DNA of 47,247 nt from Eubacteriales bacterium (lineage in GTDB: Bacteria; Bacillota; Clostridia; Lachnospirales; Lachnospiraceae). This document shows, one piece after another, positions 1 through 47,247 of the stretch. Under the pieces are notes generated by a model, which saw only the letters and a program-made list of their open reading frames with translations, had not been told where the DNA came from and did no database searches. The DNA is taken from positions 1-47,247 of the forward strand of contig JAUNGJ010000019.1 in the NCBI GenBank assembly GCA_030524585.1. The letters are read 5' to 3'. Numbering within the stretch: position 1 is the first letter of the stretch; each line of letters begins with the position of its first letter. A program made the position numbers and the translations under genes.

Positions 1-1
1 G

Positions 2-844
2 CGAATTTTGGGGAAAAATCAAACATTGTCTTGTACTAATAAGCTAACCCCATTTGGAGCTGACAAGACAATGACCGCAGTTCTTTCTGGTGAAGCGGAT
101 ATTGGGTTCATGGGGTCTGAGGCGTCTATCTATACCTATAATGAAGGTGCAAATGATTATGTGGTCAATTTTGCTCAGCTTACCCAGCGTGCCGGGAATT
201 TCCTTGTGGCAAGAGAGAAAATGGACTCTTTTAAGTGGGAGGATTTAAGGGGTAAAGATGTTCTTGGCGGAAGAAAAGGCGGTATGCCAGAGATGGTATT
301 TGAGTATATTCTTCGTCAGAACGGCATTGATCCTTCGGAAGTAAATATTGACCAGAGCATTGATTTTGGCTCTACAGCGGCTGCATTTTCCGGTGGTCAG
401 GGAGAATTTACCGTTGAATTTGAGCCGGGAGCGACCAGCCTTGAATCCGAAGGAAAGGGATATGTTGTCGCTTCTCTCGGAACTGACAGCGGGTACGTGC
501 CATATACGGCATTTTCTGCAAAGAAAAGCTATATTGATGCGAATCCAGAAGTGATTCAGGGCTTTGTAAATGCTTTGCAGAAAGGGATGGATTTCGTGCA
601 GGGCAATACGCCGGCTGAGATTGCAAAGGTCATTGAACCACAGTTTAAAGAGACAGATATTGATACAATTACTACCATTGTGACCCGCTACTATGAACAG
701 GATACCTGGAAAGAGAATCTGATTTTTGAGGAAGCGAGCTTTGACCTTTTGCAGGATATTCTGGATGATGCAGGTGAGCTTAGCGAGCGGGCGCCTTATG
801 AAGATCTGGTAACAACAGAATTTGCGGAAAAAGCGGTCCAGTAA
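2..844 (+). CDS. ABC transporter substrate-binding protein, NMT1/SsuA-like (5' partial)
   Basis: The 5' end lies outside the window; the TTG near base 8 is not a credible start. The visible part (about 278 codons) is the periplasmic-binding fold of the NMT1/THI5/SsuA family, extracellular lipoproteins that deliver thiamine precursors, sulfonates, nitrate or similar small molecules to an ABC importer. Family-like segments are GADKTMTAVLSGEADIGFMG near the start and GGRKGGMPEMVFEY further on, followed by the second lobe. The first 15 or so codons before FGADKTM do not resemble the family, so an upstream frameshift or divergence is possible. Permease and ATPase genes, if present, lie upstream. 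The substrate cannot be read from sequence. Family assignment is fairly secure. Confidence 0.8.
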   Translation, partial: RILGKNQTLSCTNKLTPFGADKTMTAVLSGEADIGFMGSEASIYTYNEGANDYVVNFAQLTQRAGNFLVAREKMDSFKWEDLRGKDVLGGRKGGMPEMVFEYILRQNGIDPSEVNIDQSIDFGSTAAAFSGGQGEFTVEFEPGATSLESEGKGYVVASLGTDSGYVPYTAFSAKKSYIDANPEVIQGFVNALQKGMDFVQGNTPAEIAKVIEPQFKETDIDTITTIVTRYYEQDTWKENLIFEEASFDLLQDILDDAGELSERAPYEDLVTTEFAEKAVQ

Positions 845-856
845 GACTCCTTTTCA

Positions 857-886
857 TTGACGCACGAGAAGCCCTTGATTTATAAT
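857..886 (+). promoter_or_regulatory. Sigma-A type promoter for the 89-aa gene
   Basis: TTGACG (857-862), an 18-base spacer and TATAAT (881-886) lie 38 bases before the start codon at 924. The match to consensus is close, and it separates this small gene from the solute-binding gene upstream. Confidence 0.6.
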
Positions 887-923
887 AACTATATGGGAAG
901 AAGAGCGGAAGGAGGAATGCGTT

Positions 924-1193
924 ATGTTATATCCATTCATTAAGTTACATGATAACACAGAGATCAATCATTCCGAAATGCACGATGATAAGACGGTAGA
1001 CGTTGTTGTCGAGAAAAAAGATAAAAAGAGAGGTATCTTTAGCCGGGCAATGTGTAAACTGCCGGATTATAAATGGGGAAATGTAGTCGGTTTTAATGAC
1101 AAAGAATTGGAACGGTTTCAAAAACTTGTAGAGGCTAATTCCAAGCTGATTATGGAATATTCCAAAAAAGGCGGAATGATGAATAATAAATAG
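924..1193 (+). CDS. Hypothetical 89-aa protein
   Basis: Function not recognised. The ATG at 924 follows an AAGGAGG-type ribosome binding site at about 909-915 and its own promoter. The protein is short, hydrophilic and lysine-rich with no membrane segment. A basic patch (KKDKKRG) sits near residue 32, and the C-terminal third (KELERFQKLVEANSKLIMEY) looks helical. It is cytoplasmic by appearance. The strong translation signals support a real gene; homology was not recognised. Confidence 0.65.
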   Translation: MLYPFIKLHDNTEINHSEMHDDKTVDVVVEKKDKKRGIFSRAMCKLPDYKWGNVVGFNDKELERFQKLVEANSKLIMEYSKKGGMMNNK

Positions 1194-1199
1194 TGGGAA

Positions 1200-1236
1200 A
1201 TCGGCAGTTTGCTATGTGTATAGTATAACTGCCGAT
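1200..1236 (+). other. Hairpin after the 89-aa gene
   Basis: ATCGGCAGTT (1200-1209) and AACTGCCGAT (1227-1236) form a perfect 10-bp stem with a 17-base loop just after the stop codon. No T-run follows, so it is not a canonical intrinsic terminator; it may protect the 3' end or act as a weak terminator. Confidence 0.4.
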
Positions 1237-1297
1237 TCATTGACAGTATATGATTGCCTGACTATTCTACAGCATAATAGTCAATTTATTATGGTCC

Positions 1298-1325
1298 TTG
1301 CATTTATTTTTGAAAGTGATATAAT
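1298..1325 (+). promoter_or_regulatory. Promoter of tRNA-Gly
   Basis: TTGCAT (1298-1303), a 16-base spacer and TATAAT (1320-1325) lie 8 bases upstream of the tRNA 5' end, the expected geometry for a short pre-tRNA leader. Confidence 0.65.
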
Positions 1326-1333
1326 AGGCATAT

Positions 1334-1404
1334 GCAGATATGGTTCATCGGTAGAACGCTGGCTTCCCAAGCCGGAGAGGCGGGTTCGACTCCCGTTATC
1401 TGCT
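1334..1404 (+). tRNA. tRNA-Gly (anticodon CCC)
   Basis: A 71-nt cloverleaf can be folded by eye. The acceptor stem GCAGATA (1334-1340) pairs with TATCTGC (1397-1403). The D arm is GTTC-ATCGGTA-GAAC. The anticodon stem CTGGC/GCCGG encloses TTCCCAA with anticodon CCC. The T arm has a CGGG/CCCG core around TTCGACT, and the discriminator is T. CCA is not encoded. A T-run (1405-1409) follows directly and may end transcription. It reads GGG codons. Confidence 0.95.
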
Positions 1405-1491
1405 TTTTTGTTTGCCGTCATTGATTGGCCGGACTTTTTACATACTTTGTAATATATCCGCACACACTACTCTGGAAAGGAGTGTATGCAG

Positions 1492-1671
1492 ATGAAGAAA
1501 AACACAAGGGATTATACCCAGACGAAGGATGCCTATGAAGGGCAGCGTGAATCTGCAGTTTACAGGGATTCTTCCCTTTCACCGGCGAAGAAATCAGCTG
1601 AGAACATTTACGATGATGACAATATCCCTGATGTTGATTTACCCAAAACCACCGAAAGAATATCGGACTAG
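1492..1671 (+). CDS. Hypothetical 59-aa acidic small protein
   Basis: Not recognised. The AGGAG at 1478-1482 sits 9 bases before the ATG at 1492, better spacing than to the in-frame ATG at 1486. The product is hydrophilic and low in hydrophobics, with an acidic cluster (YDDDNIPDVDLP) near the C-terminus and no membrane segment; it is probably disordered. It is followed by a good terminator. Such small, charged proteins are common in spore-forming Clostridia, but no role can be assigned. Confidence 0.55.
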   Translation: MKKNTRDYTQTKDAYEGQRESAVYRDSSLSPAKKSAENIYDDDNIPDVDLPKTTERISD

Positions 1672-1697
1672 CTGGTTTGATATGGAGATTCTGAAGG

Positions 1698-1721
1698 AGC
1701 AGCCTTTATGGCTGCTTTTTT
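1698..1721 (+). terminator. Intrinsic terminator after the 59-aa gene
   Basis: AGCAGCC (1698-1704), a 5-base loop, GGCTGCT (1710-1716), then a run of six T including the last stem base. Canonical intrinsic terminator. Confidence 0.8.
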
Positions 1722-1806
1722 GCTGCCTTAGTATGTGGAAAGATGCGATGGAATACGTTTTCACATGTCATTTTGTAAAATAATAAAAGCAAAAAGTAAA
1801 ATATAT

Positions 1807-1835
1807 TTGACAAAATGTAATTTGAATGGTAATAT
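1807..1835 (+). promoter_or_regulatory. Strong promoter for the membrane protein/XRE pair
   Basis: TTGACA (1807-1812), 17-base spacer, TAATAT (1830-1835), 44 bases before the ATG at 1880. Perfect -35 and near-perfect -10 in an AT-rich context. The downstream XRE protein may repress it. Confidence 0.75.
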
Positions 1836-1879
1836 GTAACTATCAAAAAGGGATGCAGCAAAGATAGGAGGATGAAGAA

Positions 1880-2407
1880 ATGAGTGCATATATGTTGGGA
1901 GTTATTATAGGAATTTCGATAGGAGTAATTTTGGTTATTTTCCTTTTAAGGTGGACGAAAAAGGACGGAAGAATGCGCTGCAAGTGGGATGAAAGACAGT
2001 TGCTGATTCGGGGCAATGGGTATAAATATTCATTCTTTACCGTTATCATTCTGTTATATTTGTATGCCATGATTGGCAGCGAAATCAAAGGATTCCCAAT
2101 GGATTCTCAGGCGGCATGCATTTTGATTATTCTTGTCGGTGCAGTGATAAATATTGTATACTGTATCTGGAACGGAGCATACTTTTCACTGAATGAGAAT
2201 AGAAAACGTGTGCTGATGGTGTTTGCTCTTCTCGGTGCGGTTAATCTGCTGATTGGGATCAGACATCTTGTGCGAGGAGATGCATTTACGGGTGGGGTAC
2301 TGAATGGATTGAATGCGAATCTGTTCTGTGGAATACTTTTTGTGATTATTTTCGTGACACTTTTTCTTAGAATGCTGATTCCGGAGAAGGATTATGATGA
2401 AGAATAG
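1880..2407 (+). CDS. Multi-pass membrane protein, partner of XRE regulator
   Basis: A 175-aa membrane protein with about five hydrophobic segments (roughly residues 5-24, 50-68, 80-105, 112-128 and 143-165). A cytoplasmic basic stretch with CKWDERQLLIRG follows the first segment. The start has a strong AGGAGG 9 bases upstream. It is followed after 15 bases by a small XRE repressor, an arrangement common in Firmicutes where a short membrane protein is co-transcribed with a Cro/CI-like regulator (DUF3796/DUF2178-like pairs). Family not firmly recognised; function unknown. Confidence 0.7.
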   Translation: MSAYMLGVIIGISIGVILVIFLLRWTKKDGRMRCKWDERQLLIRGNGYKYSFFTVIILLYLYAMIGSEIKGFPMDSQAACILIILVGAVINIVYCIWNGAYFSLNENRKRVLMVFALLGAVNLLIGIRHLVRGDAFTGGVLNGLNANLFCGILFVIIFVTLFLRMLIPEKDYDEE

Positions 2408-2422
2408 ATGGGGAATATAGAT

Positions 2423-2623
2423 ATGAAGAATCTTAGATTGAAGTCTGCCAGAGCTGCCCTTGATATGTCTCAACAGCAGCTGGCAGATCGGGTGGGAGTA
2501 TCCAGGCAGACCATGAATGCTATAGAAAAAGGGGACTATAATCCGACAATTAAGTTGTGCATTGCGATCTGTAAGGTACTTGGCAGGACCTTAGATGAAC
2601 TTTTCTGGGAGGAAGATCAGTGA
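2423..2623 (+). CDS. XRE-family (Cro/CI-like) transcriptional regulator
   Basis: A 66-aa single-domain helix-turn-helix protein of the HTH_3 type. The HTH core is MSQQQLADRVGVSRQTMNAI and the C-terminus (ICKVLGRTLDELFWEE) is typical of YgzD-like one-domain regulators. ATG 2423 is preferred over the in-frame ATG at 2408 because GGGGA lies at the right distance and family members begin MKNLRLKxAR. It is co-transcribed with the preceding membrane protein and probably autoregulates the promoter at 1807. It converges with the minus-strand gene at 2617, overlapping tail to tail by 7 bases. Confidence 0.85.
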   Translation: MKNLRLKSARAALDMSQQQLADRVGVSRQTMNAIEKGDYNPTIKLCIAICKVLGRTLDELFWEEDQ

Positions 2624-2865
2624 TCGGCTTTTGTATTCGGAATTTTTGGCGGCTGGAATTTATACAAAGCATTGTAGGATTCTAATTCCTCCTCATTTTG
2701 GGGAGCAGAGGGGATTAGGCCGGTACAATCCTGAGTAGAAGCGGCATTTGACAGATAATCATAAGAATCAATGATTTTTTGGTTATTGACAGATGCCGCC
2801 CTTTTGTTTTGAAGAGACTTGTCTGTGTTTTCTTTTTGTATGATTTCATTTTCTCCTGTTATCAT
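2617..2865 (-). CDS. Hypothetical 82-aa protein, conserved-looking clostridial family
   Basis: Minus-strand gene with a near-perfect AAGGAGGT ribosome binding site 6 bases before its ATG (2865), which argues strongly for translation. The N-terminal half is polar (Asn/Lys/Gln-rich). The C-terminal half holds a compact patch, TQDCTGLIPSAPQNEEELES, followed by an aromatic/proline tail (YKFQPPKIPN). That arrangement resembles short uncharacterised proteins I associate with spore-forming Clostridia, but I cannot name a family. There is one cysteine and no membrane segment. Confidence 0.65.
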   Translation of the reverse strand: MITGENEIIQKENTDKSLQNKRAASVNNQKIIDSYDYLSNAASTQDCTGLIPSAPQNEEELESYNALYKFQPPKIPNTKADH

Positions 2866-3032
2866 AGATACCTCCTTAAATAATACGGTTTACAGTTGAA
2901 ATTTTTTGATATGAAATATCCTTATTTAGGATGTGTGGAAATAAATGGTTTTATACTGCCAATTCATGTTATACTGGCTATATGGCAGATAATTGCGTAT
3001 ATAGCATAGTAGAAGAAAGAAGGACAAAGCAG

Positions 3033-3752
3033 ATGAAAGTAGCAGTTGATACACATACACATACGATTGCCAGCGGTCACGCTTATAATACGATTCGGGA
3101 AATGGCACTTATGGCTTCACAAATGGGATTGGAGGCTTTGGCCATTACGGATCACGGTCCGATGATGCCGGGAGGGCCGCATGATTTTTATTTTCATAAT
3201 ATAAGGGTACTTCCGAGGGAGTACTATGGAATCCCGGTTCTCTTTGGTGCAGAGCTTAATATTATGGATGAGAAGGGGAGGGTAGATTTGCCGGAACGAA
3301 TCATAGAACGTCTGGATATTACAGTTGCGAGTCTGCACTCTCAATGTTACGGTGAGAGCAAAGGCTTTGAAAAAAATACGGAGGCATATTTGAAAATTAT
3401 GCAGCGGATGGATGTGGATATTATTGGACATCCGGATGACGGATATTTTGAGGCTGATTATGAGGCTCTTGTGGATATGGCAAAGAAGACAGGGACGCTT
3501 CTTGAGGTGAATAATTCGTCGCTGACACCGGGCGGATCTCGAAGAAATACATATGAAAATGATCTTCAGATGCTGAAGCTGTGTAAGAAAACGGGTACGA
3601 TGATTGTTCTTGGAAGTGATGCACACGTAGATATTGACATTGCGAATACAAAGTATTCTTCTAAAGTACTTAGAGATACGGAATTTCCGGAAGAATTGAT
3701 AGCAAACACTTCTTATAGCAAACTGATTTCATCGATGAAGCGCAGCAGATAG
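3033..3752 (+). CDS. PHP-domain phosphatase, YcdX-like
   Basis: A 239-aa PHP-fold metal-dependent phosphatase resembling E. coli YcdX. Metal-binding motifs appear in order: DTHTHT at the N-terminus, TDHG near residue 41, AELN, a histidine in ASLHSQ, GHPDDG, and GSDAHVD near the C-terminus. These supply the His/Asp/Glu ligands of the trinuclear site. Members hydrolyse phosphate esters in the cytoplasm; the physiological substrate is usually unknown. ATG 3033 is chosen because family proteins begin a few residues before DTHTHT and the upstream in-frame extension is not family-like. The ribosome binding site is weak. Confidence 0.88.
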   Translation: MKVAVDTHTHTIASGHAYNTIREMALMASQMGLEALAITDHGPMMPGGPHDFYFHNIRVLPREYYGIPVLFGAELNIMDEKGRVDLPERIIERLDITVASLHSQCYGESKGFEKNTEAYLKIMQRMDVDIIGHPDDGYFEADYEALVDMAKKTGTLLEVNNSSLTPGGSRRNTYENDLQMLKLCKKTGTMIVLGSDAHVDIDIANTKYSSKVLRDTEFPEELIANTSYSKLISSMKRSR

Positions 3753-3847
3753 GATAAATGGAAATTTTTGCGGGTTACCTATGGACTTTATGAATTTAGT
3801 GTGCTAAAATGTACAAGTGATGAATTCTGTTGCGGAGGAGACATATT

Positions 3848-4147
3848 ATGAGTAAAAAAATCAGAACAGAAGCAGTTGACTATCTCTTTAAGGCCATATT
3901 AAGTTTACAGGACAAAGAAGAGTGTTATACGTTTTTTGAAGATATATGTACGATTAATGAATTGCTTTCGTTGTCGCAGAGATTTGAGGTGGCGAAGATG
4001 CTGAGACAGCAGAAGACGTATCTCGAGATTGCGGACAAGACAGGAGCTTCTACAGCGACCATAAGCAGAGTAAACAGGTCTCTGAATTATGGTAATGATG
4101 GATACGATATGGTATTTGAACGAATTAACGGAGGAGACGGCGAATAG
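3848..4147 (+). CDS. YerC/YecD family TrpR-like DNA-binding protein
   Basis: A 99-aa protein of the TrpR-superfamily YerC/YecD group. It has an all-helical N-terminal half and a TrpR-type helix-turn-helix: LSQRFEVAKMLRQQKTYLEI followed by TGASTATISRVNRSLNYG. GGAGGAG lies 9 bases before the ATG at 3848. The residues lining the tryptophan pocket in true TrpR are not obviously kept, so a tryptophan link should not be assumed. It sits alone, without trp genes, and is followed by a hairpin overlapping the stop codon. Confidence 0.88.
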   Translation: MSKKIRTEAVDYLFKAILSLQDKEECYTFFEDICTINELLSLSQRFEVAKMLRQQKTYLEIADKTGASTATISRVNRSLNYGNDGYDMVFERINGGDGE

Positions 4148-4162
4148 TCGTCTCCTTATTTA
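4132..4162 (+). terminator. Possible terminator overlapping the yerC stop
   Basis: AGGAGACG (4132-4139) pairs with CGTCTCCT (4149-4156) around a 9-base loop that contains the stop codon; only a weak TATTTAG tract follows. Likely partial terminator, backed up by the stronger one at 4208. Confidence 0.45.
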
Positions 4163-4207
4163 GTTATCATGTACCTGGAGAGAGCAATCGGCGATGGGGT
4201 TTACAGG

Positions 4208-4241
4208 CGGAGTTAAGAAATTCTTTCTTAACTCCGTTTTT
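4208..4241 (+). terminator. Strong intrinsic terminator
   Basis: A 13-bp perfect stem, CGGAGTTAAGAAA (4208-4220) with TTTCTTAACTCCG (4224-4236), a 3-base loop and five T. Ends transcription from the yerC side before the first efflux cassette. Confidence 0.85.
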
Positions 4242-4306
4242 AGTTAGATATTTAATTAAATTTTGTTTAAAAATATTAGAAAAATCTAAAATTAGAGGGT
4301 AATATA

Positions 4307-4335
4307 TTGACTTGATTGGGAAAGACTACTAATAT
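4307..4335 (+). promoter_or_regulatory. Promoter of the first MarR-ABC-ABC cassette
   Basis: TTGACT (4307-4312), 17-base spacer, TAATAT (4330-4335). It drives the frameshifted marR at 4378 and, presumably, both ABC genes. Confidence 0.7.
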
Positions 4336-4340
4336 ATTCG

Positions 4341-4356
4341 TTAGTCATCTAACTAA
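4341..4356 (+). promoter_or_regulatory. Candidate MarR operator
   Basis: TTAGT-CATCTA-ACTAA (4341-4356) is a dyad 5 bases downstream of the -10 box, overlapping the expected start of transcription. A related TTAGTTAG half-site follows the terminator at about 4241. The position suits autorepression by the MarR product. Confidence 0.55.
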
Positions 4357-4377
4357 ATAAGGAGGTGCGCAACGAGG

Positions 4378-4877
4378 ATGGAAAAAATAGAAGATGTACC
4401 TTTTTTAATGATTCTGCAGCATTTGGGACACTTGATGAAATATCAGGCGGTTTCCAGGCTTGAAGAGTTTGAGTTAAAGCCGAGTCAGGCAGGAATTCTG
4501 TTTATTCTGAGCCATGAGAGGGTGCTGTCCCAGCGTGAGCTTGCTGAAAGGATCGGAGTAAAACCGCCGTCCATGACGGTTGCCCTTCAGAAGATGGAGA
4601 AGATGGGATATGTAATCAGAGAGAATGATAAGGATGATATGCGCATTATTCGGATTGCATTGACCGAAAAAGGGGAGCATTGTGTAGAGATGGTAAAGGG
4701 GCTTATCTGGCAGGCGGAAATGAGCTGCTTCGTGGATTTTCCCAGGAAGAGAGACTTCTGATGAAGCGTCTTTTGATACAAATGCAGTATAATCTCTTAA
4801 GCTCCAGGGATATGAAGAATATGGATATGCATGAATTGATAAGAAAGGAAAGACGGATATATGAGCAACTTATTTAA
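4378..4877 (+). pseudogene. MarR-family regulator with single-base frameshift
   Basis: Residues 1 to about 114 (ATG 4378, GGAGGTG upstream) are a normal MarR winged helix: LSQRELAERIGVKPPSMTVA as the recognition region, then the wing ENDKDDMRIIRIALTEKG. At 4718-4720 the coding frame runs into unrelated residues and stops at 4761. The expected C-terminal dimerisation helix (NELLRGFSQEERLLMKRLLI and onward) continues in another frame up to 4877. Inserting one A into the AAA run at 4718-4720 restores a protein of about 166 aa ending 17 bases inside the next gene. As written, the product lacks half of the dimer interface. It could be a sequencing error, a true null mutation or phase variation. 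Confidence 0.85.
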
Positions 4878-7041
4878 GTTTTTAAAGCCGCATGCAGGCG
4901 CGGTCCTGGCAGTTCTGTGTGTACTGATCGTGCAGGCATACTGTGATCTGTCGCTGCCGGGATATACCTCAGATATTGTAAATGTGGGAATCCAGCAAAG
5001 CGGTATTGATGAGCGTGTGCCCGAATGGATTGGGGAAGAGGATCTGGAAAAGCTGCTGTTATTTACTTTATCCGGAGACCGGAATACTGTCCGGGATGCA
5101 TATGAAGCGGATGACCGCATGAACTATGACTATGACGGCAGTGTATACCGTATAAAGGATGAGGTGCTGAAGGATGAAGAGCAGCTGGCTGAGCTTGCGG
5201 AAATACTTGGAAAACCCATGTTATTTGCAGCGGGAATGGATTCCGGCAGTGAGATGACTCAGGGGCTGGAGATGCAGATGCAGATACCCATGGAGGACGA
5301 ACAGCGGGATGCGATTCTTTCCCAGATGTATGATAAAATGACAGATTTGCCGGAGACGATGGTAGAGCAGGCGTCAGCCATCTACATTAAGCAGGCGTAC
5401 CAGAACATCGGGTTAGATACGGATGCCATGCAGAACAGATATATTTTGACAACCGGGGCAAAGATGCTTGCACTGGCGGCGCTGGGGATGTGCGCAAGTA
5501 TTCTGGTAGGACTAATGGCTTCCAGAGTCGCGGCCAGTGTGGGACGCGACTTGAGAGGAAATGTGTTCCGCAAGGTAGTTGGATTTTCGAACGGAGAGTT
5601 TGATAAATTCTCGACCGCTTCCCTGATTACCAGAAGTACCAATGATATTCAGCAGATTCAGATGCTGACGGTTATGATCCTGAGAATGGTGCTTTATGCA
5701 CCGATTCTGGCAGTGGGCGGCGTGTGGAAGGTGTTTAACACTAATGTGGATATGTCGTGGATCATTGCTTTGGCAGTTGTGCTGATCCTAATCGTTGTGA
5801 TCGTGCTGTTTGTTGTCGTAATGCCGAAGTTTAAGGTGGTACAGAGTCTGGTGGATCGTTTGAATCTGGTTTCCAGAGAGATTCTGACTGGTCTGCCGGT
5901 GATTCGGGCTTTCAGCACTGAGAAATATGAGGAAGAGCGCTTTGATACGGCAAATAAAGATCTGACGAAAGTAAATCTGTTTGTGAACCGGGCCATGACC
6001 TTTATGATGCCGTTAATGATGGTGATTATGAATTCCATTACCGTATTGATTGTATGGAGCGGTTCCCACAGTATTGACTCCGGAACCATGCAGGTGGGGG
6101 ATATGATGGCATTTATTACTTATACGATGCAGATTATCATGTCCTTCCTGATGATTTGCATGATCTCGGTTATGCTTCCAAGAGCGGCGGTATCTGCAAC
6201 CCGCGTGGATGAAGTATTAAAGAGTGAAACAGCGATAAAAGACCCGGAGGCGCCGAAACATCTTGCCGAGAATTTGGAGGGAGAAGTCCGGTTTGAACAG
6301 GTTTCCTTTCGGTATCCGGGGGCAGAAGAGGATGTACTGCATAACTTGAACTTCACGGCAAAACCGGGCCAGACAACGGCGATCATCGGCAGTACCGGAA
6401 GCGGTAAATCTACGCTGGTAAATCTGATTCCAAGATTTTATGATGTGACAGATGGAAGAATTACGGTTGACGGAGTGGATGTGCGGGATCTTACTCAGCA
6501 TGAGCTGAGAGATCAGCTCGGCTATGTGCCGCAGAAGGGGATTCTCTTTTCAGGGGATATTGCTTCCAATATTCTGTATGGAAATCCGGATGGCAGCGAG
6601 AGAGAGATGAAAGAGGCGGCAGAGATTGCCCAGGCTACGGAATTTATCCGGGAAAAGAAGCAGCAGTATCAGAGCCCGATTTCTCAGGGCGGCGCCAATG
6701 TATCCGGCGGGCAGAAGCAGCGTCTGTCGATCGCGAGAGCCATTGCGAAGCATCCGAAGATATATATTTTTGATGACAGCTTTTCCGCACTGGACTATAA
6801 GACTGACGTCAAGCTGAGAAATGCACTGAAGGAAAAGACGGCGGACAGTACGGTAATTATTGTGGCGCAGCGAATCAGTACGATTCTTCATGCCGAGCAG
6901 ATCATTGTGCTGGACGACGGTGAGATTGCAGGAATCGGTACGCACAGGGAGCTTTTGAAGAACTGTGATGCGTATTACCAGATTGCATCCTCCCAGTTAT
7001 CTGAGAAAGAACTGGAAGAGGATCTGAAGGAGGTGGGCTAA
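4861..7041 (+). CDS. Heterodimeric ABC multidrug exporter, degenerate-site half
   Basis: A 726-aa exporter half: transmembrane domain plus nucleotide-binding domain, LmrC/BmrC/TM287-like. The first membrane helix (about 12-35) is followed by an unusually long extracytoplasmic segment of about 160 residues, acidic and Met-rich, before the second helix near residue 200. The NBD has Walker A GSTGSGKST (about 510), signature SGGQKQR (about 615) and Walker B ending FDDS, so Asp639 replaces the catalytic Glu. That marks the degenerate-site partner of a heterodimer, completed by the next gene 1 base downstream. The start at 4861 overlaps the end of the restored marR frame. Probably exports drugs or toxic metabolites across the membrane. 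Confidence 0.92.
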   Translation: MSNLFKFLKPHAGAVLAVLCVLIVQAYCDLSLPGYTSDIVNVGIQQSGIDERVPEWIGEEDLEKLLLFTLSGDRNTVRDAYEADDRMNYDYDGSVYRIKDEVLKDEEQLAELAEILGKPMLFAAGMDSGSEMTQGLEMQMQIPMEDEQRDAILSQMYDKMTDLPETMVEQASAIYIKQAYQNIGLDTDAMQNRYILTTGAKMLALAALGMCASILVGLMASRVAASVGRDLRGNVFRKVVGFSNGEFDKFSTASLITRSTNDIQQIQMLTVMILRMVLYAPILAVGGVWKVFNTNVDMSWIIALAVVLILIVVIVLFVVVMPKFKVVQSLVDRLNLVSREILTGLPVIRAFSTEKYEEERFDTANKDLTKVNLFVNRAMTFMMPLMMVIMNSITVLIVWSGSHSIDSGTMQVGDMMAFITYTMQIIMSFLMICMISVMLPRAAVSATRVDEVLKSETAIKDPEAPKHLAENLEGEVRFEQVSFRYPGAEEDVLHNLNFTAKPGQTTAIIGSTGSGKSTLVNLIPRFYDVTDGRITVDGVDVRDLTQHELRDQLGYVPQKGILFSGDIASNILYGNPDGSEREMKEAAEIAQATEFIREKKQQYQSPISQGGANVSGGQKQRLSIARAIAKHPKIYIFDDSFSALDYKTDVKLRNALKEKTADSTVIIVAQRISTILHAEQIIVLDDGEIAGIGTHRELLKNCDAYYQIASSQLSEKELEEDLKEVG

Positions 7042-7042
7042 G

Positions 7043-8875
7043 ATGGCAGAAAGAAAAAGCGGAGCAGGGAGACGAAGCCCACATGGGGTTGCGTCAGGAG
7101 AGAAGGCAAAGGACTTCAAGGGGACGATGAAGAAGTTGATCCGCTATATGGGAACCTATAAGATTGCAATATTTTTTGTAATGATATTTGCAATTGGAGG
7201 AACCATCTTTAATATTGTAGGACCGAAGATCCTTGGTAAAGCTACGACAGAGATTTTTAATGGCCTGGTGAGCAAGATATCAGGCGGGGCCGGGATTGAT
7301 TTTGACAGAGTCGGGAAAATACTGGTTGGCCTTCTGGGATTGTACGTGATCAGTGCGGTTTTCTCATTTATCCAAGGTTACCTTATGACAGGGATTTCAC
7401 AGAAAATGACTTACCGGCTCAGAAAAGAGATTTCAGAGAAGATTAACCGGATGCCGATGAGTTATTTTGATAAGTATACCCACGGAGAGATCCTGTCCCG
7501 AATCACGAATGATGTGGATACTCTGGGGCAGAGTCTGAACCAGAGTGCAACCCAGATGATCACATCTGTAACGACAATTATCGGTGTGCTGGTGATGATG
7601 CTCAGCATCAGCCCGCTTATGACGGTGGTTGCCCTTCTGATTCTGCCGGTATCGATGGGGTTGATTTCTGCAATTGTAAAGCGGTCTCAGAAATACTTTA
7701 AGGATCAGCAGGAATATCTGGGTCATATCAATGGCCAGGTGGAAGAGGTTTATGGTGGGCATAATATTGTCAAGGCCTTTAACAAAGAGGAAGATATTAT
7801 CCATACCTTTGATGAGACGAATGATGTGCTGTACCAATCAGCATGGAAGTCCCAGTTCCTGTCCGGTATGATGATGCCGGTTATGCAGTTTGTGGGCAAT
7901 TTGGGATACGTTGCGGTGTCGATTCTAGGTGGATACCTGGCAATCAAAAAGACCATTGAAGTAGGTGATATTCAATCATTTATCCAGTATGTGCGCCAGT
8001 TTACCCAGCCGATCCAGCAGGTGGCGCAGGTGGCAAATATGCTGCAGTCTACGGCGGCAGCTTCTGAGAGAGTGTTTGAATTCCTGGAAGAAGAGGAAGA
8101 GGATACGACGGTGTCCGATCCGGTATCTGTAGAAGGATTGGAAGGCAGGGTAGAATTCGAACATGTTAAGTTTGGCTATAACCCGGATCATACCATCATT
8201 CATGATTTTAATGCAGAGGTGGAACCGGGGCAGAAGATTGCCATTGTTGGGCCTACCGGAGCAGGAAAAACTACAATGATCAAGCTGTTGATGCGTTTTT
8301 ATGATGTAAACGGCGGAGCGATCAAGGTGGATGGCCACAATCTGAAGGATTTCAATCGAAGCGAGCTGCGGCAGATGTTTGGTATGGTGCTGCAGGATAC
8401 CTGGCTGTTTCATGGAACCATTGAGGATAATATCCGTTACGGCAGGTTGGATGCCACCCATGAAGAGGTGGTGGAAGCTGCAAAAGCGGCCTATGTACAC
8501 CGGTTTGTACAGACGCTTCCAAGTGGTTACAATATGATTCTGAATGAAGAAGCAAGCAATGTATCCCAGGGACAGAAGCAGCTTCTTACTATTGCAAGGG
8601 CAATTTTGGCTGATCCGAAGATTTTGATTCTGGATGAGGCAACCAGCTCCGTAGATACCAGAACGGAGGTGCGGATACAGAAAGCGATGGATAATCTGAT
8701 GAAGGGCAGAACCAGCTTTGTGATTGCCCACAGACTGTCTACTATTCGGGATGCGGATCTGATTCTGGTTATGAAGGATGGAGATATTATCGAGCAGGGA
8801 AATCACGAAGAGCTGCTTGCAAGAAAAGGTTTCTATGCGGAACTTTATAATTCTCAATTTGAGAGAAGCGCGTAA
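7043..8875 (+). CDS. Heterodimeric ABC multidrug exporter, catalytic half
   Basis: A 610-aa exporter half, partner of the preceding gene; AAGGAGGTGGG overlaps that gene's stop. A basic N-terminal tail of about 25 residues precedes six membrane helices (about 35-320). Its NBD has Walker A GPTGAGKTT (about 403), a variant signature SQGQKQ (about 508) instead of SGGQ, and Walker B LDEATSSVD with catalytic Glu532. Together the two proteins give one consensus and one degenerate ATP site, the usual asymmetric arrangement. The cassette ends here. Confidence 0.93.
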   Translation: MAERKSGAGRRSPHGVASGEKAKDFKGTMKKLIRYMGTYKIAIFFVMIFAIGGTIFNIVGPKILGKATTEIFNGLVSKISGGAGIDFDRVGKILVGLLGLYVISAVFSFIQGYLMTGISQKMTYRLRKEISEKINRMPMSYFDKYTHGEILSRITNDVDTLGQSLNQSATQMITSVTTIIGVLVMMLSISPLMTVVALLILPVSMGLISAIVKRSQKYFKDQQEYLGHINGQVEEVYGGHNIVKAFNKEEDIIHTFDETNDVLYQSAWKSQFLSGMMMPVMQFVGNLGYVAVSILGGYLAIKKTIEVGDIQSFIQYVRQFTQPIQQVAQVANMLQSTAAASERVFEFLEEEEEDTTVSDPVSVEGLEGRVEFEHVKFGYNPDHTIIHDFNAEVEPGQKIAIVGPTGAGKTTMIKLLMRFYDVNGGAIKVDGHNLKDFNRSELRQMFGMVLQDTWLFHGTIEDNIRYGRLDATHEEVVEAAKAAYVHRFVQTLPSGYNMILNEEASNVSQGQKQLLTIARAILADPKILILDEATSSVDTRTEVRIQKAMDNLMKGRTSFVIAHRLSTIRDADLILVMKDGDIIEQGNHEELLARKGFYAELYNSQFERSA

Positions 8876-8955
8876 CGTACGGTTTGTAAGATACGCGTAT
8901 CTTTGAACGAAGCTTTTTTATGTCGATAGTGGATTCGGGAAAAATTTCCTATGAA

Positions 8956-8994
8956 ATAAAAATACGCTGATGTCCGGTAAAGGCATCAGCGTAT
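8956..8994 (-). terminator. Intrinsic terminator of the DUF1836 gene
   Basis: TACGCTGATG (8964-8973) and CATCAGCGTA (8985-8994) form a 10-bp stem; read on the minus strand it is followed by TTTTTATT. It lies 6 bases after the stop of the minus-strand gene and may also help stop the ABC transcript arriving from the left. Confidence 0.8.
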
Positions 8995-9000
8995 AGATTA

Positions 9001-9609
9001 CTATTTCTTTTTCTTAGATTCCGGTTTCGGCATATCGTCGATCAGCTTCTCGATCACCTGCTTTTTTACGTACACATCAAATGCAAGACTGCAGATGAAT
9101 GAAAATTTCTGAAGCATCTCCCGGTCTTCTTCTGGGACGTCTGTAAATGTGTCCAGGGAATGGGTGTAGCTTCTGGAAATATCTTTGGCCATGGAATCAA
9201 TGCGGGACTTTTCCAGCGCACATACCTCCTCGTAAATGTCAGTCATAGAGAAGCCGTCATCGCTGCCAAAGTATTTGCTGGTAATTGGATCCAGCAGAGT
9301 CTCAATATCTTTAATGGAAAGCAGATTCTTAAAATAGTAAATAAAGATCAGCGCCAACACGTGTTCTTTGGAATACTTCTTCTTGACCGGTGGTGGAAGA
9401 AGATTATTCTTGGCATAATTGTTGATCATAGTTTTGGTAAGAATCTTATCTTCCGGATAACGTTTAGTACGTTCCAGACCTTCTTCCATAAATGTAGTAA
9501 CCTGATCCATGTACAGATCAATATTTGGAATCTGGTCAGGCTTTATATAGTCGATTCTGGAGATACTTTCCAGAATACTGTTCAGCACATCTTTTGTATC
9601 AATCGTCAT
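9001..9609 (-). CDS. DUF1836 domain protein
   Basis: A 202-aa cytoplasmic protein matching the DUF1836 family of Firmicutes. It has a helical N-terminus, a central segment (LTKTMINNYAKNNLLPPPVKK) that resembles the MerR-like winged helix described for such proteins, then a YSKEHVLALIFIYYFKNLLS helix. The C-terminus is lysine-rich. ATG 9609 is preferred over the GTG at 9618 because GGGGTG lies at proper distance. It is probably a DNA-binding regulator; it follows the TetR gene on the same strand, 84 bases downstream, and may share its transcript. Confidence 0.8.
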   Translation of the reverse strand: MTIDTKDVLNSILESISRIDYIKPDQIPNIDLYMDQVTTFMEEGLERTKRYPEDKILTKTMINNYAKNNLLPPPVKKKYSKEHVLALIFIYYFKNLLSIKDIETLLDPITSKYFGSDDGFSMTDIYEEVCALEKSRIDSMAKDISRSYTHSLDTFTDVPEEDREMLQKFSFICSLAFDVYVKKQVIEKLIDDMPKPESKKKK

Positions 9610-9692
9610 AATTATCACCCCAATATAGCTATTATATAGTATTAAAAACCATATGGCAAGCTGTTTTTCAAATCATAAAGAAGGCTTAAGAA

Positions 9693-10220
9693 TTAATGAC
9701 CGGAGGCCCATTCGGCGTACTGGGCGAGAATACGTATGGTGTCCAGTGGATGTTCCGGGCTGTGCTTCAAAAAGGCATGGAACGTTCCTCTTATAAGAAA
9801 TGTGATGAGGATTTCTTTTTCCAGATCATGCTCATATTCAGGGTGTTTCTTAAGAACCTGTTCCCGGATACTCTGTTCCAGACGGTCGACCATGACGCTT
9901 TGACGGCTGTCAGAAAAAAGGGTATGGAGGAGAACGGTCTGCGACATCATAGCCTCGCTGATCTCCAGGGTTGCACGCCCGGGGTTATCGATCAGGGTAT
10001 CCGGATGAGGGATCGAGCGGACGATATTGTTGATCAGCTCTGTTTCCATGGATTCTGACAGATCGTAGATGTCTCTGTAGTGCTGATAAAAAGTGGCTTT
10101 GTTGATAAAAGCAGCATCAGCAAGTTCCTTTACTGTAATTTTTTCAATGGGCTTTCTGGAGCGAAGCTCAATAAAGGCATTGGTAATATTGGTGCGTGTA
10201 CGCATGACTCGAAGATCCAT
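9693..10220 (-). CDS. TetR/AcrR-family regulator
   Basis: A 175-aa TetR-type repressor. The N-terminal helix-turn-helix is KITVKELADAAFINKATFYQ followed by HYRDIYDLSE, typical of the family; the C-terminal ligand domain is divergent. ATG 10220 is selected because AAAGGAG lies 7 bases upstream and the TTG at 10241 lacks a site. It is divergent from glgB, with a TTGAC dyad in the intergenic region that may be its operator. The target could be itself, glgB or the flanking efflux genes; sequence alone does not decide. Confidence 0.85.
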   Translation of the reverse strand: MDLRVMRTRTNITNAFIELRSRKPIEKITVKELADAAFINKATFYQHYRDIYDLSESMETELINNIVRSIPHPDTLIDNPGRATLEISEAMMSQTVLLHTLFSDSRQSVMVDRLEQSIREQVLKKHPEYEHDLEKEILITFLIRGTFHAFLKHSPEHPLDTIRILAQYAEWASGH

Positions 10221-10243
10221 AATAACTCCTTTTTTAGACAATT

Positions 10244-10258
10244 TTGACCATCAGTCAA
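10244..10258. promoter_or_regulatory. Candidate TetR operator
   Basis: TTGAC-CATCA-GTCAA is a perfect 5-bp dyad 24 bases upstream of the tetR start. A second palindrome, TCAATTAATTGA (10343-10354), lies close to the glgB start. Both contain TCAA/TTGA and may be related sites. Confidence 0.45.
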
Positions 10259-10385
10259 TTATTTTACAAATAGAAAAAAATGACGATGGAAATCCTATAC
10301 AATTTTCCTTAAACTATAGTATAGCAAGATAAACGACTACCGTCAATTAATTGAGATGAGTCGTATTTTACGGAGGAATAAAAGG

Positions 10386-12257
10386 ATGGATTTGTATGGA
10401 TTCTATACAGGGAAAATTTTTGACGCACATCATTTTCTGGGATGTAAGCTGCAGGGGAAGAAAGCGATATTCCGTACCTTTGCGCCGGCAGCAGAGAAGG
10501 TTGCGTTAATCGGAGAGTTCAATGACTGGAAGGAAACAGAGATGCATCGGGTGTATGACCGGAATTTCTGGGAGTGTGAGATAGACGGGGTAAAGCCGGG
10601 ACAGATGTATAAGTATCGGATTTACGGTAAGGACGGGCAGGCCATTGATCACTGTGATCCTTATGGATATGGTATGGAGCTTCGTCCGAACAGCGCGTCA
10701 ATTGTCCGTGATCTTCGTACATATGGCTTTGGGGATCAGGAGTGGCTGAACAACAGGACGGATTGTAAGGATAAGGCATTGAATATTTACGAGCTTCATG
10801 CAGGCTCATGGAAGAGCAATAAAGAGGATGAGAATGGATGGTATACTTATACGGAGCTTGCAGATATGCTGATTCCTTATTTGAAGGAATATGGATATAA
10901 CTACATTGAAGTAATGCCGTTAAATGAACATCCGTGTGACGAATCCTGGGGATACCAGAGCACGGGATTTTTTGCGCCCACTTCCCGGTATGGAACCGCG
11001 GATCAGCTGAAGGAGATGGTAGACAAGCTCCATCAGGCAGGAATTGGCGTGATTCTGGATTTTGTGCCGGTGCATTTTGCAGTGGACGGATATGGCTTGG
11101 CGAATTATGACGGAACTCCACTTTATGAATACCCCCATCAGGATATCGGAAGAAGTGAGTGGGGGAGCTGCAATTTCAATCACTCCAGAGGCGAGGTCAG
11201 AAGCTTCCTGCAGTCCTGTGCAAGCTATTGGATGGAAGAGTACCATGTGGACGGCCTTCGCATGGATGCGATCAGTAACATGATCTACTGGCAGGGAAAT
11301 AAGGATCGTGGAGTCAATAAGAATGCGGTCGAATTTTTAAAATGTATGAATCAGGGATTAAAGGAGCGCCATCCGGGAATCCTGCTTGCGGCAGAAGATT
11401 CTACAGCTTACGGACAGGTTACGAAGGCCACTTGGGCAGGCGGGCTTGGGTTTGACTACAAGTGGGATATGGGCTGGATGAATGATACGCTGGATTATTT
11501 CAGAATAGATCCGTTATTCCGCGGCGGCATTTATCACAAATTAACATTTTCCATGATGTACTATCCGGAGGAGAATTATCTTCTGCCATTGTCTCATGAC
11601 GAAGTGGTGCACGGCAAAGCGACCATTGCCCAGAAGATGAACGGACAGTACGAGGTGAAATTCCCTCAGGCAAAAGCATTATATATGTATATGTATGCAC
11701 ATCCCGGCAAGAAACTGAACTTTATGGGAAATGAGCTTGGACATTTGCGGGAATGGGACGAGAAACGTGAGCTGGACTGGGACATCCTGAAATATCCAAC
11801 GCATGATTCCTTCCACCGGTTTATGAAAGATCTGAATCAATTGTATCTGGAAAACTCAGCTCTCTGGCAGTGGGACTATAAATCAGAAGGCTTCCGGTGG
11901 ATCGACTGTCATCAGGAAAGCAGATGTATCTATGCCATCGAGCGAAGCAGCCAGAACAAAAAGATGATTGCACTGTTTAATTTCTCGGGAATTGAACAGA
12001 AGGAATATTCTTTTGATATTGAAGATGGAATTTATGAGACGGTATTAAACAGTGAGCAGGACATCTATGGCGGCACAGTGGTGGAGAAGAAATGCTGGGA
12101 GACGAAGAACGGAAGACTTACCGTGGATCTCCCTCCGTTTAGTGCGGTTTTCATAGAGAAAGCAGCCGACAGGCCGGTGAAAAAGGAGAGTAAAAGTACG
12201 AAAACAGTGAAGAAAGCGAATCCTGTGAAGAAGAAAGTGAGCAAAAAGAAAAAATAA
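10386..12257 (+). CDS. glgB: 1,4-alpha-glucan branching enzyme (GH13)
   Basis: Transfers glucan segments to alpha-1,6 positions in glycogen, in the cytoplasm. 623 aa: an N-terminal CBM48 module (about 25-110, AVFRTFAPAAEKVALIGEFNDW-type sequence with some variation), a GH13 barrel with nucleophile Asp294 (LRMDAIS), acid/base Glu337 (AAEDST) and LSHDEVVHGK, then a C-terminal beta domain. The last 28 residues are an extended Lys/Val/Ser tail (KKKVSKKKK), atypical and perhaps nucleic-acid- or surface-binding. ATG 10386 is preferred over 10356 because GGAGG lies between them. No glgC, glgA or glgP lies nearby, so it is an orphan. Confidence 0.93.
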   Translation: MDLYGFYTGKIFDAHHFLGCKLQGKKAIFRTFAPAAEKVALIGEFNDWKETEMHRVYDRNFWECEIDGVKPGQMYKYRIYGKDGQAIDHCDPYGYGMELRPNSASIVRDLRTYGFGDQEWLNNRTDCKDKALNIYELHAGSWKSNKEDENGWYTYTELADMLIPYLKEYGYNYIEVMPLNEHPCDESWGYQSTGFFAPTSRYGTADQLKEMVDKLHQAGIGVILDFVPVHFAVDGYGLANYDGTPLYEYPHQDIGRSEWGSCNFNHSRGEVRSFLQSCASYWMEEYHVDGLRMDAISNMIYWQGNKDRGVNKNAVEFLKCMNQGLKERHPGILLAAEDSTAYGQVTKATWAGGLGFDYKWDMGWMNDTLDYFRIDPLFRGGIYHKLTFSMMYYPEENYLLPLSHDEVVHGKATIAQKMNGQYEVKFPQAKALYMYMYAHPGKKLNFMGNELGHLREWDEKRELDWDILKYPTHDSFHRFMKDLNQLYLENSALWQWDYKSEGFRWIDCHQESRCIYAIERSSQNKKMIALFNFSGIEQKEYSFDIEDGIYETVLNSEQDIYGGTVVEKKCWETKNGRLTVDLPPFSAVFIEKAADRPVKKESKSTKTVKKANPVKKKVSKKKK

Positions 12258-12265
12258 AGAGATTG

Positions 12266-12298
12266 CAGGCGGCAGAGTTTAAGATGCCGTCTGTTTTT
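12266..12298 (+). terminator. Intrinsic terminator of glgB
   Basis: CAGGCGGCA (12266-12274) pairs with TGCCGTCTG (12285-12293), one G-U pair, 10-base loop, followed by five T. Confidence 0.8.
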
Positions 12299-12324
12299 GC
12301 GTTTGTAAAAAATATATAAAGTCA

Positions 12325-12352
12325 TTGACTTTCCTAAGTATCGTGCTAAAAT
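12325..12352 (+). promoter_or_regulatory. Promoter of the second MarR-ABC-ABC cassette
   Basis: TTGACT (12325-12330), 16-base spacer, TAAAAT (12347-12352). Same -35 hexamer as the first cassette. Confidence 0.65.
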
Positions 12353-12364
12353 ATTGTTTGAAAG

Positions 12365-12390
12365 CAAATTGTTTGATTACAAACAGTTTG
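12365..12390. promoter_or_regulatory. Candidate MarR operator
   Basis: CAAATTGTTTG-ATTA-CAAACAGTTTG is a 26-base dyad with one mismatch, centred on TGTTTGATTACAAACA and placed 13 bases after the -10 box. Another TTCGAACAATTTTGAAC repeat follows. Good candidate for autorepression by the MarR gene next to it. Confidence 0.65.
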
Positions 12391-12428
12391 TCTTCGAACA
12401 ATTTTGAACACAGGGAGTGATGGAGAGA

Positions 12429-12959
12429 ATGAAATGTGAACCAGAGATTCCACGGGAAATCAATCGGAGTATTCCAGTGGGACCAATGATACACAAGATG
12501 GATCGGATGCTTTCGAGAAATATGGCGTCACAGGTGCGGGCAGCCGGACTTGATGAGCTTACTCAAATGCATGGATGGATTATCCGCTATCTGTACGAGA
12601 ACCGGGAAGAAGAGATTTTTCAGAAGGACATTGAGAAATTCTTCTCTATTGGAAGATCAGCAGTAACCAATATTATACAATTGATGGAGAAAAAGGGTTT
12701 CATTGTCAGAGAGTCGGTATCCAGCGATGCAAGGCTGAAAAGGGTGAAGCTGACGGAAAAGGGAATCGGAAGCTATGAGATGTTTGAATGCCTGATCTCC
12801 AGGCTGGACAGAGAGTTGATTCAGGGCATAACAGAAGAAGAGCTGAATACATTCTATACAGTAATGAGAAAGTTAAGAGATAACCTGGAGATTAGTCAGG
12901 GTGTCAGAGAGGAGGATGAGCATGCTGAGCGTACTGCTGAAGGAAGTAAAGGAATTTAA
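12429..12959 (+). CDS. MarR-family regulator of the second efflux cassette
   Basis: A MarR-type winged-helix repressor of about 176 aa. The HTH region is FQKDIEKFFSIGRSAVTNII and the wing carries SSDARLKRVKLTEKG. A C-terminal helix and a charged tail extend beyond the usual family end. Possible starts are GTG 12417, ATG 12420 and ATG 12429; GGGAG at 12413-12417 spaces best with 12429. The 3' end overlaps the start of the first ABC gene by 38 bases, indicating translational coupling. Probably senses an exported compound and represses the cassette through the 12365 dyad. Confidence 0.88.
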   Translation: MKCEPEIPREINRSIPVGPMIHKMDRMLSRNMASQVRAAGLDELTQMHGWIIRYLYENREEEIFQKDIEKFFSIGRSAVTNIIQLMEKKGFIVRESVSSDARLKRVKLTEKGIGSYEMFECLISRLDRELIQGITEEELNTFYTVMRKLRDNLEISQGVREEDEHAERTAEGSKGI

Positions 12960-14670
12960 GCGGGCTTCCATTGTGACACCGCTTTTTATGATTTTAGAAG
13001 TGATGATGGAGATGGTCATTCCATTTTTGATGGCATCGATTATTGATGAAGGTGTTAATGCCGGCGACATCAGACACATTTATAAAGTGGGAGGATTCAT
13101 GGTGATTGCGGCGCTGGTCGGTCTCTTTGCAGGTATGGCAGGAGGACGGTTTGGCGCTAAGGCAAGTGCAGGATTTGCAAGGAATCTGAGAGAGGCGATG
13201 TTTAATAATATTCAGACCTTCTCCTTTGCAAATATTGACAAATACAGTACGGCGGGGCTGGTAACCCGTCTGACCACAGATGTCACCAATATCCAGAATG
13301 CTTACCAGATGGTACTTCGGATGTTCATGCGTGCACCGGCAAGTATTATCTGTGCGATGGCAATGGCGTTCCTGATTAATAAGAGACTGGCAAGTATTTA
13401 TCTTGCGGCGGTTCTGATATTGGGCAGTATTTTGTTCCTGCTGCTTCGAAGAGCGACAAAATATTTCCAGATGGCATTTCCCAAATATGATGATCTGAAT
13501 GCCTCTGTGCAGGAAAATGTATCTGCAATCCGGGCGGTGAAGGCTTATGTAAGGGAAGAAGAGGAAACCTCGAAATTTCGAAAGGCAAGTGAGAATATAT
13601 ATAAGATTTTTGTAAGAGCGGAGAAGAATGTAATTCTGAATGCACCGTTGATGCAGTTTACGGTATATACCTGTATTTTGCTGATCAGTTGGATGGGTGC
13701 CAAGATGATTGTGTCTTCTTCACTGACAACAGGAGAGCTGATGAGCCTGTTAGCTTATTGTATGAACATTCTTATGAGCCTGATGATGCTGTCCATGGTA
13801 TTTGTGATGATTTCCATGAGTTCGGCCAGTGTGCGCCGTGTCAGTGAAGTGCTGACAGAGGAAAGTACATTGAAGAATCCGGAGAAACCGATTATGGAGG
13901 TGCCGGATGGAAGTATCGAATTCCGGGAAGTAGATTTTGCTTATAACAAAGAATGCGCCGCGCCGGTGCTGCTGGCGATCGATCTGTCCATTCACTCCGG
14001 TGAGACCATCGGGATTCTGGGGGCAACCGGAAGCGCTAAGACCAGTCTGGTGAATCTGATCAGCCGTCTGTATGATGTGACGGCAGGAGAAGTGCTGGTG
14101 GGCGGTCACAATGTAAAGGATTATGATATGGAAACGCTTCGGAATCAGGTGTCCGTAGTGCTACAGAATAATGTACTGTTTTCAGGAACGATTTTGGATA
14201 ATCTTCGCTGGGGCGATAAGAATGCAACCGACGAGGAATGTATAGAAGCCTGTCGGCTGGCCTGTGCCGATGAATTTATCCAGAAATTCCCAGATGGCTA
14301 TCACACGCATATAGAGCAGGGCGGAACGAATGTATCCGGAGGGCAGAAACAGAGACTGTGTATTGCCAGAGCGCTGCTGAAGAAGCCGAAAATACTGATT
14401 CTGGACGACAGTACCAGTGCGGTGGATACGGCAACGGACGCCAGAATCCGCCGGGCATTCCGGGAAGAGATACCGAATACGACCAAGATTATCATCTCAC
14501 AGCGGATCTCGAGTATTCAGGATGCGGACCGCATTCTCGTGATGAACGACGGATGTGTGGATGGATTCGCCTCCCATGAGGAATTACTGGAAACCAATGA
14601 TATTTACCGTGAGATCTATGAGTCTCAGACTCAGGGCGGCGGAGATTTTGATGAAAAGGCAGGTGAGTAG
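12922..14670 (+). CDS. Heterodimeric ABC multidrug exporter, degenerate-site half
   Basis: A 582-aa exporter half. Six membrane helices fill roughly residues 18-310, without the large extracytoplasmic insert of the first cassette. The NBD Walker A reads GATGSAKTS, with Ala372 where the last conserved Gly of GxxGxGK normally lies. The signature is SGGQKQR and Walker B ends LDDS (Asp496 in place of the catalytic Glu). It is therefore doubly divergent, as expected for the degenerate partner. ATG 12922 is used because GGAGG lies 6 bases upstream. The next gene begins 2 bases after this stop. Confidence 0.92.
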   Translation: MLSVLLKEVKEFKRASIVTPLFMILEVMMEMVIPFLMASIIDEGVNAGDIRHIYKVGGFMVIAALVGLFAGMAGGRFGAKASAGFARNLREAMFNNIQTFSFANIDKYSTAGLVTRLTTDVTNIQNAYQMVLRMFMRAPASIICAMAMAFLINKRLASIYLAAVLILGSILFLLLRRATKYFQMAFPKYDDLNASVQENVSAIRAVKAYVREEEETSKFRKASENIYKIFVRAEKNVILNAPLMQFTVYTCILLISWMGAKMIVSSSLTTGELMSLLAYCMNILMSLMMLSMVFVMISMSSASVRRVSEVLTEESTLKNPEKPIMEVPDGSIEFREVDFAYNKECAAPVLLAIDLSIHSGETIGILGATGSAKTSLVNLISRLYDVTAGEVLVGGHNVKDYDMETLRNQVSVVLQNNVLFSGTILDNLRWGDKNATDEECIEACRLACADEFIQKFPDGYHTHIEQGGTNVSGGQKQRLCIARALLKKPKILILDDSTSAVDTATDARIRRAFREEIPNTTKIIISQRISSIQDADRILVMNDGCVDGFASHEELLETNDIYREIYESQTQGGGDFDEKAGE

Positions 14671-14672
14671 AA

Positions 14673-16574
14673 ATGGCAATGAATCCAAGAGAAATGCGGG
14701 GCATGAAGTCGAATCTTGAGAATCCGGGGAAAGTTTTTAAACGGCTTATGGCATATGTATTCCGCCATTACAAAATTCATTTTGCTCTGGTAGTAGTATT
14801 GATTTTTCTGGGTGTGATAGCAAATGTTCAGGGAACCATGTTTATGCAGAAGCTGATTGACGATTATATTACACCATTTTTGCTGAGTGATACGCCGAAT
14901 TTTTCACCTCTCGCACATGCGATTGGAAAGGTGGCGGTATTCTATGCGGTTGGTGTGGTGTCTGTCTATCTGTATAACCGCATTATGATATATGTAACAC
15001 AGGGAACTCTGAGAGACTTGAGAAATGATCTGTTCACCCACATGGAAAAACTGCCGATCCGGTATTTTGATACCCATGCCCATGGCGATATCATGTCCAT
15101 TTATACGAACGATATCGATACCTTGCGGCAGATGATCAGCCAGAGTATTCCACAGGTATTAAACAGTGGAATTACAATCATCAGTGTATTTATCAGTATG
15201 CTGGTGTTAAATATCCCGCTGACATGCGTCACACTGATTATGGTCGGAATTATGCTGCTTTGTACCAAAAAAGCAACCGGGCAGAGCGGAAGATATTTCC
15301 TGATGCAGCAGAAGAATCTGGGAGCGGTAAACGGTTATATCGAGGAGATGATGAATGGCCAGAAGGTGGTAAAGGTTTTCTGCCATGAGGAAGAGAGTAA
15401 AGAGAAGTTCAGGGAGCTGAATGACGCGCTCTATGTCAGCGCCGACCGGGCCAATACATTTTCCAATATTCTGGGCCCCATCAATGCACAGCTTGGCAAT
15501 GTCAGCTATGTGCTGTGTGCGATTGTGGGCGGAGCTTTGGCATTAAATGGTGTGGGAGGATTCACGCTGGGAGGGCTTGCAAGCTTTCTTACCTTTAACA
15601 AGAGCTTCAGTATGCCGATCAATCAGGTGAGTATGCAGCTCAATGCCATTGTAATGGCGATGGCTGGCGCAGACCGTATTTTTACACTTCTGGATGAGGA
15701 AGTGGAGGCCGATAACGGATATGTCACTTTGGTCAATGCAAAGGAAGAAAACGGAAAGCTGGTGCCGACAGAGGAAAGAACCGGACGCTGGGCATGGAAG
15801 CATACCCATCAGGCAGACGGGACGACGGATTATGTGGAAGTAAAGGGAAATGTGGTATTTAACGATGTAGACTTCGGATATACCGATGAAAAGATTGTGC
15901 TTCATAATGTGAAGCTGTATGCGGAACCGGGACAGAAGATTGCCTTTGTAGGTTCCACCGGAGCCGGCAAGACTACGATTACCAACCTGATTAACCGGTT
16001 TTATGATATTCAGGACGGCAAGATCCGGTATGACGGTATTAATATTAACAAGATTAAGAAAGCAGATTTGAGATGGTCTCTGGGAATCGTACTTCAGGAT
16101 ACCCATCTTTTTACCGGAACAGTTATGGAGAATATTCGTTTTGGTAAGCTGGACGCCACAGATGAAGAGGTCATCGCAGCGGCGAAGCTTGCCAATGCAG
16201 ATGGATTTATTAAACGTTTGCCGGAGGGATATGATACTATGCTGAGCGGTGACGGCGCCAACTTAAGCCAGGGACAGAGACAGCTCCTTGCCATTGCCAG
16301 AGCAGCCATTGCAGATCCGCCGGTATTGATTCTGGATGAGGCAACCAGCTCCATCGATACCCGGACAGAGCGTATCGTACAGGAAGGTATGGACCGCCTT
16401 ATGAGCGGCAGAACTACCTTTGTGATCGCGCACAGACTGTCAACCGTAAGAAACTCTGATTGTATCATGGTGCTTGAGCAGGGAAGAATCATTGAGCGGG
16501 GAACTCATGACCAGCTGATTGAAGAAAAAGGAAAGTATTATCAATTGTATACAGGAAATGCGATCAGCGCATAA
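14673..16574 (+). CDS. Heterodimeric ABC multidrug exporter, catalytic half
   Basis: A 633-aa exporter half that completes the second cassette. Membrane domain about 40-330; between it and the NBD is a linker of about 45 residues (Glu/Thr-rich, with a WAWKHTHQADG stretch) not seen in the first cassette. NBD: Walker A GSTGAGKTT (about 427), variant signature LSQGQRQ, Walker B LDEATSSID with catalytic Glu556. Same asymmetry as the 4861/7043 pair, so the two cassettes are paralogous systems. Followed by a perfect hairpin terminator. Confidence 0.93.
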   Translation: MAMNPREMRGMKSNLENPGKVFKRLMAYVFRHYKIHFALVVVLIFLGVIANVQGTMFMQKLIDDYITPFLLSDTPNFSPLAHAIGKVAVFYAVGVVSVYLYNRIMIYVTQGTLRDLRNDLFTHMEKLPIRYFDTHAHGDIMSIYTNDIDTLRQMISQSIPQVLNSGITIISVFISMLVLNIPLTCVTLIMVGIMLLCTKKATGQSGRYFLMQQKNLGAVNGYIEEMMNGQKVVKVFCHEEESKEKFRELNDALYVSADRANTFSNILGPINAQLGNVSYVLCAIVGGALALNGVGGFTLGGLASFLTFNKSFSMPINQVSMQLNAIVMAMAGADRIFTLLDEEVEADNGYVTLVNAKEENGKLVPTEERTGRWAWKHTHQADGTTDYVEVKGNVVFNDVDFGYTDEKIVLHNVKLYAEPGQKIAFVGSTGAGKTTITNLINRFYDIQDGKIRYDGININKIKKADLRWSLGIVLQDTHLFTGTVMENIRFGKLDATDEEVIAAAKLANADGFIKRLPEGYDTMLSGDGANLSQGQRQLLAIARAAIADPPVLILDEATSSIDTRTERIVQEGMDRLMSGRTTFVIAHRLSTVRNSDCIMVLEQGRIIERGTHDQLIEEKGKYYQLYTGNAISA

Positions 16575-16590
16575 AGAGAGTGTATAGTGG

Positions 16591-16623
16591 AAAGGATATC
16601 CGGCAATTTTCGGATATCCTTTT
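16591..16623 (+). terminator. Intrinsic terminator of the second efflux cassette
   Basis: AAAGGATATCCG (16591-16602) pairs perfectly with CGGATATCCTTT (16611-16622), 8-base loop, ending in four T. It lies between the ABC stop and the NUDIX ribosome binding site. Confidence 0.7.
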
Positions 16624-16640
16624 GTGAAGGAGATAGTTAT

Positions 16641-17261
16641 ATGGATAAAAACGAACAATGGTTACAGTGGGCAGTTGAATTACAAAGCCTGGCGCAGGCT
16701 GGATTATTTTATGCAAAAGACGCCTTTGATACGGAGCGATATGAGAAAATCAGAGATATTGCGGCAGAAATGATAGCGTATAAATCAGAGATTCCGATTG
16801 ATAAGGTTAAAGATTTATTCTGCAATGAAACAGGATATCAGACGCCAAAGCTGGATACCCGCGCGGCTATCTTTCAGGATGACAAAATATTATTGGTAAA
16901 AGAGAAGAATGGAACATGGTCGCTTCCGGGAGGCTGGGTGGACGTTCATGTTTCGGCCCGGGAAAATACAATAAAAGAAGTAAAGGAAGAAGCCGGTCTG
17001 GATGTAACTGCCGATCTGGTAATTGCAGTACAGGATAGAGAGAAGCATAATCTGCCCATATATGCATATAAGGTCTGCAAAATATTTGTACTGTGCACCG
17101 TAATTAGCGGGCAGTTTGAATCCAATATAGAAACGGTTGAAAGCCGGTATTTTGGACTAGATGAATTGCCGGTACTTGCGACAGAAAAGAATAATGAGGA
17201 GCAAATAAAAATGTGTTTTGATGCATATCATGCGGATAGCTGGAAGACCTTATTTGACTAG
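16641..17261 (+). CDS. NUDIX hydrolase with N-terminal helical domain
   Basis: A 206-aa NUDIX pyrophosphatase. The N-terminal 60 residues match the helical domain that precedes this NUDIX subgroup (Nudix_hydro_N type), associated with hydrolysis of nucleoside diphosphate derivatives such as ADP-ribose or CDP-choline. The Nudix box is GGWVDVHVSARENTIKEVKE followed by EAGL. The usual Glu after GX5 is Val and the usual Arg is Lys, but the metal-binding EE pair is kept. AAGGAG lies 9 bases before ATG 16641. Cytoplasmic; exact substrate uncertain. Confidence 0.85.
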   Translation: MDKNEQWLQWAVELQSLAQAGLFYAKDAFDTERYEKIRDIAAEMIAYKSEIPIDKVKDLFCNETGYQTPKLDTRAAIFQDDKILLVKEKNGTWSLPGGWVDVHVSARENTIKEVKEEAGLDVTADLVIAVQDREKHNLPIYAYKVCKIFVLCTVISGQFESNIETVESRYFGLDELPVLATEKNNEEQIKMCFDAYHADSWKTLFD

Positions 17262-17342
17262 TCGGCAGGAGGATTGGAATATAAAATTAGTGAAACTGTG
17301 GGAAGCGTATTTTAAGACGATTTTTATAGAAGAAGAACTATT

Positions 17343-17672
17343 ATGACACAGAAAGAACGTATGGAAGCGGGGCTTATCTATGATCCGGCTGATAAAGAAA
17401 TTATAGATGATCAGGCACAAAGGCTTGAACTGATGTATGAATTTAATGCATCACGTCCAAGTGAAGTTGAAAAGCGAACTGAACTGCTGAACAGGATGCT
17501 TGGGAAAATAGGCGAAGAATGTTATATTGAACCACCTTTCAGAGCTAACTGGGCGGGAAAAAACCTGTATCTTGGCGACAGGTTCAATTCATTACAGTCT
17601 CACTATGAATGCAAATATGATTTTTTGGTAATTTCTTTTTCCTATTTCCTGTTGTGTTTCATCGTGAGTTAA
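17343..17672 (+). pseudogene. Truncated sugar O-acetyltransferase (Maa/LacA type)
   Basis: Residues 1-79 match the N-terminal part of maltose/galactoside O-acetyltransferases (MTQKERMEAGLIYDPADKEI through YIEPPFRANWAGKN). After about base 17580 the match stops where the left-handed beta-helix with the catalytic His should begin. The remaining 30 codons run antisense into another coding remnant. The enzyme is non-functional as written. The break looks like a deletion or rearrangement junction. Confidence 0.8.
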
Positions 17673-17852
17673 TTGTTTTCCGTCAATAAATGCCAAAATT
17701 TCTTTATAAGTTTGAATATCATGATTCTTTTTGAATTTTTCAATTTTAATTGCTGTATATAGTGATATGGCGAACAAACATAGCCAAATAATAATTCCTA
17801 TATACCCGTCAATACTAAATAAAGGATAAGCACTTATCGTTACAATTATCAA
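17592..17852 (-). pseudogene. Small membrane protein or remnant
   Basis: The open frame has two adjacent hydrophobic stretches (about residues 1-30, and upstream sequence in the same frame back to about 17885) and a polar C-terminus with KKNHDIQTYKEILAFIDGKQ. No ATG and no ribosome binding site are visible; only a TTG at 17852 could start it. It abuts the truncated acetyltransferase on the other strand, so both look cut at the same junction. Coding character is clear, integrity doubtful; family not recognised. Confidence 0.45.
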
Positions 17853-17986
17853 TTCAATCAGGAAAACAATGCTTATTACATTAAACTTTTATAAATCCTT
17901 TATTTTCAAGGCGCTTGAAGGATTTAAATAAAACCTTATGGAGTTTGATGAACATCTATAAAATGTTGTTTTTACAACTGGGATTT

Positions 17987-18640
17987 TTATTCTAATCTAT
18001 CCTTTATTAGCCGATTTATTATTTTCGTTAATGGCTTACAAATTTGTTTGGAAAGTAAGCCAACAAACAAAGCCGCAGCAGCCGTACCCTCTCTAACTCC
18101 TAACAATTCACCCTTTGCGAAAAAACCTATCAATATAGCTATTACTACTAATGTAACATCAAAGCATACTTTCATATTTCCAAATTTAATGGGCAATACT
18201 CTGCAAATTGCAAGTACAAGTCCTTCTCCTGCTAATGTAACAACATTTGCCGTAACCTCCATGCTAACACCTATAGCCACTAAAACAATCCCCACGATGC
18301 ATAAAATCCACTGCGTTAGATAAGATGAATAGGTGATCCCGTTAATCATCCACACTGAAAAATCTGTCATAAATCCAAAAAGTAGTGCCACCGGCAACTG
18401 CATCAACTGTATAGGCTGATATTTCTTTCTCAAAATGATTATTTGCAGCAAAATAAATATACAGTGCATGATAATGGTTACCATCCCAACTGTTATCGGA
18501 GATATGAGACTTATAACATAGGGAACACTTGAAATAGGTGAAGTTCCCAAATTTGCCTTAATGGAAAAAGCTACTCCTAACGACATGATAAACAGAGCTA
18601 TGCAAAGAAATAGGTATCTTTTAAAATATTCAATTTTCAT
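17987..18640 (-). CDS. YczE/YitT-like integral membrane protein
   Basis: A 217-aa polytopic membrane protein of the YczE/YyaS type. It starts MKIEYFKRYLFLC with FIMSLGVAFSIKANLGTSPI, the family hallmark, followed by further helices up to about residue 200 and a basic C-terminus. AGGAAGG lies about 10 bases before ATG 18640. The biochemical role of the family is unknown. A second, distinct member is encoded at 20638 on the other strand, with decayed genes between. Confidence 0.85.
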   Translation of the reverse strand: MKIEYFKRYLFLCIALFIMSLGVAFSIKANLGTSPISSVPYVISLISPITVGMVTIIMHCIFILLQIIILRKKYQPIQLMQLPVALLFGFMTDFSVWMINGITYSSYLTQWILCIVGIVLVAIGVSMEVTANVVTLAGEGLVLAICRVLPIKFGNMKVCFDVTLVVIAILIGFFAKGELLGVREGTAAAALFVGLLSKQICKPLTKIINRLIKDRLE

Positions 18641-18864
18641 ATATAATTTCCTTCCTTCCTTTTAATTAAAATACAATTAAATCGAAAGAACGAAATCATC
18701 ACCTTTATTTCTTGGCAGATTAGGTATTCCCCAAATCCATATAATTATATTTTTCATATTGTTATCCCTAAACATTCAATCTTTAACATTTTTACAAACT
18801 AGAATTTATTGGTCTGTAGGATATGCACATAATCCACATATTTATAATGATTTACAATTCTTTT

Positions 18865-19416
18865 TTATTTTGTCCAGTAATGAGTGATATCAAAACTTTC
18901 TGACTTTGCCGAGAACGAAAGCCGTGAAGGATGCCGTGGATTATTATGTTTGGTTGTAGATATTACTTTTCCATTTACCTCTTCTCCGAAAGCAATAAAT
19001 CTGCAGGAATACTTGCTGGCTATACCGTAAATATCATATAGACAATTGATAAGATAATCACGCTCATTTATTGGATTTCCCCAAGCCGCCCATATAGTTA
19101 AATTTGTTTTCTTTAAATATCTTTCTATATAATGCAGATTTTCCTTATGTAAATCATCGTTTCGCGTGCAGGGCAGGCATTTAGGATTAGTAGAACGATA
19201 CGGATAAACATTAAACATAATCCAGCTATCAAAGCCATTTCTCTTTGCAATTTGCTCAACCATATGTAATGTTTTATCTGCGTATTCGTTGTTCGCAGTA
19301 CTTGGATTAACTCCAAAACAAATAAGTGGATTATTCCCAGAAACCCCTAATACAAAACGCTTGCATATATCGTCTCCAATATAAATGTCTGGTGCAACTT
19401 CCCATTTATATTTCAT
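18865..19416 (-). CDS. DUF1643 domain protein
   Basis: A 183-aa cytoplasmic protein of the DUF1643 family. Signatures are the FVLGVSGNNPLICFGVNPST start, ADKTLHMVEQIAKRNGFD, FNVYPYRSTNP and AAWGNP near the middle. The family is uncharacterised but often found in accessory regions and phage-like islands. Start ATG 19416 has AGAAGGCG upstream. It lies in a low-GC stretch among broken genes, suggesting horizontal gain. Confidence 0.8.
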   Translation of the reverse strand: MKYKWEVAPDIYIGDDICKRFVLGVSGNNPLICFGVNPSTANNEYADKTLHMVEQIAKRNGFDSWIMFNVYPYRSTNPKCLPCTRNDDLHKENLHYIERYLKKTNLTIWAAWGNPINERDYLINCLYDIYGIASKYSCRFIAFGEEVNGKVISTTKHNNPRHPSRLSFSAKSESFDITHYWTK

Positions 19417-19597
19417 TTTATTCGCCTTCTAATCTAATGTTTATACACGTCCCTGCAATTTCCGGTTTTTCTATCTTAAATATATTAATATTATAGCATT
19501 GCTAAATCATATGGACGTTCCTTTTCTGCTTTGCTTATAATATTGTTATTTTATTGGTATTTCAAGCAGGCAAACATGGATTGTATTTTCAATATTC

Positions 19598-19726
19598 TTA
19601 ACTATGTGAAACTCCAAGCTCCCATTTTGAAACTAATTGTCTGGAAACCTTCAGAAGTTCCTTGAGATATTCCAGTGTCAGGGCCTTACTTATGCGGGGA
19701 TTTTGAATTTGCTTACCTATCGCCAT
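19598..19726 (-). pseudogene. XRE-family regulator N-terminal fragment
   Basis: The 42-aa reading frame starts MAIGKQIQNPRISKALTLEY and contains LKVSRQLVSKWELGVSH, an unmistakable HTH_3 domain. Several normally conserved positions have drifted (for example N-P for K-L, L-T-L-E for L-T-Q-E). The frame ends right after the recognition helix, where a full regulator would continue. Relic of an XRE repressor, reading next to the glycosylase fragment. Confidence 0.7.
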
Positions 19727-19757
19727 TTTACCGTCCTTTTTTGACATTCCGGGCAAT

Positions 19758-19961
19758 TCATGCCCGTAAATTCTGAAAATGGTTTATTTCGGTATGCCTA
19801 TTTTCATCTCCGTAAATATTTCCGATGCCGGCAACGGTCTTCTGTTCTAATAAGCATTCTTTGATGGCCTTCTTTCTCCTGCCGATTTGCTGCTGTAGCC
19901 AATCTGCTGTCAGGCGGGAATCAAAGGGCTTGATTCCAAGCTTCAGGGAGAGAAGTATCAT
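19758..19961 (-). pseudogene. Formamidopyrimidine-DNA glycosylase (MutM/Fpg) fragment
   Basis: The frame matches the middle of Fpg: LGIKPFDSRLTADWL, then RRKKAIKECLLEQKTVAGIG and NIYGDE, the helix-two-turn-helix region. The N-terminal catalytic Pro/Glu domain is missing, and after GDE the sequence becomes unrelated, so the zinc finger is also lost. A dead fragment of a base-excision repair gene. Confidence 0.75.
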
Positions 19962-20113
19962 GAAAACGCTAAACTTACTTTAACATGTATCTATTAATTT
20001 TTCCATCCGTATGGTCTTTTTTTTGAAGTATGATTTTCCGGTACTAAAGCTTGAAGATAGGGATAACAATGTGTAAAATATAAATGAAGTGAGAGTATAT
20101 GGATGTTTGAATC

Positions 20114-20290
20114 ATGGCCGGATTCCTATATCTTGGGGAACGGCCGGTCTGGCAGTTTTACATTGCGTTCATCATTATGGTGATCAGTACCGTAATGATG
20201 ATCGAAGATTCGATTCAGTTGCAGCATACTCATGAACATGCACATCATAAACTGGAAAATCACAACCACTTGCATATGTCACAGGCATAA
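20114..20290 (+). pseudogene. DMT/EamA-family transporter C-terminal fragment
   Basis: 58 codons read as the last part of a drug/metabolite transporter: AGFLYLGERPVWQFYIAF, one membrane helix, then a His-rich tail (HTHEHAHHKLENHNHLH), a combination typical of one DMT subgroup. No ribosome binding site and no upstream half are present. It is a remnant, or conceivably a surviving His-rich peptide. Confidence 0.65.
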
Positions 20291-20378
20291 CCGTCGGATG
20301 GCAAGGGAGTTGCGCCGTAAAAAAAGAGGAAGATAAAGATAGATTTTTTAAAACGAAAATGAATGGAGGAAGTATAAT

Positions 20379-20630
20379 ATGTTAGAGTTTCGGTATGACA
20401 CACAGTTATTAATTGAAGGAGAAGATCTTGATGAGGATGTTATCAGTGAGTATTTTACAGAAAACTTTCAGGGAGACTGTCTGCTGGCAGTTGGCGATGA
20501 GGAACTGATAAAAATTCATTTCCACACGAATGAACCATGGAAGGTGCTGGAGTATTGCGCTTCTCTCGGAGAGATCTATGATATTGTAGTAGAGGATATG
20601 GACAGACAGGCAAGAGGTCTGCAGGGTTAA
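20379..20630 (+). CDS. Stand-alone FakA/YloV C-terminal-like domain protein
   Basis: An 83-aa protein resembling only the last part of fatty-acid kinase FakA/DhaL-YloV proteins: RYDTQLLIEGEDLDEDVISE, GDEELIKIHFHTNEPWKVLE and a LGEIYDIVVEDMDRQ end. The kinase (DhaL) and middle domains are absent, yet it has its own GGAGGAAG ribosome binding site and a clean ATG. In FakA this region helps interaction with the lipid carrier FakB. Seven bases downstream follows a YczE-like membrane protein, so the two are probably one operon. Whether it is a degraded kinase or a functional small partner is open. Confidence 0.7.
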   Translation: MLEFRYDTQLLIEGEDLDEDVISEYFTENFQGDCLLAVGDEELIKIHFHTNEPWKVLEYCASLGEIYDIVVEDMDRQARGLQG

Positions 20631-20637
20631 AGGAAAG

Positions 20638-21312
20638 ATGAATGGAAATGGAGTGAAAAACGGTGTGCTGAAAAAGCCGGATGCAGGCAGGATGTTCATC
20701 ATGATAACAGGAATCATCCTGATAGGAATGGGAGTAGCATCATACAGAATCAGCTTGTTTGGCGTGGATGCATTTACCTGTATGAATCTGGGAATCAGCG
20801 GATTTATTGGAATCAGCTTTGGAAACTGGCAGCTGATTATGAATGTGTTCCTTCTTATTGCAGTGTTTTTTACCGTACGTAATTGTATTGGTCCGGGGAC
20901 AGTGGTTAATATGGTGTTTGTGGGATACATTGCAGACTTCTGCTGCTGGCTGATATGGGATGTGTTGGGAATAAACGCAGGATTATCTATACGTGTTCTG
21001 TTTCTTTGTGTCGGAACCTTGTTTGCTTCTCTTGGATGTGCGTGGTATATGACCGCAGACTTGGGGATTGCGCCTTATGACAGTGTGGCGCTTATAATTA
21101 TGAAGTTTGTCGGGAACAAAATTTCTTTTCGTATGGCGAGGGTCGCTTCGGATGTGACCGTCATACTTGCAGGAGTAATCTTCTGCATATTGGCGCGTAA
21201 CAATGTATGGGAGATCATTGGCGTGGGAACGATTGTCAATGCATTTTGTAATGGCCCGCTGATTCAGCTTTTCCAGACACTTATGAAAAGGACGTTTAAA
21301 AATATAAATTAA
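20638..21312 (+). CDS. YczE/YitT-like integral membrane protein
   Basis: A 224-aa polytopic protein with a short polar N-terminus and membrane helices beginning at about residue 18 (MFIMITGIILIGMGVASYRI). Internal features are YMTADLGIAPYDSVALI and a last helix pair near 175-205. It belongs to the same broad family as the 17987 gene but is clearly diverged. It lies 7 bases after the FakA-like domain gene with AAAGGAAAG as ribosome binding site. Transport or regulatory role unknown. Confidence 0.82.
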   Translation: MNGNGVKNGVLKKPDAGRMFIMITGIILIGMGVASYRISLFGVDAFTCMNLGISGFIGISFGNWQLIMNVFLLIAVFFTVRNCIGPGTVVNMVFVGYIADFCCWLIWDVLGINAGLSIRVLFLCVGTLFASLGCAWYMTADLGIAPYDSVALIIMKFVGNKISFRMARVASDVTVILAGVIFCILARNNVWEIIGVGTIVNAFCNGPLIQLFQTLMKRTFKNIN

Positions 21313-21369
21313 AAATTGTAGAATGGATAGACCATTTTGTATAGCAGAGTAAAAAAGGAGGATATTTCA

Positions 21370-21930
21370 ATGAGAAAGAATTTTGGGGCAAAGCCATACA
21401 CATACCCACAGCCGGTATTTATCATTGCAACCTATGGAGAGAATGGGATGCCGGATGCCATGAATGCGGCTTGGGGAGGCATTAGCGAGGGAAAAGAGAT
21501 TTCCATGTGTCTGAGCGCAGGTCATAAGACGGTAAAAAATATTTTAGAGCGGGGAGCTTTTACGGTCAGCATGGCAGACGCAGAGCATGTGGTAGAATGC
21601 GATTATGTGGGCGTTGTATCTGGGAATGATACTCCGGATAAATTTGCAAGAGCCGGATTCCATGCAGTGAAGTCGGAATTTGTGGATGCGCCGTTAATTG
21701 AGGAGCTGGCGATTGCAGTAGAATGCAAGCTGATCAGTTATGACAAGGAGACCTGTCGTCTGGTGGGAGAGATTGTAAATGTTAGTGTAGATGAGCGTGT
21801 TTTGGATGAGAATGGCAGGGTGGATGTGGCGAAAGCCGCACCAATTACATTTGACCCCTTCAATAACGCGTACATAAAGCTGGGAGAGAAGGCAGGCAAC
21901 GCATTTCGGGACGGCATGGCATTAAAATAG
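21370..21930 (+). CDS. Flavin reductase-like domain protein
   Basis: A 186-aa protein of the flavin-reductase-like FMN-binding split-barrel family: YPQPVFIIATYGENGMPDAM, AAWGGISEG, then LSAGHKTVKNILERGAFTV and EVVNVSV-like strands near the end (VGEIVNVSV). It probably binds FMN and acts as an oxidoreductase or flavin reductase in the cytoplasm. AAGGAGG lies 10 bases before ATG 21370. The next gene (DUF1847, Cys-rich) follows after 23 bases, suggesting a shared redox role. Confidence 0.86.
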   Translation: MRKNFGAKPYTYPQPVFIIATYGENGMPDAMNAAWGGISEGKEISMCLSAGHKTVKNILERGAFTVSMADAEHVVECDYVGVVSGNDTPDKFARAGFHAVKSEFVDAPLIEELAIAVECKLISYDKETCRLVGEIVNVSVDERVLDENGRVDVAKAAPITFDPFNNAYIKLGEKAGNAFRDGMALK

Positions 21931-21953
21931 ATAGTAAGCTTGGAGGATATGAG

Positions 21954-22604
21954 ATGAGCGCGGAAAAGAAATTATCCTGCATTGACTGTGCGGTGGCAAA
22001 TTGTAATATGATGGACAGAGAATTTCCGGGGTTCTGTCTGACTACGGAAACCGTGACAGAGGATGATATTGCATATGTGCGGGGAAAATACAGTGAAGAA
22101 GAAAACAAACGGAGTATGGTTGCGGCGGCCTGTGTGGAGTATGAAGGATACTGCCAGCTTACCCGGGTGCAGGAGATTATGGATTATGCCAGACGTATTG
22201 GAGCAAAGAAGCTTGGCATTGCCACTTGCGTGGGGCTGATCGGTGAATCAAGAATGCTGGCGAAGATTTTCAGGAAGCATGGATTTGAAGTTTATGGAGT
22301 AGGATGTAAGGTGGGATGTATTCCGAAGCATGAGGTTGGGATTCCCATGGAATGCGAAGAACTGGGACGAAATATCTGTAACCCGATCATGCAGGCGAAG
22401 CTTCTCAATGATGCGCACACGGATCTGAATGTGGTGGTTGGATTATGTGTGGGCCATGACAGCCTGTTTTACAAATACTCGGATGCGCTGGTAACCACAG
22501 CGGTTACAAAGGATCGGGTGCTGGGCCATAATCCGGTGGCTGCTCTCTATACGGCGGAAGGATATTACAGGAAAAAATTGTTTAGCGAGGAAAAGAATGA
22601 CTAA
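21954..22604 (+). CDS. DUF1847 cysteine-rich protein
   Basis: A 216-aa member of the DUF1847 family. Cysteines are grouped: CIDCAVANC at the N-terminus, then C near residues 26, 56 and 63, ATCVG, GVGCKVGCIP and NPIMQAKLLN with GLCVGHD. The pattern suggests metal or Fe-S binding, and the family is thought to be a metal-binding/redox protein of unknown role. It overlaps the pcrA start by 8 bases, so translation is coupled. Fits with the upstream flavin protein as an anaerobic redox pair. Confidence 0.82.
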   Translation: MSAEKKLSCIDCAVANCNMMDREFPGFCLTTETVTEDDIAYVRGKYSEEENKRSMVAAACVEYEGYCQLTRVQEIMDYARRIGAKKLGIATCVGLIGESRMLAKIFRKHGFEVYGVGCKVGCIPKHEVGIPMECEELGRNICNPIMQAKLLNDAHTDLNVVVGLCVGHDSLFYKYSDALVTTAVTKDRVLGHNPVAALYTAEGYYRKKLFSEEKND

Positions 22605-24843
22605 TTTAGATACATTGAATAAGCCTCAGCAGGAGGCGGTACAATATACGGAGGGACCTCTTCTGATCTTAGCAGGGGCGGGTTCGGGCAAGACCAGGGT
22701 TCTGACACATAGGATTGCATATTTGATTGAAGAGAAAGGGATCAACCCCTGGAATATACTGGCGATTACATTTACCAATAAGGCCGCCGGAGAAATGCGG
22801 GAGCGTGTAGACCGTATTGTGGGGTTTGGTGCTGAGAGCATCTGGGTGAGTACCTTTCATTCTACCTGTGTGAGAATTTTAAGACGTCATATTGACCGGC
22901 TGGGGTATGATACGAACTTTACAATTTATGATACGGACGATCAGAAAACCCTGATGAAGGACGTCTGTAAGCACTTGCAGATTGATACGAAGATTTACAA
23001 AGAGAGAAATCTGATGGCGGCGATTTCCTCTGCAAAGAATGAAATGATCACGCCAGAGGAATACAGGCTTCGCGCAGAGGGTGATTTTGGACGCCAGAAG
23101 ATTGCGACGGTATATGAGGAATATGAGAAGCAGATGCGGGCGAATAACGCACTGGATTTTGACGATCTGCTTTTGAAGGCGGTACAGCTGTTCCAGACAC
23201 AGCCGGATGTACTGGATTACTATCAGGAGAGGTTCCGTTATATCATGGTGGATGAGTATCAGGACACGAATACGGTGCAGTTCCAGTTTGTGAGCATATT
23301 GGCAGGAAAGTACCGCAATTTGTGCGTAGTAGGAGATGACGATCAATCTATCTATAAGTTCCGCGGGGCTAATATAAAGAACATTCTGGATTTTGAGACA
23401 GTATTTGAAGACGCCAGGGTGGTTAAACTGGAACAAAATTACCGTTCTACCGGTAATATCCTGAATGCGGCCAATGCAGTGATCCGCAATAATCACGGAA
23501 GAAAGGATAAGACACTCTGGACGGCTAATGGCGAAGGTGAGAAAATACAGTTCCGTCAGTTTGATTCTGCTTATGATGAAGCGGAGTTTATTGTCAGTGA
23601 TATCCGGGAACAGGTAAATAACGGTAATGCAGCTTATAATGATCATGCAATTCTATACCGGACTAATGCCCAATCCCGATTGTTTGAGGAGAAATTTGTG
23701 ACGGCAAATATTCCTTATAAGATTGTAGGCGGTATTAATTTCTATGCCCGTAGGGAAATTAAGGACATTTTGGCATACCTTAAAACCATCGACAACGCCA
23801 GAGATGATATTGCGGTACGCCGTATTATCAATGTGCCAAAACGTGGAATTGGACTGACCAGTGTAAATCGGGTACAGGAGTATGCGGCAGCGAGGGAGAT
23901 TGGATTTTATGAAGCATTGCTCCGGGTAGAACATATTCCGAATATTGGCCGGGGTGCGGCAAGGCTGGAATCCTTTGTGGCATTGATGGAACATTTGAAA
24001 GACGAAGCACAGAAGCTGAAAATCTCAGAGCTTGTGGATGAGATACTGGAGGAGACCGGATATATCGAGGAACTAAAAGGCGAAGGTGAGATCGAAGCGG
24101 AAGCGAGATTGGAAAATATTGATGAGCTGAAGAATAAGATTATTGCCTATGAAGAATTGTGCGAGGAACAGGGAGAACCGATTACCTTGAGAGGATTTCT
24201 GGAAGAAGTAGCGCTGGTGGCAGATATTGACAGTCTGGAGGAGGACAGCGATTATGTCGTCCTTATGACATTACATAGTGCAAAAGGGCTGGAATTTCCT
24301 CATGTCTACCTGGCAGGAATGGAAGACGGCGTATTTCCAAGCTATATGTGTATTACCTCCGATGATCCCGAGGAAGTGGAGGAAGAGAGACGGCTTTGCT
24401 ATGTGGGGATCACCAGAGCGGAAAAGGAGCTAACGCTTACCTACGCAAAACGGCGAATGATCCGCGGCGAGACTCAGTATAATAAAATGTCCCGGTTTTT
24501 AAAGGAAATTCCACTGGAACTGCTGTCGGATGGAGGAATGATCCGGAAAGAGAAAGAGATATCGGAACGGCTGATGGAGAAGCAGAGCGCGTACCGACAG
24601 GCAAGACAGAGTTTTCGGACAAAAGCATTTCAGACAAAACCGGTGCAGCAGTTTAAAGTTGCCGGCGGAAAAGGACCGGGATATGATGTGGGCGACCGGG
24701 TGCGTCACATGAAGTTTGGCGATGGCCTGGTAACAGCGATTACTGAAGGCGGCCGGGATTATGAAGTGACGGTGGAATTTGATACTGCCGGAAAAAAGAA
24801 AATGTTTGCTGCTTTTGCAAAGCTGAAAAAGCTCGAAGAGTGA
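22597..24843 (+). CDS. pcrA: ATP-dependent DNA helicase PcrA/UvrD
   Basis: A 748-aa superfamily 1A 3'-5' helicase for DNA repair and replication restart. Motifs in order: Q motif LNKPQQEAVQ, Walker A AGAGSGKTR (about 27-35), Ia TFTNKAAGEMRERV, II VDEYQDTN, III GDDDQSIYKFRGA, IV LEQNYRST, V TLHSAKGLEFPHV, VI YVGITRAEKELTL. The C-terminal Tudor-like end (GDRVRHMKFGDGLV) is the RNA-polymerase-interacting domain of Gram-positive PcrA. Full length. Confidence 0.96.
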   Translation: MTNLDTLNKPQQEAVQYTEGPLLILAGAGSGKTRVLTHRIAYLIEEKGINPWNILAITFTNKAAGEMRERVDRIVGFGAESIWVSTFHSTCVRILRRHIDRLGYDTNFTIYDTDDQKTLMKDVCKHLQIDTKIYKERNLMAAISSAKNEMITPEEYRLRAEGDFGRQKIATVYEEYEKQMRANNALDFDDLLLKAVQLFQTQPDVLDYYQERFRYIMVDEYQDTNTVQFQFVSILAGKYRNLCVVGDDDQSIYKFRGANIKNILDFETVFEDARVVKLEQNYRSTGNILNAANAVIRNNHGRKDKTLWTANGEGEKIQFRQFDSAYDEAEFIVSDIREQVNNGNAAYNDHAILYRTNAQSRLFEEKFVTANIPYKIVGGINFYARREIKDILAYLKTIDNARDDIAVRRIINVPKRGIGLTSVNRVQEYAAAREIGFYEALLRVEHIPNIGRGAARLESFVALMEHLKDEAQKLKISELVDEILEETGYIEELKGEGEIEAEARLENIDELKNKIIAYEELCEEQGEPITLRGFLEEVALVADIDSLEEDSDYVVLMTLHSAKGLEFPHVYLAGMEDGVFPSYMCITSDDPEEVEEERRLCYVGITRAEKELTLTYAKRRMIRGETQYNKMSRFLKEIPLELLSDGGMIRKEKEISERLMEKQSAYRQARQSFRTKAFQTKPVQQFKVAGGKGPGYDVGDRVRHMKFGDGLVTAITEGGRDYEVTVEFDTAGKKKMFAAFAKLKKLEE

Positions 24844-24945
24844 TAGGAACTTTCCTGAAAAAATTGTAGTAATCTTAACGGGTTGGTGTTATAATAAATA
24901 CAATAAATTTGTAATGATACATGCGCGTGAGAAAGGAGCGGGAGT

Positions 24946-25203
24946 ATGAACGTTAATATGAGTAAGATCGAGGAGGTATTAGCTGCTTCCAAGCTGAATG
25001 AGCTGATCCATAAGAAAGAGGAAGAGGATAAGACATGCAAGACCGTTCTTGTGATTCTTGCAATTATCGGAACGATTGCAGCAGTTGCAGCAATTGCTTA
25101 TGCAGTATATTGTTTCCTCACTCCGGATTATCTGGAAGATTTCGAAGAAGACTTCGAGGATGATTTTGATGATGACTTCTTCAATGAAGATGATCAGGTG
25201 TAA
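24946..25203 (+). CDS. Small single-pass membrane protein with acidic C-terminus
   Basis: 85 aa: a polar helical N-terminus (MSKIEEVLAASKLNELIHKK), one membrane helix (about residues 38-60, AI/VA-rich), then a strikingly acidic tail with repeated E/D-D-F units (FEEDFEDDFDDDFF). AAAGGAG lies 8 bases upstream. Similar short proteins seem common in Lachnospiraceae, but no family role is known to me. The tail could bind cations or basic partners. A terminator follows. Confidence 0.7.
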   Translation: MNVNMSKIEEVLAASKLNELIHKKEEEDKTCKTVLVILAIIGTIAAVAAIAYAVYCFLTPDYLEDFEEDFEDDFDDDFFNEDDQV

Positions 25204-25218
25204 TGAGTAGAATTTGAA

Positions 25219-25243
25219 GGCAGAACCATTGGTTCTGTCTTTT
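25219..25243 (+). terminator. Intrinsic terminator
   Basis: GGCAGAACC (25219-25227), ATT loop, GGTTCTGTC (25231-25239), then TTTT. A further hairpin CCGCTC/GAGCGG lies at 25304-25319. Confidence 0.7.
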
Positions 25244-25428
25244 GTCTTGCCAGAGAATGCGTCGCCGGCGCATTTTGCCGTATTCTAAGAAATTGAGATA
25301 AAGCCGCTCTTTGGAGCGGTATATTTCAAATTAATGATTAGTCAAAACTAACCATAAAGATGAGAATGTATGTATGCATGGGAAAATTTCAACAAAGAGG
25401 GAAATTAAGGAAGGAGAGGTGATAGGAG

Positions 25429-26184
25429 ATGAACATTTATGAATTTGGACAGGAGAATCGGGGGTGCATTTTATTTCTCCACGCTTCCTGCACTGGCTGG
25501 GACTTTTATGAAGAAAGTATTCAGAAGCTTTCGAAATGGTATCATATCATTGTGCCCGCTATGCCGGGGCATGATCTGACTACGGGCGAGGACTATACCA
25601 GTGTGGAAGAGATTGCGGAAAATCTGGAACAGTGGTTGCGGGAACAGGGGCATACCTATGTCCATGGAGTGTATGGCCTGTCTATGGGCGGAAGTATTGT
25701 ACTGCGCCTGTTGGCGAATAATAAAATCGTATTTGACAAGGCGGTTATTGATGCAGGTATTACGCCCTACCAGCTTCCATGGATTATTACACGATTCATT
25801 GCCCTGAGGGATTTTTTGATGGTAGAGTTGGGGAAGCACAGCCGGAAACTGCTGGAACTGGCCTATCCGCCGGAGAAATACAGTGTAGAAGGGCTGGATT
25901 ACATGGAGCAGGTTATGAAACATATGTCCGCCAGAACCATTTGGCGGGTATTCGACTCCTGCAATAATTATTCCATGCCAAAACCAATTCCTGCCGTAGC
26001 GACTGAGATTCAATATTGGTATGGCAGTTTGGAGAAGAAAGCCAGGGCGTGGGATATAGACTATGTAAAGAAGAATTTTCCGGGAACACGCTTTGTAGAG
26101 ATTTCTGGTCTGGATCACGCCGAGTATGCGCTGCTCCATCCGGCGGAACTGGCTGAACGGATGTTGTCGTTTCTGGATGAATAA
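25429..26184 (+). CDS. Alpha/beta hydrolase
   Basis: A 251-aa alpha/beta-hydrolase. An oxyanion strand region (LFLHASCTGWDFYE) precedes the nucleophile elbow GLSMGGS (Ser about residue 87); the catalytic His is likely in LDHAEYALLHP near the C-terminus. Function within the esterase/peptidase/acyltransferase superfamily cannot be fixed. GGAGAGG and GGAG lie just before ATG 25429. The gene stands alone. A second, related hydrolase is encoded at 29476. Confidence 0.85.
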   Translation: MNIYEFGQENRGCILFLHASCTGWDFYEESIQKLSKWYHIIVPAMPGHDLTTGEDYTSVEEIAENLEQWLREQGHTYVHGVYGLSMGGSIVLRLLANNKIVFDKAVIDAGITPYQLPWIITRFIALRDFLMVELGKHSRKLLELAYPPEKYSVEGLDYMEQVMKHMSARTIWRVFDSCNNYSMPKPIPAVATEIQYWYGSLEKKARAWDIDYVKKNFPGTRFVEISGLDHAEYALLHPAELAERMLSFLDE

Positions 26185-26302
26185 GGGTTCTTTTCTTCCA
26201 ATTTGCTTTATAGAAAAGGTTTTCTAAAATAGAGAAGTGTGATATTTTATTAGTGAAGAAATTCAGATTATAAAATGAACTTAAGGATGGATAGATAATA
26301 AG

Positions 26303-27751
26303 ATGAAAAAAGGGCAGATTGTAGAAGGAATTGTAACGAAGGTTGATTTTCCCAATAAAGGAACGGTTGAGGTTCCAGGTGAGGATAAAAGCATTATGGT
26401 GAAGAACACTGTGCCGGGGCAGAAAGTGCAGGTGTCAGTGAATAAGATGCGGAAAGGCAGGGCAGAGGGCAGAATACTGGCCGTATTAGAACCTTCGCCG
26501 AATGAAATTGAGCCTTCTTGTCCTCATTTTGGAGCCTGTGGAGGGTGTACTTACCAGAATCTTCCCTATGAAAAGCAGCTTCAGATGAAATCTGAGCAGG
26601 TAAAGAGTATGATGGATGAAGCTGTAAATGGAGAATATATCTGGGAAGGTGTTAGTCCAAGCCCGGTAAAGGAGGCTTACCGGAATAAAATGGAATTTTC
26701 CTTTGGAGATGAATATAAGGACGGACCGATGGCATTGGGAATGCATAAACGGGGAAGCTTTCATGATATTGTCAGCGTATCGGAATGTCAGATCGTGGAT
26801 GGGGATTATCGGAAAATCCTTGCCTGTACGCTGGCATGTGCGAAGGAAAGCGGACTTCCTTATTATCATCGCATGAAGCATACGGGATTTTTCAGGCATC
26901 TGCTTGTAAGAAAAGCGGTAAAGACCGGAGAGATTCTGATTGACCTGATTACTACAACGGAATACGATAATTTTGATCTGGCTGGATGGGTAAATGCATT
27001 GCTGGCACTTGAGCTGGATGGAAAGATTGCCGGAGTCCTTCGGACAAAGAATGACAGCGTTGCTGATGTGGTTAAGGATGAAGGGACGGAAATCTTATAT
27101 GGTCAGAGCTATTTTTACGAGGAATTGTTGGGATTAAAGTTTAAGATTACGCCATTTTCCTTTTTCCAGACCAATTCTTTAGGAGCGGAAGTTTTGTATG
27201 AGAAAGCGAGAGAATATATTGGTGATACCAGGGATAAGGTGGTATTTGACTTATACAGCGGAACCGGGACGATTGCTCAGATATTGGCGCCGGTAGCAAA
27301 AAAGGTGGTAGGCGTAGAGATTGTGGAAGAAGCAGTTGAGGCGGCAAAAGAGAATGCGGCGCTGAATGGCCTTGACAACTGTGCCTTTTGGGCCGGTGAT
27401 GTGCTGAAGGTGATCGATGAGCTGGGAGAAGTGCCGGATCTGATCATGCTTGATCCACCGAGAGATGGTGTGCATCCGAAGGCGCTGGAGAAGATTACTA
27501 ATTTTGGCGTGGAGAGAATGGTGTATATTGCATGTAAGCCAACTAGTCTGGCAAGAGATCTGGAGATGCTGCAGAGACGAGGATATCAGGTGGAGAGGAT
27601 AGCGTGTGTCGATTTGTTCCCGGCTACCTACCATGTGGAGACAATCTGCCTTTTGAGCAATCGAAAACGCAAACCGGATTCTTATGTGGAATTGAGTCTG
27701 GATATGGAAGATTATTATAGAATCAAAGACGCTGAGGAAGAGGGAAAATAG
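26303..27751 (+). CDS. 23S rRNA (uracil-5-)-methyltransferase, RlmD/TrmA family
   Basis: A 482-aa TrmA/RumA-type methyltransferase that methylates C5 of a uridine in rRNA (possibly tRNA) using S-adenosylmethionine. The N-terminal TRAM domain (about 1-60) is followed by Fe-S cysteines (CPHFGACGGCTY, with a further Cys later), then the SAM-binding core FDLYSGTGTIAQ and DPPRDGVHPKAL. The catalytic Cys lies in YIACKPTSLARDL, where the family more often has CNP. The ribosome binding site is weak. Which uridine is modified cannot be told here. Confidence 0.9.
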   Translation: MKKGQIVEGIVTKVDFPNKGTVEVPGEDKSIMVKNTVPGQKVQVSVNKMRKGRAEGRILAVLEPSPNEIEPSCPHFGACGGCTYQNLPYEKQLQMKSEQVKSMMDEAVNGEYIWEGVSPSPVKEAYRNKMEFSFGDEYKDGPMALGMHKRGSFHDIVSVSECQIVDGDYRKILACTLACAKESGLPYYHRMKHTGFFRHLLVRKAVKTGEILIDLITTTEYDNFDLAGWVNALLALELDGKIAGVLRTKNDSVADVVKDEGTEILYGQSYFYEELLGLKFKITPFSFFQTNSLGAEVLYEKAREYIGDTRDKVVFDLYSGTGTIAQILAPVAKKVVGVEIVEEAVEAAKENAALNGLDNCAFWAGDVLKVIDELGEVPDLIMLDPPRDGVHPKALEKITNFGVERMVYIACKPTSLARDLEMLQRRGYQVERIACVDLFPATYHVETICLLSNRKRKPDSYVELSLDMEDYYRIKDAEEEGK

Positions 27752-27782
27752 ATTATTGTAATCGAATAGAATTACCGGGAGA

Positions 27783-27816
27783 GCTGCCAATGCGCGGAAG
27801 TGTTGGCAGCACTTTT
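27783..27816 (+). terminator. Intrinsic terminator after the methyltransferase gene
   Basis: GCTGCCAA (27783-27790) pairs with TTGGCAGC (27803-27810) around a 12-base loop, followed by ACTTTTC. Confidence 0.65.
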
Positions 27817-28005
27817 CAATTTATACTGATAAGGGAGCCATTTCTGGAACAAAGGAGCAGGTATATATAATTGTTTTTTCATTACTGAAAGAACGAAACT
27901 GTTCAAGCTGGTTATATTTTAATTGTGTGATGCAGGAGTCGAACTGGATCAAGTATTTAATACCTTATCTACAACGTACCAATCCATAAAGCCTCCGTAA
28001 AGTAA

Positions 28006-28033
28006 AACAGTGGGTGGCTTGCCACCCACTGTT
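28006..28033. repeat. Perfect 13-bp inverted repeat
   Basis: AACAGTGGGTGGC, two bases, GCCACCCACTGTT. On the minus strand it is followed by TTTTAC, so it could be a terminator; its GC-rich arms stand out from AT-rich surroundings. Confidence 0.6.
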
Positions 28034-28179
28034 GTTAATCGATTGTTTTGGTTGGATAATCTAATCGCTGTACAGATATTTTTATCTGTGTTTTTAGTAG
28101 ATGCGATTTCATAAAGAAAATCAATATCGTTCAAAAAATTTTTTCTGTTCTAAAATCCAGATAGACTCTTTTCAGTATG

Positions 28180-28208
28180 TTGAATAATTCATGATTTGGT
28201 GGTATACT
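28180..28208 (+). promoter_or_regulatory. Promoter for the 134-aa gene
   Basis: TTGAAT (28180-28185), 17-base spacer, TATACT (28203-28208), 60 bases before the ATG at 28269. Confidence 0.55.
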
Positions 28209-28268
28209 GTCAGTTAGTTATCACTAATCAATGAAGCGACAAATCGGAAGTTGTAGAGGTGTAATAAA

Positions 28269-28673
28269 ATGAGATTAAGAGCGATAAATATATTTTCCGC
28301 TTTTTTAGGGAATCCAGAAAAAACAAAAGAAAGAACAAGACTGTTACGAAAAGACTCTGATTTTTTATACCTTGAATATTATAATGTTGTTAGATATTGT
28401 GATAATGATTTTATAAAGCAATTAAACGTTGAATGTGATGAAAAAGCAAAAGAAATTGCTGTAACTCTTAAATTATCAGATGGTTATTCAGTAATCACAA
28501 TGCCATTTAATTTCTCGTTGTATCAATCTCTATCACCTGAAGATAAAAAGTTTTTTTGGGTAAAAGAGATTACAAAAGTATTTAATTTTGTATTACCTTT
28601 AATGAACTGTAAGTCTAATAAAAAAATAAGTGATTTTATAAACTATCTAAATGATAAATATAAAAATGAATAA
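28269..28673 (+). CDS. Hypothetical 134-aa protein
   Basis: Not recognised. GAGGTG lies 8 bases before ATG 28269 and a promoter is visible upstream. The protein is soluble, Lys- and Phe/Tyr-rich, with a likely alpha/beta core (AVTLKLSDGYSVITMPFNFS) and a helical C-terminus. Codon use is AT-rich compared with the flanking housekeeping genes, consistent with an accessory origin. Confidence 0.6.
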   Translation: MRLRAINIFSAFLGNPEKTKERTRLLRKDSDFLYLEYYNVVRYCDNDFIKQLNVECDEKAKEIAVTLKLSDGYSVITMPFNFSLYQSLSPEDKKFFWVKEITKVFNFVLPLMNCKSNKKISDFINYLNDKYKNE

Positions 28674-28697
28674 ATTCTAATTTGTGGAGGAAGATAA

Positions 28698-28956
28698 GTG
28701 TGTTTGAAATTAGTTAGGCCAATTCATGAATATGCGGATCAAGTCATGCAATATAAGGAAGAGATGCTTGCCAATAACGATAGTTTTGATGGCTGTGAAG
28801 GTCTTGAAGAGGTGAATTCTTTTTTGGAGTGGATTGATTTTGAAAATCGATTGAAAAGGAAATTTGAAAAATGGCGGCAAATTGGAACATGAAGTAGAAG
28901 ATGAGGTTGGATTAGGTCAGTGCGGGATTATTCAGCGATACTGGATTACTCTATAA
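28698..28956 (+). pseudogene. GNAT N-acetyltransferase with internal deletion
   Basis: The first frame gives the N-terminus of a GNAT-type enzyme (LVRPIHEYADQVMQYKEEML, then SFLEWIDFENRLKRKF). From about 28870 a different frame gives only the C-terminus (NGGKLEHEVEDEVGLGQCGI, then IQRYWITL, stop 28954-28956). The acetyl-CoA-binding core between these is missing. So about 90 codons were deleted, with a frame change at the junction. Confidence 0.8.
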
Positions 28957-28992
28957 CCTTTAATCTAAAGAATTTAACAAGGAGAAATGATT

Positions 28993-29349
28993 ATGGGATT
29001 ATTTGATAAGCTAAAAGGAAAAAAGGAGATAATAGATTGGAGCAATGCGTATGTGGCTACGCCTAAATTCTATGGAAAGCCAGACGGTACGATTTTTGGC
29101 GCAATTGCTTTAACAGAGGGAACGGAAACAGTTTTGCCTAAATCACCACAAAATGAATATAAGGTAGACGGCAGGACGGTGTCTGAATGGAAAATGGTAC
29201 TTATTAGCACAACGAAAGATACAATTATTGGAGATGCCGATTATTTTATCGCATTAAAGAACATCGAAAAATATTTACTTGATTCAAAGAAAGAGTCTGT
29301 TTTGGTAAAAGGTCTTACATTAAGTGAGTTAGAAAGTTTAAAAGGATAA
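28993..29349 (+). CDS. Hypothetical 118-aa protein
   Basis: Not recognised. AAGGAG (28979-28984) is 8 bases before ATG 28993, making it a better start than 28987. The protein begins MGLFDKLKGKKEIIDW, a lead-in seen in many small Firmicute accessory proteins, and continues as a beta-rich domain of mixed charge, ending in LVKGLTLSELESLKG. Cytoplasmic; no membrane segment or catalytic motif. Confidence 0.6.
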   Translation: MGLFDKLKGKKEIIDWSNAYVATPKFYGKPDGTIFGAIALTEGTETVLPKSPQNEYKVDGRTVSEWKMVLISTTKDTIIGDADYFIALKNIEKYLLDSKKESVLVKGLTLSELESLKG

Positions 29350-29475
29350 ATTCTTACACTGACATTTCCGGTGAGAAATAAGCATGGATTAATTGATTAT
29401 CAGCAAATATGCATAGGTCTGTACTATAATAATCTTGTTGATGGTGATAATCGGAATTCGAGGAGGAGAATACCA

Positions 29476-30255
29476 ATGACAGTACATGAATTTGGAAACA
29501 AAGATAATCCTGTTATCGTGCTTCTGCCCGGTACAATGTGTTACTGGAAAGGCAATTTTGGCGGTGTTATAGATGATTTGGCAAAAGATTTTTTTGTTGC
29601 CGTAGTTGCATATACAGGATTTGATGAATCCGATAACGAAAGCTATTCAACAGTCACAGATGAACTTGAGAAAATAGAACAATACGTTAAAGAACATTAT
29701 GACAACAAAATTCTCGCGGCATACGGCTGTTCGCTTGGCGGGACGTTTGTTGCACATCTTGCCGCCAGACATAATGTTTCCATGAAGTACGGTATTATCG
29801 GAAGTTCCGATATGGATCAGGCAGGGAATCTCAAAGCCGCTTTATTGGCAAAGCTTATGGTTAAGGTTACATATAATTTTATCCACACGGGACATTATAA
29901 TTCAAAGCTTATGCAAAAGCGTTACGCACAGCAAATGGCAGATTCCGACCCTTACAACAAGGCTTTTGTCGCTATTGTTGGTCGTGACAAATATGATATG
30001 AGTTTTATTACAAGGGAAAGTCTGATTAATCAATTCAAGTCAGACATTACAACGCCCATTCCGGAGAAAATAGACAATGGAGAAACGGAAATTCATGTTT
30101 TTTACGCTAAGAAAATGGGAGAAAAATATCTTGAACGTTATAAAAAATATTTTAGAAATCCAATAATTCACGAACATGATATGCGTCATGAGGAGCTGCT
30201 TGGAGTTTATCCTGATAAATGGTGCAAATTAGTAAAAGAGTGCTGCCGTAGATAA
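29476..30255 (+). CDS. Alpha/beta hydrolase
   Basis: A 259-aa alpha/beta-hydrolase. ATG 29476 follows AGGAGGAG by 7 bases; the longer upstream frame is not family-like. The strand and oxyanion region VIVLLPGTMCYWKGNFGG is followed by the elbow GCSLGGTF (Ser near residue 92). The C-terminal HDMRHEELLGVYPDKW likely carries the catalytic His. Distant in sequence from the 25429 hydrolase but similar in size and layout. Stands in the AT-rich island; substrate unknown. Confidence 0.83.
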   Translation: MTVHEFGNKDNPVIVLLPGTMCYWKGNFGGVIDDLAKDFFVAVVAYTGFDESDNESYSTVTDELEKIEQYVKEHYDNKILAAYGCSLGGTFVAHLAARHNVSMKYGIIGSSDMDQAGNLKAALLAKLMVKVTYNFIHTGHYNSKLMQKRYAQQMADSDPYNKAFVAIVGRDKYDMSFITRESLINQFKSDITTPIPEKIDNGETEIHVFYAKKMGEKYLERYKKYFRNPIIHEHDMRHEELLGVYPDKWCKLVKECCRR

Positions 30256-30264
30256 AATCCAGTT

Positions 30265-30440
30265 GTGCGCCCAGCTAAGGACAATTGACCTAACAGGTGC
30301 AAAGACTGTCTGTTTAAGGTCTAACCAACCAGCAGTATTGAGTCTTGCGCGATAGTTAGCAATGGCTATCGCGAAGCGCAGACAACAAGCGAAACTTTGT
30401 TTGAAGCAGGCATGATAGGAGCAATATAATTTTAAAACGT
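30265..30440 (+). mobile_element. Probable 5' fragment of a group II intron
   Basis: GTGCGCCCAG (30265-30274) is the characteristic 5' end of many bacterial group II introns. It is followed by GC-rich, stem-forming sequence unlike its AT-rich neighbours, including CGCGATAG (30348-30355) paired with CTATCGCG (30366-30373) and an extended arm (TTGCG/CGCAG). It begins 9 bases after the hydrolase stop. No reverse-transcriptase frame and no domain V/VI 3' end are visible, so only part of domain I would remain. The right boundary is uncertain (about 30400-30440). Confidence 0.45.
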
Positions 30441-30467
30441 GAAAATCGGGATATATTGAGGTGAAGT

Positions 30468-31052
30468 ATGAAGATAAAACAACAATCAGCGATTAAGCGA
30501 TTTTTGGTTCAGGAATTTGGAGAACAAAAAGGTCTTCTTTATTTTGGAAAACAGGAATTATTTCTTCAGAATATAATAAATACAACAAAAGGCAAGAGTA
30601 AGAGTCAATTTAAAACTCTGACACAGACAATTCTGCCAAGAATCGCTTTGTATCGGATACTTATGAACTATGAACCGGATACAAATGTTGCATTTGATAC
30701 TATGCGTAAATATATGATAGATATAATTGCTGCGAGTAAATATAGATCGACAGCTAAGATGGAAAAAGTCCCCGGATTTTTCTATATTTACAAAACTGCA
30801 TTTTTAAAAATCATGCGGACTACTGATCTTCAGGACAGCATTCAAGAACACGGAAGGAAATACTATAATATTACAATCACCAGATGTTTATGGCATGATG
30901 CTTGTGTTGAACATGGTTGCCCTGAGTTATGTCCGCTATTTTGTGATGTAGATGATGTGACATATGGGGGATTGCATAAAATCGGATTTAGCCGGACAAA
31001 GACACTTGGTTATGGTGGCGATTGCTGTGACTTCCATTTCTTTCAGAAATGA
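30468..31052 (+). CDS. L-2-amino-thiazoline-4-carboxylic acid hydrolase family protein
   Basis: 194 aa, ATC-hydrolase-like. The C-terminal Cys/His core is diagnostic: TRCLWHDACVEHGCPELCPL, FCDVDDVTYGG and GYGGDCCDFHF. The name comes from Pseudomonas enzymes opening a thiazoline ring to make cysteine derivatives; gut members of this family probably bind a different substrate. GAGGTGAAG precedes ATG 30468. It directly follows the intron-like fragment and overlaps a broken kinase gene. Family assignment good, activity unproven. Confidence 0.8.
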   Translation: MKIKQQSAIKRFLVQEFGEQKGLLYFGKQELFLQNIINTTKGKSKSQFKTLTQTILPRIALYRILMNYEPDTNVAFDTMRKYMIDIIAASKYRSTAKMEKVPGFFYIYKTAFLKIMRTTDLQDSIQEHGRKYYNITITRCLWHDACVEHGCPELCPLFCDVDDVTYGGLHKIGFSRTKTLGYGGDCCDFHFFQK

Positions 31053-31362
31053 TACTGCATATATCCGATAAGTCATGGCTTGCTGGATTCTTTCCGTTGG
31101 TTTATGAAAATGTGGATGCTGAAAATTGTGATGTGATTTGTATTTCTCTTATTGCAGATGAAAATGCTTTGCGTGAAAGATTAACAGCAGATATGGAAAG
31201 AGATATTTGAACTTCTGATGTTATTGACAGAAGCATGGCCAGAATATCACTGTATCAAGAACTCAGTACATTTAAATAGATACTGGCAATAAAACAATCC
31301 AGATGATTGTTGACGAAATTAAAGCAATAAAACAAAAATTTGAGAACGGGAGGTATGATAAA
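31049..31362 (+). pseudogene. Broken nucleoside/nucleotide-kinase-like gene (C-terminal part)
   Basis: The frame starting at 31049 reads SWLAGFFPLVYENVDAENCD and ISLIADENALRERL, similar to C-terminal lids of P-loop kinases. A TGA interrupts at about 31206-31208 (in DI-stop-TSDVIDRSMARI). After FK at about 31277 a one-base deletion shifts to a frame with DTGNKTIQMIVDEIKA. The P-loop half is absent. It is thus truncated at the 5' side, has a nonsense change and a frameshift. Family call is tentative. Confidence 0.6.
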
Positions 31363-31640
31363 GTGAAGATTGCAGTAATTCAGGCAGGCTCTCAAAAAGG
31401 AAAAACAATCTAATATATGATTGTGTTTTGAAGGCAGTGACAGATCAGGATTTTGAAGTGATTAATTTTGGTATTTTTCCGGAAGAAGATGTGACGTATT
31501 CTTATATAGATATAGAGATATCTTTGATGATCAGTTTGTTATTAGAGAGTGGAGCGATAGATTTTGTTGTTACTGGCTCAGTTTGTAACGAACTCGATAA
31601 CTCGGAATTTGCGGACGAGAACTGTATTAGGGAGGGGTAA
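31363..31640 (+). pseudogene. RpiB/LacAB-type sugar-phosphate isomerase remnant
   Basis: A GTG at 31363 (GGAGGT upstream) opens with KIAVIQAGSQKGK, the start of RpiB/LacA/LacB proteins. A stop appears after 16 codons and the protein continues one frame over (CVLKAVTDQDFEVINFGIFP, then SLLLESGAIDFVVTG). The match ends at VVTG, where the active-site CSSGQG should follow; the last 20 codons are unrelated. Frameshifted and truncated: not functional. Confidence 0.75.
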
Positions 31641-31642
31641 AA

Positions 31643-32446
31643 ATGCCTGAAAAAATAAAACCTATTTTGAATGGCTCTGTGGAAACAATGCTTCAAAGCT
31701 TCTACGCAAGGGCGCAGTATTCCAGAAGAAAAGGGCATAAATTCTATGACGCCAAGGCAGTGGAATTAGTAGAAAAAATCGATTATGATTTTGACGTTGC
31801 CGCAAAAGATTCTACCATGAGTAACGGCGTTATTGCAAGAACGCTTGTTTTTGATGAGCTTGTAAAAGCGTTTATTGAAGAGAATCCCGATTGTACGGTA
31901 GTCAACATTGCCTGTGGACTTGACACGAGATTTTATCGCATGGATAATGGGAAAATTACATGGTACAATATAGATCTGCCCGAAACCATCGAGGTGAGAA
32001 ATCAGATTTACGGGGAATCCGGCAGGGTATCGTCAATTGGCATTTCAGCGACTGATCCGGCGTGGGCGGAAGAAATAAAAGTGCGCGGAAAGATGATGTT
32101 TATTATCGAAGGATTGTCGATGTACCTGACACGAGAGGAAAATGCCCGAATGATCGGTATAATTCGGGAGAATTTTGACAATGCTTTTGTCCTTATGGAG
32201 TGTCTGGCAAAAAGGTGGGTATCGAAAGAAAATATCGAAAAGTCCATACAAAATACCGGAGCAAAATTCGTATTTGGAGCGGATTCTTTTGATGACATCA
32301 AGGACATTGCTCAAGGCTTTCACAAGGTAAAAGACGATGATATTGTCAGGGGTATGACGGCGATATTCCCGGCGTTGAAGCTAATTGCAGGGGTACCGAT
32401 TATCCACAAAATATCACAGAAGATCTTGATATTTGAGAAAGGGTAA
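31643..32446 (+). CDS. Class I SAM-dependent methyltransferase (LCM/PPM1-like)
   Basis: A 267-aa methyltransferase of the leucine-carboxyl-methyltransferase/Tcp-type family. SAM-binding signatures are VVNIACGLDTRFYRMD, then WYNIDLPETIEVR and FIIEGLSMYL. Bacterial members methylate carboxylates or other small molecules, often in secondary metabolism; the substrate here is unknown. GGGAGGGG lies 6-12 bases before ATG 31643. It is intact, 2 bases after the broken isomerase, in the AT-rich island. Confidence 0.87.
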   Translation: MPEKIKPILNGSVETMLQSFYARAQYSRRKGHKFYDAKAVELVEKIDYDFDVAAKDSTMSNGVIARTLVFDELVKAFIEENPDCTVVNIACGLDTRFYRMDNGKITWYNIDLPETIEVRNQIYGESGRVSSIGISATDPAWAEEIKVRGKMMFIIEGLSMYLTREENARMIGIIRENFDNAFVLMECLAKRWVSKENIEKSIQNTGAKFVFGADSFDDIKDIAQGFHKVKDDDIVRGMTAIFPALKLIAGVPIIHKISQKILIFEKG

Positions 32447-32646
32447 TGAATATTTAGCAGTATCATCCTTATCTGAACCGACCTCCAATTGTTAGGTTTT
32501 ATGTCGTAAGCGTCAAATAAAACAGTGTATAGAAAAATCGTCATCCACCTTTTATACTAAAAGGTCAATGGCTATTGACAACAAAGTTATTGAGTTTTAC
32601 ACTGGAGACATATTGGAAGAACTTAGACGATTATGAAGGAGTACAT

Positions 32647-32841
32647 ATGATTATCTATGTGATTGTTGTAGCGTGTTTGATATTGGATATAGTCAATCCT
32701 AAGATTTTATGGTACATAGACTTTTGGAAATATAAAGAAGATAAACCTGAACCATCCTCTGCATATTTGCTGATTAACAGAATTGTGGCTGTAATTGCAT
32801 TAATTATTATGATTGGAGTGTTTTGTAATGGGAGGATATGA
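32647..32841 (+). CDS. Small two-helix membrane protein (DUF6199-like)
   Basis: A 64-aa protein. AAGGAG lies before ATG 32647; the in-frame extension upstream to 32575 lacks a site. Two hydrophobic helices (about 1-18 and 44-61) flank a polar loop with NPKILWYIDFWKYKEDKPEPS. The arrangement resembles DUF6199 family membrane proteins. Function unknown. Confidence 0.65.
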   Translation: MIIYVIVVACLILDIVNPKILWYIDFWKYKEDKPEPSSAYLLINRIVAVIALIIMIGVFCNGRI

Positions 32842-33309
32842 TTTAGCGGTTAAGGAAGAATGATTTAAAACCACGGAACAAAAGGCTGGCAAAAGCAGTA
32901 GGAATTCTGCTTGTGTCAGCTTTTTTGTACCATATAATATGAATTTTAAGCTTCATCGTTAATGGAACAAAATACCGTCTTCTGGCTGACTTGATACTGG
33001 TTCTAAAAGTGAAGCTATCACTTGGTTCAGACAAATAACGGTATTAGATTACGATGAACGGATTCAAATATAACCTGTAAAAGAGAGTAGATTGTGTTCA
33101 AAGGATTTGTAATATGTGTTACAATATCGCAGAAGGAAATAGTGGTAATAATGCTGTTGGATAATCAAAATAAAACAATCACCGGGAGGGATTAAACGTA
33201 AACAGGAATTTTTGGGAGGGGAGATGGCAAGAGAGAAACTTCCGGATTATTCTTGATTTTAGATGTCTATAGGATATTTTCAAACATGTGTAGAAGAAAG
33301 TAGGGGACT
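32842..33309. other. Intergenic stretch without a recognised gene
   Basis: Starts with the terminator-like structure at 32884-32930. A TTGTAA-TATGTG-TTACAA dyad lies at 33107-33124, about 186 bases before glycerate kinase, possibly an operator of a lost gene. No frame longer than about 25 codons looks coding. The glycerate-kinase start has AGTAGGGG as a weak ribosome binding site. Confidence 0.45.
32884..32930 (+). terminator. Nested hairpin terminator
   Basis: AAGCAG (32893-32898) and CTGCTT (32907-32912) form the inner stem, GGCTGGCA with TGTCAGCT the outer one, followed by TTTTTT. Probably ends the 32647 transcript. Confidence 0.6.
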
Positions 33310-34437
33310 ATGAAGGTAGTAGTTGCAATTGATTCATTTAAGGGCAGCCTTAGCTCTATCGAGGCTGGACAGGCGGCAAAGAATGGAATATTAAAAGCGT
33401 GTCGTGCAGAGGTGGTTGTAAAACCGCTCGCAGATGGAGGAGAGGGAACCACAGAGGCGCTTGTGGAAGGGCTTGGCGGAAGATATGTGGATGTTGAAGT
33501 GGCAGGTCCGATGGGACTTCCTACAAAGGCTAAATATGGAATTATGGAAGATGGAAGAACCGGCGTTATGGAGATGGCAGAGGCTGCAGGTATGATTCTG
33601 GTAAGGAGAGAGGATCTGAATCCCTGGAGAGCATCTACAGTAGGCGTAGGTGAGATGATTAGAGATGCCATAAAAAGAGGCTGCCGGGAATTTATCATTG
33701 GCATTGGCGGCAGCGCAACAACAGAAGGCGGCATCGGTATGCTGCAGGCTTTGGGGTATACATTTTATGATGCTGATGGGAATGTACTGCCGCCTATACT
33801 GGAGAGTCTTGGCAGAATTGAAAAAATCAGTAATGAAAATGTTATGGCTGAATTACAGGAATGCCATTTTCAAATTGCCTGCGATGTGACAAATCCGCTG
33901 TGTGGCGAAAACGGAGCAGTCTATATTTATGGACCGCAGAAAGGTGTCAGGCCGGAAGAAAAGAAAATAATGGATGATGCCATGCTTCATTACGCAGGAA
34001 AGACCGCAGAATTTTTTGAAGAGGATAATAGTAAGGCGCCAGGCGCGGGGGCTGCCGGTGGCCTGGGATTTGCATTTCTCAGCTATCTGCCCAGCGTGGA
34101 GCTGAAATCAGGAATTACCATTGTTCTGGAAGCAATTGAGTTGGAAAAGGAATTGAAGGATGCGGATATTGTAGTTACCGGAGAAGGCCGGCTGGATGTT
34201 CAGACTGCGATGGGTAAGGTGCCAGTGGGGGTGGCTCATCTTGCAAAAAAGCATAATTGTAAAGTCATTGCCTTTGCGGGCGGTGTAACAGATGATGCAG
34301 GAAAGTGCAATGAAGAGGGAATTGATGCATTTTTCCCTATTGTGCGTGGAATTACAACGCTGGAGGAAGCAATGGATAAGGAAACTGCAAAGAAAAATAT
34401 GGCGCTGTGTGCAGAACAGGTTTTCCGGCTATTATAA
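33310..34437 (+). CDS. Glycerate kinase (GckA/GarK-type)
   Basis: A 375-aa glycerate kinase, phosphorylating D-glycerate to 2- or 3-phosphoglycerate in the cytoplasm. Family motifs: VVAIDSFKGSLSSIEAGQAA at the N-terminus, PLADGGEGTTEAL (about 37-49), IGGSATTEGGIGMLQALGY, GAGAAGGLGFAF and VTGEGRLDVQTAMGKVP. The usual TNDGG is TTEGG here. Length is normal. No glycerate or glucarate genes lie around; the next gene is an alpha-galactosidase with its own promoter. Confidence 0.92.
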   Translation: MKVVVAIDSFKGSLSSIEAGQAAKNGILKACRAEVVVKPLADGGEGTTEALVEGLGGRYVDVEVAGPMGLPTKAKYGIMEDGRTGVMEMAEAAGMILVRREDLNPWRASTVGVGEMIRDAIKRGCREFIIGIGGSATTEGGIGMLQALGYTFYDADGNVLPPILESLGRIEKISNENVMAELQECHFQIACDVTNPLCGENGAVYIYGPQKGVRPEEKKIMDDAMLHYAGKTAEFFEEDNSKAPGAGAAGGLGFAFLSYLPSVELKSGITIVLEAIELEKELKDADIVVTGEGRLDVQTAMGKVPVGVAHLAKKHNCKVIAFAGGVTDDAGKCNEEGIDAFFPIVRGITTLEEAMDKETAKKNMALCAEQVFRLL

Positions 34438-34473
34438 AAATGTGAAATGTCTCTGATTTTGAAAGAGCATCTG

Positions 34474-34482
34474 TGGTATAAT
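34474..34482 (+). promoter_or_regulatory. Extended -10 promoter for alpha-galactosidase
   Basis: TGG-TATAAT (TATAAT at 34477-34482) lies 37 bases before the ATG at 34520; the -35 region (CTGATT) is poor, as is common with extended -10 promoters. Confidence 0.5.
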
Positions 34483-34519
34483 ATGTACGCAGTAATATCA
34501 TTAGAAGGAGATAGTATAT

Positions 34520-36727
34520 ATGGGAATTATTGTTAATGAGAAATGCAGAACAATTACATTACATACAAAAAATACATCTTATCAGATGAAGATAGGAAAT
34601 CTGGATTATTTGTTTCACCTTTACTATGGACCTACCATATATGACGCGGATATGTCTTATCAGATCAAGCAGTATGATCGTGGATTTTCAGGGAATCCTT
34701 ATGAATCCCGGAATGCGAGAACCTTTTCGCTGGATGCTCAGCCGCAGGAATTTACAACTCAGCAGCAGGGAGACTTTCGAACAACAAGTATTGAGGTGAT
34801 TAACAGTGACGGCAGTTATTCTTTCAATGGAAAGGCAGTGGATTACAGAGTTACAAAAGGAAAATATCGTCTTGACACAATGCCGACCGTCTTTGCCTCA
34901 AAGGAGGACCATGTGGAATCTCTGGAGGTGACTCTGGCTGATGCGGTCAGTGGTGTGCAGGTCATTCTGATGTATGCAGTTTTTGAAGAAGCGGATATTA
35001 TCACCCGGGCTGTGAAGGTGAAGAATGCGGGAGAAGAACGTATTCATCTGAATAAGCTTATGTCGGTCTGTGTAGATTTCCTGAATGGCTCTGGTATGGA
35101 TCTGATTAGTCTTCCGGGTCGGTATGGGCAGGAAAGACAGGTGGAGCGGCAGCCGATGACTCATCATATTCATACGATTGGAAGTGTACGGGGAAGTTCC
35201 AGCCACCAGCAGAATCCTTTTGCTATTTTATGTGACCGGGAGGCCACCGAGGATTATGGGAAATGCTATGGTTTCTCTCTAATGTACAGTGGTAATTTCC
35301 TTGCGGAAGCAGAGCTGGACCAGTATGATCAGTTGCGGTTTGTCATGGGCATTAATCCGAAGCAGTTTGTTTATGAGGTGGGACCGGGCGAAGTTTTTGA
35401 AGGTCCGGAAGTGGTTATGGCATTTACCACGAAAGGATTGACGGGACTATCGCATCTGTATCATGATTTTTACCGTTCAAATCTGTGTCAGAGTAAATTT
35501 GTCAGAGAAGTACAGAGACCGGTGCTGATTAACAGCTGGGAAGCGGCATTTATGGATTTTGATGATGTGAAGCTTGTGAATATTGCAAAGGCGGCCAGGA
35601 ACATGGGGGTTGACCTTCTGGTGATGGATGACGGATGGTTTGGCAAACGGGACGATGACAACAGCAGCCTTGGCGATTGGTTTGTAAATGAAGATAAGAT
35701 AAAATGCGGTCTGCACAATCTGGTGGAGCAGATCAATGATCTGGGTATGAAGTTTGGCATCTGGTTTGAGCCGGAGATGGTTTCAGAGGACAGCAGGCTG
35801 TATCGGACACATCCCGAATGGACCATGCAGATACCGGGAAGACATGCAGTGCGCAGCCGCAATCAGATGGCCCTTGATATGAGCCGCAGAGAGGTTCAGG
35901 ATTATTTGATTGAAAGGGTAAATGCTATACTGGATGATGCGAATATTTATTATATGAAGTGGGATATCAACCGTTCGCTGGCGGATATTTGGTCCAATGC
36001 CCAGCCTGCAGATAGGCAGGGAGAGGTGTATCACCGCTATGTGCTTGGGCTTTACCGGGTGATGGATGGCATTATCAAGACCCATCCGGACATTTTATTT
36101 GAAGGCTGCAGCGGTGGCGGCGGACGCTACGATCCGGCGATGCTTTCTTATTATCCTCAGTACTGGGTAAGTGATAACAATCATCCGATTGACAGATTGA
36201 AGCTGCATTATGGTACTTCTTTCGTGTATCCGGTATCTACCATGGGCGCGCATATTTCTGACAGTGGAAGATTTATTCCATTGCGAACAAAGGCTGTTGT
36301 GGCTATGGGCGGTACCTTCGGTTATGAGCTTGATGCGACACATCTGTCAGAGGAAGAGCAGGCCATTTGCCGTGAGCAGAGTGACTTATTCCGCAAATAT
36401 TATCATATTATTTTTGAAGGAGACTATTACCGTCTGAGTAATCCATTTACGGTTGGCAATATGACTGCGTGGCAGCATGTTTTAAAGGATAAGAGCGAAT
36501 CTCTTTTAAGTGTTGTTGTGACAAATCTGACATGCAATGGTCCTCAGGAATATGTGAAGGCAAAGGGACTCGATCCGATGGCCATGTATACGATTAATGA
36601 TGAAGAAGAACTGTATTCCGGCTCCGCATTGATGAATGCAGGTATTCCGATTGAACGTGAAGTGCCAGAATATACGGCATTTCAGTTCCATATTAAGAAG
36701 AGTGAACAAAATACAGAGGGAGTATAG
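34520..36727 (+). CDS. Alpha-galactosidase, GH36
   Basis: A 735-aa glycoside hydrolase family 36 enzyme, releasing galactose from raffinose, stachyose and related sugars. N-terminal beta-supersandwich (about 1-330), then a catalytic barrel with LVMDDGWFGKRDDDNSSLGD, nucleophile Asp482 in MKWDINRS and acid/base Asp552 in VSDNNHPIDR; EGCSGGGGRYDP carries substrate-binding residues. C-terminal beta domain. No signal peptide, so cytoplasmic. AAGGAG lies 9 bases upstream. No transporter is adjacent, so uptake is encoded elsewhere. Confidence 0.95.
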   Translation: MGIIVNEKCRTITLHTKNTSYQMKIGNLDYLFHLYYGPTIYDADMSYQIKQYDRGFSGNPYESRNARTFSLDAQPQEFTTQQQGDFRTTSIEVINSDGSYSFNGKAVDYRVTKGKYRLDTMPTVFASKEDHVESLEVTLADAVSGVQVILMYAVFEEADIITRAVKVKNAGEERIHLNKLMSVCVDFLNGSGMDLISLPGRYGQERQVERQPMTHHIHTIGSVRGSSSHQQNPFAILCDREATEDYGKCYGFSLMYSGNFLAEAELDQYDQLRFVMGINPKQFVYEVGPGEVFEGPEVVMAFTTKGLTGLSHLYHDFYRSNLCQSKFVREVQRPVLINSWEAAFMDFDDVKLVNIAKAARNMGVDLLVMDDGWFGKRDDDNSSLGDWFVNEDKIKCGLHNLVEQINDLGMKFGIWFEPEMVSEDSRLYRTHPEWTMQIPGRHAVRSRNQMALDMSRREVQDYLIERVNAILDDANIYYMKWDINRSLADIWSNAQPADRQGEVYHRYVLGLYRVMDGIIKTHPDILFEGCSGGGGRYDPAMLSYYPQYWVSDNNHPIDRLKLHYGTSFVYPVSTMGAHISDSGRFIPLRTKAVVAMGGTFGYELDATHLSEEEQAICREQSDLFRKYYHIIFEGDYYRLSNPFTVGNMTAWQHVLKDKSESLLSVVVTNLTCNGPQEYVKAKGLDPMAMYTINDEEELYSGSALMNAGIPIEREVPEYTAFQFHIKKSEQNTEGV

Positions 36728-37365
36728 GGCATATTATGCGGGGGATTACTACATGCAGGTGAATGATAGTCAGGAAGATGTGCTGAAGGTAACAGGTTTG
36801 ACAACATCTATGTGATTCGGTTTATTCGCCAATCCTTGCTGTCTCAGAAGTAAGTGGTCATTGTAAAGACATTATTCTATTTTGATGAGATAGCCGCTAT
36901 GACAAGCCCGATCCTTTGTGACAGAGGAATTTAAAGATGAGTATCAGGCTAGGCTGTGGGAAGTGATTCCGAAAGAAGTTCAGGTAGAAAGTTGAAAAGA
37001 AACGGGGAACTTGATTTCTCACATCTCCGATGCATAATGTACTCAGAAAGGTAATCAGATGCAAGATCGGATGCTATTTCTTATTATATCGATTGTCTAT
37101 GTGGGTCAAAGCCGCAAAAATGACTCGGAATTTGATAGTCAACTGATGCTGTGGTCTGGCTTTTGATTTATTTATTGCTCTGTGATAGCTAAGACCAAAA
37201 AGAAATAAATAGATTTAACTTTAGTAATAGCAAAAGGGGCGGAAAACCGCCCCTAAAGTTTTTATGAGACTGCAATTTGGATCTGTTGACAAAGATAACG
37301 TAGGAAATCGTTCCGGACACTATAAAAGGAATTTCCGAACTACGGTCGGCGAAGTCGATGAAAAG
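36728..37365. other. 637-bp stretch with decayed coding sequence
   Basis: No intact gene. Short pieces look like old coding sequence in different frames, for example IYVIRFIRQSLLSQK (about 36805-36850), VKTLFYFDEIAA (about 36860-36900) and FVTEEFKDEYQARLWEVIPK (about 36915-36985). The middle piece resembles the end of nucleotidyltransferase-like toxin/abortive-infection proteins, but this is weak. It ends with the terminator at 37235. Confidence 0.4.
37235..37264. terminator. Bidirectional terminator
   Basis: AGGGGCGG (37235-37242), AAAA, CCGCCCCT (37247-37254), then AAAGTTTTT. An outer ACTTTAG...CTAAAGT pairing extends the stem; the minus strand also ends in CCTTTTG. It separates the galactosidase side from the minus-strand tetR. 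Confidence 0.75.
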
Positions 37366-37965
37366 TTACCCTTTATATCCCCGAATGGTGCCACATTTAT
37401 CCATGTCAGGCTGTTTCTTCGTATTTTTTATATATGGCAGTAGTCTCTCCGGGGTGGAGGCGATTACAAGATCCATGAATTCCTCCGGGGATTCTGTGGC
37501 TTTTCCTACCAGCATTTTTCTGGACATATCGCAGACGCCGTGAATCCAGAATTCAATCATGAACAAAGTCTGCTTGTCAAGCCTGTCAAGTCCTTCGTTT
37601 TTCTTGATAGTAAGAATCAGTGTATTTTTCGCCTGCATAAAGACGCTGTCGTTTAGGTTATTCTGTCCGGTATTGTCGGCGTTGGCGAAGAAACGCTGGT
37701 TTTTTTCTGCATATTGGAACAATGCGAGGAGAGCGTCGTACAAAGATTCCCCTTTTTCCAGATTTTCAAACAGTTCCTTTTCTTTTTGCAGGTACATCCA
37801 GTTGATCAGGTCATGTTTATCTTTGAAATGATTATAAAAAGAACGGGAACTTACATGACAATTTGCGGTGATTTCCTGAACGGAAATCTTGTGCAGCGGT
37901 TTTTTTGAGAGCAGCTCCATAGCAGAATCAGCCAGAATCTGCTTGGTACTTCGTTTTTCCAGCAT
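37366..37965 (-). CDS. TetR-family regulator of the SDR/flavin-reductase pair
   Basis: A 199-aa TetR repressor. N-terminal HTH: KISVQEITANCHVSSRSFYN with HFKDKHDLINW. The C-terminal ligand domain resembles the DhaS/TetR_C type. GGGGTGAAG lies before ATG 37965. It is transcribed away from the SDR/OYE operon, with a consensus promoter (TTGAAC-17-TATAAT) and a perfect 8-bp dyad in the shared 224-bp intergenic region. It therefore probably represses the operon and releases it when a substrate or product binds. Confidence 0.88.
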   Translation of the reverse strand: MLEKRSTKQILADSAMELLSKKPLHKISVQEITANCHVSSRSFYNHFKDKHDLINWMYLQKEKELFENLEKGESLYDALLALFQYAEKNQRFFANADNTGQNNLNDSVFMQAKNTLILTIKKNEGLDRLDKQTLFMIEFWIHGVCDMSRKMLVGKATESPEEFMDLVIASTPERLLPYIKNTKKQPDMDKCGTIRGYKG

Positions 37966-38023
37966 AAAATTACTTCACCCCAGTAAATATCTTGCGTAAG
38001 CATTTTAATGAATACTCCTATAC

Positions 38024-38052
38024 ATTATAGCTAATTATTTTTGCGCGTTCAA
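38024..38052 (-). promoter_or_regulatory. Promoter of the tetR gene
   Basis: On the minus strand: TTGAAC (38052-38047), 17-base spacer, TATAAT (38029-38024), 58 bases before the tetR start at 37965. Confidence 0.7.
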
Positions 38053-38085
38053 TGGAAAACTGGAAAAATTGCACACTTTTCCTGA

Positions 38086-38105
38086 ATTGTGAAATGATTC
38101 ACAAT
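38086..38105. promoter_or_regulatory. Probable TetR operator
   Basis: ATTGTGAA-ATGA-TTCACAAT is a perfect 8-bp dyad with a 4-base spacer, the typical size of a TetR site, between the tetR and SDR genes. A wider inverted repeat, TCAATGGAA (38049-38057)/TTCCATTGA (38122-38130), brackets it, and its left arm overlaps the tetR -35 box. Confidence 0.7.
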
Positions 38106-38189
38106 ACGAAAAGAACATGAATTCCATTGAGCAGAGAGAAGAATTATACTGTTCATATCAAGTAAGCCACGGGAGAAGGAGGAACAGTT

Positions 38190-39032
38190 ATGGACAGTTA
38201 TATCAAAGAAAATTATATCAAAGACAAGGTAATCATCATTACCGGAGCTGCCAGTGGATTTGGAAAATTAGTTGCGGAAAAGACAACTGCTATGGGTGCA
38301 AAGGTCGTATGCGGAGACCGCCAGAAGGAGAAGCTGATCGAAGCGGTTGAGGCAATTCAGAAAAACGGTGGGGAAGCGGTGTACGCAGTGACTGATGTCA
38401 CGAAGAAAGAGGACGTGGACGCTCTGGCAAAACTTGCAGTAGATACATACGGAAGAATCGACATCCTTTTGAATAATGCAGGTACGATGCCGCTCAGCTT
38501 TTTTGCAGATCATGAGAGAGCATGGAAGGCATGGGATGACTGCATCGACACAAATATCAAGGGCGTTGTATATGGAATCAGCGCTGTGTACGATCAGATG
38601 ATGGCACAGGAAAAAGGACAGATTATTAATATTTCTTCGATTTATGCAAATCATGCAGTAGTTGGCGGATGCGTATACCAGGCATCCAAAATTGCGATCA
38701 AATACATTTCGGACGTGCTGCGGCAGGAAGCGTGGGGAAAAATTAAAGTTACAACTGTGAAGCCGACGGGTATTCCAACAACGGGATTGTTCGATTGTAT
38801 CATCAATCAGGAGACGACAATCGGAATCATCGGACAGAATGCGCTTGCAACAATGGCAATGCAGCAGGAACTTCCGGGACGCCCGGATCTTACCGAGCAG
38901 GACAGCATAAGAAATATGTACATTGACCCGTCTGTAATGGCGGATAATATCGTTTATGTTATGAACCAGCCGTGGGGCGTAAATATCAGTGACATTACAG
39001 TGCGGAGCTCAGGAGAGCCTTATCTGGTATAA
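38190..39032 (+). CDS. Short-chain dehydrogenase/reductase
   Basis: A 280-aa classical SDR, NAD(P)H-dependent oxidoreductase acting on an alcohol/ketone. Cofactor motif TGAASGFG (about 19-26) with GDR after the second strand, then NNAG and the active site INISS with Tyr163-x3-Lys167 (YQASK). The C-terminus is longer than average. AGAAGGAGG precedes ATG 38190. It is followed after 15 bases by a BaiCD/BaiH-like flavoprotein, so the pair may perform a dehydrogenation and an enoate reduction on one molecule, as in bile-acid or steroid pathways. Substrate not determinable. Confidence 0.9.
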   Translation: MDSYIKENYIKDKVIIITGAASGFGKLVAEKTTAMGAKVVCGDRQKEKLIEAVEAIQKNGGEAVYAVTDVTKKEDVDALAKLAVDTYGRIDILLNNAGTMPLSFFADHERAWKAWDDCIDTNIKGVVYGISAVYDQMMAQEKGQIINISSIYANHAVVGGCVYQASKIAIKYISDVLRQEAWGKIKVTTVKPTGIPTTGLFDCIINQETTIGIIGQNALATMAMQQELPGRPDLTEQDSIRNMYIDPSVMADNIVYVMNQPWGVNISDITVRSSGEPYLV

Positions 39033-39047
39033 GAGGAGGAAGCTAAA

Positions 39048-40964
39048 ATGGGACATAAATTTTTAGAGCCGATTACGATCGGAAAACAGGAGGTTAAGAA
39101 CCGGGTTGTATATCTTGCCATGGCAAAATGTTATTCCGGGATGGACGGATCAGTGAGTCCGAGAGATCTGGCGTATATTGCCTCCATCGCAAAGGGCGGA
39201 GTCGGAATCGTAATTCCGGGCGCTATGGTCGTAGATCCTGCATGGCCGTCGGTACTGCCGATGCAGCCGGTTATCAGCGAGGATAAATACATCCCCGGGC
39301 TTACAAAGCTGGCGGATACTGCACATGAAAACGGAGCAAAAATCTTATTCCAGCTCTGGCACCCGGGGCAGGTGGATTACAGCAGAGGAAATCCGCCGAC
39401 AATCAATGAGCTGAGTGTGGATCAGATTCATGAAATTCAGAAGAAATTTGTGGACGCTGCCGTGCGTGCTAAAAAAGCTGGTGCAGACGGAATAGAATTT
39501 CAGATGTGTCACAATTATCTTGCGGCGCAGTTTTTAAGTCCTCTCTTCAATCACCGTACAGATGAATATGGTCTGGATACTCTGGAAAATCAGGTGCGCT
39601 TTTCCGTAGAAATGCTGAAAATGCTCAGGGAAGCCATTGGACCGGAGATGATTCTCGCAGTGAAACTGCAGGGATTTGACGGAGTAGAAGGAGGAATCAC
39701 ACCGGAGATGGCAGCTTCCTTCGCACCGTTCATCGAGCAGTCCGGGGCAGATATGATTACCGTGAGTGCAGGAGGAAGTCTGACAGGTATCAATGTCATG
39801 TCAGGAGACGGAACAAGAGCGGAAGGATGGAAAGTAGAAGCATGCAACGCGGTTAAAAAGGCTGTTTCCATTCCGGTATGTGCAACCGGAAATATTCGCC
39901 ATCCGGAATATGTGGATGAGATTATCGAAGACGGAAAATGTGATATGGTCGGTATGGGCCGTGGTATTTTCGCAGAACGCGAGTGGGTAAATAAATGTGC
40001 AGAAGGAAGAGAAGACGAGCTGAAATACTGTATTTCCTGCATGAACTGCTGGAATTATGGATTCATCCCGGATCAGTCCGGCTGCAGTGTGAATCCGTAT
40101 GCAGGACGTGAATTATCATGCAAACCGCTCCCGAAAGACGGAGAGGGACGAATGGTCGTTGTTGTCGGAGCAGGCCCTGCCGGATGTGAGGCGGCGCTGA
40201 CGCTGGCAGAGCGCGGATTCAGGACAATTCTGTTTGAAAAGAGCGGAAGAATCGGCGGAATGGTAAATATTGCAAAATTACCTCCACATAAAGATAAAAT
40301 GGGCTGGAGCGTAACCTATTATGAAAATATGCTTGCAAAGTCTGATGTAGATTTGCGCCTGAATACGGAAGCGACTGCCGGGGACATTCTGAAACTGAAC
40401 CCATACGCAGTTGTAATTGCGGCAGGAAGCAATGAGACCTCTCTCCCGGTTCCGGGAATGGATGCGGAGAATGTTTTGCAGGCAAGGGTTGTTTTGGAAG
40501 AAGAATTTCAGACGAGCGGCAAAAATATAGTTGTAATCGGCGCTGGTCTGACCGGAATTGAGACAGCCATTTATATGAAAGAACAGGGCAATCATGTGAC
40601 GGTACTGGATTTTGCCAAAAGACCGAGTCTTGAAAATGCCGGTATGGGGGGAGAAGCCACAATGGAGATGGCACTGGAACTCAGCCGCGCAGAGGGAGAA
40701 GGAATTGTGGTAAAACACAGCCATAAAGTGCTGGAGTTTGCAGATGGCATGTTGAAAGCGGAAACCATTCCGGATGGAGAGAAAACAGAATTTCCAGCAG
40801 ATTACGTAGTGCTTTCCACGGGAATTAAACCGGCTGACGCTATTTACAATGAGCTTAAAATGGCAGGGCATCCGCTGGTACATAAGATTGGCGACGCAAA
40901 CTTTAATGGGAAGATTGTGACAGCCGTACAGGCAGGAAATAAATACGCATGTAATTTATTTTAA
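39048..40964 (+). CDS. NADH:flavin oxidoreductase with Fe-S and FAD domains (BaiCD/BaiH/FadH-like)
   Basis: 638 aa. N-terminal old-yellow-enzyme barrel (about 1-325) with FMN; substrate-site residues HNYLAAQFLSPLFNHRTDEY. Fe-S cysteines C328, C331, C334 and C346 (CISCMNCW then SGC). C-terminal FAD/NAD(P) domains begin VVVVGAGPAGCEAA, with a second dinucleotide fold VVIGAGLTGIE. Such proteins reduce activated C=C bonds: 2,4-dienoyl-CoA, delta-4-steroids, bile-acid intermediates, cinnamates. GAGGAGG precedes the ATG. It forms an operon with the SDR and ends at the terminator at 40992. Confidence 0.92.
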   Translation: MGHKFLEPITIGKQEVKNRVVYLAMAKCYSGMDGSVSPRDLAYIASIAKGGVGIVIPGAMVVDPAWPSVLPMQPVISEDKYIPGLTKLADTAHENGAKILFQLWHPGQVDYSRGNPPTINELSVDQIHEIQKKFVDAAVRAKKAGADGIEFQMCHNYLAAQFLSPLFNHRTDEYGLDTLENQVRFSVEMLKMLREAIGPEMILAVKLQGFDGVEGGITPEMAASFAPFIEQSGADMITVSAGGSLTGINVMSGDGTRAEGWKVEACNAVKKAVSIPVCATGNIRHPEYVDEIIEDGKCDMVGMGRGIFAEREWVNKCAEGREDELKYCISCMNCWNYGFIPDQSGCSVNPYAGRELSCKPLPKDGEGRMVVVVGAGPAGCEAALTLAERGFRTILFEKSGRIGGMVNIAKLPPHKDKMGWSVTYYENMLAKSDVDLRLNTEATAGDILKLNPYAVVIAAGSNETSLPVPGMDAENVLQARVVLEEEFQTSGKNIVVIGAGLTGIETAIYMKEQGNHVTVLDFAKRPSLENAGMGGEATMEMALELSRAEGEGIVVKHSHKVLEFADGMLKAETIPDGEKTEFPADYVVLSTGIKPADAIYNELKMAGHPLVHKIGDANFNGKIVTAVQAGNKYACNLF

Positions 40965-40991
40965 CGGGAAAATGGGAGGATAAGTGAAAAT

Positions 40992-41034
40992 AAAGACGAT
41001 TTCCGGGATGAGAAGACCGGGAATCGTCTTTTTT
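40992..41034 (+). terminator. Intrinsic terminator of the SDR/flavin-reductase operon
   Basis: AAAGACGATTTCCGG (40992-41006) pairs with CCGGGAATCGTCTTT (41017-41031), one G-U pair, 10-base loop, run of six T. Confidence 0.85.
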
Positions 41035-41186
41035 GCGCGCCAGGCAGTTGTCTGATTATTTGCAGGCAGATGGATTGCAAAAAGCAGAGCTTGATGATCG
41101 TCTTTATTGGATGTATGATAAGATAGAAGATAAAGATGGCTTTTTGTGAAGGCCTGATTTATCATGGTGGGAAGAGGTGAAAGAAT

Positions 41187-43016
41187 ATGCATACAGAATT
41201 TTTGATGGGAAATGAGGCGATTGCCCTTGGAGCGATCGCGGCAGGGGTGAATTTAATCTCCGGTTATCCGGGAACGCCCTCCACGGAAGTGCTGGAGACG
41301 GTGGCAAAGCACCGCCGGGAAAACCAGTATGTGGAGTGGTCGGTGAATGAAAAAGCCGCCATGGAGGTTGCGGCGGGAGCAGCGTACTGCGGAGCGAGAG
41401 TGATGGTTACGATGAAGCAGGTAGGGCTTAACGTGGCGTCTGATCCGCTTATGAGTCTGGAATATATCGGAGTGAAAGGCGGAATGGTGATTCTGGTGGC
41501 AGATGATCCCGGTCCGATTTCATCCCAGACTGAGCAGGATACCCGGCATTTTTCGGCATTTTCCAAGCTTCCGTGTTTTGATCCGTCATCTGCCCAGGAG
41601 GCATATGAGATGGTGCAGGAGGCGTTTGAATTTTCAGAAAAATACGGGACACCGGTATTTTTTCGGCCGACGACGAGAGTCTGTCACGGATACGCGTCGG
41701 TTCTGGTCAGGGATGCGGAAGAATATACGGTACATGAGCCGGAAGGGTTTGTGAAGGACTCAAAGAGGTGGGTCATCTTTCCGCGGCTGTCCTATCAGAA
41801 TCATATAAAAATCGAAGCCCGGAATGAAGAATTATCCGAAGTGTTTTCCGGGTACGGGCGGAACCGGATCTATCCGGCGGATGAGGCAGACGCCAGTTTG
41901 AAAAAAGGAATCGCGGCAGGGGGAATCAGCTTTACCTATGCGATGGAGGCGCGCGAAGCAATCGGCAGGGTGCGTCTGTTTCAGGTAGCGACACCACATC
42001 CGTTTCCGGAGAAGAAGGCCTTGGAATTTCTGGAAGGTCTGGATGAAGTGCTGTGTCTGGAGGAGCTGGATCCGGTAATCGAGCGTGAGCTGACTTACAT
42101 CTGTGGAAAATATCATCTTCCGGTCAGAATATACGGAAAGTGTTCCCATCACGTGAAGAATGCGGGCGAGAACAGCAGAGACAGTGTGGCGGAGGATATG
42201 AGAAAATTCCTTGGAAGGGAGCAGACAGAAGAGAAGACACAGGATGCGTTTCCGGCGCCTCCAAAGCTTCCGGTGCGCCCGCCGGTCCTCTGTGCCGGGT
42301 GTCCGCACCGGGCGTCGTTCTACGCGGTGAAAAAGGCGATGAAAGGGAAGAAGACGATTTTCTGTGGAGATATTGGCTGTTATACGCTTGGAAATGCCAT
42401 GCCTCTTGACATGGTGGATACATGTCTGTGCATGGGGGCAGGTCTTGGAATTGCCCAGGGCGTAGGACGGATCGAACCGGACACCAGTTGTTTTGCATTT
42501 GTGGGAGATTCCACATTTTTTGCATCTGCAATCACCGGGGTGGTCAATGCGGTTTACAACCAGGCAGAGATGACGCTGGTGGTGCTGGATAATTCCACTA
42601 CGGCTATGACGGGTCACCAGCCCCATCCGGGAACCGGACGGACGATGATGGGACAGATGACAGAACGGGTGAATATAGAAGCGGTGCTCCGGGGAATCGG
42701 AGTTCAGGTGGTGGAGACGGCAGACCCGCTGGATCACGAAGCGGCGGTGGAGTGCGTGAAAAAAACAGCGGCACAGCCCGGCGTGAAAGCAATCATTTTC
42801 AAATCTCCCTGTATCGCGGTGGTGAAGCCGTCGGATGTCCTGAAAGTGGAAGAAGCGCGGTGTATCGGATGTAAGAAGTGTGTGAAGGAGCTGGGATGTC
42901 CGGCGCTGATCATAAAAGACGGAAAGGTCTGTATTGATGACGGCTTGTGTACAGGATGTACGCTCTGCAGTCAGATTTGCCCTGTGGGAGCGATCGGAGG
43001 TGGACAGAATGAATAA
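41187..43016 (+). CDS. iorA: Indolepyruvate:ferredoxin oxidoreductase, alpha subunit
   Basis: A 609-aa thiamine-diphosphate enzyme subunit. It oxidatively decarboxylates aryl pyruvates (from Trp, Phe, Tyr) to aryl-acetyl-CoA with reduced ferredoxin, in the cytoplasm of anaerobes. N-terminal pyrimidine-binding domain: GNEAIALGAIAAGVNLISGY, PGTPSTEV, ADDPGPISSQTEQDTRHF. TPP domain: CAGCPHRASF, GDIGCYTLG, GDSTFFASAITG. C-terminal ferredoxin domain with two 4Fe-4S motifs (CIGCKKC, CTGCTLCSQICP). GAGGTG precedes ATG 41187; it overlaps iorB by 8 bases. Confidence 0.95.
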   Translation: MHTEFLMGNEAIALGAIAAGVNLISGYPGTPSTEVLETVAKHRRENQYVEWSVNEKAAMEVAAGAAYCGARVMVTMKQVGLNVASDPLMSLEYIGVKGGMVILVADDPGPISSQTEQDTRHFSAFSKLPCFDPSSAQEAYEMVQEAFEFSEKYGTPVFFRPTTRVCHGYASVLVRDAEEYTVHEPEGFVKDSKRWVIFPRLSYQNHIKIEARNEELSEVFSGYGRNRIYPADEADASLKKGIAAGGISFTYAMEAREAIGRVRLFQVATPHPFPEKKALEFLEGLDEVLCLEELDPVIERELTYICGKYHLPVRIYGKCSHHVKNAGENSRDSVAEDMRKFLGREQTEEKTQDAFPAPPKLPVRPPVLCAGCPHRASFYAVKKAMKGKKTIFCGDIGCYTLGNAMPLDMVDTCLCMGAGLGIAQGVGRIEPDTSCFAFVGDSTFFASAITGVVNAVYNQAEMTLVVLDNSTTAMTGHQPHPGTGRTMMGQMTERVNIEAVLRGIGVQVVETADPLDHEAAVECVKKTAAQPGVKAIIFKSPCIAVVKPSDVLKVEEARCIGCKKCVKELGCPALIIKDGKVCIDDGLCTGCTLCSQICPVGAIGGGQNE

Positions 43017-43581
43017 AAATATTGTGTTGTGCGGCGTGGGAGGCCAGGGAACGGTTCTGGCATCCAAACTGATTGCGGCGGCAGCCATGGCAAAACATAT
43101 TCCGGTGATGAGCGCGGAGACGATCGGGATGGCGCAGAGAGGCGGCAGCGTGTTCAGCCATCTCCGGATGGGAGAAGGCCTGTATTCGCCGATGATTGCA
43201 GAGAGAACGGCGGATCTGATCATTGGATTTGAACCGGGGGAGACGGTTCGGATGCTTCCGTTCCTGAAAGAGGGAGGCCAGGTGATCGTAAGTGCGCGCC
43301 CGATTATGCCAGTCACGGCGACGCTTTCGGACTCGGGATACAACGGAGAGGAAATGATTGGGTATTTGAAAGCACATGTGGAAAATCTCACGGTGGTGGA
43401 TGCCGGGGAGGCATGTAAGGAGCTGGGATCCACAAAGGTTCTGAATATTCTGCTTCTGGGGAAGGCAGTGTCCACCGGGGCGCTGGGATTCACGGAAGAA
43501 GAGATCCGGGCAGTGATAAAGGAAAAAGTGCCGGAGAAATTTCATGAATTGAATTTCCGGGCTCTTACATACGCAAAATAA
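43009..43581 (+). CDS. iorB: Indolepyruvate:ferredoxin oxidoreductase, beta subunit
   Basis: A 190-aa partner of IorA, the gamma-type domain of 2-oxoacid:ferredoxin oxidoreductases. Features are NIVLCGVGGQGTVLASKLIA at the N-terminus, SAETIGMAQRGGSVFSHLRM and DLIIGFEPGETVRML. ATG 43009 lies inside the end of iorA with GGAGGTGG upstream; the longer frame to 42934 is antisensical for the family. Together IorAB is probably the complete enzyme. Confidence 0.94.
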   Translation: MNKNIVLCGVGGQGTVLASKLIAAAAMAKHIPVMSAETIGMAQRGGSVFSHLRMGEGLYSPMIAERTADLIIGFEPGETVRMLPFLKEGGQVIVSARPIMPVTATLSDSGYNGEEMIGYLKAHVENLTVVDAGEACKELGSTKVLNILLLGKAVSTGALGFTEEEIRAVIKEKVPEKFHELNFRALTYAK

Positions 43582-43611
43582 GAGACAGTAAAAAGAAAGG
43601 AAAACAGGAAT

Positions 43612-44847
43612 ATGCAGATTTCGGACTTACAGATTGGTCAGGTAAATAAACAGATAAAAGCACTGGTAGATGCAGGCAGTTTTTATGGGAAAAAACTGGA
43701 AGAAGCCGGAATTTCCGGTATCACGACAGCGGAGGATTTTGAAAAGCTGCCGTTTTCTGAGAAAAATGATTTAAGAGAGGCATACCCGCTGGGACTAATG
43801 ACGGCGCCGGAGGAGGAAATCGTCAGAATTCATTCTTCTTCCGGAACGACGGGGCTTCCGGTTATTATCCCTTATACGGCAAAGGACGTGGATGATTGGG
43901 CGATTATGTTCAGACGGTGCTACGAGATGGCAGGAATCACGAACAGAGACCGGATTCAGATTACGCCCGGGTACGGACTGTGGACGGCCGGCATCGGCTT
44001 TCAGAACGGTGCGGAAAAACTGGGAGCCATGGTGATTCCAATGGGCCCGGGAAATACGGACAAACAGCTTCAGATGATGATGGATATGGAGAGTACGGTT
44101 CTGTGTTCTACCTCATCCTATGCACTTTTGCTGGCAGAGGAAATCTCAAAGCGGGGAATCAAGGATAAGATTCACCTGAAAAAAGGCGTGATCGGTTCCG
44201 AGAGATGGGGAGAAAAGATGCGTCAGCGTATTTCCAGCGAGCTGGGCATTGAATTATATGACATTTACGGATTGACGGAAATCTATGGACCGGGAATCGG
44301 AATCAATTGTAAATATGATACCGGAATGCATTACTGGGACGATTATCTGTACATCGAAATCATCGACCCGGTGACGTTAAAGCCGCTGCCGGACGGGGAA
44401 CTGGGAGAGATTGTGATTACGACGCTGGTAAAGGAAGGAGCGCCGCTGATTCGTTACCGGACCCACGACCTGTCCAGAATCATACCAGGAGAGTGTCCGT
44501 GCGGAAGTCCTTATCCGCGGCTTGACACGATCATGGGAAGAACCGACGACATGATGAAAATCAAGGGTGTCAATGTATTCCCGAGTCAGATTGAAGAGAT
44601 ACTGCGTGAGTTCCCGGAGGTGTCCAGCGAATATCAGATTCGTATTTCTCATTTGGACGGTAAGGATACCATGCGTATCTATGTGGAGACAAATGGAACA
44701 GTTGATTTCCAGAAACTGGCAGGACGGATCGCGGGAACAGTGAAGAGCCGGATCGGTTTCACACCGCTGGTAAAAGTGGTGGAGCTTGGCGTGCTGCCGC
44801 GCAGTGAAAAGAAATCGAAACGGGTAATAGATGAACGGTATAGCTAG
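43612..44847 (+). CDS. paaK: Phenylacetate-CoA ligase family protein
   Basis: A 411-aa AMP-forming acyl-CoA ligase of the PaaK type, 31 bases after iorB with AAAGGAAA upstream. The AMP-binding P-loop is HSSSGTTGLPVIIPY (about 83-97); then YGLTEIYGPG, and the C-terminal TDDMMKIKGVNVFPSQIEEI. Family enzymes make phenylacetyl-CoA (or indoleacetyl-CoA). Next to iorAB it could run in either direction: charging aryl acetates for reductive carboxylation to amino acids, or releasing acid and ATP from aryl-acetyl-CoA. Length is somewhat short but all core motifs are present. Confidence 0.92.
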   Translation: MQISDLQIGQVNKQIKALVDAGSFYGKKLEEAGISGITTAEDFEKLPFSEKNDLREAYPLGLMTAPEEEIVRIHSSSGTTGLPVIIPYTAKDVDDWAIMFRRCYEMAGITNRDRIQITPGYGLWTAGIGFQNGAEKLGAMVIPMGPGNTDKQLQMMMDMESTVLCSTSSYALLLAEEISKRGIKDKIHLKKGVIGSERWGEKMRQRISSELGIELYDIYGLTEIYGPGIGINCKYDTGMHYWDDYLYIEIIDPVTLKPLPDGELGEIVITTLVKEGAPLIRYRTHDLSRIIPGECPCGSPYPRLDTIMGRTDDMMKIKGVNVFPSQIEEILREFPEVSSEYQIRISHLDGKDTMRIYVETNGTVDFQKLAGRIAGTVKSRIGFTPLVKVVELGVLPRSEKKSKRVIDERYS

Positions 44848-44991
44848 AAATTTGCATGATTTTTTCCTACGTTTCTGTGTATCAGAAGAGACTCACTTCT
44901 TCCACACATGATAGCCGGATCGCGAAACGCCCAGGCAATACAGTATCCCGCTGACAGAAAAACGGCGTTTCGCAGGCAGCTGTTTTGAGAC

Positions 44992-45254
44992 TGTGAAGAA
45001 AAGTCTGTAAATAGGATTCTTCTATGATAAGATTTGGTGGAATGCTGAAAAATTGGGCACTCCACCTTTGTTTTATATATACCATCCAAAGGAGTATTCT
45101 TCCAGGAGCTGATGGATAATGTTACGTTTTCCTTCTGTCATTTGTACCCGATGTACAGGTTTCTTCTGTTTTGCCATAATAAAAGGCCCTCCTATGATTT
45201 AGATTTTATCATAGAAGAACCCTTCATTCTCATATTTACAGAAAAAATTTCACA
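44992..45254. mobile_element. Miniature inverted-repeat element derived from an IS256-like IS
   Basis: GGATTCTTCTATGATAAGATTT (45014-45035) is repeated inverted as 45201-45222 with 19 of 22 bases matching. Outside these, CTGTAAATA (45005-45013) mirrors TATTTACAG (45233-45241) and TGTGAA (44992-44997) mirrors TTCACA (45249-45254), with about 10 extra bases on the right. Inside lies only the start of an IS256-type transposase. This is a non-autonomous, internally deleted element of about 260 bp. No target duplication is evident. The 140 bp from 44848 to 44991 before it hold no recognised feature. Confidence 0.65.
45073..45177 (-). pseudogene. IS256-family transposase N-terminal remnant
   Basis: 34 codons: MAKQKKPVHRVQMTEGKRNI then IHQLLEEY, which is the conserved start of clostridial IS256-type transposases. 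A ribosome binding site (GGAGGG) precedes ATG 45177. After EEY the sequence changes to an unrelated tail and stops. The DDE catalytic domain is absent, deleted together with the centre of the element. Confidence 0.75.
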
Positions 45255-45293
45255 TTGCCATAATCTGATTTATATGTGATGCAAGAAAACTGC

Positions 45294-46019
45294 TTACATC
45301 TTTGATAATGCTGCCTCATCTGCAATGATTACTACATCCGGATGAAGCTGTAAGACAGAGCATGGAAGCTGTGGAGTGATCGGTCCGTAAATGGCCTCTT
45401 TCAGAGCCTCGGCTTTGTCTTCTCCGCTTACTACAACCAGGATTTTCTTTGCCATCATAATATTGCGGATACCCATCGTTAATGCCTGACGCGGTACATC
45501 CTCTTCGGATTCAAAGAAGCGCTTGTTTGCTTCGATGGTACTTGGGGTAAGATCCACACAGTGGGTATCCCGTGCAAAAACATCAGAAGGCTCATTAAAT
45601 CCGATATGCCCGTTGCGTCCAAGTCCCAGGAGCTGTAAATCTACGCCTCCAACTTCTTCAATCAGTTTGTCGTAATCCCGACAGAACTTCTCAACATCTG
45701 ATGCCAATCCGTCCGGAACATGCGTGCGGGATTTATCAATATTAATATGATCAAAGAAATTAGTGTTCATAAAATAGCGGTAGCTCTGTTCATGCTCCGG
45801 AGCTAATCCCCGGTATTCGTCCAGGTTCACACTGGAAACTTTTGAGAAATCCAAATCTCCCTTTTTAAACCAATCAATTAACTGTTTATAGGTTCCCATT
45901 GGTGAAGAACCGGTAGCCAATCCAAGTACACAGTTTGGCTTCATAATCACCTGTGCGGAAATAATGTTCGCAGCTTTTCTGCTCATATCCGTATAATCTT
46001 TCGCTTTGCAAATAATCAT
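45294..46019 (-). CDS. nagB: Glucosamine-6-phosphate deaminase
   Basis: A 241-aa enzyme converting glucosamine-6-phosphate to fructose-6-phosphate and ammonia, the last step of amino-sugar and sialic acid catabolism. Motifs: LGLATGSSPMGTYKQLI (phosphate loop), VNLDEYRGL with the catalytic Asp, and LGLGRNGHIGFNEPS with active-site His and Glu. Start ATG 46019 has AAAGGG about 11 bases upstream. It is divergent from nanE, with shared regulatory DNA between, consistent with co-control. Confidence 0.95.
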   Translation of the reverse strand: MIICKAKDYTDMSRKAANIISAQVIMKPNCVLGLATGSSPMGTYKQLIDWFKKGDLDFSKVSSVNLDEYRGLAPEHEQSYRYFMNTNFFDHINIDKSRTHVPDGLASDVEKFCRDYDKLIEEVGGVDLQLLGLGRNGHIGFNEPSDVFARDTHCVDLTPSTIEANKRFFESEEDVPRQALTMGIRNIMMAKKILVVVSGEDKAEALKEAIYGPITPQLPCSVLQLHPDVVIIADEAALSKM

Positions 46020-46237
46020 ATCTACATACCCTTTCCTTTCTTTTGCTGTTTGTTCATAGTATGGAGCAATTTGCTTTTTGCATTTGTAAGTATAGCAGTT
46101 AAATTTGCAAATTCAATAGAAATTTCCATTACTGAATATACTTTCAAAGTTGGAAAGAAGGAACAAAGACTTGTGCAAAATTACTAAATCAAATGCATAG
46201 AAATGCCCATATAAAAACGGAACTGTTTAGAAAAGAA

Positions 46238-46251
46238 TGAAAGAACTTTCA
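46238..46251. promoter_or_regulatory. Candidate operator between nagB and nanE
   Basis: TGAAAG-AA-CTTTCA (46238-46251) is a dyad 18 bases before the nanE -35 box. A related CTTTC-N7-GAAAG lies at 46141-46157 nearer nagB. Possibly sites for an RpiR/GntR-type sialic acid or amino-sugar regulator. Confidence 0.4.
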
Positions 46252-46268
46252 GACAACGGAAAAGCTGT

Positions 46269-46296
46269 TGAAAATAAAATCACCCCTGCTATAATT
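46269..46296 (+). promoter_or_regulatory. Promoter of the nan genes
   Basis: TTGAAA (46269-46274), 16-base spacer, TATAAT (46291-46296), 27 bases before nanE. The rest of the 304-bp nagB-nanE gap holds no gene. Confidence 0.65.
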
Positions 46297-46323
46297 TAGC
46301 TCAGAAAAAGGAGGGAAACACAA

Positions 46324-47016
46324 ATGGCACAGAAAAGAGTAGAGAGCCTGCATGGGAAACTGATCGTATCCTGTCAGGCGTTACCCCATGAACCACTGCA
46401 TTCATCCTTTATTATGGGAAGAATGGCAGTGGCTGCCAAGATGGGAGGAGCTGTCGGAATTCGTGCAAACACGAAGGAAGATATTGCTGAGATTCAGACT
46501 CAGGTAGATCTTCCGGTGATTGGAATTGTGAAGAGAGACTATGCAGACAGCGAAGTGTATATCACGCCAACCATGAAGGAAGTGGACGAGCTGATGGAAG
46601 TAAAGCCGGAGATTATCGCAGTAGATGCGACCGGGCTGCTTCGGCCGGGTAATGTGACACTGGATGATTTCTTTGGACAGATCAAGGAGAAATATCCGGA
46701 TCAGCTTCTGATGGCAGATTGTTCCACGGTGGAGGAAGCGATTCACGCAGATGAGCTTGGGTTTGACTTTATCGGAACAACGATGGTCGGGTACACAAAA
46801 CAGAGTAAAGGCGACAGAATCGAGGCAAACGATTTTGAAATCTTAAGAAAAATTATTGCCGGAGTGAAGAACCGGGTCATTGCAGAGGGCAATATTAACA
46901 CACCGGAGAAGGCAAGAAGGGTGATTGAACTGGGTGCATACAGCGTAGTGGTAGGTTCTATTATCACAAGACCGCAGCTGATTACGAAAGCATTTGCAGA
47001 AGCACTCGATGAGTAA
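46324..47016 (+). CDS. nanE: N-acetylmannosamine-6-phosphate 2-epimerase
   Basis: A 230-aa TIM-barrel epimerase converting ManNAc-6-phosphate to GlcNAc-6-phosphate. Family signatures: LIVSCQALPHEPLHSSFIMG at the N-terminus, GAVGIRANTKEDI, PVIGIVKRDY, TPTMKEVDEL, MADCSTVEEA, GTTMVGYT and a phosphate loop near VVVGSIITRP. AAAGGAGGG lies 8 bases upstream. Start of a sialic-acid catabolic operon continuing into the next gene and beyond the window. Confidence 0.95.
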   Translation: MAQKRVESLHGKLIVSCQALPHEPLHSSFIMGRMAVAAKMGGAVGIRANTKEDIAEIQTQVDLPVIGIVKRDYADSEVYITPTMKEVDELMEVKPEIIAVDATGLLRPGNVTLDDFFGQIKEKYPDQLLMADCSTVEEAIHADELGFDFIGTTMVGYTKQSKGDRIEANDFEILRKIIAGVKNRVIAEGNINTPEKARRVIELGAYSVVVGSIITRPQLITKAFAEALDE

Positions 47017-47083
47017 GGGCATTATTAATTCAGGCATAAAAACTATTAATTTTTTTATTTTCATGAAGAAAAGGAGAAGTATG

Positions 47084-47247
47084 ATGAGGAATTTAGACAA
47101 GTACAAAGGAGTCATCCCGGCATTTTACGCATGTTATGACGAAGAAGGAAACATTAGTCCGGAGGGCGTACAGGCGCTTACAAAGTATTTTGTAGAAAAA
47201 GGAGTAAAGGGAGTCTATGTAAATGGATCTTCCGGAGAATGCATTTA
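47084..47247 (+). CDS. N-acetylneuraminate lyase/DHDPS family protein (3' partial)
   Basis: Only the first 54 codons are in the window. The reading frame starts RNLDKYKGVIPAFYACYDEE, with LTKYFVEKGVKGVYVNGSSG and E after it, the typical beginning of class I aldolases of the NanA/DapA family. AGGAG lies 8 bases before ATG 47084 (ATG 47081 is the alternative). Directly after nanE the likely role is cleavage of N-acetylneuraminate to ManNAc and pyruvate (NanA), but DapA-like alternatives cannot be excluded from this part. Confidence 0.75.
   Translation, partial: MRNLDKYKGVIPAFYACYDEEGNISPEGVQALTKYFVEKGVKGVYVNGSSGECI

Follow-up and report, generated by a model that had tools for sequence, protein, structure and literature searches.

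A TetR-linked operon pairing a short-chain dehydrogenase with an Fe-S old-yellow enzyme, both of rare branches

Introduction

Recent work, in the parts of the literature available here, has shown that Fe-S old-yellow enzymes from gut anaerobes act as reductases of bile acids, steroid hormones, bilirubin and isoflavones. A locus in a contig of 47,247 nucleotides (the window, meaning the whole stretch of DNA analysed) raises the question of whether a further enzyme of this architecture belongs to one of these systems or acts on something else. Here the gene of an old-yellow enzyme (OYE) directly follows that of a short-chain dehydrogenase/reductase (SDR), with a gene for a TetR-family regulator diverging from the pair.

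Results

Layout of the locus and extent of the operon

The features of the locus are as follows.

37366–37965, reverse strand: TetR-family regulator, 199 aa (Pfam TetR_N and TetR_C_8)
38024–38052, reverse strand: promoter-like site of the tetR gene, TTGAAC-17-TATAAT, 10/12 (promoter scan)
38086–38105, no strand: perfect dyad ATTGTGAA-ATGA-TTCACAAT, candidate operator between the divergent genes
38177–38182, forward strand: AGGAGG ribosome-binding site of the SDR gene (read directly)
38190–39032, forward strand: SDR, 280 aa (Pfam adh_short)
39034–39039, forward strand: AGGAGG ribosome-binding site of the OYE gene (read directly)
39048–40964, forward strand: FadH-type Fe-S/FAD OYE, 638 aa (Pfam Oxidored_FMN and Pyr_redox_2)
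39366–39398, forward strand: codons of about residues 107–117 of the OYE, where the loop is shortened
39510–39518, forward strand: codons of His155, Asn156 and Tyr157 of the OYE, the catalytic tyrosine with the asparagine before it
40029–40085, forward strand: codons of the OYE cluster cysteines Cys328, Cys331, Cys334 and Cys346 (CxxCxxC-x11-C)
40992–41031, forward strand: intrinsic terminator 3' of the SDR-OYE operon, before the ior-paaK genes

The three open reading frames of the original prediction hold in both coordinates and strand, and their Pfam domains match TetR, SDR and OYE. The proposal that the two enzyme genes form an operon is likewise upheld by a gap of only 15 bp and an AGGAGG site before each gene, and also by a terminator that the prediction had not described. 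This hairpin has a folding energy of −24.1 kcal/mol (z −6.1), with none of 200 shuffles equally stable; it is missing from the output of the consensus terminator scan, probably owing to a loop beyond the length limit of the scan. The SDR and OYE genes are therefore a two-gene operon closed by a strong terminator.

Beyond the terminator, on the same strand, lie genes for an indolepyruvate ferredoxin oxidoreductase and a PaaK-type ligase (41187–44847). The locus had been described as standing without a CoA ligase; the PaaK-type ligase gene (43612–44847) is in fact nearby, but it is separated from the operon by the terminator, which also rules out the tetR-SDR-OYE genes as part of a downstream ior-paaK operon. 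As the immediate downstream neighbours, these genes could suggest a role for the pair in aromatic 2-oxoacid metabolism. With the terminator between the two operons, and with no ior-paaK genes recognised, in open reading frame lists judged by eye, near either of the two related SDR-OYE pairs described below (C76 and G026), such a role seems highly improbable.

The regulator and the intergenic region

The regulator is distantly DhaS-like, scoring 78.7 bits against a cut-off of 129. The predicted dyad between the divergent genes exists and is perfect, but when the intergenic region was shuffled 1000 times, a dyad as good (perfect, arms of at least 8, spacer of at most 12) arose in 68 cases, so that the dyad is not above chance. 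It is also compatible with TGTGA-N6-TCACA, the CRP-type consensus. Its 18-bp core has a single zero-mismatch site in the genome and, at up to two mismatches, 19 sites compared with 11 for a control pattern. The dyad sequence was not found in the intergenic region of G026, where dyads of other sequence occur. Given the shuffles, the CRP-type fit and the different dyads of G026, we do not count the dyad as evidence for a TetR operator. The predicted tetR promoter is similarly present, at 10/12, but the scan of the region gave nine promoter-like sites with 8.4 expected, again not above chance, and the best promoter 5' of the SDR gene reaches only 8/12.

The OYE lies apart from the characterised families tested

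The OYE has the FadH-type architecture, with an FMN barrel, a 4Fe-4S site with its four cluster cysteines, an FAD/NAD(P) domain and the catalytic tyrosine. A special likeness to BaiCD and BaiH had been proposed. On the BaiCD model (NCBIfam NF041087), for which positive references score 955.8 and 1041.6 bits, the OYE reaches 407.2 bits against a cut-off of 825, and it scores about equally on the models of the bilirubin reductase BilR (416.9 bits, cut-off 750) and of a mycofactocin-linked OYE (401 bits, far below the cut-off). In a 47-row tree, which takes in all 19 OYEs of the host genome and has no BaiH, OsrB or enoate reductase reference, it falls in a three-member clade with support of 100/100, while the four BaiCD/5-beta-reductase rows form a clade of their own, also at 100/100, and Escherichia coli FadH groups with another row on a different branch. 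With about equal scores on three models and full support for the separation from the BaiCD/5-beta-reductase rows, the proposed special likeness to BaiCD/BaiH is not supported. All 19 host OYEs lie outside the BaiCD/5-beta-reductase clade, and none of the 10 scanned against NCBIfam passed a cut-off among the families listed.

Judged by this tree, the OYE is in no clade of known function among those included. Placement in such a clade had been named as the outcome that would speak against a new transformation, and it was not observed for the BaiCD/5-beta-reductases or FadH. A substrate other than bile acids, as originally suggested, is thus plausible.

In the alignment, the active-site loop is shortened in the clade of the window OYE, the segment having 14–17 residues compared with 24–51 in the other 44 rows, a difference of at least 7 residues. 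Tyr157 aligns with Tyr166 of FadH and is preceded by Asn156, matching Asn166 before the catalytic tyrosine of the steroid-hormone 5-beta-reductase. At the level of the alignment, no sequence link to the steroid reductases was found beyond this asparagine in the active site: Ser171 and Asn253 of the steroid-hormone enzyme are unmatched, with Gln161 and Gly243 in the columns where row L088 has serine and asparagine. Ser244 takes the column of FadH His252, the partner of Tyr166. Neither HGDR nor AHAH, given as the motifs of BilR and BilV respectively in the available part of PMC13252198, occurs in the OYE, where the region reads CHNYLAAQ. The roles of FadH Tyr166 and of the steroid 5-beta-reductase residues are those described in the available part of PMC12238238.

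These results rule out an identity with BaiCD (score and separate clade), BilR (score and lack of HGDR), BilV (lack of AHAH), FadH (different branch and serine in place of His252) and the steroid 5-beta-reductase (separate clade, Ser171 and Asn253 unmatched). A steroid or bile-acid module, in which the OYE would be a 3-oxo-delta4 reductase and the SDR a hydroxysteroid dehydrogenase, has on this evidence only a slim chance. Two other species of the host genus (G304 and G306) do have 1154-aa proteins with an OYE part in the BaiCD/5-beta-reductase clade, an assignment also given by NCBIfam and Pfam for the G304 protein, but the window OYE is set apart from that clade and no bai gene was present among the eight window genes scanned.

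The SDR is classical in its motifs and rare in its lineage

The SDR has the features of a classical member of the family, with the cofactor motif TGAASGFG (TGxxxGxG) at Thr18–Gly25 and the catalytic residues Asn122, Ser150, Tyr163 and Lys167. Compared with eight generic SDRs, it carries about 25 extra residues in its C-terminal part, which are common to all three known members of its clade; each of the three adjoins an OYE gene. At the phylum level, matches were obtained in 7 of 388 genomes, the host among them, and those outside the host were partial, covering only the Rossmann core at 163–186 bits as against 520–545 for the two host copies. For the OYE, the genomes with matches, the host counted, were 1 of 299 in the family, 1 of 11 in the genus, 2 of 392 in the order and 1 of 391 in the class, at cut-offs that differ (1e-180, 1e-130, 1e-150 and 1e-130) and in samples that overlap; a scan of named genomes gave only two distant proteobacterial OYEs, at 32%. 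Both enzymes belong to rare branches. Together, the shortened loop of the OYE and the extra residues of the SDR point to a substrate that differs from those of characterised relatives, as far as sequence can indicate.

The SDR-OYE pair recurs

A second module in the same genome (C76) has an SDR 50% and an OYE 46–47% identical to those of the window, adjacent and in the same order, followed by an MFS transporter gene; it begins at the contig edge, so that any divergent TetR gene would lie beyond the contig. In G026, which is of another genus, an SDR 57% identical to that of the window adjoins an OYE of a distant clade, with the layout TetR|OYE-SDR and the TetR-type gene divergent. Lack of conservation of the three-gene order had been named in the original prediction as counter-evidence; the set is partly conserved, being present in G026 with the OYE and SDR genes swapped. 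The regulators of the two loci are 27% identical over 154 residues; this likeness is not specific, since another TetR-type gene of the window (9693–10241) stands at 26%. The closest OYE outside the host genome (G271, 45%) has no SDR detected near it within a 16-kb region.

The host genome has 19 OYEs, the most among the 98 genomes searched. Of the 17 SDRs encoded in it, six are no more than 500 bp from an OYE (0.42 expected) and 12 no more than 3 kb (0.79 expected), the expectations treating SDR genes as independent and ignoring contig ends and clustering. SDRs and OYEs are both large superfamilies with many roles, and the two could in principle be neighbours with unrelated functions. With the 15-bp gap, a second module in the genome, a further pair in another genus and the genome-wide enrichment, a pairing by chance is very unlikely, and unrelated roles are scarcely credible; the same observations support the pairing originally proposed. 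The window SDR is nearer to that of G026 than to its own paralogue, while the OYE is nearer to the OYE of the paralogous module, so joint descent alone does not explain the pair. The searches yielded three SDRs and three OYEs in all for these clades, and any case for co-evolution is therefore built on few examples.

Discussion

It seems probable that the locus is a TetR-regulated two-gene module carrying out two linked redox steps, on an enone and a ketone, of one small molecule, in either direction. This model builds on the gene set, the operon end, the retained cofactor and catalytic motifs, the repeated SDR-OYE pairing and the placement outside the known families tested. The TetR-type regulator would control the operon in response to a ligand that it senses, and the small molecule would be one encountered only occasionally by the cell. 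The SDR would use NAD(P)H to convert between secondary alcohol and ketone, and the OYE would reduce the C=C bond conjugated to the carbonyl on which the SDR acts, if the two share a substrate. As in its family, the OYE would take electrons from NAD(P)H and relay them by way of FAD and then the 4Fe-4S cluster to FMN, the donor of the hydride, while Tyr157 would supply the proton. Run reductively, from enone to ketone to saturated alcohol, the module would serve as an electron sink, as in the conversion of daidzein to equol; run from allylic alcohol through enone to ketone it would be redox-neutral, as proposed for the xdo operon. We lean slightly towards the reductive direction.

A more speculative and doubtful extension would make the window clade a functionally new subfamily of Fe-S OYEs that, through the shortened loop and the Asn-Tyr pair, has evolved convergently towards bulky ring enones resembling steroids, sterols or flavonoids, the module an exchangeable cassette in which the SDR lineage stays and the OYE partner is swapped, and the genome a collection of alkene and ketone reduction modules. 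A host with 19 OYEs, several beside SDRs, is a compact test bed for the substrates of paralogues. A neighbouring SDR suggests which OYE acts on a ketone-bearing substrate, the TetR-type regulator gives a way to search for the inducer, and the clade with the predicted shortened loop would be a clear structural target.

Comparison with known systems

E. coli FadH has the same domain order as the window OYE and the catalytic tyrosine is kept, but the identity is 28–30%, quite apart from the different branch and the change at His252. BaiCD and the steroid 5-beta-reductases also share the architecture; the Asn-Tyr pair is common to the steroid-hormone reductases, and a dehydrogenase gene often adjoins or is fused (PMC12238238, available part). 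The window OYE differs from them in its clade, score, unmatched residues and loop, and the fused partner is a Rossmann-fold 3-beta-HSDH/isomerase (an Epimerase-type domain in G304), not an SDR like that of the window. BilR and BilV again have the same architecture, from which the window OYE is distinguished by its score below the BilR cut-off and by the motifs.

DHDR, the ketone reductase of the equol pathway, is an SDR. In the conversion of daidzein to equol, the Fe-S OYE DZNR acts first and DHDR follows (PMC11574389, PMC8898433, both in their available parts). By description, this pair is of the same type as that of the window, an Fe-S flavoenzyme of the same architecture coupled in sequence with a ketone reductase, and as a special case of our model the OYE might reduce an isoflavone or chalcone enone and the SDR the resulting ketone. 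The equol cluster, however, carries further conserved genes (DDRC, THDR, a devR homologue and others), none of which turned up in the scan of eight window genes, and it is reported to be restricted to Eggerthellaceae (PMC8898433, available part); this version is unlikely. The best plasmid matches, in Lactococcus, at first resembled equol plasmids, but the OYE of the record viewed has a SpoVG-family gene and an IS element on one side and an AraC-type regulator gene and optrA on the other.

XdpB, the OYE of the xdo operon, is a single-domain enzyme. The operon comprises the TetR regulator XdpR, the SDR XdpA and XdpB in Agrobacterium bohemicum and other Proteobacteria, and is defined by a divergent TetR gene followed by tandem genes for an OYE and a dehydrogenase; the regulator represses both promoters through the operator TCATGA-N6-TCATGA, and the two-step alcohol/enone chemistry proposed is redox-neutral, with the physiological substrate unknown (PMC5891007, available part). 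In a second special case of our model, the window module would work likewise, the SDR oxidising an allylic alcohol to an enone or enal and the OYE reducing the C=C bond with the NAD(P)H so formed, under a TetR that represses until the substrate or enone appears. We regard this as possible though not the likelier course. The window has the same layout, a divergent TetR gene and an SDR and OYE operon, and the SDR gene comes first here and in the C76 module, but in G026 the OYE gene does. The same source places XdpB in OYE subgroup C1, which is marked by GxxDYP in the C-terminal part, whereas the 638-aa Fe-S/FAD/FMN enzyme of the window lacks this motif, and TCATGA is absent from the intergenic region (37966–38189). 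Among eight plasmid regions with class-I OYEs viewed as xdo candidates, two of them unannotated and read as open reading frames, none showed an SDR-OYE pair with a divergent TetR; in two, an SDR gene stood immediately ahead of the OYE gene. Near three plasmid class-I OYEs, the SDRs are 24% and 29% identical to that of the window in two cases, with none detected in the third. The layout of the locus is thus already known from the proteobacterial xdo operon, a precedent absent from the original prediction, and its enzymes are of different, rare branches.

Genes and regulation of the operon

The three genes named in the original prediction, a TetR-type regulator, a short-chain dehydrogenase/reductase (SDR) and an old-yellow-enzyme-type reductase (OYE), are all present as claimed:

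37366-37965, minus strand, TetR-type regulator gene
38190-39032, plus strand, SDR gene with intact classical motifs
39048-40964, plus strand, OYE gene, 638 residues

The SDR and OYE genes lie 15 bp apart, both with good ribosome sites. A hairpin with a T run is found at 40992-41031 (-24.1 kcal/mol, z -6.1 on folding) and the SDR-OYE operon should therefore stop before the genes at 41187-44847. Downstream of this terminator, these encode the alpha and beta subunits of indolepyruvate ferredoxin oxidoreductase followed by a PaaK-type CoA ligase.

The dyad at 38086-38105, originally put forward together with a repressor, does have perfect arms, and its core occurs without mismatch just once in the whole genome, but it does not rise above chance: when the intergenic region was shuffled 1000 times, an equally good dyad appeared in 68 cases. 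It also matches TGTGA-N6-TCACA, the CRP-type consensus, and the dyads between the corresponding genes of G026, a genome of another genus, differ from it in sequence. The repressor role of the regulator is therefore an assumption. The nearest NCBIfam model to the regulator is that of the activator DhaS, with a score well under the cut-off.

The reductase belongs to a separate clade

Against the NCBIfam models the window OYE scored 417 bits for the long bilirubin reductase (cut-off 750), 407 bits for the bile-acid reductase BaiCD (cut-off 825) and 401 bits for a mycofactocin-linked OYE (cut-off 793), each far short of the cut-off. As positive references, two proteins of the BaiCD/5-beta-reductase clade gave 956 and 1042 bits. 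A maximum-likelihood tree of 47 rows was built from all 19 OYEs of the window's own genome (G000), relatives, E. coli FadH and plasmid OYEs, with no references for BaiH, OsrB, DZNR or enoate reductases. The window OYE, a paralogue on contig C76 of G000 and one protein of G271, from another genus, form one clade (100/100); the four BaiCD/5-beta-reductase rows form a separate one (100/100) and FadH is placed elsewhere. The proposed phylogeny, as run with the BaiCD/5-beta-reductases and FadH, thus groups the window OYE with neither, and neither score nor tree supports the predicted special likeness to BaiCD.

The window clade lies inside a nine-row set (99/99), the other six rows being OYEs without assigned function, two of which have an acetoacetate-decarboxylase-like protein linked to them, recognised through Pfam in one case and by eye only in the other. 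At L111:1205-4333 in genome G024 an OYE is fused to such a domain (PF06314), and at L024:6981-9802 in G000 a gene similar by eye adjoins an OYE from the same part of the tree.

In the window clade 14-17 residues separate the HPG motif from the conserved helix that follows it, compared with 24-51 in the other 44 rows. In 11 alignment columns, chosen because 40 or more of the 47 rows are occupied there, its members have 0 or 1 residue where all other rows have 9-11. All rows of a 24-row alignment share the four cluster cysteines, and the catalytic Tyr157 is directly preceded by Asn156. That the substrate might be a steroid is an idea whose whole basis is one residue. The three SDRs of the window SDR's clade carry 26-28 residues in C-terminal columns that are gapped in all eight generic SDRs, taken from the phylum search; since a few of these sit at the very tail, the extra residues are put at about 25.

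Further OYEs were met in the searches. Two other species of the genus encode 1154-residue proteins with an OYE of the BaiCD/5-beta-reductase clade (L100:3482-6946 in G304 and L101:3106-6570 in G306); that of G304 also carries an Epimerase-type domain and resembles the published 5-beta-reductase/3-beta-HSDH fusion. The OYE at L097:595-2529 has the AHAH sequence reported for the bilirubin vinyl reductase BilV, and is a candidate member of that family. FadH-type OYE genes lie on a Lactococcus plasmid (L046:7486-9456), with an IS element near one side and optrA near the other, and on an Enterococcus plasmid (L047:5001-6938).

Conservation of the SDR-OYE pair

On C76 an SDR (50% identical to the window SDR) directly precedes the paralogous OYE (46-47%), followed by an MFS transporter; the next-best matches in G000 reach 33-34% for the SDR and 39% for the OYE. 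The contig starts just before the SDR, and the regulator side would lie off it. At 1e-45 the window SDR was found in two of 397 genomes of the family, G000 and G026, and a phylum search returned seven of 388, G000 and six others that matched only in part, in the generic core. In G026 the SDR (57%) follows an OYE and a TetR-type gene is divergent from the pair. The three-gene set of regulator, SDR and OYE is thus conserved in part, with the OYE first and from a distant branch of the tree. SDRs of this lineage keep an OYE as partner, yet the identity of that partner changes.

Two observations count against the model. No SDR was detected in a 16-kb region holding the G271 OYE (45% identical to the window OYE), and the 27% likeness of the TetR-type regulator to that of G026 is in kind no closer than its likeness to another of the window's TetR-type genes (26%). 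At 1e-130 the window OYE was found in none of ten other species of the genus.

An OYE-rich genome

OYEs (1e-20, Pfam PF00724) occur in 49 of 98 genomes, G000 included, which has the most with 19; two congeneric species have 14 and 13. The family is taken to be Lachnospiraceae, and the habitat is presumably a gut. Of the 17 G000 SDRs (1e-10), six have an OYE no more than 500 bp away (0.42 expected) and 12 no more than 3 kb away (0.79 expected), the expectations being rough as contig ends and clustering are ignored. From this enrichment the window operon is one among several SDR-OYE modules.

On contig C53 of G000 a further divergent regulator, TetR-type by eye, faces an SDR-OYE pair only about 30% like the window's (L029:4629-8195), with an AT-rich intergenic dyad of 17-bp perfect arms (L029:5327-5364). 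Convergent with the C76 module is a gene for a 389-residue protein (L022:4094-5263) with one weak TetR_N match, the other half looking by eye like a second TetR-type unit. A pair of G000 OYE genes with about 1.2 kb between them (L028:2967-8148) has very close counterparts in G304 (L109:6222-11448; tree branches 0.07-0.1), unlike the window OYE, which gave no match in the ten other species of the genus at 1e-130.

Proposed mechanism and comparison with known systems

By analogy with their families, redox chemistry is most likely for both enzymes. NAD(P)H would reduce FAD, the cluster would pass electrons on to FMN, and FMN with Tyr157 would reduce a C=C beside a carbonyl, and the SDR would act on the carbonyl or alcohol of the same molecule.

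Text searches found the known systems compared here and, among the titles and abstracts listed, no description of this SDR-OYE operon in a Firmicute. Equol formation combines DZNR with DHDR (PMC11574389, PMC8898433), and the xdo operon of Proteobacteria has a TetR gene divergent from SDR and OYE genes, its authors suggesting conversion of an alcohol to an enone or enal and then reduction by the OYE (PMC5891007). The window operon differs from xdo in OYE subgroup, its OYE having no GxxDYP, and in operator, and has the same gene layout; with DZNR and BaiCD the window OYE shares its class.
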